64,000 bases of DNA from positions 1 through 64,000 of the forward strand of contig NZ_PDWP01000021.1 in assembly GCF_010093235.1 (NCBI RefSeq). The letters run 5' to 3'. A model generated the notes under the pieces. It searched no databases. It had not been told where the DNA came from and saw only the letters and a list, made by a program, of their open reading frames with translations. Position numbers and translations under genes: made by a program. This DNA comes from Pseudoxanthomonas suwonensis (GTDB lineage Bacteria > Pseudomonadota > Gammaproteobacteria > Xanthomonadales > Xanthomonadaceae). Shown piece after piece: positions 1-64,000 of this stretch (within the stretch, counting starts at the first letter, position 1; every line of letters begins with the position of its first letter).

Positions 1-289
1 CAAACTAAGTTGAGTTCTTTGTATAATGATCCACAACCCACCGATCCGTGCAGAGGGGAGCGCGAGGGCAGCGTCAGAGGGTATTAAGAGGCAGCCCCCG
101 CGGCCGGGGCAGCCCTCTCCTGACCGGACGCTCACGACGGCGTTGCTGCAATGCCCGTCCCGGCGTCCGGAACCGATCCCATGGCAAGCCAGGCCCGCGA
201 CGGGCGGCAACCGCCGCCTGTCGCCGCCAATCCCGCAGCGCCCGGCGCCCCTGGCCGCGCCGGTATCCTTTCCGCCTCCGGTGGAATGC
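1..289. other. Upstream region without a supported gene
   Basis: No convincing coding sequence is seen here. The first 30 bases are AT-rich and contain an exact TATAAT at 22-27, a plausible -10 element for the gene starting at 290, but its -35 would lie at or beyond the window edge. The in-frame extension of the downstream gene back to position 26 is rich in Arg, Pro and Ser and looks like untranslated leader. Confidence 0.45.
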
Positions 290-1453
290 ATGCCCGCTGA
301 CAGCACGGCCGCCCCGGTGGCAGCCACGGCCGCGCGCCCGCTCGCGGCCCCGCGCGCTGGTCGCATCGGCTCGATCGATCTCGCCCGCGGCCTGGCCGTG
401 TGCCTGATGATCGTTTCCCATGGCACCAACGGGCTGATGCCCTATGCCGACTTCCCCGACTGGGGCCAGGTGCCGGTCCACGCCCTGACCAAGTTCTCCT
501 CCTCGCTGTTCTTCATCGTCTTCGGCATCGCCCTGGCCGTGGCCTTCGTACCGAAGACCGGCGCCGCCGACTGGCCGCAGCGGCGCAACCACCTGATCCG
601 CCGCGGCCTGCTGGTACTGCTCTGGTACAAGCTGCTGACCGCGGTCGAGCTGTGGGACCGCGGCCCCGAGGCCGTGGTCGATGCGCTGCTGTACCGCTCC
701 TTCCCCTCGTTCGTGGAGATCCTCGGCTTCTACGCCATCGCCCTGCTGTGGATCCCCTGGCTGCTGCCGCTGTGGGCACGCACCCCCGCGCTGCTGCGCT
801 GGGCCAGCCCGCTGCTGGTGGGCGGACTGTGGTGGTGGATCTCCGGCCACTTTGACTTCGACAGCCGGCCGCTGCGCGCGATCCTGGTCGAGGACCACGA
901 GCTGTACACCTGGGGCCAGCTCTCGCGCCTGCCGCTGGTGCTGCTTGGCCTGCTGGTCGGCGGCCTGCTGCAGCGCTGGAACGGGGAGACGCGCGGCCGC
1001 CTGCTGCTGGCCGCCGGGATCACCGTTGCCGGCGCGGGCCTGCTGGCGGCTTTCGCCACGCTCGCGGGCAACGATGTGTACGCGGAACTGGTGGAGATCG
1101 GCCGCAACCACGGCAAGCATCCGCCCGGCCTGCTGTTCTCGCTGTTCAGTGTCGGCGGCGCGCTGGTGCTGCTGGGCCTGTGCGTGGCCGGCGGCAACGT
1201 ACTGGCGTCCTGGCTGCGCCCGCTGGCGATCGTCGGCAGCGACTCGCTGATGGCGTTCATCGTCCACATCTCGGTGATCTTCCTGCTGCTGCGCGGGACG
1301 TTCGGCTATTACCAGGCCGTGTCCTACGAGTACGCCCTGCTGCTGTCCGGTGGACTGATCCTCGTGACCGCGGCATGGATCGCGCTGTGGCAGGCCCTGC
1401 GCGCGCGCCTGCGCCAGGCCCGGGCGCACGGCCGGGACGCACATGCGGCATAG
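290..1453 (+). CDS. Multi-pass membrane protein, DUF1624/HGSNAT-like acyltransferase family
   Basis: About 387 residues with roughly ten hydrophobic segments. After a short Ala/Pro-rich N-terminus the first segment contains GSIDLARGLAVCLMIVSHG. This R-G-(5-6)-M-x-x-x-H arrangement is typical of DUF1624/acyltransferase-3-like membrane proteins (heparan-alpha-glucosaminide N-acetyltransferase relatives), which are thought to acylate glycans or envelope components across the inner membrane. I chose ATG 290 because the longer reading from position 26 has non-protein-like composition. The 3' end overlaps the next gene by 11 bp, suggesting coupling to the serine hydrolase behind it. The substrate cannot be told from sequence. 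Confidence 0.75.
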   Translation: MPADSTAAPVAATAARPLAAPRAGRIGSIDLARGLAVCLMIVSHGTNGLMPYADFPDWGQVPVHALTKFSSSLFFIVFGIALAVAFVPKTGAADWPQRRNHLIRRGLLVLLWYKLLTAVELWDRGPEAVVDALLYRSFPSFVEILGFYAIALLWIPWLLPLWARTPALLRWASPLLVGGLWWWISGHFDFDSRPLRAILVEDHELYTWGQLSRLPLVLLGLLVGGLLQRWNGETRGRLLLAAGITVAGAGLLAAFATLAGNDVYAELVEIGRNHGKHPPGLLFSLFSVGGALVLLGLCVAGGNVLASWLRPLAIVGSDSLMAFIVHISVIFLLLRGTFGYYQAVSYEYALLLSGGLILVTAAWIALWQALRARLRQARAHGRDAHAA

Positions 1454-2438
1454 GCACCGGCCAGCGCTGTTCCTGCTGCTGGTCCTGGCCGCGGTCATGG
1501 CCGCGGCCGCACCGCCACCGCGCGCCACCGCAGCCACCGGAACGGGGGAGCCGCCCTGGGCCGGCGGGCTGGAACGTAGGCTGCAGGCGATCGACGCATC
1601 CCTCGGCACGGCTGGCATCGGCGTCTACGTCCTGCACATGGAGCGCAACGAGTCCTACGGCTACCGCGCCACGGAGCCCTGGTACCTCGCGTCCGGGGTG
1701 AAGGTCCCGGTCGCCATTGCCGTGCTGCGCGAGGTCGAAAGCGGTGCGCTGTCGCTCGACACCCGCGTGGTGCTGCGCGCGGACGACTTCGTCGACGGGG
1801 CCGGCGCGACCAACCGCCACCGCCCCGGCGACGCGCTGCCGGTGTCCTGGTTGCTGGAGCAGATGATCGTGCACAGCGACAACACCGCCAGCGACGTCCT
1901 GATCCGCACGGTCGGCCTGCACGCGGTGAACCACGTGGCGGCCGAGCTGGTGGGCCCGGGCCTGCACATCACCACGCTCGCCGACGTGCGCCGCCTGGCC
2001 TATGGCCAGCTCCATCCGGATGCCGCGCGGCTGGGTTCGGCGGACCTGCTCGCGCTCGGCCGGGTTCCGGCCGGGCCGGCGCGGGTGCGCAGGCTGGCCC
2101 GGCTGCTGGACGTGCCGGTGGAACGGTTCCGCCGGCCCGACTTCGCCTCCGCCTTCGAGGCCTATTACGCCAGCGGCGCCAACAGCGCCCCGCTGTCCGA
2201 CTACGGACGGATGCTGGCGGCGCTGGCCGATGGCCAGGTGCTGCGGCCGGAGTCGACCAGCCACCTGCTGCAGGTGATGCTGCGCGTGCAGACCGGCCGG
2301 CGGCGCCTGCGTGCCGGGCTGCCGGGGGGCGTGGCCTTCGCCCACAAGACCGGTACCCAGTACCTGCGCACCTGCGACCTGGGGATCGCCATGCAGCCGG
2401 CGATCCGCCGGTGCGGCCGCGCCCGGCACGGGTGGTGA
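1443..2438 (+). pseudogene. Class A beta-lactamase-like serine hydrolase, C-terminus frameshifted
   Basis: 331 codons with a signal peptide (hydrophobic stretch at residues ~8-23) and the beta-lactamase/DD-peptidase signatures SGVK (SxxK), SDNT (SDN) and KTGT. It is a paralogue of the next gene. After KTGT the reading degenerates to Arg-rich sequence and stops at 2438. A different frame from about 2390 continues as homologous sequence (RPARVVIAACVRG...) to a stop at 2573-2575. That end would overlap the next start by 10 bp, exactly as expected for coupled genes. A single-base indel near 2388-2400 therefore removes about 60 residues including the last beta-strand and helix. It is either a real lesion or a sequencing error. 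The Glu of the class A omega-loop (ExxLN) reads ASGAN here. Confidence 0.75.
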
Positions 2439-2565
2439 TCGCCGCCTGCGTGCGCGGCACCGGCACCGCCGCCGGCGAACACGCCCTGCGCCGGATTGCC
2501 GCGGCCATCACCGACGCCGGGGTATTCGTGGACGCCCCGCCGCGACCCACGGTCTCGCCGCCGGC

Positions 2566-3660
2566 ATGGCCCTGAACCCCTGTTTCCGCCCTGCGCTCCT
2601 GGCCACGCTGGCCCTGCTGCTGGCCGGCTGCGGACGCCCGCCCCCCCCTGTCGCGGCTCCGGCCAACCCCGCGTCGCCGGCCTGGGTTGCCGCGCTGGAA
2701 CGGGAGGTCGGGTCGATCGACGCGACCCTGCCCGGCGACTTCGGCGCGTACGTGCGCCGCCTGGGACCGCCGGACGAAGCCGGCGAACTGGACCTGGGCA
2801 ATGGCCACGCCTGGTACCTGTCCTCGACCATCAAGGTACCGGTGGCCATTGCGGTGCTGGAGGCCGCGGACGCCGGCGACCTGTCGCTGGACGAGGAACT
2901 GGAACTGGCCGCCGGCGATTTCGTCGACGGCGTCGGCGACATGCTGCAGCACGCGCCGGGAGAGCGCTTCAGCATCGCCGCCCTGCTGGAGAAGTCGCTG
3001 CGGGACAGCGACAGCACCGCGACCGACATGCTGATCCGGCGCATCGGCGAGGAGCGCCTCAACGCGCGCGTCGCGGCCTGGACCGGCGAAGGCTTCGGCC
3101 GCATCACCCCCATCCGCCAGGTGCGCTATGACGCCTACGGCGCCCTGCATCCGAAGGTGGCCGGCCTGGACAGCATGCAGATGCTGGCCCTGCGCCAGGC
3201 CAAGGCCGGTGAACCGCGGCTGCAGGCCCTGGCGGACGCCCTGGGCGTGCCACGCGCGGAGCTCGGCGACGCCACCCTGGAACAGGTGTTCGAGGACTAC
3301 TACGCGCGCGGCCTGAACTCGGCGACCCTGCCGGCCTACGGCCGCCTGCTGGCGCGGCTGGCCGGCGGCGAACTGCTGTCGCCGCGCTCCACCGACCTGC
3401 TGCTCGGGCACATGCGCGCGATCAACACTGGCAGCCGTCGGATCCAGGCCGGCCTCCCGCCGGACGCGGACTTCGCGCAGAAGACCGGCACCCAGCTGCA
3501 GCGCGCGTGCAATGTCGGCCTGCTCGATCCCGGCCTGGGCCGCGACGGCGCCACCGTGGTGGTGGCCTGCGCCGAGCGCTTTGGCGAACTGGAGCAGGCC
3601 GAGCAGGCGTTCCAGGCCCTGGGCCGCGCGCTTGCCGATACGCTGACTGTGCGCGACTGA
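2566..3660 (+). CDS. Class A beta-lactamase-like serine hydrolase, lipoprotein
   Basis: 364 residues. The N-terminus is a lipoprotein signal with lipobox LLAGC, so the enzyme is probably anchored in the outer or inner membrane facing the periplasm. Catalytic signatures are STIK (SxxK), SDST (SDN position, with Ser replacing Asn) and KTGT near the C-terminus. The omega-loop segment reads ARGLN where class A enzymes have ExxLN, so the general-base Glu166 appears absent. This favours a penicillin-binding or peptidase-like role over fast antibiotic hydrolysis, which is inference. The start at 2566 overlaps the restored end of the upstream paralogue. The longer in-frame reading from 2311 is only the shadow of that gene. 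Confidence 0.8.
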   Translation: MALNPCFRPALLATLALLLAGCGRPPPPVAAPANPASPAWVAALEREVGSIDATLPGDFGAYVRRLGPPDEAGELDLGNGHAWYLSSTIKVPVAIAVLEAADAGDLSLDEELELAAGDFVDGVGDMLQHAPGERFSIAALLEKSLRDSDSTATDMLIRRIGEERLNARVAAWTGEGFGRITPIRQVRYDAYGALHPKVAGLDSMQMLALRQAKAGEPRLQALADALGVPRAELGDATLEQVFEDYYARGLNSATLPAYGRLLARLAGGELLSPRSTDLLLGHMRAINTGSRRIQAGLPPDADFAQKTGTQLQRACNVGLLDPGLGRDGATVVVACAERFGELEQAEQAFQALGRALADTLTVRD

Positions 3661-3782
3661 CACGCCCGGAAGCGGATTCGGGGCGGATGCACGCCACGGG
3701 GCGATCGACGATATTGGAGGCTGCCTGCGCAGCCCCGCCGTGGTCGCTGCCGGCCACCACACTTCCTTCGTTACGGATACGC

Positions 3783-4280
3783 ATGAGCGCCATCTCCCTG
3801 CGACCCGCCACGCCGGCGGATATCCCGCTGGTCCTGTCCCTGATCCGCGACCTGGCCGAGTACGAACGCCTCTCCCACGAGGTGGTCGCCACGGTTGCCG
3901 ACCTGGAGGCAGCGCTGTTCGGCCCGCGCCCGGCGGCCGAGGTGGTGATTGCCGAGTGCGACGGGCAGGCCGCCGGCTTCGCCCTGTTCTTCGTCTCCTT
4001 CTCGACCTTCCTCGGAAAGCCCGGCCTGTACCTGGAGGACCTGTACGTGCGCCCGGACTTCCGCGGCCGGGGCATCGGCCGCCGGCTGATGACCCATCTG
4101 GCCGCGCTGGCGGTGGAACGCGGCTACGGCCGCTTCGAATGGTCGGTGCTGGACTGGAACGCGCCGGCCATCGCCTTCTACCGCAGCCTGGGCGCGCGCC
4201 CGATGGGCGAATGGACGGTGCAGCGCGTCGACGGCCAGGCCCTGCAGGCGCTGGCCGCGCAGGCCAGCCAGGCCGGCTGA
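3783..4280 (+). CDS. GNAT-family N-acetyltransferase
   Basis: 165 residues starting MSAISLRPATPADIP, the usual beta-1/alpha-1 opening of GNAT proteins. The acetyl-CoA pyrophosphate-binding motif A is RPDFRGRGIGRRLM (R/Q-x-x-G-x-G/A) around residues 90-103. It is followed by the motif B segment with N-x-x-A-x-x-F-Y (NAPAIAFYRSLGA). Spacing and the YLEDLYV strand resemble diamine (spermidine/spermine-type) acetyltransferases, so a polyamine or other small amine is the likeliest acceptor. This is family inference, not proof. The longer in-frame reading from 3507 overlaps the preceding gene and is rejected. Confidence 0.85.
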   Translation: MSAISLRPATPADIPLVLSLIRDLAEYERLSHEVVATVADLEAALFGPRPAAEVVIAECDGQAAGFALFFVSFSTFLGKPGLYLEDLYVRPDFRGRGIGRRLMTHLAALAVERGYGRFEWSVLDWNAPAIAFYRSLGARPMGEWTVQRVDGQALQALAAQASQAG

Positions 4281-4341
4281 GCGCTCACGCACCGCCAACG
4301 CGCCTGCCAACAAGCTGGGCACGCCAAAGCGACGTGCCCGC

Positions 4342-5271
4342 ATGACCCGCATATCCCCCAACAAGCTGCGCCGGCACCTGCAGCGCCTGCAGGAAAGCCT
4401 GCCCGTGGCGCTGGTCAAGCGCTTCGTCGAGGCCGACCTGATGACCCAGGCCGCCTCGCTGTCGTTCTACACGCTGCTGTCGCTGGCGCCGCTGCTGGTG
4501 CTGCTGCTGTGGCTGACCGCCTCGCTGTATCCGCCGGCGCAGCAGTCGCTGGTCGACCAGATCGGCGCGCTGGCCGGCGAGCAGGCCGCGGTGGTGGCCG
4601 AGACCATCATCCGCAATGCCGATTCGCAGCCGGACGTGGGTTCGCTGGCCGGCCTGGCCAGTACCGGCCTGCTGTTCGTCGGCGCCACCGTGGTATTCGC
4701 CCAGCTGCAGGGCGCGCTCAACCTGATCTTCCGCACCGGCGGCGAAAAGCTCGGCGGCCTCGGCGCCTGGCTGCGCAAGCGGGTGTTCTCGCTGGGCGTG
4801 GTCCTGGCGCTGGGATTCCTGCTGATCGTGTCGATGATCGCCACGACCGCGCTGCAGCTGGTGTTCGCCCGCATCCCTTCGCTGCTGCCGGTGGTCGGCT
4901 ACGTGACCACCCTGCTGCTGTACGCGCTGGCCTTCGCCTTCCTCTACCACTTCCTGCCCGACCGCCGGGTCGACTGGCGCCAGGCCTGGCTGGGCGGGGC
5001 GATCACCTCCGGCCTGTTCGCGCTGGGCCGCTACCTGATCGGCCTGTACCTGGCCCAGGCCGCCCCGGGCAGCGCCTACGGCTCGATGGGCGCCCTGGTC
5101 CTGCTGCTGCTGTGGATGTACTACGCGGCCCTGGTGTTCTTCGCCGGGGCCCTGGTCACCGCGGTGATCGACGAGCGCATGCACGCGCGCCAGCGCCTGC
5201 GCCAGGCCGGGATCGGTGCCGCGCCTGCGCGCGCGGGTCGACCGGGCGGGGACACGCAGGCCGCGCACTGA
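4342..5271 (+). CDS. YihY/BrkB family inner-membrane protein
   Basis: 309 residues with six predicted membrane segments. Family landmarks are QAASLSFYTLLSLAPLLVL early, FRTGG in the middle and GSMGALVLLLLWMYYAALVFFAGA near the C-terminus. This is the BrkB/YihY family, once misnamed ribonuclease BN. Members are inner-membrane proteins implicated in envelope lipid transport and serum resistance, with no agreed biochemical activity. The C-terminal tail after the last helix is basic and cytoplasmic. It lies between the acetyltransferase and dnaG on the same strand. Confidence 0.88.
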   Translation: MTRISPNKLRRHLQRLQESLPVALVKRFVEADLMTQAASLSFYTLLSLAPLLVLLLWLTASLYPPAQQSLVDQIGALAGEQAAVVAETIIRNADSQPDVGSLAGLASTGLLFVGATVVFAQLQGALNLIFRTGGEKLGGLGAWLRKRVFSLGVVLALGFLLIVSMIATTALQLVFARIPSLLPVVGYVTTLLLYALAFAFLYHFLPDRRVDWRQAWLGGAITSGLFALGRYLIGLYLAQAAPGSAYGSMGALVLLLLWMYYAALVFFAGALVTAVIDERMHARQRLRQAGIGAAPARAGRPGGDTQAAH

Positions 5272-5362
5272 AGCCCTCCAGGGCGCCCCGGGGGGCCAAC
5301 GCCAGGCCTTGCCATGTCACGCGGACAGGGCCAAGAACGCGCGCGGATGGCATCCTATTGCG

Positions 5363-7084
5363 ATGGCCCGCCTGCCCGACGCTTTCATCGACGACCTGCT
5401 CGCACGCTCGGATATCGTCGAGATCATCGGTGCGCGGGTGCCGCTCAAGCGCAAGGGCCGCGAATACACCGCCCCCTGCCCGTTCCACGACGAGCGCACG
5501 CCCTCGTTCTACGTCTCCCCGACCAAGCAGTTCTACCACTGCTTCGGCTGCGGCGCCCACGGCACCGCGATCAGCTTCCTGATGAACTACGACCGCCTCG
5601 AGTTCCTCGACGCGGTCGAGGAACTGGCGCGACGCGCCGGCATGGAGATGCCCAAGGACACCCGCCAGGGCCCGCAGGACAACGACCTGCGCGACCAGTA
5701 CGCGGCGCTCGAGGCGGCGGCCCGGCTGTTCCAGCGCCAGCTGGCGGAAAACCCGCGGGCCCGCGCCTACCTGGACAGCCGCGGCGTCGACGCCGAGACG
5801 CGTGCCCGCTTCGGCATCGGCTACGCCGCCGACGGCTATTCCCCCCTGCTGGATGCGCTGGGCACGGACGAGCGCCGGCGCAAGCTGCTGGAACGCACCG
5901 GCATGCTCTCGCGCAACGAGCGCGGCAACGTCTACGACAAGTTCCGCGACCGGGTGATGTTCCCGATCCACGACCGCCGTGGCCGGGTCATCGCATTCGG
6001 CGGCCGCGTGCTGGACAAGGATGCCAGCCCGAAGTACCTCAACTCGCCCGAGACCCCGCTGTTCCACAAGGGCCGCGAGCTGTACGGCCTGTGGCAGGCG
6101 AAACAGGCCAACCAGAAGCTGGAGCGGCTGGTGGTGGTCGAGGGCTACATGGACGTGGTCACCCTGTACCAGTTCGGCGTGACCCAGGCGGTCGCGACCC
6201 TGGGCACGGCGACCACCGCCGACCACGCCGAGCTGCTGTTCCGCAATGCGCCGGACGTGTACTTCTGCTTCGACGGCGACGCCGCCGGCCGCCGCGCGGC
6301 CTGGCGCGCGGTGGAGTCGGTGCTGCCGCGGATGAAGGACGGCCGCCAGGCCTTCTTCCTGTTCCTGCCCGAGGGCGAGGACCCGGACACGATCGTGCGC
6401 AAGGAAGGAGCAGCCGGTTTCGATGCGCGCCTGGCCGAGGCCACGCCGCTGTCGCAGTTCTTCTTCGACGAGCTCGGCCGCGACATCAACCGCAACACCC
6501 TCGACGGCCGCGCGCGCCTGGCCGAACGCGCCCGCCCGCTGCTGGCGCAGCTGCCGGAAGGCGCCTTTGCCGACCTGATGCGCCAGGAGCTGCAGCGCCA
6601 GACCGGCGTCACCGCCACCCAGGCGGCCACGCCGCCAGCGCCCGCGCCCTCGCGCCGGGTGGTACCGGCGCAGAAGCGCAGCCTGGTACGCAGCGCGATC
6701 GCCCTGCTGCTGCAGCAGCCGTCGCTGGGCCTGCAGCTGGAGCGGCCGTACCGCTTCGACGCGCTGCGCGCGCCGGGCGTGCCGCTGCTGCTGGACCTGC
6801 TGGAAGTCGTGCACCAGCGGCCGGAAATCAGCACCGGCGCGCTGCTGGAACACTTCGCCGACCACGAGCAGGGCGAGGCCCTGCGCAAGCTCGCCGCGCA
6901 GCCGCTGCCGGGCGACGAGCAGAGCTGGGCGCACGAGCTGCACGACGCGGTGGCCCAGCTTGAACGCCAGACCCTGCAGCAGCGGATCGACGAGCTGCAG
7001 GCCAAGCAGCGCGCCCAGGGCCTGGACGAGACCGACAAGTACGAGCTGCGCATGCTGCTGCAGGTGCTGGCCGGCCGCGCCTGA
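5363..7084 (+). CDS. dnaG: DNA primase
   Basis: 573 residues, the normal DnaG length. The N-terminal CHC2 zinc-binding domain shows CPFHDERTPSF and CFGCGAHG (residues ~40-66), which recognises template. The central RNA polymerase basic core and TOPRIM domain show VVVEGYMDVVTL and FDGDAAGRRA, the acidic metal-binding clusters. The C-terminal helical domain (about residue 440 onward) binds replicative helicase DnaB. The enzyme synthesises RNA primers for lagging-strand replication. ATG 5363 (MARLPDAFIDDLL) matches the family start; an in-frame extension to 5216 overlaps the upstream gene and lacks similarity. Confidence 0.97.
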   Translation: MARLPDAFIDDLLARSDIVEIIGARVPLKRKGREYTAPCPFHDERTPSFYVSPTKQFYHCFGCGAHGTAISFLMNYDRLEFLDAVEELARRAGMEMPKDTRQGPQDNDLRDQYAALEAAARLFQRQLAENPRARAYLDSRGVDAETRARFGIGYAADGYSPLLDALGTDERRRKLLERTGMLSRNERGNVYDKFRDRVMFPIHDRRGRVIAFGGRVLDKDASPKYLNSPETPLFHKGRELYGLWQAKQANQKLERLVVVEGYMDVVTLYQFGVTQAVATLGTATTADHAELLFRNAPDVYFCFDGDAAGRRAAWRAVESVLPRMKDGRQAFFLFLPEGEDPDTIVRKEGAAGFDARLAEATPLSQFFFDELGRDINRNTLDGRARLAERARPLLAQLPEGAFADLMRQELQRQTGVTATQAATPPAPAPSRRVVPAQKRSLVRSAIALLLQQPSLGLQLERPYRFDALRAPGVPLLLDLLEVVHQRPEISTGALLEHFADHEQGEALRKLAAQPLPGDEQSWAHELHDAVAQLERQTLQQRIDELQAKQRAQGLDETDKYELRMLLQVLAGRA

Positions 7085-7124
7085 GCCTGACCGGTCCACG
7101 GCGGGCCACTCGCGCCGGCCGTGC

Positions 7125-7130
7125 TAGGAT
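7125..7130 (+). promoter_or_regulatory. Probable -10 box of the terC riboswitch transcript
   Basis: TAGGAT (4/6 to TATAAT) lies so that transcription would begin at about 7137, which coincides with the first paired base of the riboswitch aptamer. No clear -35 is visible. Confidence 0.4.
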
Positions 7131-7136
7131 GCGCGC

Positions 7137-7249
7137 CTCGAAGGGGAGTAGCCCCCAACGCTGGCGTCGTCATTACGGGTCCCTGGACCCCGGCGCAGCG
7201 GCAGGCCCAGCGGCCTGTGGGCAAGACCTTCGCCGTCCCGCGGCGAAGG
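7137..7249 (+). promoter_or_regulatory. yybP-ykoY (Mn2+) riboswitch with switching hairpin
   Basis: The leader contains both conserved yybP-ykoY signatures: GGGGAGTAGC at 7143-7152 and GCAAGACC at 7221-7228. Helix P1 forms between CGAAGG 7139-7144 and CCTTCG 7227-7232. The 3' P1 strand is also the left arm of a perfect 9-bp hairpin, CCTTCGCCG (7227-7235) with CGGCGAAGG (7241-7249), so the ligand-bound aptamer and the hairpin are mutually exclusive. No U-tract follows, so the platform may act on translation or Rho access, not by intrinsic termination. The family senses manganese and commonly controls TerC/Alx and MntP exporters; the gene downstream is TerC-family, which fits. Confidence 0.85.
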
Positions 7250-7534
7250 TGCATCCGTCCAACGATGCCACTCCACCGCGGCCCTGGAAACTCCGGAGCC
7301 CGCATCCCCATGCAGCAACACCCGCCCCACCCGACCGCGCCACTGCCCATCACCGGAGCACCCGGACGCCAGGGCATGAGGAAGGACCACGTCCGCACCC
7401 GCGGCAGTGACCACGTCCACCGCGGGGCGCGTGCCGCCAGGGCCGGCCGGTTCCTGGTATCCCTCCCGACCACGCCGACGCCGCCTGCACCCGCGGCGCG
7501 TCAGCCTCCGATTGCCTGACCCAAGCGAACCCAC
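7250..7534 (+). other. Long leader between riboswitch and terC
   Basis: About 285 bases between the switching hairpin and the terC start contain no convincing ORF and no terminator with a U-tract. A small potential hairpin (GCATC...GATGC, about 7251-7268) follows the riboswitch. Short ATG readings here lack ribosome sites and coding bias. Confidence 0.5.
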
Positions 7535-8281
7535 ATGGACGCCCTGCTCAATCCCGAAATCTGGATCGCCCTGGCCACCCTCACCGCGCTGGAACTGGTG
7601 CTGGGCATCGACAACATCATCTTCATCTCCATCCTGGCCGGCCGCCTGCCACCGGAGCAGCGCAACAAGGCGCGCAGGCTGGGCATCGCCGCCGCGGCGG
7701 TCAGCCGCCTGGGGCTGCTGTTCACCATTGCCTGGATCATCGGCCTGACCGCACCGCTGTTCGAGCTGTTCGGCCGTGCCTTCTCCTGGCGCGACCTGAT
7801 CCTGATCGGCGGCGGCCTGTTCCTGATCGGCAAGGCCACCCATGAGATCCACCAGAAGATCGAGGGCGCCGGGATGGCCGAGGAAGGGCCGAACCTGGCC
7901 CGCGCCGCCACCTCCTTCGGCGGCGTGATCCTGCAGATCATGGTGCTGGACATCGTGTTCTCGCTGGACTCGATCATCACCGCCGTCGGCATGGTCGACG
8001 AACGCTGGGTGATGGCCACCGCGATCCTGATCTCGATCGTGTTCATGATCGGCTTCGCCGGCCCGATCGGCGACTTCGTCGAGAGCCACCCCACGGTCAA
8101 GGTGCTCGCACTGAGCTTCCTGATCATGATTGGCCTGGTGCTGATCGCCGACGGCTTCGGCCAGCACATCTCCAAGGGCTATGTGTACGCGGCGATGGCC
8201 TTCTCCGTGTTCGTGGAGACGATCAACCTGTGGATCCGGCGACGGGAACAACAGGCCGCGGCACGCTCCCGCGCCGACTGA
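7535..8281 (+). CDS. TerC/Alx-family integral membrane protein, probable manganese exporter
   Basis: 248 residues with about seven membrane helices. The TerC signatures are visible: LVLGIDNIIFISILAGRLP at residues ~21-40 and the second acidic motif FSLDSIITAVGM. These membrane-embedded acidic/Asn motifs are thought to coordinate metal ions. Recent work links the family to Mn2+ efflux or metallation of exported enzymes, older work to tellurite resistance. The yybP-ykoY leader 5' of the gene supports a manganese role in this organism. The ribosome site directly before ATG 7535 is weak (CAAGCGA), consistent with regulated translation. Confidence 0.9.
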   Translation: MDALLNPEIWIALATLTALELVLGIDNIIFISILAGRLPPEQRNKARRLGIAAAAVSRLGLLFTIAWIIGLTAPLFELFGRAFSWRDLILIGGGLFLIGKATHEIHQKIEGAGMAEEGPNLARAATSFGGVILQIMVLDIVFSLDSIITAVGMVDERWVMATAILISIVFMIGFAGPIGDFVESHPTVKVLALSFLIMIGLVLIADGFGQHISKGYVYAAMAFSVFVETINLWIRRREQQAAARSRAD

Positions 8282-8382
8282 CCCGGCACCTTCCGCCCGG
8301 CGTTCCACCGGCGGGTACAGCCATTGCTTGCCGCCCACGGGTGGCCCGGCCAGAATCCGCCGGTCCATCCGAGGAGTCATCC

Positions 8383-9360
8383 ATGACGCACGTACGCAAG
8401 GCGGCGCTGCCGCTGCTGGTCGTAGCACTGGGCGCGGCGCTTGCCGCTTGCAGCCGCAACGAGCAGGCGGCCGATGCCGCCGCAACCCCGGCCGCAGCGC
8501 CGGAAACCACGCAGGCCGCCGTGCCTGCGAGCGAGGACGCCCATCCGTTCCAGATCGGAACGCTGCAGGCCGCCGCGCTGCGTGATGGCGGGATGTCCGT
8601 GCCCAACGACAACAGCGTGTTCGGCGTCGGCCTCACCCCGGACGAGGTCGCCGGCGTGCTCGCAGCCGCGGGACTGGAGACCGGCCAGCTGCACCTGAGC
8701 GTGCAGCCGCTGCTGGTGCGCGACGGCGAGCGCGTGTACCTGTTCGACACCGGCGCCGGCGGCAACATGGGCGACAGCGCCGGCAAGCTGGGCGCCGCGC
8801 TGCAGGCCGCAGGCGTCGACCCGGCCCAGGTCACCGACGTGTTCATTTCCCACGCGCACGGCGACCATGTCGGCGGCCTGGTCGATGCAGCCGGCGCGCT
8901 GGCCTTCCCCAACGCCGCCATCCATATCTCGCAGCCGGAATGGGAAGACCTGCAGGCGCAGGCCAGCGGCGAAGGCGCGGCGATGGCTGGCCTGGTCGCG
9001 GCGATCACGCCGAAGGTCAGCACCTTCGCCCCGGACGCGGAACTGGTGCCCGGGCGCGTGCGGTCGCTGTCCACGCCGGGCCACACCCCCGGCCATGTCG
9101 CCTTCCGCATCAGCGCCGGCGAGGGCGAGACCCTGCTCTATGTCGGCGACCAGGTGCACCACCCGGTGATCTCGGTGCAGCGTCCGCAGTGGACGATCCG
9201 CTTCGACCGCGACTCCGCAGCCGGCGCGGCGCAACGCGCAAAGACGCTGGAAGCGGCGGCCGACAGTGGCGAGCGCCTGTACTCGGTGCACTTCCCGTTC
9301 CCCGGCCTGGGCCGGATCGAGCGCGGCGGCGACGGCCAGCTGGCCTGGGTCGCCGAGTAA
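8383..9360 (+). CDS. Metallo-beta-lactamase-fold hydrolase, lipoprotein
   Basis: 325 residues. The start at 8383 gives a lipoprotein signal with lipobox LAAC (MTHVRKAALP...), followed by an Ala/Pro-rich linker. The catalytic domain has the zinc motif HAHGDHVGG (HxHxDH), a second histidine in STPGHTPGHVAF, and an Asp in YVGDQVHHPV, so both metal sites look complete. The family includes lactonases, quinolone-signal-type hydrolases and other periplasmic esterases; a substrate cannot be assigned. GAGGAG lies just before the ATG and supports the start. It faces ctaB convergently. Confidence 0.85.
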   Translation: MTHVRKAALPLLVVALGAALAACSRNEQAADAAATPAAAPETTQAAVPASEDAHPFQIGTLQAAALRDGGMSVPNDNSVFGVGLTPDEVAGVLAAAGLETGQLHLSVQPLLVRDGERVYLFDTGAGGNMGDSAGKLGAALQAAGVDPAQVTDVFISHAHGDHVGGLVDAAGALAFPNAAIHISQPEWEDLQAQASGEGAAMAGLVAAITPKVSTFAPDAELVPGRVRSLSTPGHTPGHVAFRISAGEGETLLYVGDQVHHPVISVQRPQWTIRFDRDSAAGAAQRAKTLEAAADSGERLYSVHFPFPGLGRIERGGDGQLAWVAE

Positions 9361-9373
9361 CCGGAAGGAAGCG

Positions 9374-9404
9374 GCCGGACGTGCGCGCGATGCGCACGTC
9401 CGGC
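9374..9404. terminator. Hairpin between convergent MBL and ctaB genes
   Basis: A perfect 13-bp stem, 9374-9386 with 9392-9404, and a 5-base loop. A second 7-bp hairpin (GCCCGGA/TCCGGGC) lies just downstream at about 9411-9426. No U-tract is present on either strand, so it may act with Rho or as a transcript 3' end stabiliser. Confidence 0.45.
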
Positions 9405-9435
9405 TGGCCCAGCCCGGAAGTCCGGGCCAGCAGGC

Positions 9436-10332
9436 TCAGCCCAGCACCAGCGGCAGCCAGTGGTCCACCAGCAGGAAGGCGAACAGCGCCATCAGGTACA
9501 CGATCGAGTAGTTGAACACGCGCATGGCGTAGAACTCGTCCGGCGGATCGAGCAGGCGCCAGGCGTACCAGAGGAACACGCTGCCCAGCACCAGCGCGCC
9601 GCCCAGGTAGAACAGGCCGCTCATGCCGAACACCACCGGCAGCACCGTCACCTCGACCAGCAGCACGGTGTAGAACAGGATCTGCCAGCGGGTATAGGTC
9701 ACGCCGTGGGTGACCGGCAGCATCGGGATCAGCGCGCGCGCATAGTCCTCGCGGCGGAAGATCGCCAGCGCCCAGAAGTGCGGCGGGGTCCAGACGAAGA
9801 TGATCAGCACCAGCAGCAGCGCGTGCTGCCAGTCCCACGGACCCTGCATGTTGGTGACCGCGGCCCAGCCCAGCAGTGGCGGCGCGGCGCCGGCGACGCC
9901 GCCGATCACGATGTTCTGCGGCGTGGCGCGCTTGAGGTAGCCGGTGTAGACCACCGCGTAGCCGATCAGCGAGGCGAAAGTCAGGACCGCGGTGATGGTG
10001 TTCACCCACAGCACCAGCACCAGCATCGACAGCACGCCCAGCGCGAGCGCGAATACCAGCACCTGTGCCGGACGCAACGCGCCGGTGGCCAGCGGACGGT
10101 GCGCGGTGCGCGCCATCACCTTGTCGATGCGCTGGTCGATCAGGTGGTTGATCGCCGCGGCCGAGGACGAGGCCAGCCAGATGCCAACCAGGCCCAATAC
10201 CGATTCGCGCAGCGGCGGCAGTCCCGGCACGGCCAGGAACATGCCGACCAGGGCGGTGAACACCAGCAGCGCGACCACGCGCGGCTTGGTCAGCTCCAGG
10301 TACTCGCGCCAGACGGGAACGGAGGTGCTCAT
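9436..10332 (-). CDS. ctaB: Protoheme IX farnesyltransferase (heme O synthase)
   Basis: 298 residues, a UbiA-superfamily prenyltransferase with about nine membrane helices. The first Asp-rich prenyl-diphosphate motif is [15 protein letters not shown], preceded by YLELTKPRV at the N-terminus. The second conserved region is [17 protein letters not shown]. It converts heme B to heme O for the heme-copper oxidase encoded in this cluster. Its ATG overlaps the stop of ctaA by 4 bp (ATGA), so the two heme A pathway enzymes are translationally coupled. Confidence 0.95.
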
Positions 10333-11516
10333 GCGACCCGCTCGGGCTCCCGCAGGCGTGCCAGCAGGGTCACCAGCACGAACAGCAGCGCCGCGGCGCC
10401 GGCGTTGTGCATCACCGCCACGTGCAGCGGCAGCGACAGCTTGACGTTGAGGATGCCCAGGCTGACCTGCACCAGCACGAGCACGCCCAGCAGCGTGGCC
10501 CAGCCACGCATGCCCGGCAGCCGGTACAGCCGGAACGCGAGCACCAGCAGGTACAGCGTCGCCACCACCGCCATCATCCGGTGCGCCATCTGGATGGCGA
10601 TGCGCGAGGCGCCGTCGAGCACGCCGCCTTCGTAGTCCACGCCGATCCCGCGCCACAGCACGAAGCCCTCGCGGTAGTCGGCCGGCGGCCACCACAGGCC
10701 GACGCAGCGCGGGAAGTCCAGGTAATGGTGCTCGGCCGTGGTCCAGCCACCGCCGCCGCAGGCCAGCGCGGCATAGTTGGCGCTGGTCCACCCGCCGAGG
10801 GCGATCTGCACGCCCAGCACCGCGATGCCGGCGACCACCCAGCGCCGCAGCACGCGCGCGTCGGCCAGGCGGATAGGCAGGTTGGTGGCGCGCCAGGCCA
10901 TCCACACCAGCAGCGAGAACGTGGTCAGGCCGCCCAGCAGGTGGCCCATGACGATGATCGGCTTGAGCAGCATCGTCACCGTCCACTTGCCCAGCAGGGC
11001 CTGGAACACGATCACCGCAAGCGTCAGCACCGCCGCGCGCGCCAGGTCGATGTTGGACCAGCGCAGCGCCGCCAACAGCAGCACCGCCTCGCCGGCGCCG
11101 GCCAGCGCGAAGGCCAGGCCGATCTGGCCGTACATGTAGGCCGGGATCGCCGCGGCCACCAGCAGCGAGGCGCCGATCACCAGGGCCACGCCGAAGCGGC
11201 GACGCCGCACCGCCAGCAGCGTCAGCAGCAGCACCAGCAGGCCCAGGGTCGCGGCAAGGTGGCGGTGCACCTGCTCGCGCCACGCCTTGTGCGTCTCGAA
11301 CGGACGGATCTCGCTGGCCGCGTGCGCGGCCGCGTCCTGCGCCGCCGAAGGCCAGGTCGCGCGGCCGTAGCAGGTCGGCCAGTCCGGGCAGCTGAGGCCG
11401 GCGTCGGACAGGCGCACGAAGGCGCCGAACACGACCACGCAGGCGGTCAGCGCCACCGCCAGCCAGGCGATGCGGTGGAAATGGCGTGCCAGCGTCGGGC
11501 GGACGAGCGCGTTCAT
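10329..11516 (-). CDS. ctaA: Heme A synthase (COX15/CtaA family)
   Basis: 395 residues, with eight predicted membrane helices. The N-terminal signature [21 protein letters not shown] contains the paired cysteines near the first extracytoplasmic loop. Histidines for heme binding include HRHLAA (helix 2 region), [16 protein letters not shown] and VMHNAGA. It oxidises the C8 methyl of heme O to the formyl of heme A. It lies directly upstream of ctaB with a 4-bp overlap and downstream of the SCO-like gene, forming an oxidase cofactor-assembly operon. Confidence 0.95.
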
Positions 11517-11529
11517 CGGGTGGGAAGCC

Positions 11530-12105
11530 TCACTTCAGTTTCAGCAGGCGCGCCACGTCGGCACGCAGGCCGGCCGGATCCGCATGCGGCGCATAGCGCA
11601 GGATCACGAAGCCGTTGGGGTCCAGCACGTAGAGCGGCGCGCCGGATGGATCGTCGGAACCCGGCAGCGCCGCGCGCACGCCGGCGTCGTCGCGCACCAG
11701 GTGCAGCTCGGGAAGCCGGGCAGCGGCAGCCGGTGCATCGCCGAGCCACAGCACCTGCACCTGGTCGGCGTTGTGGCCGAACAGGCGCCAGACCTTGTCC
11801 AGTTGCGCCAGCAGCGCATCGCAGCCGGCATCGCAGCCGGACGCCGGCGCCACCACGAGGATCCGCCAGATGCGCGCCTCGGGTTGCCAGGCGTAGTCGT
11901 CGCCGGACGCAAGCCGCAGGCGGGTCCCGCGCAAGTCCACGGGCGGATTGAGCAGCTCTCCGTGGTTGCGCAGGCCGGCCGGCATCCAGCCGGAGAGGCG
12001 CAGCAGGCCGGCGCCCAGCGCCGAACCGAAGAACAGCACGAACAGCGCTACCAGGACCAGTCGCCCGCGGGCGGTGCGGCGTGCATCGGAATCGGTATGG
12101 GTCAT
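11530..12105 (-). CDS. SCO-like thioredoxin-fold protein, membrane anchored
   Basis: 191 residues. One N-terminal membrane helix (residues ~16-38) is followed by a periplasmic domain with SGCDAGCDALLAQ. This CxxxC arrangement and the following helix match SCO/PrrC copper-chaperone proteins. The domain ends with a C-terminal LYVLDPNGFVILRY strand typical of thioredoxin-fold assembly factors. The usual downstream histidine is not obvious to me, so copper transfer to the CuA site is a family inference. Location between SURF1 and ctaA, 13 bp from ctaA, supports oxidase assembly. Confidence 0.7.
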   Translation of the reverse strand: MTHTDSDARRTARGRLVLVALFVLFFGSALGAGLLRLSGWMPAGLRNHGELLNPPVDLRGTRLRLASGDDYAWQPEARIWRILVVAPASGCDAGCDALLAQLDKVWRLFGHNADQVQVLWLGDAPAAAARLPELHLVRDDAGVRAALPGSDDPSGAPLYVLDPNGFVILRYAPHADPAGLRADVARLLKLK

Positions 12106-12160
12106 GTGCGTGATTTTCGCATGCCCGCGCGGGCGCTGCCGGTGGCGGCCGCCATGTGGC

Positions 12161-12883
12161 TCAGCGGCGGCGGCGCAGGGTCAGGACCACGGCGATCGCC
12201 AGCACGGCGGCCGCCAGCGCGAACCACTGCACCGCGTAGCCGAGGTGGCGGTCCGGTGGCAGCGTGTTCGGCAGCAGCTCCAGGTCACGGGCGTAGCCCA
12301 TGGGCAGGTCCGGGTCCAGGCGCAGGATCCTCGGCGCCAGCGCCGGCAATCCGAGGGCCCCTGCGATCGTGGCCGGTTCCAGCGCCACCACCAGCGCGGT
12401 GCCGTCGGCCTGCGCCTGGACCGCGGGACTGGCCAGGCCGGGCGAAGGCGGCGGCAGCACGAGGCCGGAGACCGCGGTGGTTCCGGGAGCCGGCATGGGG
12501 ATCTCCGGCATGCGCCGGTCGCCGGGCAGGGGCAGCCAGCCCAGCTCGACCAGCAAGGGCGTGGCGTCGCGGTCGTCCGGCAGGAAGACGCGGTAGGCGC
12601 GCACCCCCGGCCGCGAATCCCGGTTCTGGTTGTCCAGCAGCACCGCCGGCAGTGGTGCGAAGCGCCCGCGTCCGGCGGCCCAGTCGTAGTCCCGCACGCG
12701 CGCCGCATCGGCCACCACGGCCAGCGGCTGCGCCCGGCGCTCCTCGAGCACGCGCGCGGAGGCATCCAGCAACGCCTGCTTGGCATGCATCCGCTGCAGC
12801 TGCCAGGCGCCCAGCGACGCGCACAGCGCGGCCACGCCCAGCGCCAGGCCCCAGCCCGCCCACAACGGCATGCGCCGGCTCAC
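12161..12883 (-). CDS. SURF1 family cytochrome oxidase assembly protein
   Basis: About 240 residues with a membrane helix at each end (GWGLALGVAALCASLGAW and YAVQWFALAAAVLAIAVVL) and a large periplasmic domain between them, the SURF1/SHY1 topology. Landmarks are LGAWQLQRMHAKQALLD and RRYR-type ends near the last helix (residues ~200-215, HLGYAVQWFAL). SURF1 aids heme a insertion into subunit I. Start is uncertain: GTG 12883 adds a basic residue cluster (VSRRM); ATG 12871 is the alternative. It is divergent from the DUF2909 gene. Confidence 0.85.
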   Translation of the reverse strand: MSRRMPLWAGWGLALGVAALCASLGAWQLQRMHAKQALLDASARVLEERRAQPLAVVADAARVRDYDWAAGRGRFAPLPAVLLDNQNRDSRPGVRAYRVFLPDDRDATPLLVELGWLPLPGDRRMPEIPMPAPGTTAVSGLVLPPPSPGLASPAVQAQADGTALVVALEPATIAGALGLPALAPRILRLDPDLPMGYARDLELLPNTLPPDRHLGYAVQWFALAAAVLAIAVVLTLRRRR

Positions 12884-12958
12884 GGCGACACCACGCCCGC
12901 CGGCGCCGCGGCCTGCAATAATGGGGTGCGCACATCCGCGCGCCACGAGTTCCTTCCC

Positions 12959-13177
12959 GTGAACGACTCGCTCAAGACCCTGATCGTCGTCGCGTTCCTT
13001 CTGGTCATCGTCTGGAACCTCGGCTCGGCGCTGTATTACCTCATGGTCGACCGCGGCGAAAGCCAGCGCACCGTGAACGCGCTCACCCGCCGCATCGCCC
13101 TGTCGATCGGGCTGATCCTGCTGGTGGTGCTCGGCATCTGGACCGGGGTGATACAGCCGCATGGCGTAGGTCGCTGA
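12959..13177 (+). CDS. Twin-transmembrane protein, DUF2909 family
   Basis: 72 residues from GTG 12959, with two membrane segments (LKTLIVVAFLLVIVWNLGSALYYL region and ALSIGLILLVVLGIW) joined by a short basic loop. This is the small DUF2909 protein usually found beside SURF1 in proteobacterial oxidase clusters. Its function is unknown; placement suggests an oxidase assembly or stability role. It is the only plus-strand gene in the cta block, divergent from SURF1 with a 75-bp intergenic region. Confidence 0.8.
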   Translation: MNDSLKTLIVVAFLLVIVWNLGSALYYLMVDRGESQRTVNALTRRIALSIGLILLVVLGIWTGVIQPHGVGR

Positions 13178-13190
13178 TGCGACCTGCGCC

Positions 13191-13253
13191 GTGATTGGTG
13201 ATTGGTGATTCGTGATTGGTGATTCGTGATTGGTGATTCGTGATTGGTGATTG
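13191..13253 (+). repeat. Nine tandem 7-bp repeats, GTGATT(G/C)
   Basis: Nine perfect heptamers, each GTGATTG or GTGATTC, run without interruption. Three inverted copies, (G/C)AATCAC with one mismatch, lie at 13310-13330 on the far side of a hairpin. The array sits between the 3' ends of convergent DUF2909 and ctaE genes. Its low GC contrasts with the surroundings. Confidence 0.9.
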
Positions 13254-13258
13254 GAAAC

Positions 13259-13308
13259 AGCGAGGGCGCCCTGGGGCGCCCTCGCTGCGTAATGGCATCC
13301 GTTTTTTT
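13259..13308. terminator. Strong hairpin inside the heptamer element
   Basis: A perfect 12-bp stem, 13259-13270 with 13275-13286, loop CTGG. A T7 run lies at 13302-13308, 15 bases beyond the stem, further than in a canonical intrinsic terminator. It could terminate DUF2909 transcripts, and with less certainty ctaE transcripts from the other side. Confidence 0.55.
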
Positions 13309-13309
13309 C

Positions 13310-13330
13310 GAATCACGAATGACCAATCAC
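13310..13330 (-). repeat. Three inverted copies of the GTGATT(G/C) heptamer
   Basis: GAATCAC, GAATGAC and CAATCAC are the reverse complement of the 13191-13253 heptamer, one with a single mismatch. Together with the central hairpin they make the whole 13191-13330 stretch a roughly palindromic element. Confidence 0.75.
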
Positions 13331-13357
13331 GGCCTTCAACAGACGAATGTCTGGTCA

Positions 13358-14233
13358 TCACAAGACGTAAACAAAGAGGAACAGGCCCAGCCAGACCACG
13401 TCCACGAAGTGCCAGTACCAGGCGGCGGCTTCGAAGCCGAAGTGCTTGTCCCTGGTGAAGTGACCCTTGAAGGCGCGGAACCACATCACGGTCAGCATGA
13501 TCGTGCCCAGCAGCACGTGGGCGCCGTGGAAGCCGGTCAGCATGAAGAAGGTCGACCCGTAGATGCCCGAACCCAGGGTCAGGTTCAGCTCCTTGTAGGC
13601 GTGGATGTACTCCTCGGCCTGGAACACCAGGAAGATCAGGCCCAGGGCCACGGTGATGCCCAGCCACAGCAGCAGCTGGCCGCGCTTGCCGGCCTTGAGC
13701 GCATGGTGGGCGATGGTCAGGGTGGCGCCCGAGGTCAGCAGGATCAGGGTGTTGACCAGCGGCAGGCCCCAGGCCGGGATGGTCTGGAACTGGCCACCGA
13801 CGCCGCCGGGGCCGGCGCTCGGCCAGGCCGCGCTGAAGCCCTGCCACAGCAGCTCGTTGGTCATCACGCCGTCGCCCTCGCCGCCGAGCCACGGCAGCGC
13901 GAACTGGCGGGTGTAGAACAGCGCGCCGAAGAAGGCGCCGAAGAACATCACCTCGGAGAAGATGAACCACACCATCCCCATCCGGAACGAGCCGTCGACC
14001 TGGCGGTTGTAGTGCCCGCCCTGCGACTCGCGGATCACCTCGCCGAACCAGTAGAACAGCGTGGCGACCATCATCGCCATGCCGATGAAGAACGAGTACT
14101 TGCCCCAGGCGATCTCGTTGAGCCAGGTGGCCACGCCGATCATCATCACGAACATCGACGCCGAAGCGAAGATCGGCGCCTTGCTCTTGGCCGGCACGAA
14201 GTAGATGTTGGCGTCGGTCGGGGAATGGGCCAT
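13358..14233 (-). CDS. ctaE: Cytochrome c oxidase subunit III
   Basis: 291 residues with seven predicted membrane helices. Subunit III landmarks include the MAHSPTDANIYFVP start, WFIFSEVMFFGAFFGALFY, the conserved acidic FLVFQAEEYIHAYKE and the C-terminal WYWHFVDVVWLGLFLFVYVL. It surrounds and stabilises the proton-pumping core and is the last structural subunit of the ctaC-ctaD-ctaG-ctaE series on this strand. It follows ctaG after 22 bp. Confidence 0.97.
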   Translation of the reverse strand: MAHSPTDANIYFVPAKSKAPIFASASMFVMMIGVATWLNEIAWGKYSFFIGMAMMVATLFYWFGEVIRESQGGHYNRQVDGSFRMGMVWFIFSEVMFFGAFFGALFYTRQFALPWLGGEGDGVMTNELLWQGFSAAWPSAGPGGVGGQFQTIPAWGLPLVNTLILLTSGATLTIAHHALKAGKRGQLLLWLGITVALGLIFLVFQAEEYIHAYKELNLTLGSGIYGSTFFMLTGFHGAHVLLGTIMLTVMWFRAFKGHFTRDKHFGFEAAAWYWHFVDVVWLGLFLFVYVL

Positions 14234-14255
14234 GGCGTGGATTCCGTTGCTCGGG

Positions 14256-14855
14256 TCAAGGCGCCGCGTGCGGCGTGCTGGAGGCCCTGGCCGCGCCCAG
14301 TTGCGCGGTCATGGCTTCGTTCCTGAAGAAGGTATACGAGAGGGTGATGGTCTTCACGTCGGCCGGCAGGTCCGGGTCGACAATGAAGCGCACCGGCATC
14401 TCGCGCTGTTCGCCCGGCTGCAGGGTCTGGGCGGTGAAGCAGAAGCACTCGGTCTTGGTGAAGTAGCCCGAGGCCCGCGCCGGCGCCACCGAGGGCACGG
14501 CGCTGCCGACGATCGGCCGGTCGCTCTCGTTGCGGGCGAAGTACATCGCCTCGTTGAGCTCGCCGGGGACCACCTGCATGCTCAGCTGCTCCGGGGCGAA
14601 CGCCCAGGGCAGCTTCGAGTTCACGCCACCATCGAACTGCACGGTGACGAGCCGGTCCTGGCGCGCCTGGCCGGTGGCGACCGCGGCGCGCGCCTGGCCG
14701 GTGCCGCCCTCCAGGCGGATGCCGAACACCTTCTCGCAGGCGATCCGGTACAGCGGCACCAGCGAGAAGGCGAACGCGAAAGCGGCCAGCGATACCCCGG
14801 CCAGCTTCAGCCAGCCGCGGCTGCGCAGTCCGTCGGTGGCGCGCGGCGCGTTCAT
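14256..14855 (-). CDS. ctaG: Cytochrome c oxidase assembly protein CtaG/Cox11
   Basis: 199 residues. One N-terminal membrane helix (residues ~15-35, ending [14 protein letters not shown]) precedes a periplasmic immunoglobulin-like copper-binding domain. The copper site is [10 protein letters not shown] (CFCF), followed by [12 protein letters not shown]. It delivers copper to CuB of subunit I. The start ATG overlaps the stop of the 44-codon ORF upstream (ATGA), indicating coupling. A longer reading to 14921 is discarded because it covers that small gene. Confidence 0.95.
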
Positions 14856-14986
14856 CCGCCGAGCACCCCCGAAAGGATGAAGCCGACGTAGATCGCCAGC
14901 GCCACCGCGGCCACGATCCACGCGGTGCGCAGCACGCCGCTGCGGCGGCGGGCGGAATCATCGCGATGGTCGGAAGTCGGGCTCAT
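14852..14986 (-). CDS. 44-residue single-helix membrane protein of the cox operon
   Basis: A small ORF beginning [17 protein letters not shown], followed by one hydrophobic helix ([20 protein letters not shown]) and ending VLGG. The stop overlaps the ctaG ATG by 4 bp and the start is 48 bp after ctaD. The positive charge before the helix predicts an N-in topology. Small CoxF-like/hypothetical proteins occur at this place in many proteobacterial oxidase operons; I infer a role in oxidase assembly or as a small subunit. Overlap, hydrophobic pattern and position make it a real gene despite its size. Confidence 0.75.
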
Positions 14987-15034
14987 CGGGGTTCCGTCGG
15001 TCGTGGACCGCCGCGCGGGCGGTCCGTTGCGGCG

Positions 15035-16648
<1,614 letters not shown>

Positions 16649-16709
16649 GGCGTTGCTACCTCTGGAATGCGTTTGCGTGGCGACCGCGCTGGCGGCCGTT
16701 GCGTGCGTG

Positions 16710-17633
16710 TCAGGCGGCCTGCGGCGCGGCGACCGGCGCGGCCTCGGCCTCGTCGACCGGCTCGGCGGCATCGGCCGGGGCTTCGCCATCGCCGGCGGGC
16801 GCTTCAGGCGGGGCCGCGTCCGGCTTCTTCGAGGCCAGCCAGCGGGCGAACTCCTCCTTGGAGACCGCCTCGACCACGATCGGCATGAACGCGTGGTCCT
16901 TGCCGCAGAGCTCGGCGCACTGGCCGCGGTACACGCCAGGGGTCTTGATCTCGGTCCAGGCCTCGTTGATCAGGCCGGGGATGGCGTCCTGCTTCCAGCC
17001 CAGCGCCGGCACCCACCAGGAGTGGATGACGTCGTCGGCGGTGATCACGAAGCGGATCTTGGTGTCGACCGGCAGCACCAGGCGGTTGTCCACCTCGAGC
17101 AGGTAGTGCGGGTACTTCTCCGGGTCCGGGCGCTCGCCGCTCTGGCGGATGCGGTCATGCTCGCGGTCCAGGCGGCTGGTGAAGCTGACGTCCTCGCCGA
17201 GGTAGTCGTACTTCCACATCCACTGGTAGCCGGTGACCTTGACGGTCATCTCGGAATCGCGGGTGTCGTACATGGCGATCAGCTTGGCCGTGGCCGGCCA
17301 GGCCATGGCGATCAGGATCAGCACCGGGATCACGGTCCAGACCAGCTCGGCCGTGGTGTTGTGGCTGAACTGCGCGGCGACCGCGCCCTTGGACTTGCGG
17401 AAGCGGACCACCGCCACCGCCATGGCGCCGAACACCACCACGCCGATGGCCACGCAGATCCACAGCGCGACCATGTGGGCGTCGTAGGCGTGCTGCGAGG
17501 AGGCAGTGACGCCGCGCCCCATGTTCAGCTGCCACCGCTGCGGGTCCGCCGACTGGGCCCAGGCCAGCAACGGAGCCGCCATCAGCGCGCCCGCAGCCAT
17601 CCAACGCTTCCACCATCCCTTTGCTTGCATCAT
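16710..17633 (-). CDS. ctaC: Cytochrome c oxidase subunit II
   Basis: 307 residues. A signal peptide (cleavage near LLAWAQ) is followed by two membrane helices and a periplasmic cupredoxin domain. The CuA site is complete: H in DDVIHSWWVP, then CAELCGKDHAFMPI with Cys, Glu, Cys, His and Met ligands. The C-terminal ~35 residues form an Ala/Pro/Glu-rich low-complexity tail beyond the usual domain. It accepts electrons from cytochrome c. It is the first gene of the oxidase operon; ctaD follows after 61 bp. Confidence 0.97.
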   Translation of the reverse strand: MMQAKGWWKRWMAAGALMAAPLLAWAQSADPQRWQLNMGRGVTASSQHAYDAHMVALWICVAIGVVVFGAMAVAVVRFRKSKGAVAAQFSHNTTAELVWTVIPVLILIAMAWPATAKLIAMYDTRDSEMTVKVTGYQWMWKYDYLGEDVSFTSRLDREHDRIRQSGERPDPEKYPHYLLEVDNRLVLPVDTKIRFVITADDVIHSWWVPALGWKQDAIPGLINEAWTEIKTPGVYRGQCAELCGKDHAFMPIVVEAVSKEEFARWLASKKPDAAPPEAPAGDGEAPADAAEPVDEAEAAPVAAPQAA

Positions 17634-17652
17634 TGCCTAGACCCTGGTTGCG

Positions 17653-18126
17653 TCATCGGTTGCGGCCGCTGGCGGCCGCCAGGAATTCCCTCAGGCACCG
17701 CGCCAGCTGCCCGCGTTCGTCCGGTCCGAGGAAGGCTCCCACCCCCACGTGCCGGCCGCCGGAAGAAAGCATGACCATGCCATCTTCCGTGCACACCTGC
17801 AGCCTCACCCAGTAAGGATGGGCGCTGAATACGGTCCGGGCACCGCGGCGGACTTCCACCGCGTGCGGCCCGATGGCGATCTCCTCGCCTCGCTCCCCGC
17901 TGCGCCAGAGCGCGCGCAGCGCCAGCGCCACCCCTGCGCTGTGCAGCAGTGCGAACACCGGCGCGAAGGCGTTGCCCGCCAGCCAGCCGAGGCCGGCCGC
18001 CAGCCACATCGCCCCCGCCAGCGCGGCGAACAGCGCCCTGAACTGGCCTGCCGTCAGGGCCCGCGGCGGGCGCAGCCTCAACTGCGCACCGGCGTCGCCG
18101 GACCTGCCTGGCAGCACCTCGATCAC
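17653..18126 (-). CDS. DUF2244 family membrane protein
   Basis: About 157 residues from GTG 18126 (reading V-I-E-V-L-P). Two membrane helices form a hairpin near residues 35-75 (FRALFAALAGAMWLAAGLGWL and PVFALLHSAGVALALRALW), followed by a soluble region with HAVEVRRG and YWVRLQV, as in DUF2244. The function is unknown; members often neighbour cytochrome oxidase genes, and this one lies 19 bp upstream of ctaC on the same strand. An in-frame ATG at 18201 would add 25 residues, so the start is uncertain. Confidence 0.7.
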   Translation of the reverse strand: MIEVLPGRSGDAGAQLRLRPPRALTAGQFRALFAALAGAMWLAAGLGWLAGNAFAPVFALLHSAGVALALRALWRSGERGEEIAIGPHAVEVRRGARTVFSAHPYWVRLQVCTEDGMVMLSSGGRHVGVGAFLGPDERGQLARCLREFLAAASGRNR

Positions 18127-18316
18127 GTCGCCAACCGCCGCTCGCAGCTGCGGAAAACCGAAAGATGGTAAGCGTTGATCATGGGAAGCGGCAACCCGCA
18201 TTGATCCAGAACAAGGCGCAGGCCGGAACGGCCATGGCCACGGGGGCCGGCGGCCACCCGTGGCGCCCGGCGCCGGCCGGGGCGTTCCGGGGAACAGGCC
18301 CCGCGCCCCACTCAAA

Positions 18317-18322
18317 TAGAAT
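18317..18322 (+). promoter_or_regulatory. Candidate -10 box for the PAS-AraC regulator
   Basis: TAGAAT (5/6 to TATAAT) overlaps the ATG at 18321, which argues that this ATG is not the start and that translation begins at GTG 18360. No clear -35 is visible. Confidence 0.35.
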
Positions 18323-18359
18323 GTCCCTGCCCCGCCCCATCCCCCGGACCCACTGCCCC

Positions 18360-19073
18360 GTGAAGCCCAGCCCGCTCGCCGTGGACGTCGCCGAGGTGGA
18401 GGCCCTGTTCGACTCGATCCCGGACGTCCTGTTCTTCATCAAGGACCGGGAGGGCCGCTATACCCACGTCAACGCCACCATGTTGCGGCGCCTGGGCCTG
18501 CGTTCGCGCCGGGACATCATCGGCAAGCGCGCCAGCGAGGTGTATCCGAGCGGCCTGGGCGCCAACTACGGCCTGCAGGACCGCCAGGTGCTGGAGGGGG
18601 CGGTGATCGACAACCTGCTGGAGCTGCACCTGTTCTCCGACCAGGAGCCGGGCTGGTGCCTGACCTGCAAGCGCCCGCTGCGGGTGGACGGCCAAGTGGC
18701 CGGGCTGATCGGCATCTCCCGCGACCTGGCCGGACGCGAGGGCCTGGAGGCGGACTACCGCTCCCTGCGCGAGGCCCTGGTGCACATGAACCGGCACTAC
18801 GCCGAGAACATCCGGGTCCAGGACCTGCTGGCCATCACCGGCTTCTCCGAGTCCAAGCTCGAACGGACCTTCCAGAAGGTGTTCCAGCTCTCGCCGCTGC
18901 AGCTGCTGACCCGGGTACGGATCCAGGCGGCGATGCACCGCCTGCACGGCCCCGGCAGCATCGCCGCGATCGCCCAGGCCTGCGGCTTTTCCGACCAGAG
19001 CGCCTTCACCCGCCGCTTCGTGGCCATGGTGGGGATGACCCCCGGCGAGTACCGCCGCCTGCGTGCCGGCTGA
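18360..19073 (+). CDS. PAS domain AraC-family transcriptional regulator, probable putA regulator
   Basis: About 237 residues from GTG 18360. ATG 18321 is an in-frame alternative but overlaps a TAGAAT -10-like box. The N-terminal PAS domain shows LFDSIPDVLFFIKDREGRYTHVN and the closing GLIGISRDLAG. The C-terminal AraC-type double helix-turn-helix has LLAITGFSESKLERTFQKVF and the second recognition segment IAAIAQACGFSDQSAFTRRF, ending MTPGEYRR. PAS-AraC proteins usually sense a small molecule and activate one neighbour. It lies about 190 bp upstream of putA on the same strand, and this PutA lacks a DNA-binding domain, so it is the obvious candidate regulator. That link is inference. Confidence 0.85.
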   Translation: MKPSPLAVDVAEVEALFDSIPDVLFFIKDREGRYTHVNATMLRRLGLRSRRDIIGKRASEVYPSGLGANYGLQDRQVLEGAVIDNLLELHLFSDQEPGWCLTCKRPLRVDGQVAGLIGISRDLAGREGLEADYRSLREALVHMNRHYAENIRVQDLLAITGFSESKLERTFQKVFQLSPLQLLTRVRIQAAMHRLHGPGSIAAIAQACGFSDQSAFTRRFVAMVGMTPGEYRRLRAG

Positions 19074-19265
19074 ACCACTCAGCAGGCCGCCCCTGGGGCT
19101 CACGCCTGCCTGCGCCGGGGCGCCGGAAGATCGGCCGGGCCGGCACCACCCGGTTTATGCCGCGCCCCCCGTCCGCGCCGGGGGAATCGATCAATCCAGC
19201 CGCCCGGTCCGACGGCGAAGATTCGCTCGCACCGCGGCCCCCGGCCGCCTCTTTCCGAGTCCACC

Positions 19266-22200
19266 ATGTCCGCCCTGTCCGCCAACCACGAGACCCCTCC
19301 CCCGGGGCCGGCTTCGCCCCTGCGCGCCGCGATTACCGATGCCTGGCTGCGCGACGAGACCACCCATGTGCGCGAGTTGCTGGCACAGGCGCGACTGGAC
19401 CCGGCGCGCCAGGCCGAGGTCGACGCCCTGGCCGCCGATCTCGTGCGCCGGGTGCGCGCCCGCGCCGCCGACCAGGGCGCGATCGAAGCCTTCATGCGCC
19501 AGTACGACCTCGGCAGCGAGGAAGGCGTGCTGCTGATGTGCGTGGCCGAGGCCCTGCTGCGCATCCCGGACCAGGAGACGGCCGACAAGCTGATCCGCGA
19601 CAAGCTCGGCGACGCCGACTGGGAGAAGCACCTGGGCCAGAGCGAATCGGTGCTGGTCAACGCCTCGACCTGGGGCCTGATGCTCACCGGACGCCTGGTC
19701 AACCTCAATGACACGACCCGCCACGACGTGCCTGGCGCGTTCAAGCGCCTGGTCGGCCGCGTCGGCGAGCCAGTGGTGCGCCTGGGCGTGCGCCAGGCGA
19801 TGCGGATCATGGGCCACCAGTTCGTCATGGGCCGCACGATCGGCGAGGCGCTGGCACGCTCGCGCAAGGGCGGCAACGCCAGCTACCGCTACTCGTTCGA
19901 CATGCTCGGCGAGGGTGCGCTGACCATGGCGGACGCCCGGCGCTACCTGCAGGCCTACCGCGACGCGATCCACGCCATCGGCCGCAGCGGCGACTTCAAG
20001 CACAGTGACGTGTTCGCCGCGCCCAGCATCTCGATCAAGCTCTCGGCGCTGTTCCCGCGCTACGAGCACGCCAAGCGCGAGCGGGTGATGGCCGAGCTGG
20101 CACCGGCGGTGCTTGAGCTTGCGCAGCTGGCCCGCTCCTACGGCATCGGCTACACCGTCGACGCCGAGGAGAGCGAGCGCCTGGAGCTGTCGCTGGACAT
20201 CATCGAGGCCACCTTCTCCGATCCCTCGCTCGAGGGCTGGGAAGGCTACGGCCTGGCGGTGCAGGCCTACCAGAAGCGCGCGCCGTACGTGATCGACTTC
20301 CTCGCCGACCTGGCCCGCCGCGTAGGCCGCCGCATCCCGGTGCGCCTGGTCAAGGGGGCGTACTGGGACGCGGAAATCAAGCGCGCCCAGGTCGAAGGCC
20401 TGGCCGGCTATCCGGTGTTCACCCGCAAGCAGAACACCGACGTGTCCTACCTGGCCACGGCGCGGCGCATGTTCGAGCACGGCGACGCGATCTACCCGAT
20501 GTTCGCCACCCACAACGCGCAGACCATCGCCGCGATCCGCGCCATCGCCGATGGCCGCCCGTACGAGCACCAGAAGCTGCACGGCATGGGCGACGACCTC
20601 TACGCCGAGGTGGTGCCGGCCGACCGCCTGGGCGTGCCCTGCCGGGTGTACGCGCCGGTCGGCAGCCACGAGGACCTGTTGCCGTACCTGGTCCGCCGCC
20701 TGCTGGAGAACGGCGCCAACTCGAGCTTCGTCAACCGCATCACCGACGAGGACGTGCCGGTGGCCGAACTGGTGCGCGATCCGGTGGCCGTGGTCTCCGG
20801 TTTCGACTCCATCCCCCACCCGCGCATCCCGCTTCCGCGCGACCTCTACAGCCACCAGGGCTTCGACAGGAACAACTCCATGGGCCTCAACCTCGCCGAC
20901 GACAACGCACTTGCCGGACTGGCCGCGCAGATGGCCGCGCATACCGGCCCCTGGCGCGCCGCGCCGCTGGTGCCCGGAGCACTCGATGCCGTGCTCGAGC
21001 CGGTGGTGGTGCGCAACCCGGCCGACCGCCGCCAGGTCGTCGGCCAATGGCAGCCGGGCAACGAGGCCACCGTCGACCGCGCCCTGGCCAATGCCGTGGC
21101 CGCGCAGCCGGCCTGGGACCGCACCCCGGCCGCCAGCCGCGCCGCGATCCTGGAGCACGCGGCGGACCTGCTCGAGCAGCGCATGCCGCAGTTCATGTCG
21201 ATGTGCGTGCGCGAGGCCGGCAAGACCATTCCCGATTCGGTGGCCGAGGTGCGCGAGGCGGTCGACTTCCTGCGCTACTACGCCGCCCAGGCGCGGGCGA
21301 GGTTCGGCGCGCCGGAGCAGATGCCCGGCCCGACGGGCGAATCCAACCAGCTGCAGCTGCAGGGTCGCGGCGTGTTCGTGTGCATCAGCCCGTGGAACTT
21401 CCCGCTGGCGATCTTCCTCGGCCAGGTCGCCGCGGCGCTCGCCGCCGGCAACGCCGTGGTCTCCAAGCCAGCCGAGCAGACCAGCCTGGTCGGCCATGCG
21501 GCAGTGCAGCTGCTGCACGAAGCCGGCATCCCGGAAGCGGTGCTGCAGTTCGTGCCCGGCGACGGCGCCACGGTCGGTGCGGCGCTGACCTCGGACGCGC
21601 GCGTGGCCGGCGTGGCCTTCACCGGCTCGACCGAGACCGCGCGCGCGATCAACCGCGCACTGGCCGCGCGCGAGGACGCCGGCATCGCCGTGCTGATCGC
21701 CGAGACCGGCGGCCAGAACGCGCTGATCGCCGACTCCTCGGCCCTGCCCGAGCAGCTGGTCAAGGACGCCATCGCCAGTGCCTTCACCTCCGCCGGCCAG
21801 CGCTGCTCGGCCGCGCGCGTGCTGTTCGTGCAGGACGACATCGCCGACAAGGTCACGGCCATGCTCGCCGGCGCCATGGCCGAGCTGAAGGTCGGCGACC
21901 CGGCGCTGCTGTCCACCGACGTCGGCCCGGTGATCGACGCCGATGCGCTGGAGATGCTCGAGGCCCACGCCGCGCGCATGGAGCGCGAGGCGCGCGCGAT
22001 CGCCACCGCGCCGCTGGATGCGGCGCTGGAGCACGGCACTTTCTTCGCCCCGCGCGCCTACGAGCTGCAGTCGCTGTCGCAGCTGCCGCGCGAGGTGTTC
22101 GGCCCGGTGCTGCACGTGATCCGCTGGAAGGCGGACCAGCTGGATGCGGTGGTCGACCAGGTCAACGCCACCGGCTACGGCCTGACCCTGGGCATCCATT

Positions 22201-22442
22201 CACGCATCGACGAGACCGTCGAGCGGATCGTGGCGCGGGCGAAGGTCGGCAACGTCTACGTCAACCGCAACCAGATCGGCGCGGTGGTGGGCGTGCAGCC
22301 GTTCGGCGGCCAGGGCCTGTCCGGCACCGGCCCCAAGGCCGGCGGCCCGCACTACCTGCTGCGCTTCGTCACCGAGAAGACGGTGACCATCAACACCACC
22401 GCCGCCGGCGGCAATGCCTCGCTGCTGACCCTGGGCGACTGA
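19266..22442 (+). CDS. putA: Bifunctional proline dehydrogenase / L-glutamate-5-semialdehyde dehydrogenase
   Basis: 1058 residues. The FAD-dependent proline dehydrogenase barrel covers about residues 130-480, with YTVDAEESERLELSL and RIPVRLVKGAYWDAEIKRAQ as core motifs. The NAD-dependent aldehyde dehydrogenase covers about 540-1010, with catalytic Cys in FTSAGQRCSAARVLF, Glu in AETGGQNALIAD, and cofactor loop FTGSTETARAI. It oxidises proline to glutamate in two channelled steps. Unlike enterobacterial PutA (~1320 residues) it has no N-terminal ribbon-helix-helix domain, so it cannot repress itself. Its control probably comes from the PAS-AraC protein encoded upstream. Confidence 0.97.
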   Translation: MSALSANHETPPPGPASPLRAAITDAWLRDETTHVRELLAQARLDPARQAEVDALAADLVRRVRARAADQGAIEAFMRQYDLGSEEGVLLMCVAEALLRIPDQETADKLIRDKLGDADWEKHLGQSESVLVNASTWGLMLTGRLVNLNDTTRHDVPGAFKRLVGRVGEPVVRLGVRQAMRIMGHQFVMGRTIGEALARSRKGGNASYRYSFDMLGEGALTMADARRYLQAYRDAIHAIGRSGDFKHSDVFAAPSISIKLSALFPRYEHAKRERVMAELAPAVLELAQLARSYGIGYTVDAEESERLELSLDIIEATFSDPSLEGWEGYGLAVQAYQKRAPYVIDFLADLARRVGRRIPVRLVKGAYWDAEIKRAQVEGLAGYPVFTRKQNTDVSYLATARRMFEHGDAIYPMFATHNAQTIAAIRAIADGRPYEHQKLHGMGDDLYAEVVPADRLGVPCRVYAPVGSHEDLLPYLVRRLLENGANSSFVNRITDEDVPVAELVRDPVAVVSGFDSIPHPRIPLPRDLYSHQGFDRNNSMGLNLADDNALAGLAAQMAAHTGPWRAAPLVPGALDAVLEPVVVRNPADRRQVVGQWQPGNEATVDRALANAVAAQPAWDRTPAASRAAILEHAADLLEQRMPQFMSMCVREAGKTIPDSVAEVREAVDFLRYYAAQARARFGAPEQMPGPTGESNQLQLQGRGVFVCISPWNFPLAIFLGQVAAALAAGNAVVSKPAEQTSLVGHAAVQLLHEAGIPEAVLQFVPGDGATVGAALTSDARVAGVAFTGSTETARAINRALAAREDAGIAVLIAETGGQNALIADSSALPEQLVKDAIASAFTSAGQRCSAARVLFVQDDIADKVTAMLAGAMAELKVGDPALLSTDVGPVIDADALEMLEAHAARMEREARAIATAPLDAALEHGTFFAPRAYELQSLSQLPREVFGPVLHVIRWKADQLDAVVDQVNATGYGLTLGIHSRIDETVERIVARAKVGNVYVNRNQIGAVVGVQPFGGQGLSGTGPKAGGPHYLLRFVTEKTVTINTTAAGGNASLLTLGD

Positions 22443-22464
22443 GCCGGCGCGGGCCGGACAGAAG

Positions 22465-22494
22465 AGGGGCGCCATTGGCGCCCCTTTCTTTTTT
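22465..22494. terminator. Intrinsic terminator between putA and tyrS
   Basis: A perfect 9-bp stem AGGGGCGCC (22465-22473) / GGCGCCCCT (22477-22485) with loop ATT, followed on the plus strand by TTCTTTTTTC. It is a canonical Rho-independent terminator for putA. Confidence 0.9.
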
Positions 22495-22512
22495 CTTCCC
22501 GGACTGCGGCCC

Positions 22513-23721
22513 TCAGCCGGCGACCAGCCGCACCCGCGCGAAGTTGCGCTTGCCTACCTGCAGTACGCCCTCGAAGCCGGGGGCGAACACCTTCGAGGCA
22601 TCCTCGACCACCTCGCCGTCGACCTTGACCGCGCGCTCCTTGAGCTTACGGTTGGCCTCGGAGTTGGACGGGGTGATGCCGGCGGCGGTCAGCAGTGCGG
22701 CGATGCGCAGGCCCTCGGCCGGCACCGCCACGTCCTGCAGCGGCAGCAGCGAGGTATCGCCCTGCCCGGTGACCGCGGCATGCCAGCCGGCGATCGCGGT
22801 CTCGGCCGCGGCGGCGTCATGGAAACGGGTGGCCAGCTCGCGCGCCAGGCGCAGCTTGATGTCGCGCGGGTTGAGGCCGGCGGCGACTTCCTCGCGCAGC
22901 TTCTTCGCCTCGGCCGCGGAGATCTCGAAACTCAGCAGCTCGATCCACTTCCACATCAGCTCGTCGCCGATCTTCATCGTCTTGTTGACGATATCGATCG
23001 CTGCTTCCGCGATGCCGATGTAGTTGCCCAGCGACTTGCTCATCTTGTTGACGCCGTCCAGCCCCTCCAGCAGCGGCATGGTCAGCACGATCTGCGGCGC
23101 CTGGCCGTAGTGCTCCTGCAGCCCGCGGCCCATCAGCAGGTTGAACTTCTGGTCGGTGCCACCGAGCTCGACGTCGGCCTTCAGCGCCACCGAGTCGTAG
23201 CCCTGCACCAGCGGGTAGAGGAACTCGTGGATGGCGATGGACTGCTGCGCTGCGAAGCGCTTGGAAAAGTCGTCGCGCTCGAGCATGCGCGCGACGGTGT
23301 GCTGGCCGGCCAGCTTGATCATGTCCGCGGCCGACATCTGCCCGAACCACTCGCTGTTGAAGCGCACCTCGGTGCGCTCGCGATCCAGCACCTTGAACAC
23401 CTGCTCGGCGTAGGTCTCGGCATTGGCCAGCACGTCCTCGCGCGAGAGCGGCTTGCGGGTGGCGTTCTTGCCGGTGGGGTCGCCGATCATCCCGGTGAAG
23501 TCGCCGATCAGGAAGATCACCTGGTGCCCCAGGTCCTGGAACTGGCGCATCTTGTTCAGCAGCACCGTGTGGCCCAGGTGCAGGTCCGGGGCGGTCGGGT
23601 CGAAGCCGGCCTTGACCCGCAGCGGCCTTCCCGTTTTAAGCCGCGCCTCCAGCTCGTCGCGCTTGAGGATCTCATCGGCGCCGCGGCCGATCAGGGCAAG
23701 GGATTCTTCAACGGAGGCCAC
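22513..23721 (-). CDS. tyrS: Tyrosyl-tRNA synthetase
   Basis: 402 residues from GTG 23721, which has GGGAG about 6 bases upstream. The longer reading to 23775 has no ribosome site. The class I signatures are HLGH (in [13 protein letters not shown]) and KMSKS (in [12 protein letters not shown]). The tyrosine-binding region has [17 protein letters not shown], and the C-terminal S4 RNA-binding domain ends the protein (VKVDGEVV region). It charges tRNA-Tyr. It converges on putA and diverges from the M23 peptidase gene. Confidence 0.97.
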
Positions 23722-23829
23722 AGGTTGCTCCCAGCAGGAAGGTCGGGGGAATGGAACTGACAAACTTGAACGCAATGTTAAGTGCTAGTTAACAGGGGCG
23801 CCACACGAAAGTTCATGTACTTCAATGGT

Positions 23830-23858
23830 TTGACGCATGGATTTCATGTGTCTAAGGT
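23830..23858 (+). promoter_or_regulatory. Candidate promoter of the M23 endopeptidase gene
   Basis: TTGACG (23830-23835) is a 5/6 -35 box. Seventeen bases on, TAAGGT (23853-23858) is a weak -10. The region is the AT-richest part of the tyrS/M23 divergent intergenic stretch. Confidence 0.4.
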
Positions 23859-23905
23859 ACGCCGCGGTGGGCCGCATTCCGGGGTCCCGTGAAGGAAGCC
23901 GTCCA

Positions 23906-25324
23906 ATGCCCCTGACCGAACATGGCCGTGCACGCAAACAGCAGTTCCATGACCGGCTCGGAATCCTCCACCACAGGACCCTGCACCACAAGCTGAAGGA
24001 ACGGTTTCCCGCCGCCTTCAACACCCGCTGGACCCGGCGTCACTGGGTACACGCCAGCCTGTTCGCCACCCTTGGCGCGCTGGTCGCCACGATCATCCCC
24101 GGTTTCTCCGCGCAGCTGGAGCCGCAGACCCGGCTCCACGCCACCCTGCCCCTGAGCCTGCCGCCGCTGACCGTCCGCGCCCCGAACGCGGCCCACCCCG
24201 GCCACCAGTGGGAAGTCGTCCAGGTGCGCGCGGGCCAGACCCTCGGCGCGCTGTTCGATTCGATGGGCGTCTCCACCCAGGTGATGCACCAGATCCTGGA
24301 GCAGCCGGGCAATCGTGAACCGCTCAGCCGCCTGCGCCCCGGCGCCGAGCTGGCCTTCGCCCTCGGCGACGACGGCCAGCTGGAGGGCTTCCGCTTCGAC
24401 CGCAGCCCGACCGAGCGCGTCGAACTGACCCTGGCCGGCGGCAGGATCCACGAGAAGGTCCTCGAGCGCGCCACCACCACCCGCGTGGCGGTGGCCAGCG
24501 CCGAGATCGAGCATTCGCTGTACGCCGCCGGCCGCAAGGCAGGCCTGAGCCCGGCCTCGATCGCGGTGATGACCGACGAGATCTTCAAGTACGACATCGA
24601 CTTCAAGGACGTGCAGCGCGGCGACCGCTTCAGCGCGGTGGTCGAGGAAGTCTGGCGCGAGGGCGAGCGCATCGGCGGCGGCCGCATCCTGGCGGCGAGC
24701 TTCACCACCAACGGCAAGACCTACACCGGCGTGCGCTTCGAGCACGAGGGCAAGATCGGCTACTACACCCCGGACGGGCGCCCGCTGAAGAAGAGCTTCA
24801 TCCGCATGCCGATCCCGTATGCGCGCCTGTCCTCGAAGTTCGGTGCGCGCCACCACCCCGTGCTGGGCAAGATGCGCATGCACAAGGGCGTCGACTACGC
24901 CGCCACCACCGGCACTCCGATCATGGCCGCCGGCGACGCCAAGGTGCAGTTCGTCGGCCAGCAGCGCGGCTATGGCAACGTCGTGATCCTCGACCACGGC
25001 AAGGGCCACACCACGCTGTACGCGCACATGTCGCGTTTCGGCAAGATCCGCAAGGGCCAGTCGGTCTCGCAGGGCACGGTGATCGGCTACGTCGGCTCCA
25101 CCGGCCTGGCCACCGGCCCGCACCTGCACTACGAATTCCGGGTCAACGGCCAGCACCGCAACCCGCTGTCGGTGACCATGCCGCCGCCGGAACCGCTCAA
25201 GGGCGAAGCCCTGGCCGCGTTCCGCGCGCAGACCGCGCCGACCCTGGCGCGCATCGAGTCGATGGAAAAGCTGCTGTACGCCAGCGCCTCCAAGCCGGAC
25301 CAGGCCGAAGGCAAGCGCGGCTGA
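23906..25324 (+). CDS. M23 family murein endopeptidase (MepM-like)
   Basis: 472 residues from ATG 23906, with GAAGGAAG about 8 bases upstream. One membrane helix near residues 45-65 ([19 protein letters not shown]) anchors a periplasmic region. OapA/LysM-like domains come first ([17 protein letters not shown]), then the LytM/M23 catalytic domain. Its zinc ligands are in HKGVDYAA (HxxxD) and [12 protein letters not shown] (HxH). It cleaves peptide cross-links in peptidoglycan to permit wall growth. The next gene, anmK, recycles anhydro-muropeptides, so the two fit a wall turnover theme. Confidence 0.93.
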
Positions 25325-25339
25325 TCCGTCGCCCGCGCC

Positions 25340-25345
25340 TACAAT
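25340..25345 (+). promoter_or_regulatory. Candidate -10 box of anmK
   Basis: TACAAT (5/6) sits 7 bases upstream of ATG 25353, so the transcript may be leaderless or nearly so. No ribosome-binding sequence precedes the ATG. Confidence 0.4.
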
Positions 25346-25352
25346 GGCGCGC

Positions 25353-26462
25353 ATGTCCCGACTCTTCCTTGGCCTGATATCGGGCACCAGCGCCGACGGC
25401 ATCGACGCGGCGCTGGTCGAATTCCCCGACGGCCCCGATACCGCCGGCCTGCGCCTGGTCGCAGCGCTCACCCATCCTTGGGACGAGGCGCTGCGCGCGC
25501 GCCTGGTCGCCATCGGCCAGGGCGGCGAGCCGCAATCGCTGGATGAACTGGGCAGGCTGGACGTGCAGGTCGGCGAGGCCTTCGTCGCCGCCGCGCTGGC
25601 CCTCCTCGGCGGAGCCGGCATCCGCCCCGGGCAGGTCGCCGCGATCGGCTCCCACGGCCAGACCCTGCGCCACCGTCCGCACGGCGCCGCGCCGTTCACC
25701 CTCCAGATCGGGGATGGCAGCGTCATCGCCGAACGCACCGGCATCGCCACCGTATGCGACTTCCGTCGCCGCGACGTGGCCGCCGGCGGGCAGGGCGCTC
25801 CGCTGGTGCCGGCGTTCCATGCCGCCCTGCTGCATTCGCCGGCCGAGGACCGGGCCGTGCTCAACCTCGGCGGGATCGGCAACTACACCCTGCTGCCACG
25901 CGCCGGCGAGGTACGCGGCTTCGACACCGGCCCGGCCAACGCCCTGCTCGATGCCTGGTGCCTGCGCCACACCGGCGCCGCGTTCGATGCCGGTGGCGCC
26001 TTCGCCGCGGGTGGCACCGTGGACGCCGGCCTCCTGGAACGGCTGCTGGACGAGCCCTGGTTCGCCCTGCCGCCCCCCAAGAGCACCGGCCGCGAGCAGT
26101 TCCACCTGGACTGGGTGCAGGACCGCCTGCGCGGCGAGGCGCCGGCCGACGTGCAGGCCACCCTGCTGGAGCTGACCGCGGCCACCGCCGCCGACGCGCT
26201 GCGCGCCCACCAGCCCGGAACCGCGCGGGTGATCGCGTGCGGCGGCGGCGTGCGCAATCCGCTGCTGATGGCGCGGCTGGCCGCGCGGCTGCCCGGGGTG
26301 GCGGTGGAGTCCACCGCGGAGCACGGGCTCGATCCCGACTTCGTCGAGGCCATGGCCTTCGCCTGGCTGGCGCGGGAAACCCTCGACGGCCGTCCGGGCA
26401 ACCTGCCGGCGGTGACGGGCGCGCGCGGGCCGCGGGTGCTTGGCGTGGTGCACCCGGCCTGA
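25353..26462 (+). CDS. anmK: Anhydro-N-acetylmuramic acid kinase
   Basis: 369 residues from ATG 25353; ATG 25344 is possible but lies within a TACAAT -10-like box. The ATPase fold signature [18 protein letters not shown] opens the protein (the usual Met of SGTSMDG is Ala here). GGIGNYTLL and [14 protein letters not shown] form the sugar-binding region and [12 protein letters not shown] the C-terminal phosphate loop. It phosphorylates and opens 1,6-anhydroMurNAc to MurNAc-6-phosphate in peptidoglycan recycling, a partner to AmpG encoded at about 30 kb. Confidence 0.95.
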
Positions 26463-26500
26463 GCGGCCGGGACCGGTTCGATCAGGACAGGAGGATGGCG

Positions 26501-27538
26501 ATGGGCAAGCGTGGCCGAATCGTGCGCAGGGGTGCAGGACTGGCGCTCGGCTGGGTACTGGCCGCAGGCGCCTGGGCCGCCGCCCCCGAGGACCAGTCCA
26601 CGCGGCCGCTGCTGGTGCTGCACGGCGGCGCAGGCGTGGAGCGTGCCGGGCTGTCGGCCGAGGAGGAAGCCGCCGCGCGCGCGGCGCTGGCCGAGGCCCT
26701 GCGCGCCGGCCATGCCGTGCTGCGCGACGGCGGCCCGGCGCTGGAAGCGGTCACCGCGGCGATCGCCGTGCTGGAGGACGCGCCGCAGTTCAATGCCGGC
26801 CGCGGCGCGGTGTTCACCCACGAGGGCCGCAACGAGCTGGACGCGGCGATCATGGACGGAGCCAGCGGCCGTGCAGGCGCGATCGCCGGCGTGCAGCGCG
26901 TACGCAATCCGATCCGTCTGGCGCGCGCGGTGATGGAAGCGTCCCCGCACGTCATGCTGGTCGGCGAAGGTGCCGAGGCCTTCGCCGGCGGGCACGGCAT
27001 CGAGCTGGTCGATCCGTCCTGGTTCCGCACGGAGAAGCGCTGGCAGCAGCTGCAGGACGCGCTGGCGCGCGAGCGGGGCCAGGCGTCGGGCCCGGCGCCC
27101 CGGCATCCCTATTTCGGCACGGTGGGCGCGGTCGCCCTCGACACCCGGGGACGCCTGGCCGCCGGAACGTCCACCGGCGGCATGACCAACAAGCGCTGGG
27201 GCCGGGTCGGCGACGCACCGATCATCGGAGCCGGCACCTGGGCCGACGACCGCTGCGCGGTGTCGGGCACCGGATGGGGCGAGTACTACATCCGCGCCGC
27301 CGCGGCCCACGAGATCTGCGCACGCGTGCGCCTGGCCGGGGAGCCGCTGGCGCAGGCCGCCGATGCGGTGATCAACCGCCAGATCCCGGCTGCCGGCGGC
27401 AACGGTGGCGCCATCGCCCTGGGCGCCGATGGCAGCGCCGCCCTGCCGTTCAACACCGGCGGCATGTACCGGGGCTGGATCGGCGCCGACGGGGTACCGC
27501 ACGTGGCCGTGTTCGACGAGCCCCTGCCGCTGCCCTGA
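26501..27538 (+). CDS. Isoaspartyl peptidase/L-asparaginase (Ntn hydrolase), exported
   Basis: 345 residues from ATG 26501, placed 6 bases after AGGAGG; ATG 26495 abuts the ribosome site and is less likely. A signal peptide (RRGAGLALGWVLAAGAWA) predicts periplasmic location. The mature enzyme starts LLVLHGGAGV. The autoprocessing site is HPYFGTVGAVALD, with nucleophile Thr at about residue 207, and GTSTGGMTNKRWGRVGDAP is the oxyanion/substrate loop. It removes beta-aspartyl (isoAsp) residues from peptides and hydrolyses asparagine. It follows anmK by 38 bp and may share its transcript. Confidence 0.93.
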   Translation: MGKRGRIVRRGAGLALGWVLAAGAWAAAPEDQSTRPLLVLHGGAGVERAGLSAEEEAAARAALAEALRAGHAVLRDGGPALEAVTAAIAVLEDAPQFNAGRGAVFTHEGRNELDAAIMDGASGRAGAIAGVQRVRNPIRLARAVMEASPHVMLVGEGAEAFAGGHGIELVDPSWFRTEKRWQQLQDALARERGQASGPAPRHPYFGTVGAVALDTRGRLAAGTSTGGMTNKRWGRVGDAPIIGAGTWADDRCAVSGTGWGEYYIRAAAAHEICARVRLAGEPLAQAADAVINRQIPAAGGNGGAIALGADGSAALPFNTGGMYRGWIGADGVPHVAVFDEPLPLP

Positions 27539-27544
27539 ACCGGC

Positions 27545-28051
27545 TCACGTCCCGCCAAGCAGGCGCCGGTAGCGGTCCAGGTCTGCCGCCGAGAAGCAGC
27601 AGAACACCACCTCCCGCACCACCCTCGCCGGGAACGAGGCCACCGTGGCAACCGCCAGCGGCGCGGCCAGGTCCGGCGGATAGCCGTACACGCCCGTGCT
27701 GATCGACGGGAACGCCACCGTCCCGCATCCATGGGCCTCGGCCAGGACCAGGCTGTTGCGGTAGCAGGAGGCCAGCAATGCGGGTTCGCCGGCATCGCCG
27801 CCGCGCCAGACCGGGCCCACGGCGTGGATCACGTGCCGCGCCGGCAGCCGGTGGCCGCCGGTGATGCGTGCCTCCCCGGTCGGGCAACCGCCCAGGACGC
27901 GGCACTCTTCCAGCAGTCCGGGTCCGGCGACACGGTGGATCGCACCGTCCACGCCCCCACCGCCCAGCAGCGAGGCATTGGCGGCGTTGACGATGGCATC
28001 CACTTCCAGGGTGGTGATGTCGGCCTGCAAGGCCCGCATGTGCAACGCCAT
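27545..28051 (-). CDS. Macro domain protein, O-acetyl-ADP-ribose deacetylase type
   Basis: 168 residues forming one macro domain. The ADP-ribose-binding loops are seen in [26 protein letters not shown] and in [17 protein letters not shown]. The MacroD/YmdB class hydrolyses O-acetyl-ADP-ribose and mono-ADP-ribosyl-acidic residues. The catalytic Asn (NAAN) and Asp (GVDG) of that class are present. It is convergent with the asparaginase gene and divergent from a membrane protein gene. In-frame ATG 28039 is an alternative start. Confidence 0.9.
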
Positions 28052-28224
28052 TGCCGTCCTTTCCCTCCGGATCGCCTACCGTTGCGTGCAGCGTGCCATG
28101 CCACCGCGGCCCTTGCAGTCACGACGTACGCGGATCGGCGGGGCGCCAGGTCCTTGCAGCGGAAACTGAAGCTGCGGTGACGCATCGTTCCACTGCCCGG
28201 GTCCTTTCCGGCGCCGGCCGAAAC

Positions 28225-28230
28225 TAAAAT
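28225..28230 (+). promoter_or_regulatory. Candidate -10 box for the 28304 membrane protein gene
   Basis: TAAAAT (5/6) in an otherwise GC-rich stretch about 75 bases before the start codon. No clear -35 accompanies it. Confidence 0.3.
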
Positions 28231-28303
28231 CCCGGCACCGCGCACCTCCCCCCATGGCACCGCCCCGGACGGCGCCATGCTGCGCATCCCCCGGACTTCA
28301 GAC

Positions 28304-29002
28304 ATGGAAAAACAACGGCATATCCTGCTGGCCTACCTGGGCCGCTCTGTGCTGCTGGCCCTGGTCATGGCCACCCCCGTCGCCCTGCTCTACGCGGACA
28401 TCCAGATCCTCGGCGACAGCGTCGGCGAATGGTCCCTGGTCGAGCTGACCCAGATCGGCTTCCTCGTCGCCACGGTGCTGGCCTTCGTCCGCCTCGCCCG
28501 CGCGCGCGAGGACGAGCGCGGCTTCGCCGTACTGGCGGCCGGCTTCTTCGGCTGCATGCTGATCCGCGAACTGGACGCGGTCTGGGACCTGGTGTTCCGC
28601 GGACTGTGGCCGATCCTGGTCGCGGCGGTGGCGTCCGCCTGCCTCGGCTACGCCCTGCGCCGCGGCCGCCAGACGCTGGCGGCGACCGCCAGTTTCCTCG
28701 TTTCGCGCTCCAACGCGGTCATGACCATCGGCCTGGTTCTGCTGCTGGTCTATTCGCGCCTGTTCGGCATGACCACGCTGTGGCACGGCCTGCTGGCGGA
28801 AAACTACGTGCGCGTGTTCAAGAACGCGGCCGAGGAGTGCACCGAGCTGCTGGGCTACAGCCTGATCATGGCCGCCGCGCTGACCTACGCGGCGCAGCGC
28901 GTCCGCGAGCGCCGCAGGGCGCTGGCCGGCAGCCGCCAGGAGGGCCACGACAGTCCGCTGCTGCAGGCCTCGATCGCCCGGCGCGCCGGCACGCGCGGCT
29001 GA
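28304..29002 (+). CDS. Hypothetical six-helix inner-membrane protein
   Basis: 232 residues from ATG 28304 (MEKQRHILLAYLGRS). Six hydrophobic segments are visible, including LLALVMATPVALLYADI, LVELTQIGFLVATVLAFV, GFFGCMLIRELDAVWDLVF, ILVAAVASACLGYAL and MTIGLVLLLVYSRLF. Acidic residues lie inside or beside helices (RELDAVWD, EECTELLGY), which could suit a transporter or sensor. I do not recognise the family. The cytoplasmic tail is basic. ATG 28277 is an in-frame alternative. Confidence 0.6.
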   Translation: MEKQRHILLAYLGRSVLLALVMATPVALLYADIQILGDSVGEWSLVELTQIGFLVATVLAFVRLARAREDERGFAVLAAGFFGCMLIRELDAVWDLVFRGLWPILVAAVASACLGYALRRGRQTLAATASFLVSRSNAVMTIGLVLLLVYSRLFGMTTLWHGLLAENYVRVFKNAAEECTELLGYSLIMAAALTYAAQRVRERRRALAGSRQEGHDSPLLQASIARRAGTRG

Positions 29003-29044
29003 GGCGCCCGCCCGCGGCGGGCGCCACGGACGGCGTCCGTCCGC
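29003..29044. terminator. Paired hairpins between convergent genes
   Basis: A 10-bp perfect stem (29003-29012 with 29016-29025) is followed by a second inverted repeat CGGACGG/CCGTCCG. Neither has a U-tract. They separate the six-helix protein gene from the small DNA-binding-like gene on the other strand. Confidence 0.4.
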
Positions 29045-29045
29045 T

Positions 29046-29273
29046 TCAGAGGTCGCTGCCGGCCGGCAGCAGCTTCAGCGCGGCGATGGCCTCGGCCAGC
29101 GCCTCGACTTCCGGGGTCTCGAAGCCGCTACGGACCTCTTCCTCGGTCGCGAACAGGCCCTGCTCGAGCAGCCGGATCACGGTCTCGCGCAGCCCCCAGC
29201 CGCGCGCCTGCGCGACGCGCTGGATGCGCTCGGCCAGGATCGGATCGATGTCGCGCAGCACCAGGTCGGGCAT
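29046..29273 (-). CDS. Small Arc/FitA-like ribbon-helix-helix protein
   Basis: 75 residues beginning MPDLVLRDIDPILAERIQRVA. A short beta strand, then two helices (DPILAERIQRVAQARG and LRETVIRLLEQGLF), is the pattern of ribbon-helix-helix proteins such as FitA/Arc antitoxins. No toxin gene is adjacent: the neighbours are ampG upstream and a convergent membrane protein. It may therefore be an orphan regulator. The fold call rests on pattern only. Confidence 0.55.
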   Translation of the reverse strand: MPDLVLRDIDPILAERIQRVAQARGWGLRETVIRLLEQGLFATEEEVRSGFETPEVEALAEAIAALKLLPAGSDL

Positions 29274-29353
29274 GGGTCCGGAGGGGTCGTACGGGATGGG
29301 GGCGTGGAAAGACTGCCACGAAGCGCCGGCGCGGACGAGCGCCGGCGCGAGCG

Positions 29354-30661
29354 TCAGCGCGGCGGAGCGGCGGCCGCCTCGCGGATCCGGGGCCACAGCC
29401 ATGCCAGCAGGGCCAGCGTCGGGATCACGGTCAGCGCCGACAGCACGAAGAACGTGCCGTACGAAGTGGCCTCGACCACGTAGCCGGACACGCCGCCGGC
29501 GAACTTGCCGGGCAGGTTGGCCAGCGACACCAGCAGCGCGAACTGGGTGGCGGTGAAGTTGCGGTCGGTCAGCGAGGACATGAACGCCACCAGCACCGTG
29601 CCGGCGAAGCCCTGGGCCACGTTGTCGGCGGTGATCGCCGCATAGAACGCCCAGATCTGCGACGGGTACTGGCTCATCAGCAGGAAGGCGAGGTTGGACA
29701 GGGCCACGCCGAGGGCCGCGATGAACAGCATGCGGCGGAAGCCGAACGCGGCCACGCAAACGCCACCGAGGAAGGCGCCGCCGATGCCGGCCCAGATCCC
29801 GTAGAGCTTGGACACGGTGGCGATGTCGGCCTTGGTGTAGCCGCTGTCCAGGTAGAACGGCCCGGCCATCACCCCGATCACCTGGTCGGGGAACTTGAAC
29901 AGGCCCACGAACAGCAGCAGCACCAGGCCCAGGGCCAGGCCGTTGTTGCTGAAGTAGCTGGAGAACGGCTGCCAGAACGCACCGAGGAAATCGATCCGGC
30001 GGACGACGGTCGCCTCCGGCACGTCCGGCTCGCGCGACAGCAGGGTGGCCAGCACCGGCGCCAGCATCAGCGCGGCCATGGCCAGGTAGGCCACGGTCCA
30101 GCCGCCGAACTCGGCCAGGTACAGCGCGCCGGCGCCGCCGAGGATCAGGCCGATGCGGTAGCCCAGGGTGTAGGTGGCGGCCAGCGCGGCCTGTGCCTGC
30201 GCCGGCGCGACCTCGATGCGGTAGGCGTCGACCACCGAATCCTGGGTGGCGCCGGCGAAGGAGGTGAACAGCACCCAGCCCACCAGCGGGCCCACGCCCA
30301 GCTCCGGACGGGTGAAGGCCAATGCGGCCAGGCCGATGCCGACGCCCAGCTGCGCCGCCAGCAGCCACGAGCGGCGCCGGCCGAGCATCCCCAGCGGCGC
30401 GAACACGTAGCGGTCGATCAGCGGCGCCCACAGGAACTTCAGCAGGTAGAAGAAGCTGGCGAGGCTGATCAGGCCGATGCTGCCCAGGTCCAGGCCGCCA
30501 TCGCGCAGGCGGGTGGACAGGGTCATCGAGGCGATCGGCAGGAACGGCAAGCCGCAGCCGAAGCCCAGCAGCGCCAGGGTCAGCGCCGAGGGCGTGCCGA
30601 AGGCGCGGCGGATGCCGGCCCAGCCCCTGTAGCGTGGCGGCTCGCCAGCCGGTGCGCTCAC
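29354..30661 (-). CDS. ampG: AmpG-type muropeptide permease (MFS)
   Basis: 435 residues from GTG 30661, overlapping the xthA stop by 4 bp (GTGA). About twelve membrane helices. AmpG landmarks include FGFGCGLPFLP-like LLGFGCGLPFL near the N-terminus, FLWAPLIDRY, SFAGATQDSVVDAYRIE and the second-half NVAQGFAGTVLVAFMSSL. AmpG imports GlcNAc-1,6-anhydroMurNAc peptides for peptidoglycan recycling and, in species with ampC, for beta-lactamase induction. It complements anmK and the M23 endopeptidase in this window. Confidence 0.85.
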   Translation of the reverse strand: MSAPAGEPPRYRGWAGIRRAFGTPSALTLALLGFGCGLPFLPIASMTLSTRLRDGGLDLGSIGLISLASFFYLLKFLWAPLIDRYVFAPLGMLGRRRSWLLAAQLGVGIGLAALAFTRPELGVGPLVGWVLFTSFAGATQDSVVDAYRIEVAPAQAQAALAATYTLGYRIGLILGGAGALYLAEFGGWTVAYLAMAALMLAPVLATLLSREPDVPEATVVRRIDFLGAFWQPFSSYFSNNGLALGLVLLLFVGLFKFPDQVIGVMAGPFYLDSGYTKADIATVSKLYGIWAGIGGAFLGGVCVAAFGFRRMLFIAALGVALSNLAFLLMSQYPSQIWAFYAAITADNVAQGFAGTVLVAFMSSLTDRNFTATQFALLVSLANLPGKFAGGVSGYVVEATSYGTFFVLSALTVIPTLALLAWLWPRIREAAAAPPR

Positions 30662-31470
30662 GGCAGTGCGCCTTCGTAGTCCACGGTGAACGGCGCGTGG
30701 TCGGAGAAGCGCTGCTCGCGGTAGATCGAGCAGCCGCGCAGGCGCGAACCCAGGCCCGGGGTCACGAACTGGTAGTCGATCCGCCAGCCCACGTTGTTGG
30801 CGCGCGCCGCGCCGCGGTTGCTCCACCAGGTGTAGTCCTCCCCCTGGGGATGCAGCGCGCGGTAGGCATCGACCCAGCCGCCTGGCCGCGGCGGGGTACC
30901 GTCGCTGCCCTCGTCCTGTCCGATCATGCCGTTGAGCCAGGCGCGCTCCGGCGGCAGGCAGCCGGAGTTCTTCTGGTTGGAGGTCCAGTTCCTGATGTCC
31001 TTGCGGCAGCGGACGATGTTCCAGTCGCCGCACAGCACGTACTCGCGGCCGCTGGCCAGCCACTCGTCAAGCACCGGCTTCAGCCACTCCATGATCTGGA
31101 ACTTGTAGCCCTGGCGCAGCTCGCCGGAGGAGCCGGAGGGGATGTAGAACGACACCACGCTGAGGTTGCCGAAGCGCGCCTCGATGTAGCGGCCCTCGTC
31201 GTCGAAGTCCGGCCGGCCCAGCACGGTGCGTACCTCGTCCGGCTCGCGACGGGCGTAGATCGCCACGCCGCTGTAGCCCTTCTTGGTGGTGGCGTCGCGA
31301 TAGAAGCAGTGGTGGCCGTCGGGGCGGAAGCAGGCGTCGGCCAGCTGGTGCTCCTGCGACTTGGTCTCCTGCAGGCAGACCACGTCGGCGTCCTGCTGGC
31401 CCAGCCAGTCGAAGAAACCCTTGCCGGCGGCCGAGCGGATGCCGTTGGCGTTGAAGCTGATGATGCGCAT
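30658..31470 (-). CDS. xthA: Exodeoxyribonuclease III / AP endonuclease
   Basis: 270 residues from ATG 31470 (MRIISFNANGIRSA). The EEP nuclease motifs are complete: LQETK (catalytic Glu), GDWNIV (Asp-Asn pair) and the C-terminal SDHAPF (Asp-His). It incises at abasic sites and trims 3' ends in base excision repair. It heads a coupled pair with ampG, and is divergent from pyrE with about 130 bp between. Confidence 0.95.
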   Translation of the reverse strand: MRIISFNANGIRSAAGKGFFDWLGQQDADVVCLQETKSQEHQLADACFRPDGHHCFYRDATTKKGYSGVAIYARREPDEVRTVLGRPDFDDEGRYIEARFGNLSVVSFYIPSGSSGELRQGYKFQIMEWLKPVLDEWLASGREYVLCGDWNIVRCRKDIRNWTSNQKNSGCLPPERAWLNGMIGQDEGSDGTPPRPGGWVDAYRALHPQGEDYTWWSNRGAARANNVGWRIDYQFVTPGLGSRLRGCSIYREQRFSDHAPFTVDYEGALP

Positions 31471-31602
31471 CGGGGGAAGGCTCGAAAAACAGGCCGACAG
31501 CCTACCCAATCGCGCCCCGTGGCGCTGCCTCCGCGACCGCCAGAGAGCGCGGGGCCGCGCCGCGGCCGTATCCTATGCCGCCGTCCTTCCATTGCGATCC
31601 CG

Positions 31603-32262
31603 ATGTCCGACCACCGCACCCGCTTCCTGCAGCTGGCCCTGGATGCCGACGCCCTGCGTTTCGGCGAGTTCACCCTCAAGTCCGGCCGGGTATCGCCCTA
31701 CTTCTTCAACGCCGGCCGCTTCGACGGCGGCGCCGCGCTGGCCGCGCTCGCTTCCTGCTACGCCGACGCCATCGACGCCTCGGGGGTCGAATTCGACCTG
31801 CTGTTCGGCCCGGCCTACAAGGGCATCCCGCTGGCCACCGCCCTGGCCTGCGAATACGCCCGCCGCGGCCGCGACCTGCCGCTGGCCTTCAACCGCAAGG
31901 AGGCCAAGGCCCACGGCGAGGGCGGCAGCCTGATCGGCGCGCCGCTGGCCGGGCGCAAGGTCCTGGTGGTGGACGACGTGATCACCGCCGGCACCGCGAT
32001 CCGCGAGGCCCTGGGGATCATCGCCGGCGCCGGCGGCAGCGTGGCCGGGATCGTGGTCGCCCTGGACCGCCAGGAGATCGCCAGCGAGCAGGACCGCCGT
32101 TCGGCGGCGCAGGCGGTGGCCGCCGAGGCCGGCGTCCCGGTGCTGGCGGTGGCCGGCCTGGCCGACCTGCTTGCATTCGCCGCCGGAAACGACACACTGG
32201 CGGCACACCGCGCGCCGTTGCTGGCCTACCGGGCCCGCTACGGCTGTGACCAGACAGGCTGA
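31603..32262 (+). CDS. pyrE: Orotate phosphoribosyltransferase
   Basis: 219 residues from ATG 31603. The PRPP-binding loop is VLVVDDVITAGTAIREAL; the orotate/flexible-loop region has FNRKEAKAHGEGG, and GPAYKGIPLATALA forms an early helix. It makes OMP from orotate and PRPP in pyrimidine synthesis. TATCCT lies about 35 bases upstream and could be a -10 element. Confidence 0.96.
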   Translation: MSDHRTRFLQLALDADALRFGEFTLKSGRVSPYFFNAGRFDGGAALAALASCYADAIDASGVEFDLLFGPAYKGIPLATALACEYARRGRDLPLAFNRKEAKAHGEGGSLIGAPLAGRKVLVVDDVITAGTAIREALGIIAGAGGSVAGIVVALDRQEIASEQDRRSAAQAVAAEAGVPVLAVAGLADLLAFAAGNDTLAAHRAPLLAYRARYGCDQTG

Positions 32263-32286
32263 CTGACAGCGCAGGGGGCTGCCGTG

Positions 32287-32967
32287 ATGCCGCATTACAC
32301 CAGGCCGTTGGCGATCGCCGCGGCGCTCGTGCTGTTGCCCGCACCGGCGATGGCCCAGAAGAAGCCGGCGGCCAGGGCCGCCGACAAGGCCGCGAAGAAA
32401 CTCTATTGCTGGGACCAGGACGGGCAGCGCGTATGCGCCGACGCCCTTCCGGCCGAGGCGGCGGCGGTGACGCGCGAGGAGATCAACGCCCGCAGCGGCA
32501 TGCGCACCGGCGAGATCCAGGGCGCGCTCACGCCCGAGGAACGCGCCGCCCGCGCCGAGGAGGAGGCGCGCCAGCGCACCCAGGCGATGGCCAACGAGAC
32601 CCAGCGCCTGACCGAACAGGCCCTGCTGGTCACGTTCCAGACCGAGGACGACCTGCGCCGGGTGTTCAAGGACCGCACGTCCCTGGTGGAAAACAGCATC
32701 GAGACGGCGCGTTACAACGTGGCCAGCCTGCGCGAGGGCCTGGTCACGCTGCTGCGCACCGCGGCCGAGCGCGAGCTTTCCGGCCAGCCGGTCCCGGCCA
32801 AGCTTGCCGCCGACATCCGCCAGCGGCATGCCCAGCTGGTCCACCACCAGCTGCTGCAGCGCAGCTTCGAGCAGCAGCGCGTGACGCTGGACGACGAGAT
32901 CGAAAGCACCCTGCAGCGCTACCGCGAGCTGAAGTCCGCGCCCGCCGGGCGCGGCGCGGCGCGGTAA
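32287..32967 (+). CDS. Exported coiled-coil protein of unknown function
   Basis: 226 residues from ATG 32287, preceded by AGGGGG at suitable distance; GTG 32284 is adjacent. A signal peptide ends near APAMAQ. The mature N-terminus has KKLYCWDQDGQRVCADALP, which resembles the DUF4124 opening (lysine, Cys-Trp, D-x-x-G) with two cysteines that could pair. The rest is charged and helical (RAEEEARQRTQAMANETQRL), predicting coiled coil. It follows pyrE by 24 bp. Role unknown. Confidence 0.7.
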   Translation: MPHYTRPLAIAAALVLLPAPAMAQKKPAARAADKAAKKLYCWDQDGQRVCADALPAEAAAVTREEINARSGMRTGEIQGALTPEERAARAEEEARQRTQAMANETQRLTEQALLVTFQTEDDLRRVFKDRTSLVENSIETARYNVASLREGLVTLLRTAAERELSGQPVPAKLAADIRQRHAQLVHHQLLQRSFEQQRVTLDDEIESTLQRYRELKSAPAGRGAAR

Positions 32968-33010
32968 GCCCGGCCGGGCCGCCCACGGCGGCCCCGGCCA
33001 GGCCGCAGGC

Positions 33011-35344
33011 TCAGAAGGGCAGCGACACGCCCGGCATCAGCGCCTGCAGCTGCTCGCGGAACAGGGTGCGGATCCGCACCATCGCCTGTTCGTCGTCGCC
33101 TTCGAACCGCAGCACCAGCACCGGCGTGGTGTTGGACGCCCGCAGCAGGCCCCAGCCGTCGTTCCAGTCCGCGCGCAGGCCGTCGATGGTGGTCAGGCGC
33201 ACGCCGGCGAACGGCGAATCCTCGGCCTGGGCGCGCGCGGTGAACTCGGCGACCAGCGCGTGTGGGTCCTCGCCGTCGACCAGCGGCACCTTGATCTCCG
33301 GGGTGGACACCCCGTCGGGCAGTTCGTCGAACACTTCCGCGGGCGCTTCGAACCGCCCGGCCAGGATCTCCAGCAGGCGCGCGGCGGCGTACAGGCCGTC
33401 GTCGAAGCCGTACCAGCGCTCCTTGAAGAAGAAGTGGCCGCTCATCTCGCCGGCCAGCTCCGCCTCGGTCTCGCGCATCTTGGCCTTGATCAGCGAGTGC
33501 CCGGTCTTCCACATCTGCGGGCTGCCGCCGTTGCGCAGGATGTAGTCGGCCAGTCGCCCGGTGCACTTGACGTCGTAGATCACCATCGCGCCCGGATTGC
33601 GCTGCAGCAGGTCGCCGGCGTAGAGCATGAGCAGGCGGTCGGCGTGGACGATCCGGCCATCGCTGGTGACCACGCCCAGGCGGTCGCCGTCGCCGTCGAA
33701 GGCCACGCCCAGGTCGGCGCCGAACTGGCGGACCGTCTGCACCAGGTCCTCCAGGTTGTGCGGCTCGCTGGGATCGGGATGGTGGTTGGGGAAGCTGCCG
33801 TCCACGTCGCAGTACAACGGCACGACCTCGGCGCCGATGGCCTCCAGCAGGCGCGGGGCGATCTCGCCGGCCGCGCCGTTGCCGGCGTCGGCCACCACCT
33901 TCAGCGGGCGCTCCAGCTGCACGTCGTCGGCGATGCGGCGGACGTAGTCGCCGCTCACGTCCTGGGTGGTGTAGGTGCCGGCGGCGTCGGTGCGCAGGCG
34001 CCCGTCGCGGATGCGGGCGTAGAGGTCGACGATGGCCTCGCCGGACAGGGTCTGGCCGCCGATCACGATCTTGAAGCCGTTGTAGTCGGGCGGGTTGTGG
34101 CTGCCGGTCACGGCGACGCCGCTGCCGGCACGCAGGTGGTAGGCGGCGAAATACACGACCGGGGTCGGCACCATGCCGATATCGATCACGTTGCGCCCGG
34201 CCTTGCGCAGGCCCTCGACCAGGCCCTCGACCAGCTCCGGTCCGGACAGGCGGCCGTCGCGGCCGACCACGATGTCCACCAGGCCTTCCTCGGCCATGAC
34301 CGTGCCGATCGCCTGGCCGATGTAGCGGGCGACCTTCGGGGTCAGCTGGCTGCCGACCAGGCCGCGGATGTCGTAGGCGCGGAAGATCCCCGGGTCCAGC
34401 GCCAGGTCCTCCTCCACGGGCGCGCGCGCGGCGGCCCGTACCGGCGGCGGCGCAGCCTGCGCCTCGCGCTGCAGGGTCTGGCCGAACGTCGGCGCCTCCT
34501 CCGCCACGGCCTGCGCGGGCGCGGCGCGGCGCAGGCGCGACAGCTTGCCGCTGGCCCACAGCAGCAGCCCGGCGACCAGCAGTGCCAGCACCACCGCGGC
34601 GACCAGGCTGGGCAGCGCGCCCAGGCCGAACGGGCCGCCGCCGACATCCGGGACCGCGGCGGCCGCACGCAGGTAGCCCTGGCCAACCGGTCGCGACAGC
34701 ACGTCGGCGACGCCGGCCATGGAGCGGTCGCCGCGCTCGGCGATGTTGTAGCTGCCCTGGCGCAGGGCCAGGTAGGTCCCGTCCGGGACGGGGGCGGCGT
34801 CGAGCCCGGCGGTCAGCACCGCCAGCGGCATGCGCACGTAGGCGACCGCACGCTCCTGCCCCAGCAGCGCGGGCGCGGCCAGGCCAAGTGCCACCCGGTT
34901 GTCCTCGCGGACCACGCCGGCCACCGCGGCATCCTCGGCCAGCGCGCGCTGCAGCAGCGCCAGGCGTGCGTAGCCGAAGCTGGCCGGGTCCGCATGGGCC
35001 GCGGCCAGGTCCGCGCCCAGTACTGCCGCGTCCTCGGCCTGGCCCCAGCCGGAGACCAGCGCCTTGGCGGCCGCCTGGGCATCGCCGGACTGCAGGGCGG
35101 CGGCCACGTCCTCGCGCGCCAGCCGCTCGGACAGGGCCCGGGTCTGGGCCGTCACCGTGGAGGCGGTGGCCTTGATCGCCTGGTCCCGCGCCTGCTCCAG
35201 CTGGCCAAGCCGCTGCTGGCCCTGCCACTGCCGCGCCCCGCTCCAGCCGAACCACGCCGCCAGCAGCGCCAGCAGCGCCGCCAGCACAAGCGCGCCCCGG
35301 CGGGCCTGCGCCAGCGCCGGTCGACCCGCGTCCTCTCCGTTCAT
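33011..35344 (-). CDS. xanA: Phosphomannomutase/phosphoglucomutase with membrane-anchored N-terminal extension
   Basis: 777 residues, against about 460 for the soluble enzyme. Residues ~1-300 form an extension with two membrane helices (GALVLAALLALLAAWFGW and LPSLVAAVVLALLVAGLLLW) bracketing a periplasmic region, then a cytoplasmic linker. The catalytic portion has VTGSHNPPDYNGFK (phosphoserine), DGDGDRLGVV (Mg2+), EMSGHFFFKE (sugar specificity) and RASNTTPVLVLRFEG (phosphate). It interconverts Man-1-P/Man-6-P and Glc-1-P/Glc-6-P for surface polysaccharides; the AlgC/XanA long form occurs in Xanthomonadales. ATG 35344 follows GGGGGCGGGG. It is downstream of dut and coaBC. Confidence 0.92.
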   Translation of the reverse strand: MNGEDAGRPALAQARRGALVLAALLALLAAWFGWSGARQWQGQQRLGQLEQARDQAIKATASTVTAQTRALSERLAREDVAAALQSGDAQAAAKALVSGWGQAEDAAVLGADLAAAHADPASFGYARLALLQRALAEDAAVAGVVREDNRVALGLAAPALLGQERAVAYVRMPLAVLTAGLDAAPVPDGTYLALRQGSYNIAERGDRSMAGVADVLSRPVGQGYLRAAAAVPDVGGGPFGLGALPSLVAAVVLALLVAGLLLWASGKLSRLRRAAPAQAVAEEAPTFGQTLQREAQAAPPPVRAAARAPVEEDLALDPGIFRAYDIRGLVGSQLTPKVARYIGQAIGTVMAEEGLVDIVVGRDGRLSGPELVEGLVEGLRKAGRNVIDIGMVPTPVVYFAAYHLRAGSGVAVTGSHNPPDYNGFKIVIGGQTLSGEAIVDLYARIRDGRLRTDAAGTYTTQDVSGDYVRRIADDVQLERPLKVVADAGNGAAGEIAPRLLEAIGAEVVPLYCDVDGSFPNHHPDPSEPHNLEDLVQTVRQFGADLGVAFDGDGDRLGVVTSDGRIVHADRLLMLYAGDLLQRNPGAMVIYDVKCTGRLADYILRNGGSPQMWKTGHSLIKAKMRETEAELAGEMSGHFFFKERWYGFDDGLYAAARLLEILAGRFEAPAEVFDELPDGVSTPEIKVPLVDGEDPHALVAEFTARAQAEDSPFAGVRLTTIDGLRADWNDGWGLLRASNTTPVLVLRFEGDDEQAMVRIRTLFREQLQALMPGVSLPF

Positions 35345-35358
35345 CCCCGCCCCCTGGT

Positions 35359-35832
35359 TCAACGTACGCCTGTATGGCCGAAGCCGCCCTCTCCCCGGGC
35401 GCTGGCCGCGAATGTATCAACCACCTTCAGTTCCGCACGCACGATTGGTGCCAACACCAGCTGGGCGATGCGGTCGCCCGGCTCGATGGTGAACGCTTCC
35501 CGGCCCCGGTTCCAGATGCTGATCAGCAGCGGACCCTGGTAATCGGCGTCGATCAGGCCGGTGCCGTTGCCCAGGACGATGCCGTGGCGATGGCCCAGGC
35601 CCGAGCGCGGCAGGACCAGGGCGCACAGGTTCGGGTCGCCGATGTGGATCGAAAGCCCGCTGGGGACCAAGGCCGCGTCGCCCGGCTGCAGGGTCATCGG
35701 CGCTTCGGTCGCCGCGCGCAGGTCCATCCCGGCGCTGGACGCGGTGGCATAGGCCGGCAGCGGCCAGCTGTCCCCGAAGCGCGGGTCCAGCAGCTTCACC
35801 TCCAGCACGTGGGACGACACGGTCCCGCTCAT
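35359..35832 (-). CDS. dut: Deoxyuridine 5'-triphosphate nucleotidohydrolase
   Basis: 157 residues with all five trimeric dUTPase motifs: [16 protein letters not shown], the uracil-binding [26 protein letters not shown], and the C-terminal [10 protein letters not shown]. It hydrolyses dUTP to dUMP, protecting DNA and feeding thymidylate synthesis. Its ATG overlaps the coaBC stop by 4 bp, and xanA starts 14 bp after its stop, so all three are probably one operon. Confidence 0.97.
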
Positions 35833-37073
35833 GCCTGCAGCCTCTCGGCCACCAGCGCCACCAGCGCATCGGCCAGCTGCACCTTGGGGGCGGACGCGAA
35901 GTCGCGCTCGCCGCCGGGCCAGAACGCGGTCATGGCATTGGTGTCGCTCTCGAAGCCGGCGCCGGGCACGCCGACGCGGTTGGCGATGATCAGGTCCAGG
36001 CGCTTGGACGTCAGTTTCTGCCGCGCATAGTCGGCCACGTTGTCGGTCTCGGCGGCGAAGCCGACCACCAGCTTCAGCCCGGCATCCTCGCGCGCCGCCA
36101 CCTCGGCCAGGATGTCCGGGGTGCGGACCAGGTCCAGGGCCAGCACCTCGCCGGTGCCGGTCTTCTTGATCTTGCTGGGCGAGAAGGCGCGCGGGGTGTA
36201 GTCGGCCACCGCGGCGGCACCGATGTAGATGTCCGCCGGCAGCGCCGCGGAGACCGCCTCGCGCATCTGCGCTGCCGAGCGCACGTCCACCCGCTGCACG
36301 CCCGGCGGGGTCGCCAGCTGCACCGGACCGGCGACCAGCACCACCTCGGCGCCGGCGCGCGCGGCGCTGGCGGCCACGGCGAAGCCCATCTTGCCGCTGC
36401 TGCGGTTGCCCAGGTAGCGCACCGGGTCCAGGTCCTCGTAGGTCGGACCTGCGGTGACCACCACCTTCAGGCCCTGCAGCAGGCCCGGCGTGGCAGTCGC
36501 GGCCGGTGCCGCGGCGGCGGCGCCAGCCAGGGCGGCGACGATCGCATCGGGCTCGGCCAGGCGGCCCGGACCGGACTCGCCCTCGGCCAGCGGACCGTCG
36601 TCCGGGCCGATCACCTGCACCCCGCGCGAACGCAGCAGCTCGACGTTGGCGACCGTGGCCGGATGCCGCCACATGCGGTGGTTCATGGCCGGGGCCACCG
36701 CCAGCGGCGCCTCGGTGGCCAGGCACAGCGTGGTGACCAGGTCGTCGGCCAGGCCGTGGGCCATGCGCGCCAGCAGGTCGGCGGTGGCCGGGGCCACGAC
36801 CACGCGGTCGGCCCAGCGTGCCAGCTCGAGGTGGCCCATGGCCTGCTCGGCGGCGGTATCCCACAGGGTGGTGCGCGCCGGATGCCCGGACAGGGCCTGG
36901 AAGCTGAGCGGAGTGACGAACTGCTGGGCACCGGCGGTCATGGCCACCTGTACCCCGGCCCCGGCATCGCGCAGGCGACGCACCAGCTCCAGCGCCTTGT
37001 AGGCGGCAATTCCGCCACCGACGCACAACAGGATCCGCTGACCCGCCAGGGCGGCGGTGGGCGAAGCAATCAC
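35829..37073 (-). CDS. coaBC: Bifunctional phosphopantothenoylcysteine decarboxylase / phosphopantothenate-cysteine ligase
   Basis: 414 residues from GTG 37073 with AGGAAA about 7 bases upstream. The N-terminal flavodoxin-like decarboxylase opens [17 protein letters not shown] and includes the [12 protein letters not shown] segment. The C-terminal ligase has [19 protein letters not shown] and [11 protein letters not shown]. Together they convert 4'-phosphopantothenate to 4'-phosphopantetheine for coenzyme A. The gene diverges from radC across 95 bp and is coupled to dut by a 4-bp overlap. Confidence 0.95.
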
Positions 37074-37168
37074 TTGGAAATTTCCTACCCGGGAAAGGTC
37101 CACAAGCTTACTCCAAGCGCCCGACCCGCCTGATTCCCGGGCGTTCGCGGCAACGGCAGTCTGGGCAT

Positions 37169-37843
37169 ATGCGGATCCGCGACTGGCCCACCACCGAACG
37201 CCCCCGGGAGAAGCTGCTGGCGCATGGCGCGGGGGCGCTGTCGGACGCCGAGCTGCTGGCGATCTTCCTCGGCTCCGGCCTGCAGGGACGCGACGCGGTG
37301 CAGACCGCGCGCGAGCTGCTGGCGACCCACGGCCCGCTGCGCGCCCTGCTCGACCTGCCAGCCCGTGCCCTGGCGCGCCTGCCGGGGCTGGGCCCGGCGC
37401 GGGCCTGCGCCCTGTCCGCGGCACTGGAACTGGGCAACCGCCACCTGGCCGCGGCGCTGGAGCGTGGCGAGGCGCTGACCGACCCGGCCAGCGCCGGCCG
37501 CTACTTCGCGCGGCGCCTGCGGCCGCGCCCGCACGAGGTGTTCGCCGCCCTGTTCCTGGACAACCGGCACCGGGCGCTGGCGTTCGAGGAGCTGTTCACC
37601 GGCACCATCGACGGCGCCGAGGTGCATCCACGGGAGCTGGTCCGCCGGGCCCTGGCGCACAACGCCGCGGCGGTGATCGTCGGCCACAACCATCCGTCCG
37701 GCTGCCCCGATCCCTCGGCTGCCGACCGCGCGGTCACCGTCCGCCTGAAGCAGGCCCTCGCCCTGGTCGAGGTGCGCCTGCTGGACCATTTCGTGGTCGG
37801 CGATGGCGAGCCGGTCTCCATGGCCGCGCGCGGGCTGGTCTGA
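37169..37843 (+). CDS. radC: RadC family JAB1/MPN-domain protein
   Basis: 224 residues. An N-terminal helix-hairpin-helix-like region ([17 protein letters not shown]) precedes the JAB metal-binding domain, with Glu in the early strand and [14 protein letters not shown] giving the HxHx7SxxD motif. RadC was named for DNA repair but its biochemical role is unsettled. The length is standard. It is divergent from coaBC, a very common arrangement in proteobacteria. Confidence 0.93.
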
Positions 37844-37903
37844 GCCCTGCCCCCATCCCGGTGCGGCGTTACAGTGGGGAGCCCCTCCCGCGAGGAACCC
37901 GCC

Positions 37904-38416
37904 ATGGCCCGCCTTGTCGCCCTGCTGCGTGCGGTCAATGTCGGCGGCACCGGCAAGCTGCCGATGGCCGAGCTGGTGGCCATGTGCGAGGCCGAAGGCT
38001 TCAGCGGGGTCCGGACCTACATCGCCAGCGGCAACGTGGTCTTCGACTGCGACACCACCCCGGCGCGGGCCAGGGCCGCGCTGGAGCAGCGCCTGCTCGC
38101 CCGTGCGGGCCGGCCGGTGGGCGTGCAGGTGCGTACCGCGGCGGAGATGGCCGCGGTGCTGGCCGCCAACCCCTTCCCCGACCAGCCCGGCAACCGCACC
38201 GTGGCCATCTTCCTCGACGCAGCGCCGCCGGCGGGCGCGCTGCAGGCGGGGCGCAACCAGCGCGACGAACGCCTGGCCCTGGGCCGGCGCGAGATCTACG
38301 TCGCCTACGGTGCCGGCATGGCCGACTCGAAACTGCTCATCCCGGCAGCGGCAGCGGGCACGGCCCGCAACATGAACACCGTGGCGCGGCTGGCTGCCAT
38401 GGCCCAGGCAGGCTGA
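37904..38416 (+). CDS. DUF1697 family protein
   Basis: 170 residues from ATG 37904, with GCGAGGAA at good distance. The family start is seen in [19 protein letters not shown], then [17 protein letters not shown] and the C-terminal [18 protein letters not shown] (T-x-R-N-x-x-T). DUF1697 proteins are small cytoplasmic proteins without an assigned reaction. The motifs are well preserved, so the family call is firm. Confidence 0.88.
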
Positions 38417-38502
38417 CCCGCACCGGCACCGGATCCGCCCTCCCGCCCGGGGACGCATGGATGCGGGCACCGGTCCGGTCCGTCGGCCCGCCACGGACCG
38501 GG

Positions 38503-38508
38503 TAAAAT
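38503..38508 (+). promoter_or_regulatory. Candidate -10 box of argS
   Basis: TAAAAT (5/6) lies 29 bases before the GTG start of argS; the -35 region is not recognisable. Confidence 0.35.
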
Positions 38509-38537
38509 GTGCGACCAAACCGCAGAACCGGTCCCCC

Positions 38538-40226
38538 GTGAAGATCCTCCTCCAGGCCCTGGTCAGCCAGGGTATCGAAGCCCTGCGCGTTGCCGGCACC
38601 CTGCCCGCCGACGCTCCCACGCCCGACTTCGTGATCGAGCGCCCCAAGACCCGCGAGCATGGCGACTTCGCCACCAACGCGGCGATGCTGCTGGCCAAGG
38701 CCGCGCGCACCAACCCGCGCGCGCTGGCCCAGGCGCTGGTGGCCGCGTTCCCGCCCAGCGACGACATCGCGAAGGTCGAGATCGCCGGCCCGGGCTTCAT
38801 CAACTTCCACCTGGCCGCGGGCGCCTGGCAGCGCGAGGTCGCCGGCGTGCTGCGCCACGGCGCCGAGTACGGCCGCAACACCTCCGGCCAGGGCCGCACC
38901 GCGGGCGTGGAATACGTCTCGGCCAACCCGACCGGTCCGCTGCACGTCGGCCATGGCCGCGCCGCGGCGATCGGCGACTGCATCGCCCGCGTGCTCGACG
39001 CCAACGGCTGGAAGGTCAAGCGCGAGTTCTACTACAACGACGCCGGCGTCCAGATCGAGAACCTGGCCCGCTCCACCCAGGCGCGCCTGCGCGGGCTCAA
39101 GCCCGGCGACGCCGAGTGGCCGGCGGAGGCCTACAACGGCGACTACATCCAGGACGTGGCCGACGCCTACCGGCGCGGCGACACCGTGGAGATCGAGGGG
39201 CATTCGGTCACCGCCAGCGGCGACGTCGAGGACATCGAGTCGATCCGCCGCTTCGCCGTGGCCTACCTGCGCAACGAGCAGAACCAGGACCTGGCCGCGT
39301 TCGGCGTCGACTTCGACATCTACTTCCTGGAGAGCTCGCTGTACCGCGACGGCAAGGTCGAGGAGACCGTGCGCGAGCTGACCGCCAAGGGCCATACCTA
39401 CGAGGAAGGCGGCGCGCTGTGGCTGCGCACCACCGATTTCGGTGACGACAAGGACCGCGTGATGCGCAAGTCCGACGGCACCTACACGTACTTCGTGCCC
39501 GACGTGGCCTACCACCTGAGCAAGTGGCAGCGCGGCTACGAACGCGCGATCACCGAACTGGGCGCCGACCACCACGGCTCGCTGGCGCGCGTGCGCGCCG
39601 GCCTGCAGGCGCTGGACGTGGGCATCCCCAAGGGCTGGCCGGAATACGTGCTGCACCAGATGGTCACGGTGATGCGCGGCGGCGAGGAAGTGAAGCTGTC
39701 CAAGCGCGCCGGCTCCTACCTGACCCTGCGCGACCTGATCGAGGAGGCCGGCCGCGACGCCACCCGCTGGTTCCTGGTCGCCCGCAAGCCCGATTCGCAG
39801 CTGGTGTTCGACATCGACCTGGCGCGCCAGCAGAGCAACGACAACCCGGTGTTCTACGTGCAGTACGCCCACGCCCGCGTGGCCGCGCTGTTCCGCCAGG
39901 CCGGCGAGAAGGGCCATGCGTACGACCAGGCCAATGCCCTGTCCCACCTCGCGCGGCTGGACGACGACGGCTCGCTGACGCTGATCGTGGAACTGTCGCG
40001 CTATCCGGAAGTGGTGGAGGCGGCTGGCCAGTCGCTCGAGCCGCACCTGGTGGCCCAGTACCTGCGCGAGCTGGCCTATGCTTTCCACACCTGGTACGCG
40101 AACACGCCGGTCCTGGTCAAGGACGCGGCCCTGCGCGACGCCCGCCTGGCCCTGGCCCGTGCCGTGCAGCAGGTGCTGGCCAACGGCCTGGGCCTGCTCG
40201 GCGTGAGCGCGCCCGAGCGCATGTAA
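38538..40226 (+). CDS. argS: Arginyl-tRNA synthetase
   Basis: 562 residues from GTG 38538 (reading [16 protein letters not shown]). It has the N-terminal Add1 domain, then [20 protein letters not shown] with the HIGH signature, [12 protein letters not shown], and [11 protein letters not shown] as the KMSKS equivalent. The C-terminal DALR anticodon-binding domain ends [13 protein letters not shown]...[13 protein letters not shown]. It charges tRNA-Arg. The SPOR protein gene follows 33 bp later, as in many gammaproteobacteria. Confidence 0.97.
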
Positions 40227-40259
40227 GCCACCAGGCAGCAGTACGGAGATCGAAGGAAC

Positions 40260-41027
40260 ATGGCGGCAAGACGTGGCAAGAGCCAGGCGCGACGCAACGG
40301 CAGCAACAGTCGCCCCGGATGGGTGTGGCTGGTCGCCGGGCTGGCGGTCGGCGCGGTGGTGGTGCTAGCTGCCCCGGACCTGCTGAAGCGGGACGGCGAC
40401 GGCTTCGTCCGCTTCGGGCCGCGCGCCAACCCGGACGCCGAACCGGCGCCGGGGGCCGACACCGAAGCGATCGCCGAGACCCCGCCCGAGCCGGCGCGTC
40501 CGGCCACCCAGCCCCCGCAGTACGACTTCTACACCGTGCTGCCGGGCAACGAGGTGCGCATGTCCGACGCCGAGCTGGCCGCCAGCGCGCGCGAGGAACA
40601 GGCACGCCGCGAACGCGAGGAGGCGCGTCGGGCTCGCGATGCGCTGGAGGGCCGTGCGCCCGACCCGGTGCCGCTGCGCGAGGAGCCACCGGTGGCCACC
40701 ACCACGTCGCAGGTCGCGCCGGCTGCCCCGGCTGCGGCTCCGGCCGCGGCTTCCCCGGCGTCCACCGCGCAGGCGCCCGCGGCGCCTGCGGGCGAGGCGC
40801 GCTACATCCTCCAGGCCGGTGCCTTCGGCGCGCCCGCCGACGCCGAGCAGGTCAAGGCCCGGATCGCCATGCTGGGCCTCAGCGCCCGGGTGGAACCCGG
40901 CCAGGCCGGCGGCAGGACCGTATACCGCGTGCGCATGGGGCCCTACGGCAGCGCCAGCGAGCTGTCCCAGGCCAAGGAGACGCTCGCCAACGGCGGCCTG
41001 CCGGCGGTGGCGATCAAGGCGCAGTGA
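40260..41027 (+). CDS. SPOR-domain membrane protein (FtsN-like)
   Basis: 255 residues. A basic N-terminus (MAARRGKSQARRN) and one membrane helix (VWLVAGLAVGAVVVLAAPDLL) are followed by the FtsN-like DFYTVLPGNEV segment, a charged helix, an Ala/Pro linker and a C-terminal SPOR domain (YILQAGAFGAPADAEQVKARI...VYRVRMGPYGS). SPOR domains bind denuded septal glycan, so a role in cell division is likely. Position after argS is typical for ftsN-type genes. GAAGGAAC precedes the ATG. Confidence 0.88.
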   Translation: MAARRGKSQARRNGSNSRPGWVWLVAGLAVGAVVVLAAPDLLKRDGDGFVRFGPRANPDAEPAPGADTEAIAETPPEPARPATQPPQYDFYTVLPGNEVRMSDAELAASAREEQARREREEARRARDALEGRAPDPVPLREEPPVATTTSQVAPAAPAAAPAAASPASTAQAPAAPAGEARYILQAGAFGAPADAEQVKARIAMLGLSARVEPGQAGGRTVYRVRMGPYGSASELSQAKETLANGGLPAVAIKAQ

Positions 41028-41117
41028 TCCCGCCTCGGGTGGAACCACGCCAGGGCGTGCCTGGCCAACCCTGGGCCCGGCGCCCGTTGCTTCCACCATC
41101 CCTGCGCCAGCCGGCGC

Positions 41118-41145
41118 GCCCCCTTTGACCCAAGGGGGCTGTTTT
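41118..41145 (+). terminator. Intrinsic terminator after the SPOR gene
   Basis: An 8-bp stem GCCCCCTT (41118-41125) / AAGGGGGC (41132-41139) with a 6-base loop, followed by TGTTTT. Confidence 0.75.
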
Positions 41146-41250
41146 CAGCTCGCCGCACCCCGACAGGCGGAGGCCTGGCCCCGTATCCGGTGGGCCACCG
41201 TCGCGTGATGGTGCGAAAATCGACAGGCTTCTCCCACGAGGAACTCCACG

Positions 41251-42000
41251 ATGTCCAAGACCGCGTTCATCACCGGCGCCACCTCCGGCTTCGGCCTGGC
41301 GGCGGCCCGCCGCTTCGTTGCCGCCGGCTGGAAGGTCGTGGCCACCGGCCGCCGCGCCGACCGCCTGGATGCGCTGGTGCAGATGCTGGGCGCCGGCAAC
41401 GTGCACCCGGCCGTGTTCGACGTGCGCGACGGCGCGGCGATGGAAGCGGCCCTGGGCGCGCTGCCGGAGGAGTTCGCCGGCATCGACCTGCTGGTCAACA
41501 ACGCCGGCCTGGCGCTGGGCACGGCCCCGGCCCCCCACGCTTCGCTGGACGACTGGAAGGTGATGATCGACACCAACATCACCGCCCTGGTCACCCTGAC
41601 CCACCGCCTGCTGCCGAAGCTGGTCGAGCGCCGCGGCGCGATCATCAACGTCAGCTCGGTGGCCGGCGTGTATCCGTATCCGGGCGGCAACGTGTACGGC
41701 GGTACCAAGGCCTTCGTCAGCCAGTTCTCGCTGAACCTGCGCAGCGACCTGCACGGCACCGGCGTGCGCGTGACCACGATCGAGCCAGGCATGGCCGAGA
41801 CCGAATTCACCCTGGTCCGCACCCACGGCAACCAGGCCGCCTCGGACGCGCTGTACAAGGACGCGCACCCGATGAGCGCCGAGGACATCGCCGAGCAGAT
41901 CTTCTACGTGGCCAACCTGCCGCCGCACCTCAACATCAACCGGCTGGAGATCATGCCGGTGACGCAGAGCTTCGCCGGCTTCCAGGTCCACCGCGGCTGA
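41251..42000 (+). CDS. Short-chain dehydrogenase, YdfG-like
   Basis: 249 residues. Classical SDR signatures: cofactor loop ITGATSGFGLAAARRF, basic VVATGRRADRL that favours NADP(H), NNAGLALG, the catalytic Ser in INVSSVAGVYP, and Tyr/Lys in VYGGTKAFVSQF. IEPGMAETEF and NLPPHLNINRLEIMP at the end resemble YdfG, the NADP-dependent 3-hydroxy acid (serine/malonic semialdehyde) dehydrogenase. CACGAGGAAC precedes the ATG. The substrate is by family analogy only. Confidence 0.9.
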   Translation: MSKTAFITGATSGFGLAAARRFVAAGWKVVATGRRADRLDALVQMLGAGNVHPAVFDVRDGAAMEAALGALPEEFAGIDLLVNNAGLALGTAPAPHASLDDWKVMIDTNITALVTLTHRLLPKLVERRGAIINVSSVAGVYPYPGGNVYGGTKAFVSQFSLNLRSDLHGTGVRVTTIEPGMAETEFTLVRTHGNQAASDALYKDAHPMSAEDIAEQIFYVANLPPHLNINRLEIMPVTQSFAGFQVHRG

Positions 42001-42073
42001 ACCAGCCGCGCCACGCGCGGGACCGGACGCTTCCACGGCGCCGGTACCGCGCCCCGCGGGACGCGCAGGCGGC

Positions 42074-43963
<1,890 letters not shown>

Positions 43964-44004
43964 CGGCGGGGACTCGGCTGCGGAAGAGGACGCGCATTCT
44001 AGCG

Positions 44005-44031
44005 CTGACGTCCGCCCCGCTCCGTTACAAT
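44005..44031 (+). promoter_or_regulatory. Candidate speE promoter
   Basis: CTGACG (44005-44010) and TACAAT (44026-44031) are separated by 15 bases, a little short. The -10 match (5/6) in a very GC-rich context is the stronger part. Confidence 0.4.
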
Positions 44032-44115
44032 GCGCGCCCTTCGCCGCCGGCCGCCGGCGGTGCCCGCCTTCCGGCCGCGGCCCGCGGCGCCCCCTGCTTC
44101 CCACGAGGACTGCCC

Positions 44116-44967
44116 ATGAGCACCCAGGACAACTGGTACATCGAGCGTTTCGAGCCGACCGGATCGGCCATCGGCTACCGGGTCGATGCCAAGCTGGACG
44201 AGGTGCAGTCCCCGTTCCAGAAGATCGAGATCTACAGGACCACCGACTGGGGCAACCTGATGCTGATCGACGGCGCGGTGATGCTCACCAGCCGCGACAA
44301 CTTCCTGTACCACGAGATGATCAGCCACCCGGCACTGTTCACCCACGCTGCGCCGAAGCGCGTGGTGATCATTGGCGGCGGCGACTGCGGCACCCTGCGC
44401 GAGGTGCTCAAGCACCCGGGCGTGGAGAGCGCGACCCAGTGCGACATCGACGAGCAGGTCACCCGCATGGCCGAGAAGCATTTCCCGGAGCTGTGCGATT
44501 CCAACGGCGACGCGCGCGCCGAGCTGCTGTTCGACGACGGCGTGGCCTACATGGCCAACTGCCCGGCCGGCAGCGTGGACGTGGTGATCGTGGATTCGAC
44601 CGACCCGGTCGGTCCGGCCGAGGGCCTGTTCAACAAGGACTTCTACGCCAGCTGCTTCCGCGCCCTGAAGGACGACGGCATCCTGGTGCAGCAGTCCGAA
44701 TCGCCGCTGGCGCAGCTGGAACTGATCAAGGCCATGCGCGCGGAGATGGGCAAGGCCGGTTTCTCGACCTTCAAGACCCTGCCGTTCCCGCAGCCGTGCT
44801 ACCCGACCGGCTGGTGGAGCGTGACCCTGGCGCGCAAGGGCCAGGGCTTCGGCTTCCGCGAGGCCGACGCGCAGGCCAAGCCGTTCCAGACCCGCTACTA
44901 CACCGCACACCTGCACCAGGGCGTGCTGGTCGCCCCGCCGTTCGTGGCCGAGGCGCTGGGCGAATAA
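44116..44967 (+). CDS. speE: Spermidine synthase
   Basis: 283 residues from ATG 44116, with ACGAGGAC upstream. Aminopropyltransferase motifs include the active-site region YHEMISHPALF, the decarboxylated-SAM site VVIIGGGDCGTLREVLKH, and DSTDPVGPAEGLF containing the catalytic Asp. QPCYPTGWWS is the C-terminal signature. It transfers an aminopropyl group from decarboxylated SAM to putrescine. It sits back to back with speA; no speD or agmatinase gene is in the window. Confidence 0.97.
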   Translation: MSTQDNWYIERFEPTGSAIGYRVDAKLDEVQSPFQKIEIYRTTDWGNLMLIDGAVMLTSRDNFLYHEMISHPALFTHAAPKRVVIIGGGDCGTLREVLKHPGVESATQCDIDEQVTRMAEKHFPELCDSNGDARAELLFDDGVAYMANCPAGSVDVVIVDSTDPVGPAEGLFNKDFYASCFRALKDDGILVQQSESPLAQLELIKAMRAEMGKAGFSTFKTLPFPQPCYPTGWWSVTLARKGQGFGFREADAQAKPFQTRYYTAHLHQGVLVAPPFVAEALGE

Positions 44968-45133
44968 GCCACCAGGGGCCGGCACCGCCGGCCCTGTCCC
45001 CCCCAGATCCATGCGTTCTTGCTTCCGGGTCCGTACAGGCCGCGGAAATGCGGCGCTGCGCGCCTTAAGCCCGCGTTCTGTCACTGGAACTTAGCCTTTT
45101 CTTCACGTTCATAATTACAAGACGCGCCGGTTT

Positions 45134-45139
45134 TATAAT
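45134..45139 (+). promoter_or_regulatory. Consensus -10 box before the RIO-like kinase gene
   Basis: An exact TATAAT in an AT-rich island (about 45085-45140) of the 245-bp intergenic region. No well-spaced -35 is visible, so the promoter may use an activator or an extended element. The start codon is 74 bases downstream of the box. Confidence 0.5.
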
Positions 45140-45212
45140 TCGCGCGGCCCTGGATGGCCCCGCCCGCGGATCCCCCCTCCCCCTTCCCGCGGGCGGAACG
45201 AGAAGAACAGCC

Positions 45213-45881
45213 ATGAACACGCTTGCGCACGCCACCGGCATGCCGGGGCGGCCGTTTGAAGCCCCGGTTCTGCTCAAGGAAGGCACCCGCCTGCTCGAAC
45301 CGGATGTTTACCGCGCCCTGATCAGGGGCCAGCTCGCGGTGATCAAGGACTACAGCCGTTACCGCCGCACGCCGCTGGCGCCGCTGGCGCGGCTGCTCGT
45401 GCGCCGCGAAGCGCGCGCCCTGGGCCGCCTGCGTGGCTGGGCGCACGCGCCGATGCTGCTTGGCATCGTCGGCGGCCTGTCGCTGGCGATGGAATTCGTT
45501 CCCGGCGAGCCGCTGGGCGCGCAGCGCAGGCCCAGCGAAGAGACCTTCCGCCAGCTGCGCGGCGCGGTTGCGCACCTGCACGCCAACGGTATCACCCACA
45601 ACGACCTGCACCCGGCCAACGTGATGGTCAACGGCGACCGCGTGGTCCTGCTGGACTTCGCCTCGGCCCTGCGCGTGCCGCGCTGGATGCGCCACGCGCC
45701 GGTGCTGCGCGAGCTGCGCCGCAGCGACCTGGCCAACGCGATCAAGATCGAGCGGCGCCTGACCGGCCGCACGCCTGGGCAGTTCGTGTCCCAGGTCCTG
45801 GCCGACCCGCGCTGGGTCACCGCCGTGCGCGACGGCTGGAAGCGCTTCTACCGCGGCTTCAAGGCGACCTTCGGCCACTGA
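45213..45881 (+). CDS. RIO1/lipopolysaccharide-kinase-like protein kinase
   Basis: 222 residues with a compact kinase fold. Features are an early lysine strand (LAVIKDYSRY), GGLSLAMEFVPGEPL as hinge, HLHANGITHNDLHPANVMV as the catalytic loop with Asp and Asn, and VVLLDFASAL as the metal-binding segment, where DFG reads DFA. RIO-like and LPS heptose kinases share this minimal layout. The substrate is unknown. The gene stands alone behind a consensus -10 and is convergent with glnK. Confidence 0.8.
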   Translation: MNTLAHATGMPGRPFEAPVLLKEGTRLLEPDVYRALIRGQLAVIKDYSRYRRTPLAPLARLLVRREARALGRLRGWAHAPMLLGIVGGLSLAMEFVPGEPLGAQRRPSEETFRQLRGAVAHLHANGITHNDLHPANVMVNGDRVVLLDFASALRVPRWMRHAPVLRELRRSDLANAIKIERRLTGRTPGQFVSQVLADPRWVTAVRDGWKRFYRGFKATFGH

Positions 45882-45914
45882 GGGCCGGCGGCACTCTGGG
45901 CCGGCCCGCCCGGC

Positions 45915-48245
<2,331 letters not shown>

Positions 48246-49112
48246 GGGCGGCTGCCCGGTCGCGACTCCCGTCGACGGCGCCGCGGGACGCCCCCTGCGA
48301 AGCGGCCGCCGGGGACTGGCGCGGAGGCACGGCAGAGCCTGTTCCCACCCGGAGCGAGGCGGCGGCACGCCGCCTGCGATGGCCGGAGACGGTCTTACCT
48401 GGCCGGCACGACCTTGCTTGCCAGCGTTTTCTCCACGCTGCAGCAGCGCGGCAGGAACGGCCCCTTCCTTACCGTCGGATGGGTCGACCCCAGTTGCGAT
48501 GCCGAGCGCGCATCTTGCGTCGCGATCCGGGCTTCATGGTCGCCTTCGCCCAGGTACGGCACGACCGGTTCGCCACGGATGATTGCCCTGTCTTCCGGCA
48601 CGCCGGACGCATCGGCACACGCGCGCCGTGCCTCGACCAGGCCCGGTATCCGGCCCTCGCATGCATCCGGTCCGACCAGCGCCGGACGCAGTCCACGCGG
48701 ACGTACATCCCGCCAGGCCACGCTTCCCTGGACATGTGGTGCGTTCGTGAACCTTGATGTCCGTGCGCTCCGGGATGATCCGTCCACGCCGCGCCTTCGC
48801 CGGAGACGAACATGATCGGCGCACTTGCGGCCTCGCCCGCTGCCGTGTCCGCGCATGGGGAAGAGACTGCGCGATCGGATCGGGACCGGGCCAGTGCATT
48901 CCTCATCCCGGGCATGGCCGCGGATTTGATCGGCGCGCGCACGCCGGTCAAGGCAAATCCGGCGTGCGCTCCACGAGGGCGCAGGGAGCACGCGGGCGCT
49001 CCCGTGCGCACGGTCACATGCATCGCGAGGTGCAATCGATCTTCGCGACTTGCGCCGCGCTGCCGGTGCGCGCGGCAACGCGGACGCGCTTCCAGGCGCA
49101 GGCGTCCGCGTC
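48246..49112. other. 867-bp gene-poor flank of the peptide-modification cassette
   Basis: No reading frame here has a convincing start, ribosome site and protein-like composition. All six frames contain Arg/Pro/Ala-rich open stretches typical of high-GC noncoding DNA. The most protein-like is a minus-strand reading ending at 48395 (including THPTVRKGPFLPRCCSVEKTL), which could be a gene relic but has no identifiable start. Positions 48922-49041 are similar to 53888-54008 (see repeat entries). Confidence 0.5.
48922..49041 (+). repeat. Diverged direct repeat, copy A (left of cassette)
   Basis: The core GCGCACGCCGGTCAAGGCAAAT (48938-48959) matches 20 of 22 positions with copy B at 53903-53924. 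A second matching block (ATGCATCGCGAGG...TGCAATCG) ends at about the same distance downstream in both (73 versus 75 bases). The intervening sequence is weakly similar. Confidence 0.55.
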
Positions 49113-50282
49113 CTACCAGACGCGTCCGACAGGGTCGAACTCGGCGTTGCGCATCTGCCCTGCGCGCCAGCCGAAGCCGGAGACGGCGACCACGCCTTCT
49201 TCGAGCGGATCCAGTCCGAACGCCTGCTCGATGTCGATCTCGTTGACCGCGCAGGTGACGAAGGCGCCCAGTCCAAGGTCGGTGGCAGCCAGGTAGAGCG
49301 TCTGCGACAGATGGCCTGCGTCCATGATCACAGCGCGGTAGGCCTTGGGATGCTGCCGGTACTTCCAGAAGCAGCGCGCGAAGCGCGTGGCCATCACTAC
49401 CAGCACCGGCGCGTCGGCGAACCAGTGCTGCCCGGCGAGGAGGCGCATCGCCAGCGCATCCAGCGCCTCGCCCGGCGCCGGCAGCGGCTGCAGTGCGTGG
49501 TCGACGGGGTGGTAGTGGTACAGCCCCGGCGGCACGCCTTCCACGCGCTGTACCAGGAGGTAGGCCCCGGTGGGATGCAGGCTGCCTCCGGAAGGACTGC
49601 CCTTCTTCAGGAACACCGTGTCGTCGTCGGCCTGCCAGCTGCCATGCGCAGCGAACACGCGTTCGAGCATGCGTGCCAGCAGCTCCCGCGGCAGCGCGCG
49701 CTCCTGGTCGAAGTTGCGGCAGGTGGCGCGGCGCAGCAGCAGCGCGTCGAACTCCGTTCCCTCGCTGCGCGGCAGCGGCAGCTGCGGACCGTGGCCGCCG
49801 CGCCGCGCGACGGCGGGCGGCGGCACGCCCAGCTCCCTGCGCAGTCCGTCGGCGGGGGCAAGGCCTGCGGCCTCGGGTGCGGCGAGCGCATCGCGACCCT
49901 GCCAGCGGGCCGCTCCGTGCAGCATCGCCGCCGGCGCCCACCAGTGCCCGGCACGGAGCTGCGCGTCGCGCTGCGCATGCACCGCTCGCGATCCGCCATC
50001 TGGCGCTTCCATCACCGCCAGGCCGGCATCCAGCAGCGACTCCAGCACCGAGCCCTGCCCCGAGGCGAAGGCCGTCGCGTCCGCCCAGGCTTCCGGGGAA
50101 AGCGTGCCAAGCAAGTCGCGCTGGCCCTCGTCCAGCACCACCGGCTGCGCGAGATGGGGGGCGTGCGCAGCCCATTCAGCCGTGCGGCGAACGCCATTTC
50201 CGCCCGACAACAGCCCCTCCAGGTCGAACTCGACCTGCTCCCGCGGCTCCAGGTAGACGACCGCACACCTACGCACCCGCAT
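49113..50282 (-). CDS. SagB-type flavin dehydrogenase, putative peptide maturation dehydrogenase
   Basis: 389 residues from ATG 50282, just after AGGAGGGAACC. The C-terminal ~220 residues form a nitroreductase-like FMN domain with LLLRRATCRNFDQE (FMN phosphate-binding RR-x-x-x-R-x-F), GSPSGGSLHPTGAYLLVQ, and the C-terminal GDF-like SGFGWRAGQ. The N-terminal ~170 residues are a winged/leader-like domain seen in SagB relatives. SagB enzymes oxidise azolines to azoles in thiazole/oxazole peptides. It matches my memory of the TIGR04511-type dehydrogenase that accompanies a modified peptide and a cyclase. It is divergent from the precursor gene by 93 bp. No YcaO cyclodehydratase is present. Confidence 0.85.
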   Translation of the reverse strand: MRVRRCAVVYLEPREQVEFDLEGLLSGGNGVRRTAEWAAHAPHLAQPVVLDEGQRDLLGTLSPEAWADATAFASGQGSVLESLLDAGLAVMEAPDGGSRAVHAQRDAQLRAGHWWAPAAMLHGAARWQGRDALAAPEAAGLAPADGLRRELGVPPPAVARRGGHGPQLPLPRSEGTEFDALLLRRATCRNFDQERALPRELLARMLERVFAAHGSWQADDDTVFLKKGSPSGGSLHPTGAYLLVQRVEGVPPGLYHYHPVDHALQPLPAPGEALDALAMRLLAGQHWFADAPVLVVMATRFARCFWKYRQHPKAYRAVIMDAGHLSQTLYLAATDLGLGAFVTCAVNEIDIEQAFGLDPLEEGVVAVSGFGWRAGQMRNAEFDPVGRVW

Positions 50283-50375
50283 GGTTCCCTCCTGCCAAGA
50301 TCGCTTGCATCCCAGGCCCGCCAGTATGACGATGCCAAGTCCGGCGCCGAAGCGCGTCATGCATGGGGAAGCAAA

Positions 50376-50669
50376 ATGAAGAAGCCACTGGATCCGGCCG
50401 TCGCCAACGAACTGCTCGATCGCCTCGCAAGCGATGACGCCTTCCGCGACCTTTTTTCCAGCGACCCGCGCGCGGCGCTGTCCTCGCTCGGCCATGAAGT
50501 GTCGGCCGAGGAAACGCTGGCCTGCATGCGGACCAACGTGCTGGCATCCAAGGATGAAATCGCCTCGGCGCGCGATGCCCTGCGCACGCGCCTCACCGGC
50601 CACGCCACCGGCGCGATGACGGTGATCTTCAGCTTCGAGGCCGGCGCGCCGGACAAGCGCCTGGCCTGA
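50376..50669 (+). CDS. Putative modified-peptide precursor with NHLP-type leader
   Basis: 97 residues from ATG 50376, with GGGGAAG 4-5 bases upstream. Residues ~6-40 (DPAVANELLDRLASDDAF, then FRDLFSSDPRAALSSLG) follow the nitrile-hydratase-like leader pattern: L-x-x-L-x-x-D-x-x-F-R-x-x-x-x-x-D-P-x-x-A-L-x-x-L-G. The remainder has one Cys (in TLACMRTNV) and ends GHATGAMTVIFSFEAGAPDKRLA with no Gly-Gly cleavage site. From memory it fits the TIGR04509-type 'putative modified peptide'. It lies between the divergent dehydrogenase and the convergent cyclase (26 bp away). Its modification and function are unknown. Confidence 0.85.
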   Translation: MKKPLDPAVANELLDRLASDDAFRDLFSSDPRAALSSLGHEVSAEETLACMRTNVLASKDEIASARDALRTRLTGHATGAMTVIFSFEAGAPDKRLA

Positions 50670-50695
50670 CGGCCGCCGGACGCCCGCGCCGCCGC

Positions 50696-53197
50696 TCAGC
50701 GGCCCGCGGGCGTCTTCCCGGCCTGCGCCACGTCCACGGCATTGAAGGGCTGCAGGAGCTGGGTCACCGGCACTTCGGACCAGGCCTGGCCCACGTGCGC
50801 CTTCAGCCAGCGGTCCTGCACCGCCGCGCCCTCGACGTCGCCCACCGCGCGATACAGTTCGCGCATCACCACCCGCGTCTGCACCAGTTCGGTGCCATCC
50901 AGCTGCGGCGCCAGCAGGTCGATGCCCTCGCGCGGCCGCCCGTCCAGCCGCAGCTGGTTGGCCCTGACCAGGCTTATCAGCCGCGCCAGCGCGGCATTGG
51001 GCATGCTCGCCGCTTCCGGCTCGATCCATCCCAGGCATTCGGCCGCGAGCCTGCGGTAGCCCTGCCGCTGCGCGAGGTAGGCGAGCGTCGCGGCGCGGAA
51101 CAGTTCCTCGTGGCGGCTGGGCATGTTCGCGTCGCCCAGCGCGGTGCGGAAATCCTCCGCCAGCTGGCGCAGCGCCGCTTCCGGCAGCGGATCGCCGGCC
51201 AGCGCGCGCACCGTAGCGTCGACCAGGCTGAAGTGGCGCGGAAACGGATCAGGCATGGCCACGGCGCGCCAGCGTGCCCTGCCGGCCAGCTCCACCGCGC
51301 GCGCGCGGTCGCCCTCGACCAGGGCCAGCGAGGCCAGTCCACGCTGCGCCAGCAGCCAGATCAGCGTGCCGCCCTCGGGCCTCGAGTCGGCCAGGACCTG
51401 CCGCGCTTCCTCCCTGCGGCCCAGCGCGACGAGGACCTCCGCGCGTGCGCCCACCGCCGGCGCACGCCCGGCGTGCTGCGCCTGGTCAAGCATCTGCAGC
51501 GCCTCCTGCGGCCTGCCCAGCGCGTTCAGCGCGCGCGCGGCGTGCACCATGGTGTAGGTCCGCATCGGCGCCTGCGGCACCGAAGCCGCCGCGGCATGCT
51601 CCAGCGATTCCTCGAAGCGGTTGTCGACCAGCAGGTACCAGGCCGCGTTGGAACGCGCGGGGAGGTAGTCCGGGTAGAGCCTTGCCAGCGCCAGCCACTC
51701 GGTCAGCGGATTGCCCGAGGGTGCGACCTCCGTCTCCCAGGCGTCGACCAGCAGCCGCTCGCGCGGTGCCAGCGTGTTGCGCAGCCGCACCGCCTGCGCC
51801 ACGTGCGCGCGCGCCTCCGACTGCCGGGCCATCGCCCATTGCAGGCCGGCCAGGCCCAGGTGGGCGCGGGCGAAGCCCGGATCGATCCGCAGCGCGTTCT
51901 CGTAGAGGCTGCGTGCCTCGTCGTAGCGGCGCTGTGCCATCGCCGCCTCGCCCAGGGCGTAGGCGCGCAGCGCCTCCAGTTCCGACGTGGTCGCCTGGGA
52001 CAGGCTCACCCCGTCGCTGTCGATCGTCGCAATGGCCTCGCCCAGGCTCCTCCTGAGGTCCGAGGCGACCTCATCCACCGACGCCAGGATCGAGCCGACC
52101 CCCTTGCCGCTGGCCTTGCGCGAGTACACCGTGGCCTGGGATACCGGGTCGACCACCTCTATGGAGAACTGCAGCCGGCCGTCGACCTCGGCGACCGTCG
52201 GCAGGATCACCGCGCGCGCGCCGTCGCGCATCGCCACCCGGGAAGCCAGGGCGCGGTCGAGCGCGGTCTCGTCCGGATCCAGCTCCATCTGCTCCAGCGT
52301 CTGCCGCACCTTCAGTTCGCTGAGCACGTTGACGTGGCGCGACTGCTCCAGGCTGATGCGGAATGCCTGCTCCACTGCCTTGTCGAACATCGGATGCCCG
52401 GTCAGGTTGCGCAGGCTGCCGACGACGACCCAGTCGCGCTCGGCGAAGGCGATGGCCGGTTCGCTGCGGCTGGCCAGCCACAGCCCTATCGCCAGGCCCA
52501 GCACGGCGGCGACCTGGACGGCCAGCGCGAGCGGCCGCCGCCACGCCGGCAGCTCGCGCCTGGCCTTGCCGTCGGCCGGACGCGGCGGTGCGAGGGGGGC
52601 GATGCCTGGCTCGCCGGCCTCGTGCACTTCCACCGGTTCCGGCAGTCCCTTGAAGCGCCAGCGCCCGTGGTCCTTCCATGCCAGCGTCCGGGCACCCCCG
52701 GCCGCGAGTTCGGGCTCGGCGCGCCGGGCCCGGGACTGGGCGACATGCGACAGCAGGATCTGTCCCGGCCGGGCCAGGGCCATCAGCCGGGCCGCCACCG
52801 GCCTGGCCGGGCCCTCGACCTCCAGCGGCCTGGCGCCGTTCCGCACCGTCTCGGCATCGTTGGCCCAGCTGACCACCTCGCCCACGTGCAGGCCGGCACG
52901 CGCCGCCAGGCGCACCCCATGCGCCTGGCCCAGCGGACCCAGGCCGCGCTGGTAATCCAGGGCGAAACCCAGCCCGTCCTCCGGGCGCTCGAACAGCAGC
53001 AGCAGTCCGTCGGAACGGTCGATCAGCTGCCCGCGCCACTGCTGCTGCAGGCGCAGGACGAGCTGGTCGTGTTCGCGGAACAGGGCGGCGGCGTCGTCGC
53101 CCATGCGCTCGACCAGCGCGGCGGAATCGCACAGGTCGGTCATGAGCAGGGTCCGCAACCGCGGAACGTCGCTCCCCTTGGACGGCGGACCTTCCAT
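50696..53197 (-). CDS. Class III nucleotide cyclase-like / TPR protein of the peptide modification system
   Basis: 833 residues. Residues ~10-185 are a class III adenylate/guanylate cyclase domain: LLMTDLCDSAALVERMG (first metal Asp), RSDGLLLLF (second metal Asp), and AGLHVGEVV. The transition-state segment reads EGPARPVAARLMALA, keeping the Arg but apparently replacing the Asn of the usual VNxAxR. A linker and one membrane helix follow (LALAVQVAAVLGLAIGLWLA, ~225-245), then a FlgO/CadC-like strand region (VVVGSLRNLTGHPMFDKAV) and TPR repeats to the C-terminus. It matches, from memory, the TIGR04510-type 'peptide modification system cyclase' and resembles the Xanthomonas XC_0250 guanylate cyclase. 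Confidence 0.85.
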   Translation of the reverse strand: MEGPPSKGSDVPRLRTLLMTDLCDSAALVERMGDDAAALFREHDQLVLRLQQQWRGQLIDRSDGLLLLFERPEDGLGFALDYQRGLGPLGQAHGVRLAARAGLHVGEVVSWANDAETVRNGARPLEVEGPARPVAARLMALARPGQILLSHVAQSRARRAEPELAAGGARTLAWKDHGRWRFKGLPEPVEVHEAGEPGIAPLAPPRPADGKARRELPAWRRPLALAVQVAAVLGLAIGLWLASRSEPAIAFAERDWVVVGSLRNLTGHPMFDKAVEQAFRISLEQSRHVNVLSELKVRQTLEQMELDPDETALDRALASRVAMRDGARAVILPTVAEVDGRLQFSIEVVDPVSQATVYSRKASGKGVGSILASVDEVASDLRRSLGEAIATIDSDGVSLSQATTSELEALRAYALGEAAMAQRRYDEARSLYENALRIDPGFARAHLGLAGLQWAMARQSEARAHVAQAVRLRNTLAPRERLLVDAWETEVAPSGNPLTEWLALARLYPDYLPARSNAAWYLLVDNRFEESLEHAAAASVPQAPMRTYTMVHAARALNALGRPQEALQMLDQAQHAGRAPAVGARAEVLVALGRREEARQVLADSRPEGGTLIWLLAQRGLASLALVEGDRARAVELAGRARWRAVAMPDPFPRHFSLVDATVRALAGDPLPEAALRQLAEDFRTALGDANMPSRHEELFRAATLAYLAQRQGYRRLAAECLGWIEPEAASMPNAALARLISLVRANQLRLDGRPREGIDLLAPQLDGTELVQTRVVMRELYRAVGDVEGAAVQDRWLKAHVGQAWSEVPVTQLLQPFNAVDVAQAGKTPAGR

Positions 53198-53206
53198 CAG
53201 GTGGCC

Positions 53207-53506
53207 TCAGGTACGTGCGGGCGGCTCGCCATCGGCCCAGCAGACGCGGTTGCCGCCTTGGCGCTTGGCCTCGTAAAGGGCGGCATCGGCGTGAGCGTAC
53301 CAGTGGTTCAAGTCGCTGTGAACGTGGACCAGGAGCCCGCCCGGATCGCCCCGGCGGAACAGGCGCTCGCCATCCCGGACTTCCCGCGGCTGCCCCATCG
53401 AGGCGAACAGCGCGTGCTCGGCAGCGGCCAGCGCCGCCGTGGCCGCCTCGGACACCCTGCCGTGCCCCGCCTGGGGGGCGCTGGCGCCCACCGCGTCGAT
53501 CGACAT
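53207..53506 (-). pseudogene. Remnant joining cNMP-binding start to GGDEF end
   Basis: A 99-codon ORF from ATG 53506. Residues ~35-60 (PREVRDGERLFRRGDPGGLL) look like the first strands of a cyclic-nucleotide-binding domain. From residue ~66 it reads WYAHADAALYEAKRQGGNRV, the last helix and strand of a GGDEF diguanylate cyclase. The GG(D/E)EF site and the rest of both domains are missing, so it looks like an internally deleted cNMP-GGDEF gene. It ends 9 bp before the cyclase start on the same strand, the place where an effector such as Xanthomonas XC_0249 would sit (recalled pairing). It might still be translated. Confidence 0.65.
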
Positions 53507-53887
53507 CCCGCCGTCCCCTTCCCGCTCCCCGTGGGAGCTCCCGACCATACCACGGGAACTGAATATCGCATCACAGTTCGGGGCTGGGCGCGCGCGGGAG
53601 AGGGGGCGCCGATGCCGCCAGCAGCCCGGATGTCCCGCTCCGTGGGACGAACCTGCGGGGCGCGGGAAGGGCCGACGCATGCCGCGGTTAGTGGGTACGC
53701 GTCCGGTTCCAGGAGGATTTGTGCCGCCCTCCGGGCCACAGGCAGCGATTGGCGCGGTTGCCGGCGACAGCCAGGACCTGGGCCAGGCGGCCCGCAGGGC
53801 AGCCACGGACCGGCATCCGCTGCTGCAGGTGGATGACCAGCTTCCCGTGGTATCCCGGTTCGACATGCGCCCCCCAGCCGAGAGGCC

Positions 53888-54008
53888 CAGATGTAATCGT
53901 GGTGCGCACGGCGATCAAGGCAAATGTCGATTGCATGTCACTGCGCCGGGAGCGCGCCCCCTGCGCGTCATTCCGACGCGATCGGCATGCGTCCCGGAGT
54001 GCAATCGC
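53888..54008 (+). repeat. Diverged direct repeat, copy B (right of cassette)
   Basis: It contains GCGCACGGCGATCAAGGCAAAT (53903-53924; 20/22 identical to copy A) and ATGCGTCCCGGAGTGCAATCG (17/21 identical to copy A), in the same order, spacing and orientation as at 48922-49041. Confidence 0.55.
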
Positions 54009-54153
54009 TGTTGTGCGACTCCCCGCACTGGCCGGGGCCGCCGGTGGCCGGGGACGGCGCCCATCGGAAAGCCGCCGCGGCGGGATATCCCATCCGCCCA
54101 TGCATGCGCCCGGCAGCCTGCTGCAGGCCGCGCGTGGACAGCGGATGCATCGA

Positions 54154-54187
54154 AGCTCCCGGCGCCGGTGGCCCGGCGCCGGGAGCT
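54154..54187 (-). terminator. Hairpin downstream of aceA
   Basis: A perfect 13-bp stem AGCTCCCGGCGCC (54154-54166) / GGCGCCGGGAGCT (54175-54187) with an 8-base loop, 12 bp after the aceA stop. There is no U-tract in the aceA sense. Confidence 0.5.
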
Positions 54188-54198
54188 GGCTGGCCCCA

Positions 54199-55491
54199 TC
54201 AGGCCGCGTTGCGGTCCTGGAACTGCTCTTCCTCGGTCGAGCCCTTCAGCGCCGTGGTCGAGGACTGGCCCTGCTGGATGGCCTGGGTCACCGCGTCGAA
54301 GTAGCCGGTGCCCACCTCACGCTGGTGCTTGACCGCGGTGAAGCCCTTCTCGGCCGCGGCGAACTCCGCTTCCTGCAGCTCGACGAAAGCGCTCATCTGG
54401 TTGCGGGCATAGCCGTGGGCCAGGTTGAACATCGAGTAGTTCAGGGCGTGGAAGCCGGCCAGGGTGATGAACTGGAACTTGTAGCCGTAGCTGGCGATCT
54501 CCTTCTGGAACTTGGCGATCGTGGCGTCGTCCAGGTTCTTCTTCCAGTTGAAGCTCGGCGAGCAGTTGTAGGCCAGCATCTTGCCCGGGTACTTGGCGTG
54601 GATGGCCTCGGCGAACTTGCGCGCGAACTCCAGGTCCGGCTTGCCGGTCTCGCACCAGATCAGGTCGGCGTACGGGGCGTAGGCCAGGCCGCGGCTGATC
54701 GACTGCTCCAGGCCGTTCCTGACCCGGTAGAAGCCCTCGACGGTGCGCTCGCCGGTGCAGAACGGCTTGTCGTTGTCGTCGATGTCCGAGGTCAGCAGGT
54801 CGGCGGCCTCGGCGTCGGTGCGCGCGATCAGGATGGTCGGCACGCCCATCACGTCGGCGGCCAGGCGCGCGGCGTTGAGCTTCTCCACCGCCTCGCGGGT
54901 CGGCACCAGCACCTTGCCGCCCATGTGGCCGCACTTCTTCACCGAGGCCAGCTGGTCCTCGAAGTGCACTCCCGCCGCACCGGCCTCGATCATCGCCTTC
55001 ATCAGTTCGAAGGCGTTGAGCACGCCGCCGAATCCCGCCTCGGCGTCGGCCACGATCGGCTGCAGGAAGTCGATGCTGTCGTTGCCCTCGGCGTGGTGCA
55101 GCTGGTCGGCGCGCAGCAGGGTGTTGTTGATGCGCTTGACCACCGCCGGCACCGAATCGGCCGGGTACAGCGACTGGTCGGGATACATCTGCCCGGCCAG
55201 GTTGGCGTCGGCCGCCACCTGCCAGCCGCTCAGGTAGATCGCCTTGAGGCCCGCCTTGACCTGCTGCATGGCCTGGTTGCCGGTCAGCGCGCCCAGCGCG
55301 TTGACGAAGTCCAGCTCGTGCAGGTAGTTCCACAGCTTGCCCGAGGTGATGCGGGCGATGGAATGGTCCACCGGGATGGTGCCGCGCAGGCGCACGACGT
55401 CCTCGGCGGTGTAGTTGCGGGTGATGCCGGCCCAGCGCGGGTCGGTGTTCCATTCGTGCTGGATCTGCTCGGCGGTCTTCAGCGTGCTCAT
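54199..55491 (-). CDS. aceA: Isocitrate lyase
   Basis: 430 residues from ATG 55491 ([20 protein letters not shown]). The catalytic loop is [14 protein letters not shown], with Cys in the KKCGH signature. [22 protein letters not shown] and [12 protein letters not shown] form the substrate site. It splits isocitrate into succinate and glyoxylate, allowing growth on acetate and fatty acids. It is 74 bp behind aceB on the same strand, forming an aceBA operon. Confidence 0.97.
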
Positions 55492-55565
55492 GGGTTTCTC
55501 CGTGGGGCTCTTGGGCGGTGCGGTCTTGATGGTCGTTCCCGTCGTCCGGCATGCCGGAACGACGG

Positions 55566-57254
<1,689 letters not shown>

Positions 57255-57306
57255 TGGGGGCTCCTGCTGCGGTGCGGGAGTCCAAGCTGCTGCCTCGCTC
57301 ATGTAT

Positions 57307-57327
57307 TTGACAAAGCAGTTTTGTCAA
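57307..57327. promoter_or_regulatory. Palindromic operator overlapping the aceB -35
   Basis: TTGACAAA (57307-57314) and TTTGTCAA (57320-57327) form a perfect 8-bp inverted repeat with a 5-base centre, in the aceB/LysR divergent region. On the minus strand it contains an exact TTGACA that could be the aceB -35 (16 bases before TACATG). This geometry suits repression or activation by the adjacent LysR protein. Confidence 0.6.
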
Positions 57328-57335
57328 TGTAGTTC

Positions 57336-57350
57336 ATAAGTCAGGCTTAT
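57336..57350. promoter_or_regulatory. Second LysR-type operator
   Basis: ATAAG-N5-CTTAT is a perfect 15-bp palindrome with the T-N11-A layout of LysR sites, 8 bases from the first palindrome and nearer the LysR start. Confidence 0.5.
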
Positions 57351-57368
57351 ATCGTCGGTGACGATTAC

Positions 57369-58331
57369 GTGAGCGCTGCTGCAAGTCCGCGTTTTTCCTA
57401 CAAATCCGACCGACTGAAACCCCTGCGCGCGTTCTGCCAGACCGTGCGCCTGGGCTCGGTCTCAAGGGCGGCGGAGGCGCTTTTCGTGTCCCAGCCGGCC
57501 ATCACCCTGCAGTTGCAGGCGCTGGAGCGCGACCTGGGCATGCCCCTGCTGGAGCGTTCCGGGCGGCGCCTGCTGCCCACCCGGGAAGGCGAGCTGCTCT
57601 ACGAGATGGCCCTGCCGCTGGTCGAACAGCTGGACGGCCTGGAGAACGCGTTCCGCGAACGGGTGCGCGGGCTGGACGCCGGCGAGCTGCGGATCGCGGC
57701 CAATAGCTCGACCATCCTCTACCTGCTGCCGAAGATCGTCGCCGCCTTCCGCCAGCAGCATCCGGACGTGCACCTGGTGCTGAACAACGTGGTCACCAGC
57801 GAGGGCACCGAGCTGCTGCGCGAGGACAAGGTGGACCTGGTGGTCGGGACCATGCTGGACGTGCCCGCCGACCTCAGCTACGAGGCCGCGCACCGCTTCG
57901 AGCAGCGCCTGGTCGCACCGCCCGGGCATCCGCTGCTGCGCAAGGCGCGGCTGGAACTGTCCGACCTGTCCGAGCACCCGCTGATCCTGCCGCCGCAACG
58001 CCAGGTGACCTGGCGCCTGGTCGACCTGGTGCTGCAGCAGAACCGGGTGCCTTACACGGTCGCGCTGGAGGTCAGCGGCTGGGACGTGATCAAGCAATAC
58101 GTGGCCATGGGCCTGGGCGTGTCCATCGTCCCGTCGGTATGCCTGAACGAGGGCGACGAGGCTCGCCTGGGCTCGCGGTCGCTGGCCGCGTTCTTCCCCG
58201 CGCGCAGCTACGGGGTGGTCGTGCGCAAGGGCCGCGTGCTGTCGCCACAGGCACGCGCCTTCATCGCCCTGATCCGCCCGGACCTGATGGCGCCACGCGA
58301 ATACGACCAGAGCGGGCATTCCGAACGCTGA
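57369..58331 (+). CDS. LysR-family regulator, probable glyoxylate shunt regulator
   Basis: 320 residues from GTG 57369. The N-terminal winged helix-turn-helix reads LRAFCQTVRLGSVSRAAEALFVSQ then PAITLQLQALERDLG (residues ~18-55), followed by the linker helix and a CysB-like effector domain with LRIAANSSTILYLLPKIVAAF and GWDVIKQYVAMGLGVSIVPS. It is divergent from aceBA across 114 bp holding two palindromes, so it probably controls those genes and itself. The inducer is unknown. Confidence 0.88.
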   Translation: MSAAASPRFSYKSDRLKPLRAFCQTVRLGSVSRAAEALFVSQPAITLQLQALERDLGMPLLERSGRRLLPTREGELLYEMALPLVEQLDGLENAFRERVRGLDAGELRIAANSSTILYLLPKIVAAFRQQHPDVHLVLNNVVTSEGTELLREDKVDLVVGTMLDVPADLSYEAAHRFEQRLVAPPGHPLLRKARLELSDLSEHPLILPPQRQVTWRLVDLVLQQNRVPYTVALEVSGWDVIKQYVAMGLGVSIVPSVCLNEGDEARLGSRSLAAFFPARSYGVVVRKGRVLSPQARAFIALIRPDLMAPREYDQSGHSER

Positions 58332-58373
58332 GCATCCGCCAGCAGGCCGGGAGTGTGGCCGGGACGGGAGGGA

Positions 58374-58607
58374 TCACGCCAGGTGCGTATGCCGCCAGAT
58401 GGCCACGACCGCGACCATGCACAGGAACCAGAACGCCAGGCCCACCACCGCGCACCATGCGCTTTCCGGGTGGGTGCGCACGCCGAGGCCGCGCAGCAGC
58501 GCATAGCCCAGGCGCTTCACCAGGATTTCGAGCACCACGTCGACCAGGACGTAGCCCACGATGCGGACGGTCCAGCCCAGCAGGCCCCCAATGGCTTCCT
58601 CCGGCAT
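58374..58607 (-). CDS. Small membrane protein of unknown function
   Basis: 77 residues with two hydrophobic segments (LLGWTVRIVGYVLVDVVLEIL and AWCAVVGLAFWFLCMVAVVAIW) and a short basic loop. The family is not recognised. It is 21 bp downstream of another small membrane ORF on the same strand, so the two probably form a unit. Coding status is supported by hydrophobic pattern and compact spacing. Confidence 0.6.
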   Translation of the reverse strand: MPEEAIGGLLGWTVRIVGYVLVDVVLEILVKRLGYALLRGLGVRTHPESAWCAVVGLAFWFLCMVAVVAIWRHTHLA

Positions 58608-58628
58608 CGACGCGCTCCCGGACTTGGC

Positions 58629-58892
58629 TCAGCGGAGCTGGGTGGCTTCCACCTGCCGGTCGTGCATCGCCAGGTCCCTGCCGATGCCGTAGCCGTAGAC
58701 GAACAGCAGGAACGCCGCCGTGCAGGCCAGCAGGGCGCCGCCGAGGAGGCGGTTGTGCCGCGCCAGGGCCAGTCCAGAGGTCACGAATGCCCCGGCGAAC
58801 AGCAGCGGGGACCAGGCCAGGCCGGCGACCACGAACGCGCATGCGGCGAACGCTTCGGCGGCGGTGATGCGGATGCGGCGGATCGACTGCAT
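58629..58892 (-). CDS. Small two- or three-helix membrane protein
   Basis: 87 residues from ATG 58892, with AGGGAAG 7 bases upstream. Segments AAEAFAACAFVVAGLAWSPLL, FAGAFVTSGLALA and LGGALLACTAAFLLFVYGYGI are hydrophobic. Function unknown. In-frame ATG 58916 is a less likely start. It precedes the 77-residue membrane protein gene. Confidence 0.6.
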   Translation of the reverse strand: MQSIRRIRITAAEAFAACAFVVAGLAWSPLLFAGAFVTSGLALARHNRLLGGALLACTAAFLLFVYGYGIGRDLAMHDRQVEATQLR

Positions 58893-58996
58893 GGATGGCT
58901 TCCCTGTCCGTTGCATGTGGGTTGTCGCGCCATGGCCGGTCCCGGCCATGTTCCCTGGCGCGATGCCGATCCTATCGCGCCGGCAAGCGCCGCACA

Positions 58997-60427
58997 TCAG
59001 TCTTCCCGGCCGGCCCGCAACGCCGCGAACGCCTCCAGCGCCGCCGCCCTGCCCTCGGCCAGGTCCACCTGCGGCCGGCGCGGATAACGCGGCGCGACCC
59101 TGCGCAGCAGCTCCGGGTGCTGCCACGGCGCGAACCGCGCCGGCAGCGGCAGCGGCGCCAGCTCCGGCAGCCAGCGCGCGATGTACCGCCCCTGCGGATC
59201 GAACTTCATCGCCTGGCTGACCGGGTTGAACACGCGGAAATACGGCGCCGCGTCGGCGCCGGTGCCGGCGGCCCACTGCCAGCCCTGGGTGTTGTTGGCC
59301 AGGTCGGCGTCGACCAGGGTGTCCCAGAACCAGCGCGCGCCGTGCAGCCAGTGGATGCGCAGGTGCTTGGCCAGCCAGCTGGCGACGATCATGCGCACCC
59401 GGTTGTGCATCCAGCCGGTGTGCCACAGCTGGCGCATGCCGGCGTCGATGACGGGCACGCCGGTGCGGCCGCGCTCCCAGGCATCCAGGGTCGCGCGCAG
59501 CGGCCGCGCCCAGCGGAAGCCGGCCATGCGCGGGTCGAGGTCCTGGTCGACCACGTGCGGGTAGTGGTGCATCACGTGGTGGGCGAACTCGCGCCAGCCC
59601 AGCTCGGCCAGGAAACGCTCGCGGTCGGGCGCCGGCACGTCGGCCTCCTGCACCGCCGCGGCCACGCGCTGCACCGAGATCTCGCCGAAATGCAGGTGCG
59701 CCGACAGCCGCGAGGTGCCGTCTTCGGCCATGCAGTCGCGCGCCTGCGCGTAACCGCGAAGGCCGTGGGCCAGGAACGCCTGAAGCCGCGCGCGCGCGCC
59801 GGCCTCGCCCGGCGTGGCGTCCTCCCAGAAGCCGGCATCCCAGTCGGGGCGGGTCCCGGGAACGATGGCGTCCAGATGCCGGCCTTCCGGCGCCCCCGCC
59901 TGGTCCGGCGAGGGCAGCCGCGCCGGCGCCTCCCACCGCGGCCGCAGCCGCCACTGCGCCAGCGCGTTCTTCCAGAACGGGGTGAACACCCGGTACGGGT
60001 CGCCCTGCTTCGTCTCGATTTCCCAGGGCTCGAACAGCAGCGAGCCGTTGAAGCTCTCCGCATGCAGCCCGGCCTGGCGCAGCTGCCGCTTGATCCGGGT
60101 ATCGCGGGCCTCGATGTGCGGCTCGTAGCGGCGGTTCCACAACACCGCCTCGGCGCCGGTCAGTGCGGCCACGGCCTGCAGCGTCCCCAGGCTGGGGCCG
60201 TGCAGCATAAGCAGGCGCGAGCCACGCGCCTCCAGCGCCGCGGCCAGTGCCGCCAGCGAGTGCCGGCGCCAGGCGTCCGAGGCCGCGCCGGGTGCCCAGG
60301 CGCCCTCCTCGTCCGGCGCGTGGATGTACACCGGCACTGGCACCAGGCCGCGGTCCAGCGCGGCGCGCAGGGCGGGGTGGTCGTCCAGCCTGAGATCGTC
60401 ACGGAACCAGACCAGCGCCACGCCCAT
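58997..60427 (-). CDS. phrB: Deoxyribodipyrimidine photolyase
   Basis: 476 residues from ATG 60427. The N-terminal antenna domain opens ALVWFRDDLRLDDHPALRAAL. The FAD domain shows the Trp-rich helices RARLQAFL..., SRLSAHLHFGEISVQ, ELGWREFAHHVMHHYPHV, TGVPVIDAGMRQLWHTGWMHNRVRMIVAS (photolyase signature) and NNTQGWQWAAGTG. It is a class I CPD photolyase that repairs UV dimers with blue light. The acyltransferase gene lies immediately upstream (9 bp). Confidence 0.95.
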   Translation of the reverse strand: MGVALVWFRDDLRLDDHPALRAALDRGLVPVPVYIHAPDEEGAWAPGAASDAWRRHSLAALAAALEARGSRLLMLHGPSLGTLQAVAALTGAEAVLWNRRYEPHIEARDTRIKRQLRQAGLHAESFNGSLLFEPWEIETKQGDPYRVFTPFWKNALAQWRLRPRWEAPARLPSPDQAGAPEGRHLDAIVPGTRPDWDAGFWEDATPGEAGARARLQAFLAHGLRGYAQARDCMAEDGTSRLSAHLHFGEISVQRVAAAVQEADVPAPDRERFLAELGWREFAHHVMHHYPHVVDQDLDPRMAGFRWARPLRATLDAWERGRTGVPVIDAGMRQLWHTGWMHNRVRMIVASWLAKHLRIHWLHGARWFWDTLVDADLANNTQGWQWAAGTGADAAPYFRVFNPVSQAMKFDPQGRYIARWLPELAPLPLPARFAPWQHPELLRRVAPRYPRRPQVDLAEGRAAALEAFAALRAGRED

Positions 60428-60436
60428 GGGCAATCC

Positions 60437-61054
60437 TCAGGTGGTGCCGCGGTTGCGGCCCATCCACGGCCGGTACCAGGCGCGGACGGCGGCCATGTCG
60501 GCCTCCATGTCGCCGGTGGTGTGGAACAGCGGACCGAAGCCGATGATCCGCTCCGGGTAGTGGAAGTAGGTCATCAGCACCGGCACCTGGGCGCCGTGGG
60601 CGATCTTCCAGAAGCCGCGCTTCCATTCCTTGACCGCCTTGCGCGTGCCCTCCGGCGCGACCACGAACCACATCCGCTCGCTGCCGCGCACCAGGTCGAT
60701 CGCCTGCTCGACGATGCCCTGCGGGTTGCTGCGGTCCACCGGGATCACGCCCAGCCGGCGCAGCACGATCGACAGCGGCCACCAGAACAGCTGGGCCTTG
60801 CCCAGCACGCGGATGTCCACGCCCAGCGCCAGCTTGGCGGCCATGCCCCAGATCCCGTCCCAGTTGGACGAGTGCGGCGCGGCGATCACCACCAGCCGGC
60901 CGACCGGCGGGATCTCGCCCACCACGCGCCAGCCGCCCAGGCGCAGCACGCTGCGGCCGAGCCAGCGGGTGAAGCGGCTGAAGCCGACGGCGGGGACCTG
61001 CGGAACCTGCGCCGGCATCGCCGGCAGCAGGGGTGTTGCTTCGGACATGCTCAT
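60437..61054 (-). CDS. 1-acyl-glycerol-3-phosphate acyltransferase-like protein
   Basis: 205 residues. The PlsC-type motifs are HSSNWDGIWG (HX4D) and VAPEGTRK (PEGTR-like). A hydrophobic N-terminal segment would hold it at the membrane. This short subgroup, with the GKAQLFWWPLSIVLRRLGVIPVDR middle section, is annotated as glycerol acyltransferase; the acceptor is unknown. ATG 61054 overlaps the arfB stop by 4 bp, so it is translated after arfB. Confidence 0.88.
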   Translation of the reverse strand: MSMSEATPLLPAMPAQVPQVPAVGFSRFTRWLGRSVLRLGGWRVVGEIPPVGRLVVIAAPHSSNWDGIWGMAAKLALGVDIRVLGKAQLFWWPLSIVLRRLGVIPVDRSNPQGIVEQAIDLVRGSERMWFVVAPEGTRKAVKEWKRGFWKIAHGAQVPVLMTYFHYPERIIGFGPLFHTTGDMEADMAAVRAWYRPWMGRNRGTT

Positions 61055-61482
61055 TCCCAGTCGCGGCGCGAACGGGCGCGCTTGATCTCGCTACGCTCGC
61101 GCTTGCCCTCGATCCGGCGCTTCTGCGAGGCGCGGGTGGGGCGGGTCGCGATGCGCCGCTTCGGCACCGCCCGGCCGGCGGCAATGAAGGCCGCCAGGCG
61201 CTCGCGCGCATCCTGGCGGTTGCGCTCCTGGGTGCGGAAGCGCTGCGCATCGATCACCAGCACGCCGTCGTCGGTCAGGCGCCGGTCGCGCCGTGCCAGC
61301 AGCCGCTCGCGCAGGGCCTGGGGCAGGGACGGGGAACCGGCGATGTCGAACCGCAGCTCGACGGCGGTGGAAACCTTGTTGACGTTCTGCCCGCCGGCGC
61401 CGCTGGCGCGCACGAACCGCTCGACGATCTCCGACTCCGGGATCGCCAGGTCGGGACTGATGCTGAGTACGTCGACGGGCAT
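61051..61482 (-). CDS. arfB: Alternative ribosome-rescue factor / peptidyl-tRNA hydrolase ArfB
   Basis: 143 residues. The class I release factor-like domain contains FVRASGAGGQNVNKVSTAVELRF with the catalytic GGQ. The basic C-terminal tail (RPTRASQKRRIEGKRERSEIKRARSRR) is the part that reads the empty mRNA channel. It frees ribosomes stalled at mRNA 3' ends. It is coupled to the acyltransferase gene by a 4-bp overlap. Confidence 0.95.
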   Translation of the reverse strand: MPVDVLSISPDLAIPESEIVERFVRASGAGGQNVNKVSTAVELRFDIAGSPSLPQALRERLLARRDRRLTDDGVLVIDAQRFRTQERNRQDARERLAAFIAAGRAVPKRRIATRPTRASQKRRIEGKRERSEIKRARSRRDWE

Positions 61483-61520
61483 GGGCGGATTGTAAGCGGG
61501 CGACGCCCGGCGGCGCGTAC

Positions 61521-62252
61521 TCAGCCGCCGTCCGCGGCGTCCCCGGGCAGGCTCCAGCCGAACAGCGCCATCGCCTTGAGGAACTCGCCCGAGGGCGGCG
61601 CCACGACCGTCATCCGGCGGCCATCCCGCGGATGCGGGAAGCCCAGCTGCCAGGCGTGCAGCAGCATCCGGTGCACGCCGCGCATGCGGAAGGCGCGGTT
61701 GTGGCGGCCGTCGCCGTGGCTGGTATCGCCGATGAGGTGGTGCGAGGCGTGCTTGAGGTGCCGGCGGATCTGGCGAAAGCGCCCGGTCACCGGCGCGCAT
61801 TCCAGCAGCGCGTAGCGCGAGGTCGGGAATCCGGCCGAGGGCTCGTCCAGCTCGCCGCAGGCCAGCCGCCGGAAGCGGGTCACCGCCGGCTTCTTCTGCG
61901 GCTTGCCCGGGCCGCCGTCCAGCGGATGGTCGATGGTGAACTCCTCCTCCGGCCAGCCGCGGCACACCGCCAGGTAGCGCTTGTCCAGTTGCTGGGCCAT
62001 CACCGCCCTGCCCAGGGCCGAGGCGGTGTCGCGGTCGAAGGCCAGCAGCAGGCAGCCGCTGGTGGCGCGGTCCAGCCGATGCACCAGGAACACCGGCCGC
62101 CCGAACTGGGCGCGCAGGCGGTCGGCGGCGAAATCGGTCTCGTCGGCCGCCAGTGCGCTGTCGTGCACCATCAGCCCGGCGGGCTTGTCGACCACGGCCA
62201 GGCAGTCGTCGGCGTGGAGGACGGGAAGGGATCCGGGGAGTTCTTCGTTCAC
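61521..62252 (-). CDS. RluA-family RNA pseudouridine synthase, TruC-like
   Basis: 243 residues. LAVVDKPAGLMVHDSAL and FLVHRLDRATSGCLLLAF contain the catalytic Asp; YLAVCRGWPEEEF, LLECAPVTGRFRQIRRHLKH and VHRMLLHAWQLGFPHP complete the family pattern. The arrangement, without an S4 domain, is closest to TruC (tRNA U65). This is an RNA-modification enzyme; the exact target is inferred. It is divergent from the response regulator gene. Confidence 0.9.
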   Translation of the reverse strand: MNEELPGSLPVLHADDCLAVVDKPAGLMVHDSALAADETDFAADRLRAQFGRPVFLVHRLDRATSGCLLLAFDRDTASALGRAVMAQQLDKRYLAVCRGWPEEEFTIDHPLDGGPGKPQKKPAVTRFRRLACGELDEPSAGFPTSRYALLECAPVTGRFRQIRRHLKHASHHLIGDTSHGDGRHNRAFRMRGVHRMLLHAWQLGFPHPRDGRRMTVVAPPSGEFLKAMALFGWSLPGDAADGG

Positions 62253-62307
62253 CGGCGCATTATCGGCGGGCGTGGCGGCGATTACGAAGGCATCGGCTGG
62301 CGGAGGC

Positions 62308-62340
62308 CTTAAGGACTCCTTAAACCCCGCACCCTATCCT
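62308..62340 (+). promoter_or_regulatory. PmrA-type direct repeat and -10 before the response regulator
   Basis: CTTAAG (62308-62313), N5 (GACTC), CTTAAA (62319-62324) matches the PmrA/BasR box (CTTAAT-N5-CTTAAT) in 10 of 12 positions. TATCCT (62335-62340) is a plausible -10, which puts the box over the -35 region. It predicts autoregulation of the two-component operon. Confidence 0.65.
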
Positions 62341-62369
62341 CCACCGACCCCCGTCACGGTTGCCCGCCC

Positions 62370-63026
62370 TTGTCCCAGGTCCTGCTCGTCGAAGACGACC
62401 GCATGCTCGGCGACGCCGTGGCCGCCGCGCTGGCGCGCGACGGCTGGCAGGTGGACCGCGCGACCGACGCCGCCTCCGCGCAGCTGGCCCTGGTCGACCA
62501 TGCCTACGCGGCAGTGCTGCTGGACCTGGGCCTGCCGCGCGGTTCCGGCCTGGACGTGCTGCGCACCCTGCGCCAGCGCTACGACCCCACCCCGGTGCTG
62601 GTCGTCACCGCGCGCGACCGGCTGAGCGACCGGGTCAGCGGCCTGGATGCCGGGGCCGACGATTACCTGGTCAAGCCGTTCCAGAGCGACGAGCTGCTGG
62701 CCCGCCTGCGCGCCCTGGTCCGCCGCGCCCAGGGCCGGGTGACGCCGCAGCTGTCCTGGCGCGGGGTCAACCTCGACCCGGCCTCGCGCACCGTCACCCG
62801 CGACGGCGCCGACGTGCGCCTTGGCGCCAGCGAGTACCGCACCCTGCTGGCGCTGCTGGAGCGCCGCGGCCGCGTGGTCCCGCGCGAGACCCTGGAGTCG
62901 CTGGTCTACGGTGGCGAGGGCACGATCGAGAGCAACACGATCGCGGTGTACGTGCACCAGCTCCGGCGCAAGTTCGGCGAGGACTTCATCTCCACCGTGC
63001 ACGGGATCGGCTACCGCATCGGATGA
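62370..63026 (+). CDS. OmpR-family response regulator, PmrA/BasR-like
   Basis: 218 residues from TTG 62370 (reading MSQVLLVEDDRMLGDAV). The receiver domain has the acidic pair VEDD, phospho-acceptor Asp in AVLLDLGLPRGSG, Thr in VVTARD and Lys in DDYLVKPF. The C-terminal winged helix ends SNTIAVYVHQLRRKFGEDFISTVHGIGYRIG. Its length and the CTTAA-N6-CTTAA box before it resemble PmrA/QseB regulators. The kinase gene begins 1 bp after its stop. Confidence 0.93.
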   Translation: MSQVLLVEDDRMLGDAVAAALARDGWQVDRATDAASAQLALVDHAYAAVLLDLGLPRGSGLDVLRTLRQRYDPTPVLVVTARDRLSDRVSGLDAGADDYLVKPFQSDELLARLRALVRRAQGRVTPQLSWRGVNLDPASRTVTRDGADVRLGASEYRTLLALLERRGRVVPRETLESLVYGGEGTIESNTIAVYVHQLRRKFGEDFISTVHGIGYRIG

Positions 63027-63027
63027 C

Positions 63028-64000
63028 ATGCGCAACCACTCGCTGAAGCTCAAGCTGTTCAAGGCGCTGGCCGCCATCCTCCTGCTCGGCTGGCTGGTCT
63101 GGCTGGGCTGCGAGTACCTGAAGATCTCGCGCCAGCAGAGCCGCCATGGCGACAGCATGCTGCGCGAGGTGGCCGAGCAGGTGCTGCTGTCGCTGCCGCG
63201 CGACATCGCCGGGATCGAGGCCTCCGGCCGCCTGCGCCTGCCGCCGGACCAGCCGGCGGCGAGGCTGCAGAAGTTCGCCAGGATGCAGTTCCAGGTCTGG
63301 CGCCTGGACGGCCCCGAGCGCGTGGTCGCCTCGCAGCGCGCGCCGTCCAGCCCGCTCAAGCCCGACTTCGCCCCCGGCTTCGGCACGACCGGCGCCGATG
63401 GCGAGCACTGGCGCGTGTACGCCGTCAGCGACGACGAAGGCCGGGTGCAGGTGCAAACCGGGCTGGCGATGAGCGCGATGCAGGCCGAGCTGGGCCAGTG
63501 GGCCGGGACCGTGGCGCTGTACACGCTGGGGGCGCTGCTGGCACTGATCGCCGCCTGTTGGGGCGCGGTGCAGTGGGGCCTGCGCCCGATCGAGCGCCTG
63601 CGCCGCGACATGGCCCGGCGCGCGCCGCTGGACCTGGCGCCGCTGCCCACCGCCGGCATCACCCGCGAGGTGCTGCCGCTGGTGGAATCGTTCAATGCCC
63701 TGCTGGCGCGCCTGGGCGAGGCGATGCAGGCCGAGCGCCAGTTCCTGGCCGACGCAGCGCACGAGATCCGCACTCCGCTGGCGGCGCTGCTGACCCAGGC
63801 CGAGCTGGCGATGCAGGCCGACAGCCGCGAGGAAGCGCGGGCGGCATTGCAGCGGCTGGCCGGGGGGATCGAGCGCACCTCGCGCCTGGCCCAGCAGCTG
63901 CTGGATTCGGCGCGGCTGGACGCCTCGCAGCGTGGCGGCGACGGCGCGGTGGTCGAGCTGGCAGAGGTGGCGACCATGGTCGCCCGCGAGTTCGAGGGCA
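63028..64000 (+). CDS. Sensor histidine kinase (partial, cut by the window edge)
   Basis: 324 residues are present, running off the right edge. An N-terminal membrane helix (ALAAILLLGWLVWLGCEYL), a periplasmic domain of about 120 residues and a second helix (VALYTLGALLALIAACWGAVQW) are followed by a HAMP-like linker and the dimerisation/phosphotransfer helix ERQFLADAAHEIRTPLAAL with the phospho-His. The ATPase domain lies outside the window. PmrB/QseC-like by pairing with the upstream regulator; its signal is unknown. Confidence 0.92.
   Translation, partial: MRNHSLKLKLFKALAAILLLGWLVWLGCEYLKISRQQSRHGDSMLREVAEQVLLSLPRDIAGIEASGRLRLPPDQPAARLQKFARMQFQVWRLDGPERVVASQRAPSSPLKPDFAPGFGTTGADGEHWRVYAVSDDEGRVQVQTGLAMSAMQAELGQWAGTVALYTLGALLALIAACWGAVQWGLRPIERLRRDMARRAPLDLAPLPTAGITREVLPLVESFNALLARLGEAMQAERQFLADAAHEIRTPLAALLTQAELAMQADSREEARAALQRLAGGIERTSRLAQQLLDSARLDASQRGGDGAVVELAEVATMVAREFEG

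Follow-up and report, generated by a model that had tools for sequence, protein, structure and literature searches.

To our knowledge, most cases of a peptide pheromone paired with receptors of matching type come from Gram-positive bacteria. The comQXPA locus is a pherotype locus similar to agr, and RRNPP receptors are cytoplasmic proteins whose TPR repeats bind short peptides. According to passages of one report, the agr hypervariable region of Staphylococcus aureus consists of the 3' part of agrB, agrD, and the 5' part of agrC (PMC3673130); enzyme, peptide, and the sensor half of the receptor vary jointly there beside a conserved signalling half.

Among the closest described systems are the pfl/pos (Os1348) RiPP clusters of Pseudomonas, which combine an NHLP-type precursor with a YcaO-free nitroreductase, PflD, that makes Z-dehydrophenylalanine on a leader peptide related to the one described here (PMC12636437). 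The nitroreductase domain is fused to an MNIO domain in those clusters, GNAT and HEXXH genes are described as present, and the passages on the Os17 clusters do not mention a cyclase. Thiazole/oxazole-modified microcins (McbC, SagB, ThcOx) share a SagB-family dehydrogenase with the present locus, which lacks their YcaO partner. The cyclodipeptide oxidase AlbAB differs in acting on cyclodipeptides and forming filaments, and has low identity (16-19%).

Here we describe a locus in the window, a stretch of 64,000 nucleotides from Pseudoxanthomonas suwonensis, that follows the agr/comQXPA design in that a precursor, a modifying enzyme, and a membrane protein with a putative receptor function are adjacent, and in that enzyme, peptide, and sensor half are jointly hypervariable beside a conserved signalling half. 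The parts are nevertheless unrelated to those of agr: a dehydrogenase takes the place of AgrB, an NHLP peptide that of AgrD, and a repeat protein with a cyclase domain that of the histidine kinase, and the hosts are Gram-negative. In contrast to the cytoplasmic RRNPP receptors, the repeats are predicted to lie outside the inner membrane.

Results

The features of the locus are as follows.

49113..50282, minus strand: SagB-type dehydrogenase P0001, 389 aa (TIGR04511), with a confident structure model
49116..49757, minus strand: FMN nitroreductase domain of the dehydrogenase, residues 176-389 (Pfam Nitroreductase 184-372; fold matches about 176-387)
49359..49364, minus strand: Lys307-Tyr308 of the dehydrogenase, invariant in 39/39 and 53/53 aligned members
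49758..50282, minus strand: residues 1-175 of the dehydrogenase (N-terminal part), which vary more than the FMN domain in close pairs of different type
50376..50669, plus strand: precursor peptide P0003, 97 aa (TIGR04509)
50385..50522, plus strand: NHLP-like leader, residues 4-49 of the peptide, matched to nitrile hydratase alpha chains and Os1348 in a profile search
50595..50666, plus strand: hypervariable tail and putative core, residues 74-97 of the peptide, from identity in close pairs
50634..50636, plus strand: Phe87 of the peptide, predicted modification site (Phe or Leu in 120/135 distinct peptides)
50696..53197, minus strand: membrane cyclase/TPR protein P0002, 833 aa, putative receptor (TIGR04510)
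52598..53161, minus strand: class III cyclase domain, residues 13-200 of P0002, conserved between close relatives
52469..52546, minus strand: predicted transmembrane helix, residues 218-243 of P0002, cyclase side inside (helix in the model; hydrophobicity and charge)
50711..52459, minus strand: outer half (beta domain and TPR-like repeats), residues 247-829 of P0002, hypervariable, putative sensor
49113..52459, no strand: polymorphic block, approximate extent by analogy with pairs of relatives, in which, rather than in the window, the break points were located

The three-gene cassette that the initial annotation had placed at 49113-53197 is real, as the genes adjoin each other and all three products pass the curated cut-offs in a profile search: P0003 scores 98 bits against TIGR04509 (cut-off 34), P0002 972.5 bits against TIGR04510 (cut-off 400), and P0001 547.8 bits against TIGR04511 (cut-off 240). 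The model numbers given in the initial annotation were correct. P0001 also passes the SagB-family dehydrogenase model TIGR03605 (117.6 bits, cut-off 78.4). The peptide stays below the cut-offs of the Os1348 family NF038399 (35.2 bits against 40, a value that a peptide of the same-genus genome G001 reaches) and of the NHLP leader peptides or proteusins, TIGR03793 (17.6 bits against 50.9). The three TIGR models are names for parts only, all three families being uncharacterised, and our searches for the accessions and exact family names returned no paper.

Within the order, each family exceeds its cut-off in 43/200 genomes, and these are the same genomes for all three families (compared over 42 of them, to which the window's own genome is added), which bears out the expected co-occurrence among relatives. 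In the carriers the three genes are neighbours, with the peptide gene antiparallel to the cyclase gene and, in most loci, divergent from the dehydrogenase gene; the latter lies on the strand of the peptide in five genomes (G033, G067, G136, G175, and G195). The locus is family-wide (31/36 genomes of the family) and its chromosomal address, beside glyoxylate-shunt genes, is fixed. This fixed address and the block-wise polymorphism described below were absent from the initial annotation.

The structure model of P0001 (mean pLDDT 93.4) has the fold of McbC/ThcOx/BmdC by fold comparison, and its invariant Lys-Tyr pair corresponds to the catalytic pair of azoline dehydrogenases. Its only Pfam match is Nitroreductase; the MNIO domain of the pfl/pos enzyme is missing. 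In close pairs of different type, the N-terminal part is 42 and 34% identical, compared with 53% for the FMN domain. An RRE-like reading of this part, based on helix and strand order in the model, was not adopted because the VIA rows of the fold comparison scarcely reach it.

A profile search of the window's whole genome gave no YcaO match (controls from E. coli and four archaea were positive), and the same holds for 41/43 carrier genomes, this one included, with a match in the remaining two; a Kribbella genome with five peptides likewise has none. Azole chemistry is therefore unlikely, and azole formation with a distant YcaO is rejected for the window's own genome and for 41/43 carriers. The earlier suggestion of a chemistry unlike that of thiazole/oxazole peptides, made from the absence of YcaO nearby, is strengthened by its genome-wide absence.

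Among 36 non-member SagB-like domains that were scored, a PflD-like nitroreductase is the closest (166.7 bits, the next reaching 119.5), with 45% identity to the dehydrogenase over 148 aa. This protein, P0004 (650 aa), was recognised as Os1351 by gene order and length; it is distinct from the published PflD. Os1348 relatives occurred in 17/274 genomes of a class sample at E 0.001, one of them over the cut-off (G001), and no Pseudomonas cluster was among them. A primer pattern next served to select a genome whose 16S signature is of the Pseudomonas type (1/274); in a search of its family, an Os1348-type peptide exceeded the cut-off in 1/158 genomes, the source of P0004. In a tree of 30/62 family rows (L189, L190, L191, L192, and L217 were left out as poor or long), the PflD-like enzyme did not emerge as a resolved sister to the dehydrogenase family. 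Its placement has support of 96/60, a short CyaGox fragment on a long branch is attached inside, and a grouping that holds the family and the PflD-like row together is not rejected (p-AU 0.369); a firm clade of the two was not reached.

A PDB search with the single peptide sequence gave no match, and one with the peptide profile found nitrile hydratase alpha chains (E 0.0012) and Os1348 (6lk7, E 0.054). The median identity of the tail is 19% in 98 close pairs of different type, as against 82% in 70 pairs of the same type. Position 87 is Leu in 56/135 distinct peptides, for which reason Phe alone was dropped as a universal target; Phe85 is a second candidate modification site. Ser or Thr is present in 111/122 distinct tails and Cys in 47.

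The cyclase domain of P0002 has a class III fold by Foldseek (Ma1120, E 2.3e-8; Rv1900c, E 4.4e-8). Class III cyclases rely on two metal-binding Asp residues, an Asn, and an Arg for catalysis. Asp21 and Asp63 are retained in 43/44 and Arg137 in 44/45 aligned members, and the catalytic Asn site is Pro in 44/46 according to a hand alignment by which Ma1120 seemingly has Ala there. The reading of a decaying pseudo-enzyme was dropped because the domain is the most conserved part between close relatives and keeps these Asp and Arg residues. A hydrophobic segment at the transmembrane position, with a higher net charge before than after it, is found in 107/107 cyclase/TPR proteins, and the outer half is predicted to lie outside the inner membrane and behind the outer membrane. 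The repeat matches among the first 50 PDB matches of P0002 are of the O-GlcNAc transferase type and SPINDLY. Genomes G096 and G073 encode membrane-anchored proteins (transmembrane helix and outer half) that have no cyclase domain; G091 has a shortened version whose start was chosen by script and which may be incomplete.

Six Actinobacteria genomes carry the peptide and the dehydrogenase with no TIGR04510 match anywhere in the genome. The cyclase is therefore unnecessary for the pair, and its role as a required maturation factor is rejected. Of the initial interpretation, the families, their co-occurrence, the partnership of dehydrogenase and peptide, and the non-azole chemistry stand, whereas the idea that the cyclase assists peptide modification is not supported, given these six genomes. 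With its single predicted transmembrane helix and hypervariable outer half, the protein of Xanthomonadales is easier to reconcile with a receptor than with a maturation factor.

We compared 106 close pairs of loci, defined by near-identical isocitrate lyase. Median identities are 95% for the cyclase domain, 44/26/28% for repeats a/b/c (b and c being the distal ones), 39% for the peptide, 56% for the dehydrogenase, 97% for AceB, and 93% for ComM. In one pair both flanks have 97-99% DNA identity with nothing detectable over the 3.6 kb between them, and the block borders are sharp. Repeat identity falls into two classes, with 62 pairs below 45%, 4 between, and 40 at 60% or more; dehydrogenase identity is at most 74% in the low class and at least 74% in the high class. 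The outer half, the peptide, and the dehydrogenase are thus exchanged as one block between close relatives. Moreover, the outer half tracks the dehydrogenase and the peptide more than its own cyclase domain: over 94 loci the partial rank correlation of the repeats is 0.596 with the dehydrogenase and 0.474 with the peptide (0/299 permutations each), and -0.115 with the cyclase domain given the other two. Within the close pairs, the Spearman correlation of the repeats is 0.86 with the peptide, 0.80 with the dehydrogenase, 0.65 with the cyclase domain, and 0.10 with AceB. Some pairs are exceptions, for example L151/L153 (dehydrogenase 72%, repeats 31%) and L051/L095 (repeats 75%, dehydrogenase 50%; L095 has two dehydrogenases). 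Linkage by itself adds to the co-segregation of repeats, peptide, and dehydrogenase.

Discussion

The best explanation of the locus, which we hold with moderate confidence, is a polymorphic peptide-signalling system for self-recognition, an agr-like locus for a pheromone and its receptor assembled from other components. We infer the reaction and the residue on which it acts, the release and export of the tail and its binding to the repeats, signalling through a nucleotide, and what the locus does for the cell. The dehydrogenase would bind the 97-residue peptide by its NHLP-type leader and, having no YcaO partner, would take two hydrogens from a core residue to give an alpha,beta-dehydroamino acid, its target most likely being the conserved Phe/Leu (Phe87 here). 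The tail would then be released and exported by means not encoded at the locus. Its sensor may be the periplasmic repeat half of the membrane cyclase protein that the same allele encodes, and the cytoplasmic class III cyclase domain of this protein would relay the signal onward. Counted against this explanation are the Actinobacteria that keep the signal-making pair without the putative receptor, the Pro at the hand-aligned catalytic Asn, the Ser, Thr, and Cys content of the tails, the tree without a resolved PflD-like sister, the contribution of linkage to the co-segregation, the correlation of the repeats with the cyclase domain within the close pairs, and the pairs that break the co-variation rule.

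It is possible, although rather unlikely, that the locus encodes a polymorphic bacteriocin. Related strains would then be harmed by the modified peptide, and the membrane repeat protein belonging to the same allele would either shield the producer itself or detect the peptide for that purpose. Exchange in polymorphic blocks is likewise a property of toxin/immunity pairs. The actinobacterial pairs that lack the membrane protein and the cyclase-free outer halves of G096 and G073 would suit such a role, as would the lowered antibiotic activity of Pseudomonas sp. Os17 on loss of the Os1348 peptide, as reported (PMC7726476). A cytoplasmic cyclase domain conserved in nearly every locus would however be needless for an immunity protein, and family-wide presence at a fixed address also speaks against a bacteriocin. 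That same presence and address would be natural if the peptide-dehydrogenase pair made a housekeeping product and the neighbouring outer half varied by relaxed constraint or fast drift, and repeats often diverge fast. We nevertheless consider this improbable, given two identity classes instead of a smear, the sharp DNA borders, the co-variation with peptide and dehydrogenase, and a core at 19% identity between close relatives, which is unexpected for housekeeping.

Diversification of the outer half by phages or predators, with the protein serving in defence or as a sensor at the cell surface and the peptide being secondary, would account for the hypervariable outer domain, and class III cyclases act in Pycsar defence. 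In PADLOC, however, P0002 matched a generic TPR model only (13.1 bits) and P0001 and P0003 matched none, so that phage defence was set aside for want of a specific model among the three proteins; as the outer half also co-varies with peptide and dehydrogenase and is predicted to lie behind the outer membrane, we regard this origin as very improbable. Classical thiazole/oxazole chemistry with a YcaO encoded elsewhere retains the McbC/ThcOx fold and the Lys-Tyr pair in its favour, but the absence of YcaO from the window's own genome, from 41/43 carriers, and from the five-peptide Kribbella genome makes it barely credible and nearly refuted.

Returning to self-recognition, the three parts are swapped together as in bacterial pheromone systems and may therefore represent an undescribed route. 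In its fullest form, which we put forward only tentatively, this would be a Gram-negative pheromone-type self-recognition system made from unrelated parts, in which a SagB-like enzyme acting alone places a dehydroamino acid in a ribosomal peptide that is sensed outside the inner membrane by the hypervariable repeats of a receptor nucleotide cyclase, with exchangeable types at a fixed place beside glyoxylate-shunt genes. Soil Actinobacteria would have acquired only the half that makes the signal, with as many as five peptides, and could use it to imitate or disrupt signalling by Lysobacter-like neighbours. Among the literature matches listed there was no RiPP pheromone from Gram-negative bacteria and no cyclase/TPR locus described as hypervariable, and the searches made turned up no publication on the polymorphic block, the absence of YcaO from whole genomes, or the actinobacterial form without a cyclase.

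If this explanation is true, three uncharacterised NCBIfam families would gain a function, and one would predict that Phe or Leu of a ribosomal peptide is desaturated by a stand-alone enzyme. It would also mean a new channel of communication or kin recognition in Lysobacteraceae, the family of Xanthomonas, Stenotrophomonas, Lysobacter, and Pseudoxanthomonas.

Genes and chromosomal address of the cassette

The families given for the three genes in the initial annotation (TIGR04511, TIGR04509 and TIGR04510) are borne out, as all three proteins score above the NCBIfam cut-offs, and Pfam finds Nitroreductase in the dehydrogenase and TPR repeats in the cyclase/TPR protein.

Cassette and flanking genes in the window
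about 46725-48245: comM-like gene
49113-50282, minus: SagB-type dehydrogenase, 389 aa; TIGR04511, 547.8 bits (cut-off 240)
50376-50669, plus: peptide, 97 aa; TIGR04509, 98 bits (cut-off 34)
50696-53197, minus: cyclase/TPR protein (putative receptor), 833 aa; TIGR04510, 972.5 bits (cut-off 400)
about 54199-58331: aceA-aceB-LysR

Upstream of the cyclase gene lies a minus-strand frame (53207-53866) that we take to resemble the end of a GGDEF domain. The window is contig 13 of a genome that measures 3.42 Mb, and the closest dehydrogenase among named loci is from Pseudoxanthomonas jiangsuensis (76%), which makes Pseudoxanthomonas the probable host genus.

In many Lysobacteraceae the cassette occupies this fixed place, flanked by a comM-like gene and by aceA-aceB-LysR, gene names that we assigned by reading the translations. 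The cassette stands beside aceA-aceB and a LysR gene in most Xanthomonadales loci, with comM on the other side in many; of the 122 loci where a dehydrogenase was matched, 98 contain AceA, 96 AceB, 83 LysR and 41 ComM, counts that combine two partly overlapping locus sets in which many loci end short of the flank.

Distribution of the cassette

The claim that the three genes co-occur in relatives also held: each family is above cut-off in the same 43 of 200 genomes of the order, with 31 of 36 genomes in the window's family group vs 12 of 164 outside it. One genome (G091) holds five peptides, several hold two, and another (G110) holds two cassettes. Scanning GTDB genomes with the dehydrogenase alignment gave 295 loci with a relative; in the best 80 of these the peptide always adjoins the dehydrogenase (80/80) and the cyclase is also present in 72, one cut by a contig end. 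Of the eight others, six are from Actinobacteria and two (L086, L120) stop close to the end of their contig on the cyclase side.

The actinobacterial loci (Streptomyces L080, L081, L084, L085 and L088; Kribbella antibiotica L089) carry one to five peptide copies with a dehydrogenase 57%–60% identical to that of the window. Within flanks reaching 8 kb at most (less in L080 and L089), almost every frame that matches another locus coincides at least partly with the peptide or dehydrogenase gene; the sole exception is a frame pair shared by L084 and L088 (42% identity across about 80 aa). A search of the six whole genomes with TIGR04510 found nothing. Therefore, peptide and dehydrogenase make up the functional pair, with the cyclase protein as a module of its own. 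In a tree of a reduced member set, the actinobacterial dehydrogenases and Lysobacter antibioticus form one group inside the Xanthomonadales members (100/97), which points to transfer of the pair into Actinobacteria.

Other arrangements were also seen. In Stenotrophomonas humi (L095:3061-9167), a single receptor is followed by two peptide-dehydrogenase pairs in a row, as though the locus had gained a second type next to the first. A second class of loci (L055, L059, L048, L068 and L070, in genomes G175, G195, G136, G033 and G067) encodes the dehydrogenase on the same strand as the peptide; the peptides are ~78-97 aa long with a very short tail, and the dehydrogenases group together on their own in the tree (99/94). 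A complete Stenotrophomonas-like cassette in a record titled Bacillus subtilis SK7B5 (L143) probably reflects contamination or misnaming.

The predicted membrane cyclase/TPR protein

The predicted model of this protein has a mean pLDDT of 88.8 and a pTM of 0.57, so that domain placement is uncertain.

Predicted model of the cyclase/TPR protein
residues 13-195: cyclase fold
residues 218-243: helix
residues 255-364: beta domain
residues 369-826: helical repeats

All 107 of 107 relatives have a hydrophobic segment at the 218-243 helix with a higher net charge before it than after, and on this basis an inside location is expected for the cyclase domain and an outside one for the repeats. Structural matches of the cyclase domain include Ma1120 and Rv1900c; its two metal aspartates are kept in 43/44 sequences and Arg137 in 44/45, while the hand-aligned Asn position is Pro in 44/46, all positions with catalytic roles in class III cyclases. 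Proteins that have the transmembrane (TM) helix and outer half yet lack a cyclase domain were seen in G096 (L043:10013-11860), directly after the dehydrogenase, where the start overlaps the dehydrogenase gene end and identity to the adjoining full receptor is 33%, and on another contig in G073 (L074:2354-4444); G091 has a shortened TM/outer-half protein.

A polymorphic block

The main new finding is a polymorphic block, seen among 106 close pairs of loci (isocitrate lyase identity at least 97%; related loci share history, so these counts are not independent) in a sample of one genome per species, with types compared across species. Median identities are 97 for AceB, 93 for ComM and 95 for the cyclase domain, then 71 for the TM region, 65 for the beta domain, 44/26/28 for repeats a/b/c, 39 for the peptide and 56 for the dehydrogenase. 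Repeat identity falls into two classes (62 pairs <45%, 4 between, 40 at >=60%), and dehydrogenase identity follows the same split (medians 47 and 95). Peptide tail, leader and dehydrogenase FMN domain are 19%, 40% and 53% identical in 98 different-type close pairs, vs 81%–91% in 70 same-type pairs. The window displays the same pattern: it shares 98% isocitrate lyase and 80% cyclase domain identity with L032, yet only 20/27% in repeats b/c and 56% in the dehydrogenase, whereas with L076, at 93% and 68%, repeats b/c reach 58/55% and the dehydrogenase 76%.

The borders are visible in DNA. L055 and L152 are 97.2% identical along 5.9 kb of one flank and 98.8% along 5.6 kb of the opposite one, and blastn aligns nothing across the intervening 3.6 kb. 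This block, which begins immediately past the TM helix (about codon 254), contains the outer half, peptide and dehydrogenase. The break falls at receptor codon ~379 in L058/L059 (both single-contig genomes) and ~386 in L044/L049, where similarity returns within the dehydrogenase gene.

Across 94 loci, with cyclase domain and flanking genes controlled, repeat identity correlates with dehydrogenase (partial rank correlation 0.596) and peptide (0.474; 0/299 permutations each), but not with the repeats' own cyclase domain when dehydrogenase and peptide are controlled (-0.115). However, in the 106 close pairs alone repeats do correlate with the cyclase domain as well (0.65, compared with 0.80 for dehydrogenase, 0.86 for peptide and 0.10 for AceB), and individual pairs run contrary (L151/L153, dehydrogenase 72%, repeats 31%; L051/L095, repeats 75%, dehydrogenase 50%). 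Co-segregation of outer half, peptide and dehydrogenase owes part to linkage.

Interpretation

Enzyme, peptide and sensor half co-vary next to a conserved signalling domain, an arrangement that we compare with the agr locus of S. aureus, whose hypervariable region covers 3' agrB, agrD and 5' agrC (PMC3673130). We found no printed report of such a locus in a search of open literature that takes in only a minority of subscription journals. The main rival explanation is a bacteriocin with matching protection. Given the co-variation and the likeness to agr, the best explanation is a putative peptide-signalling or self-recognition locus.
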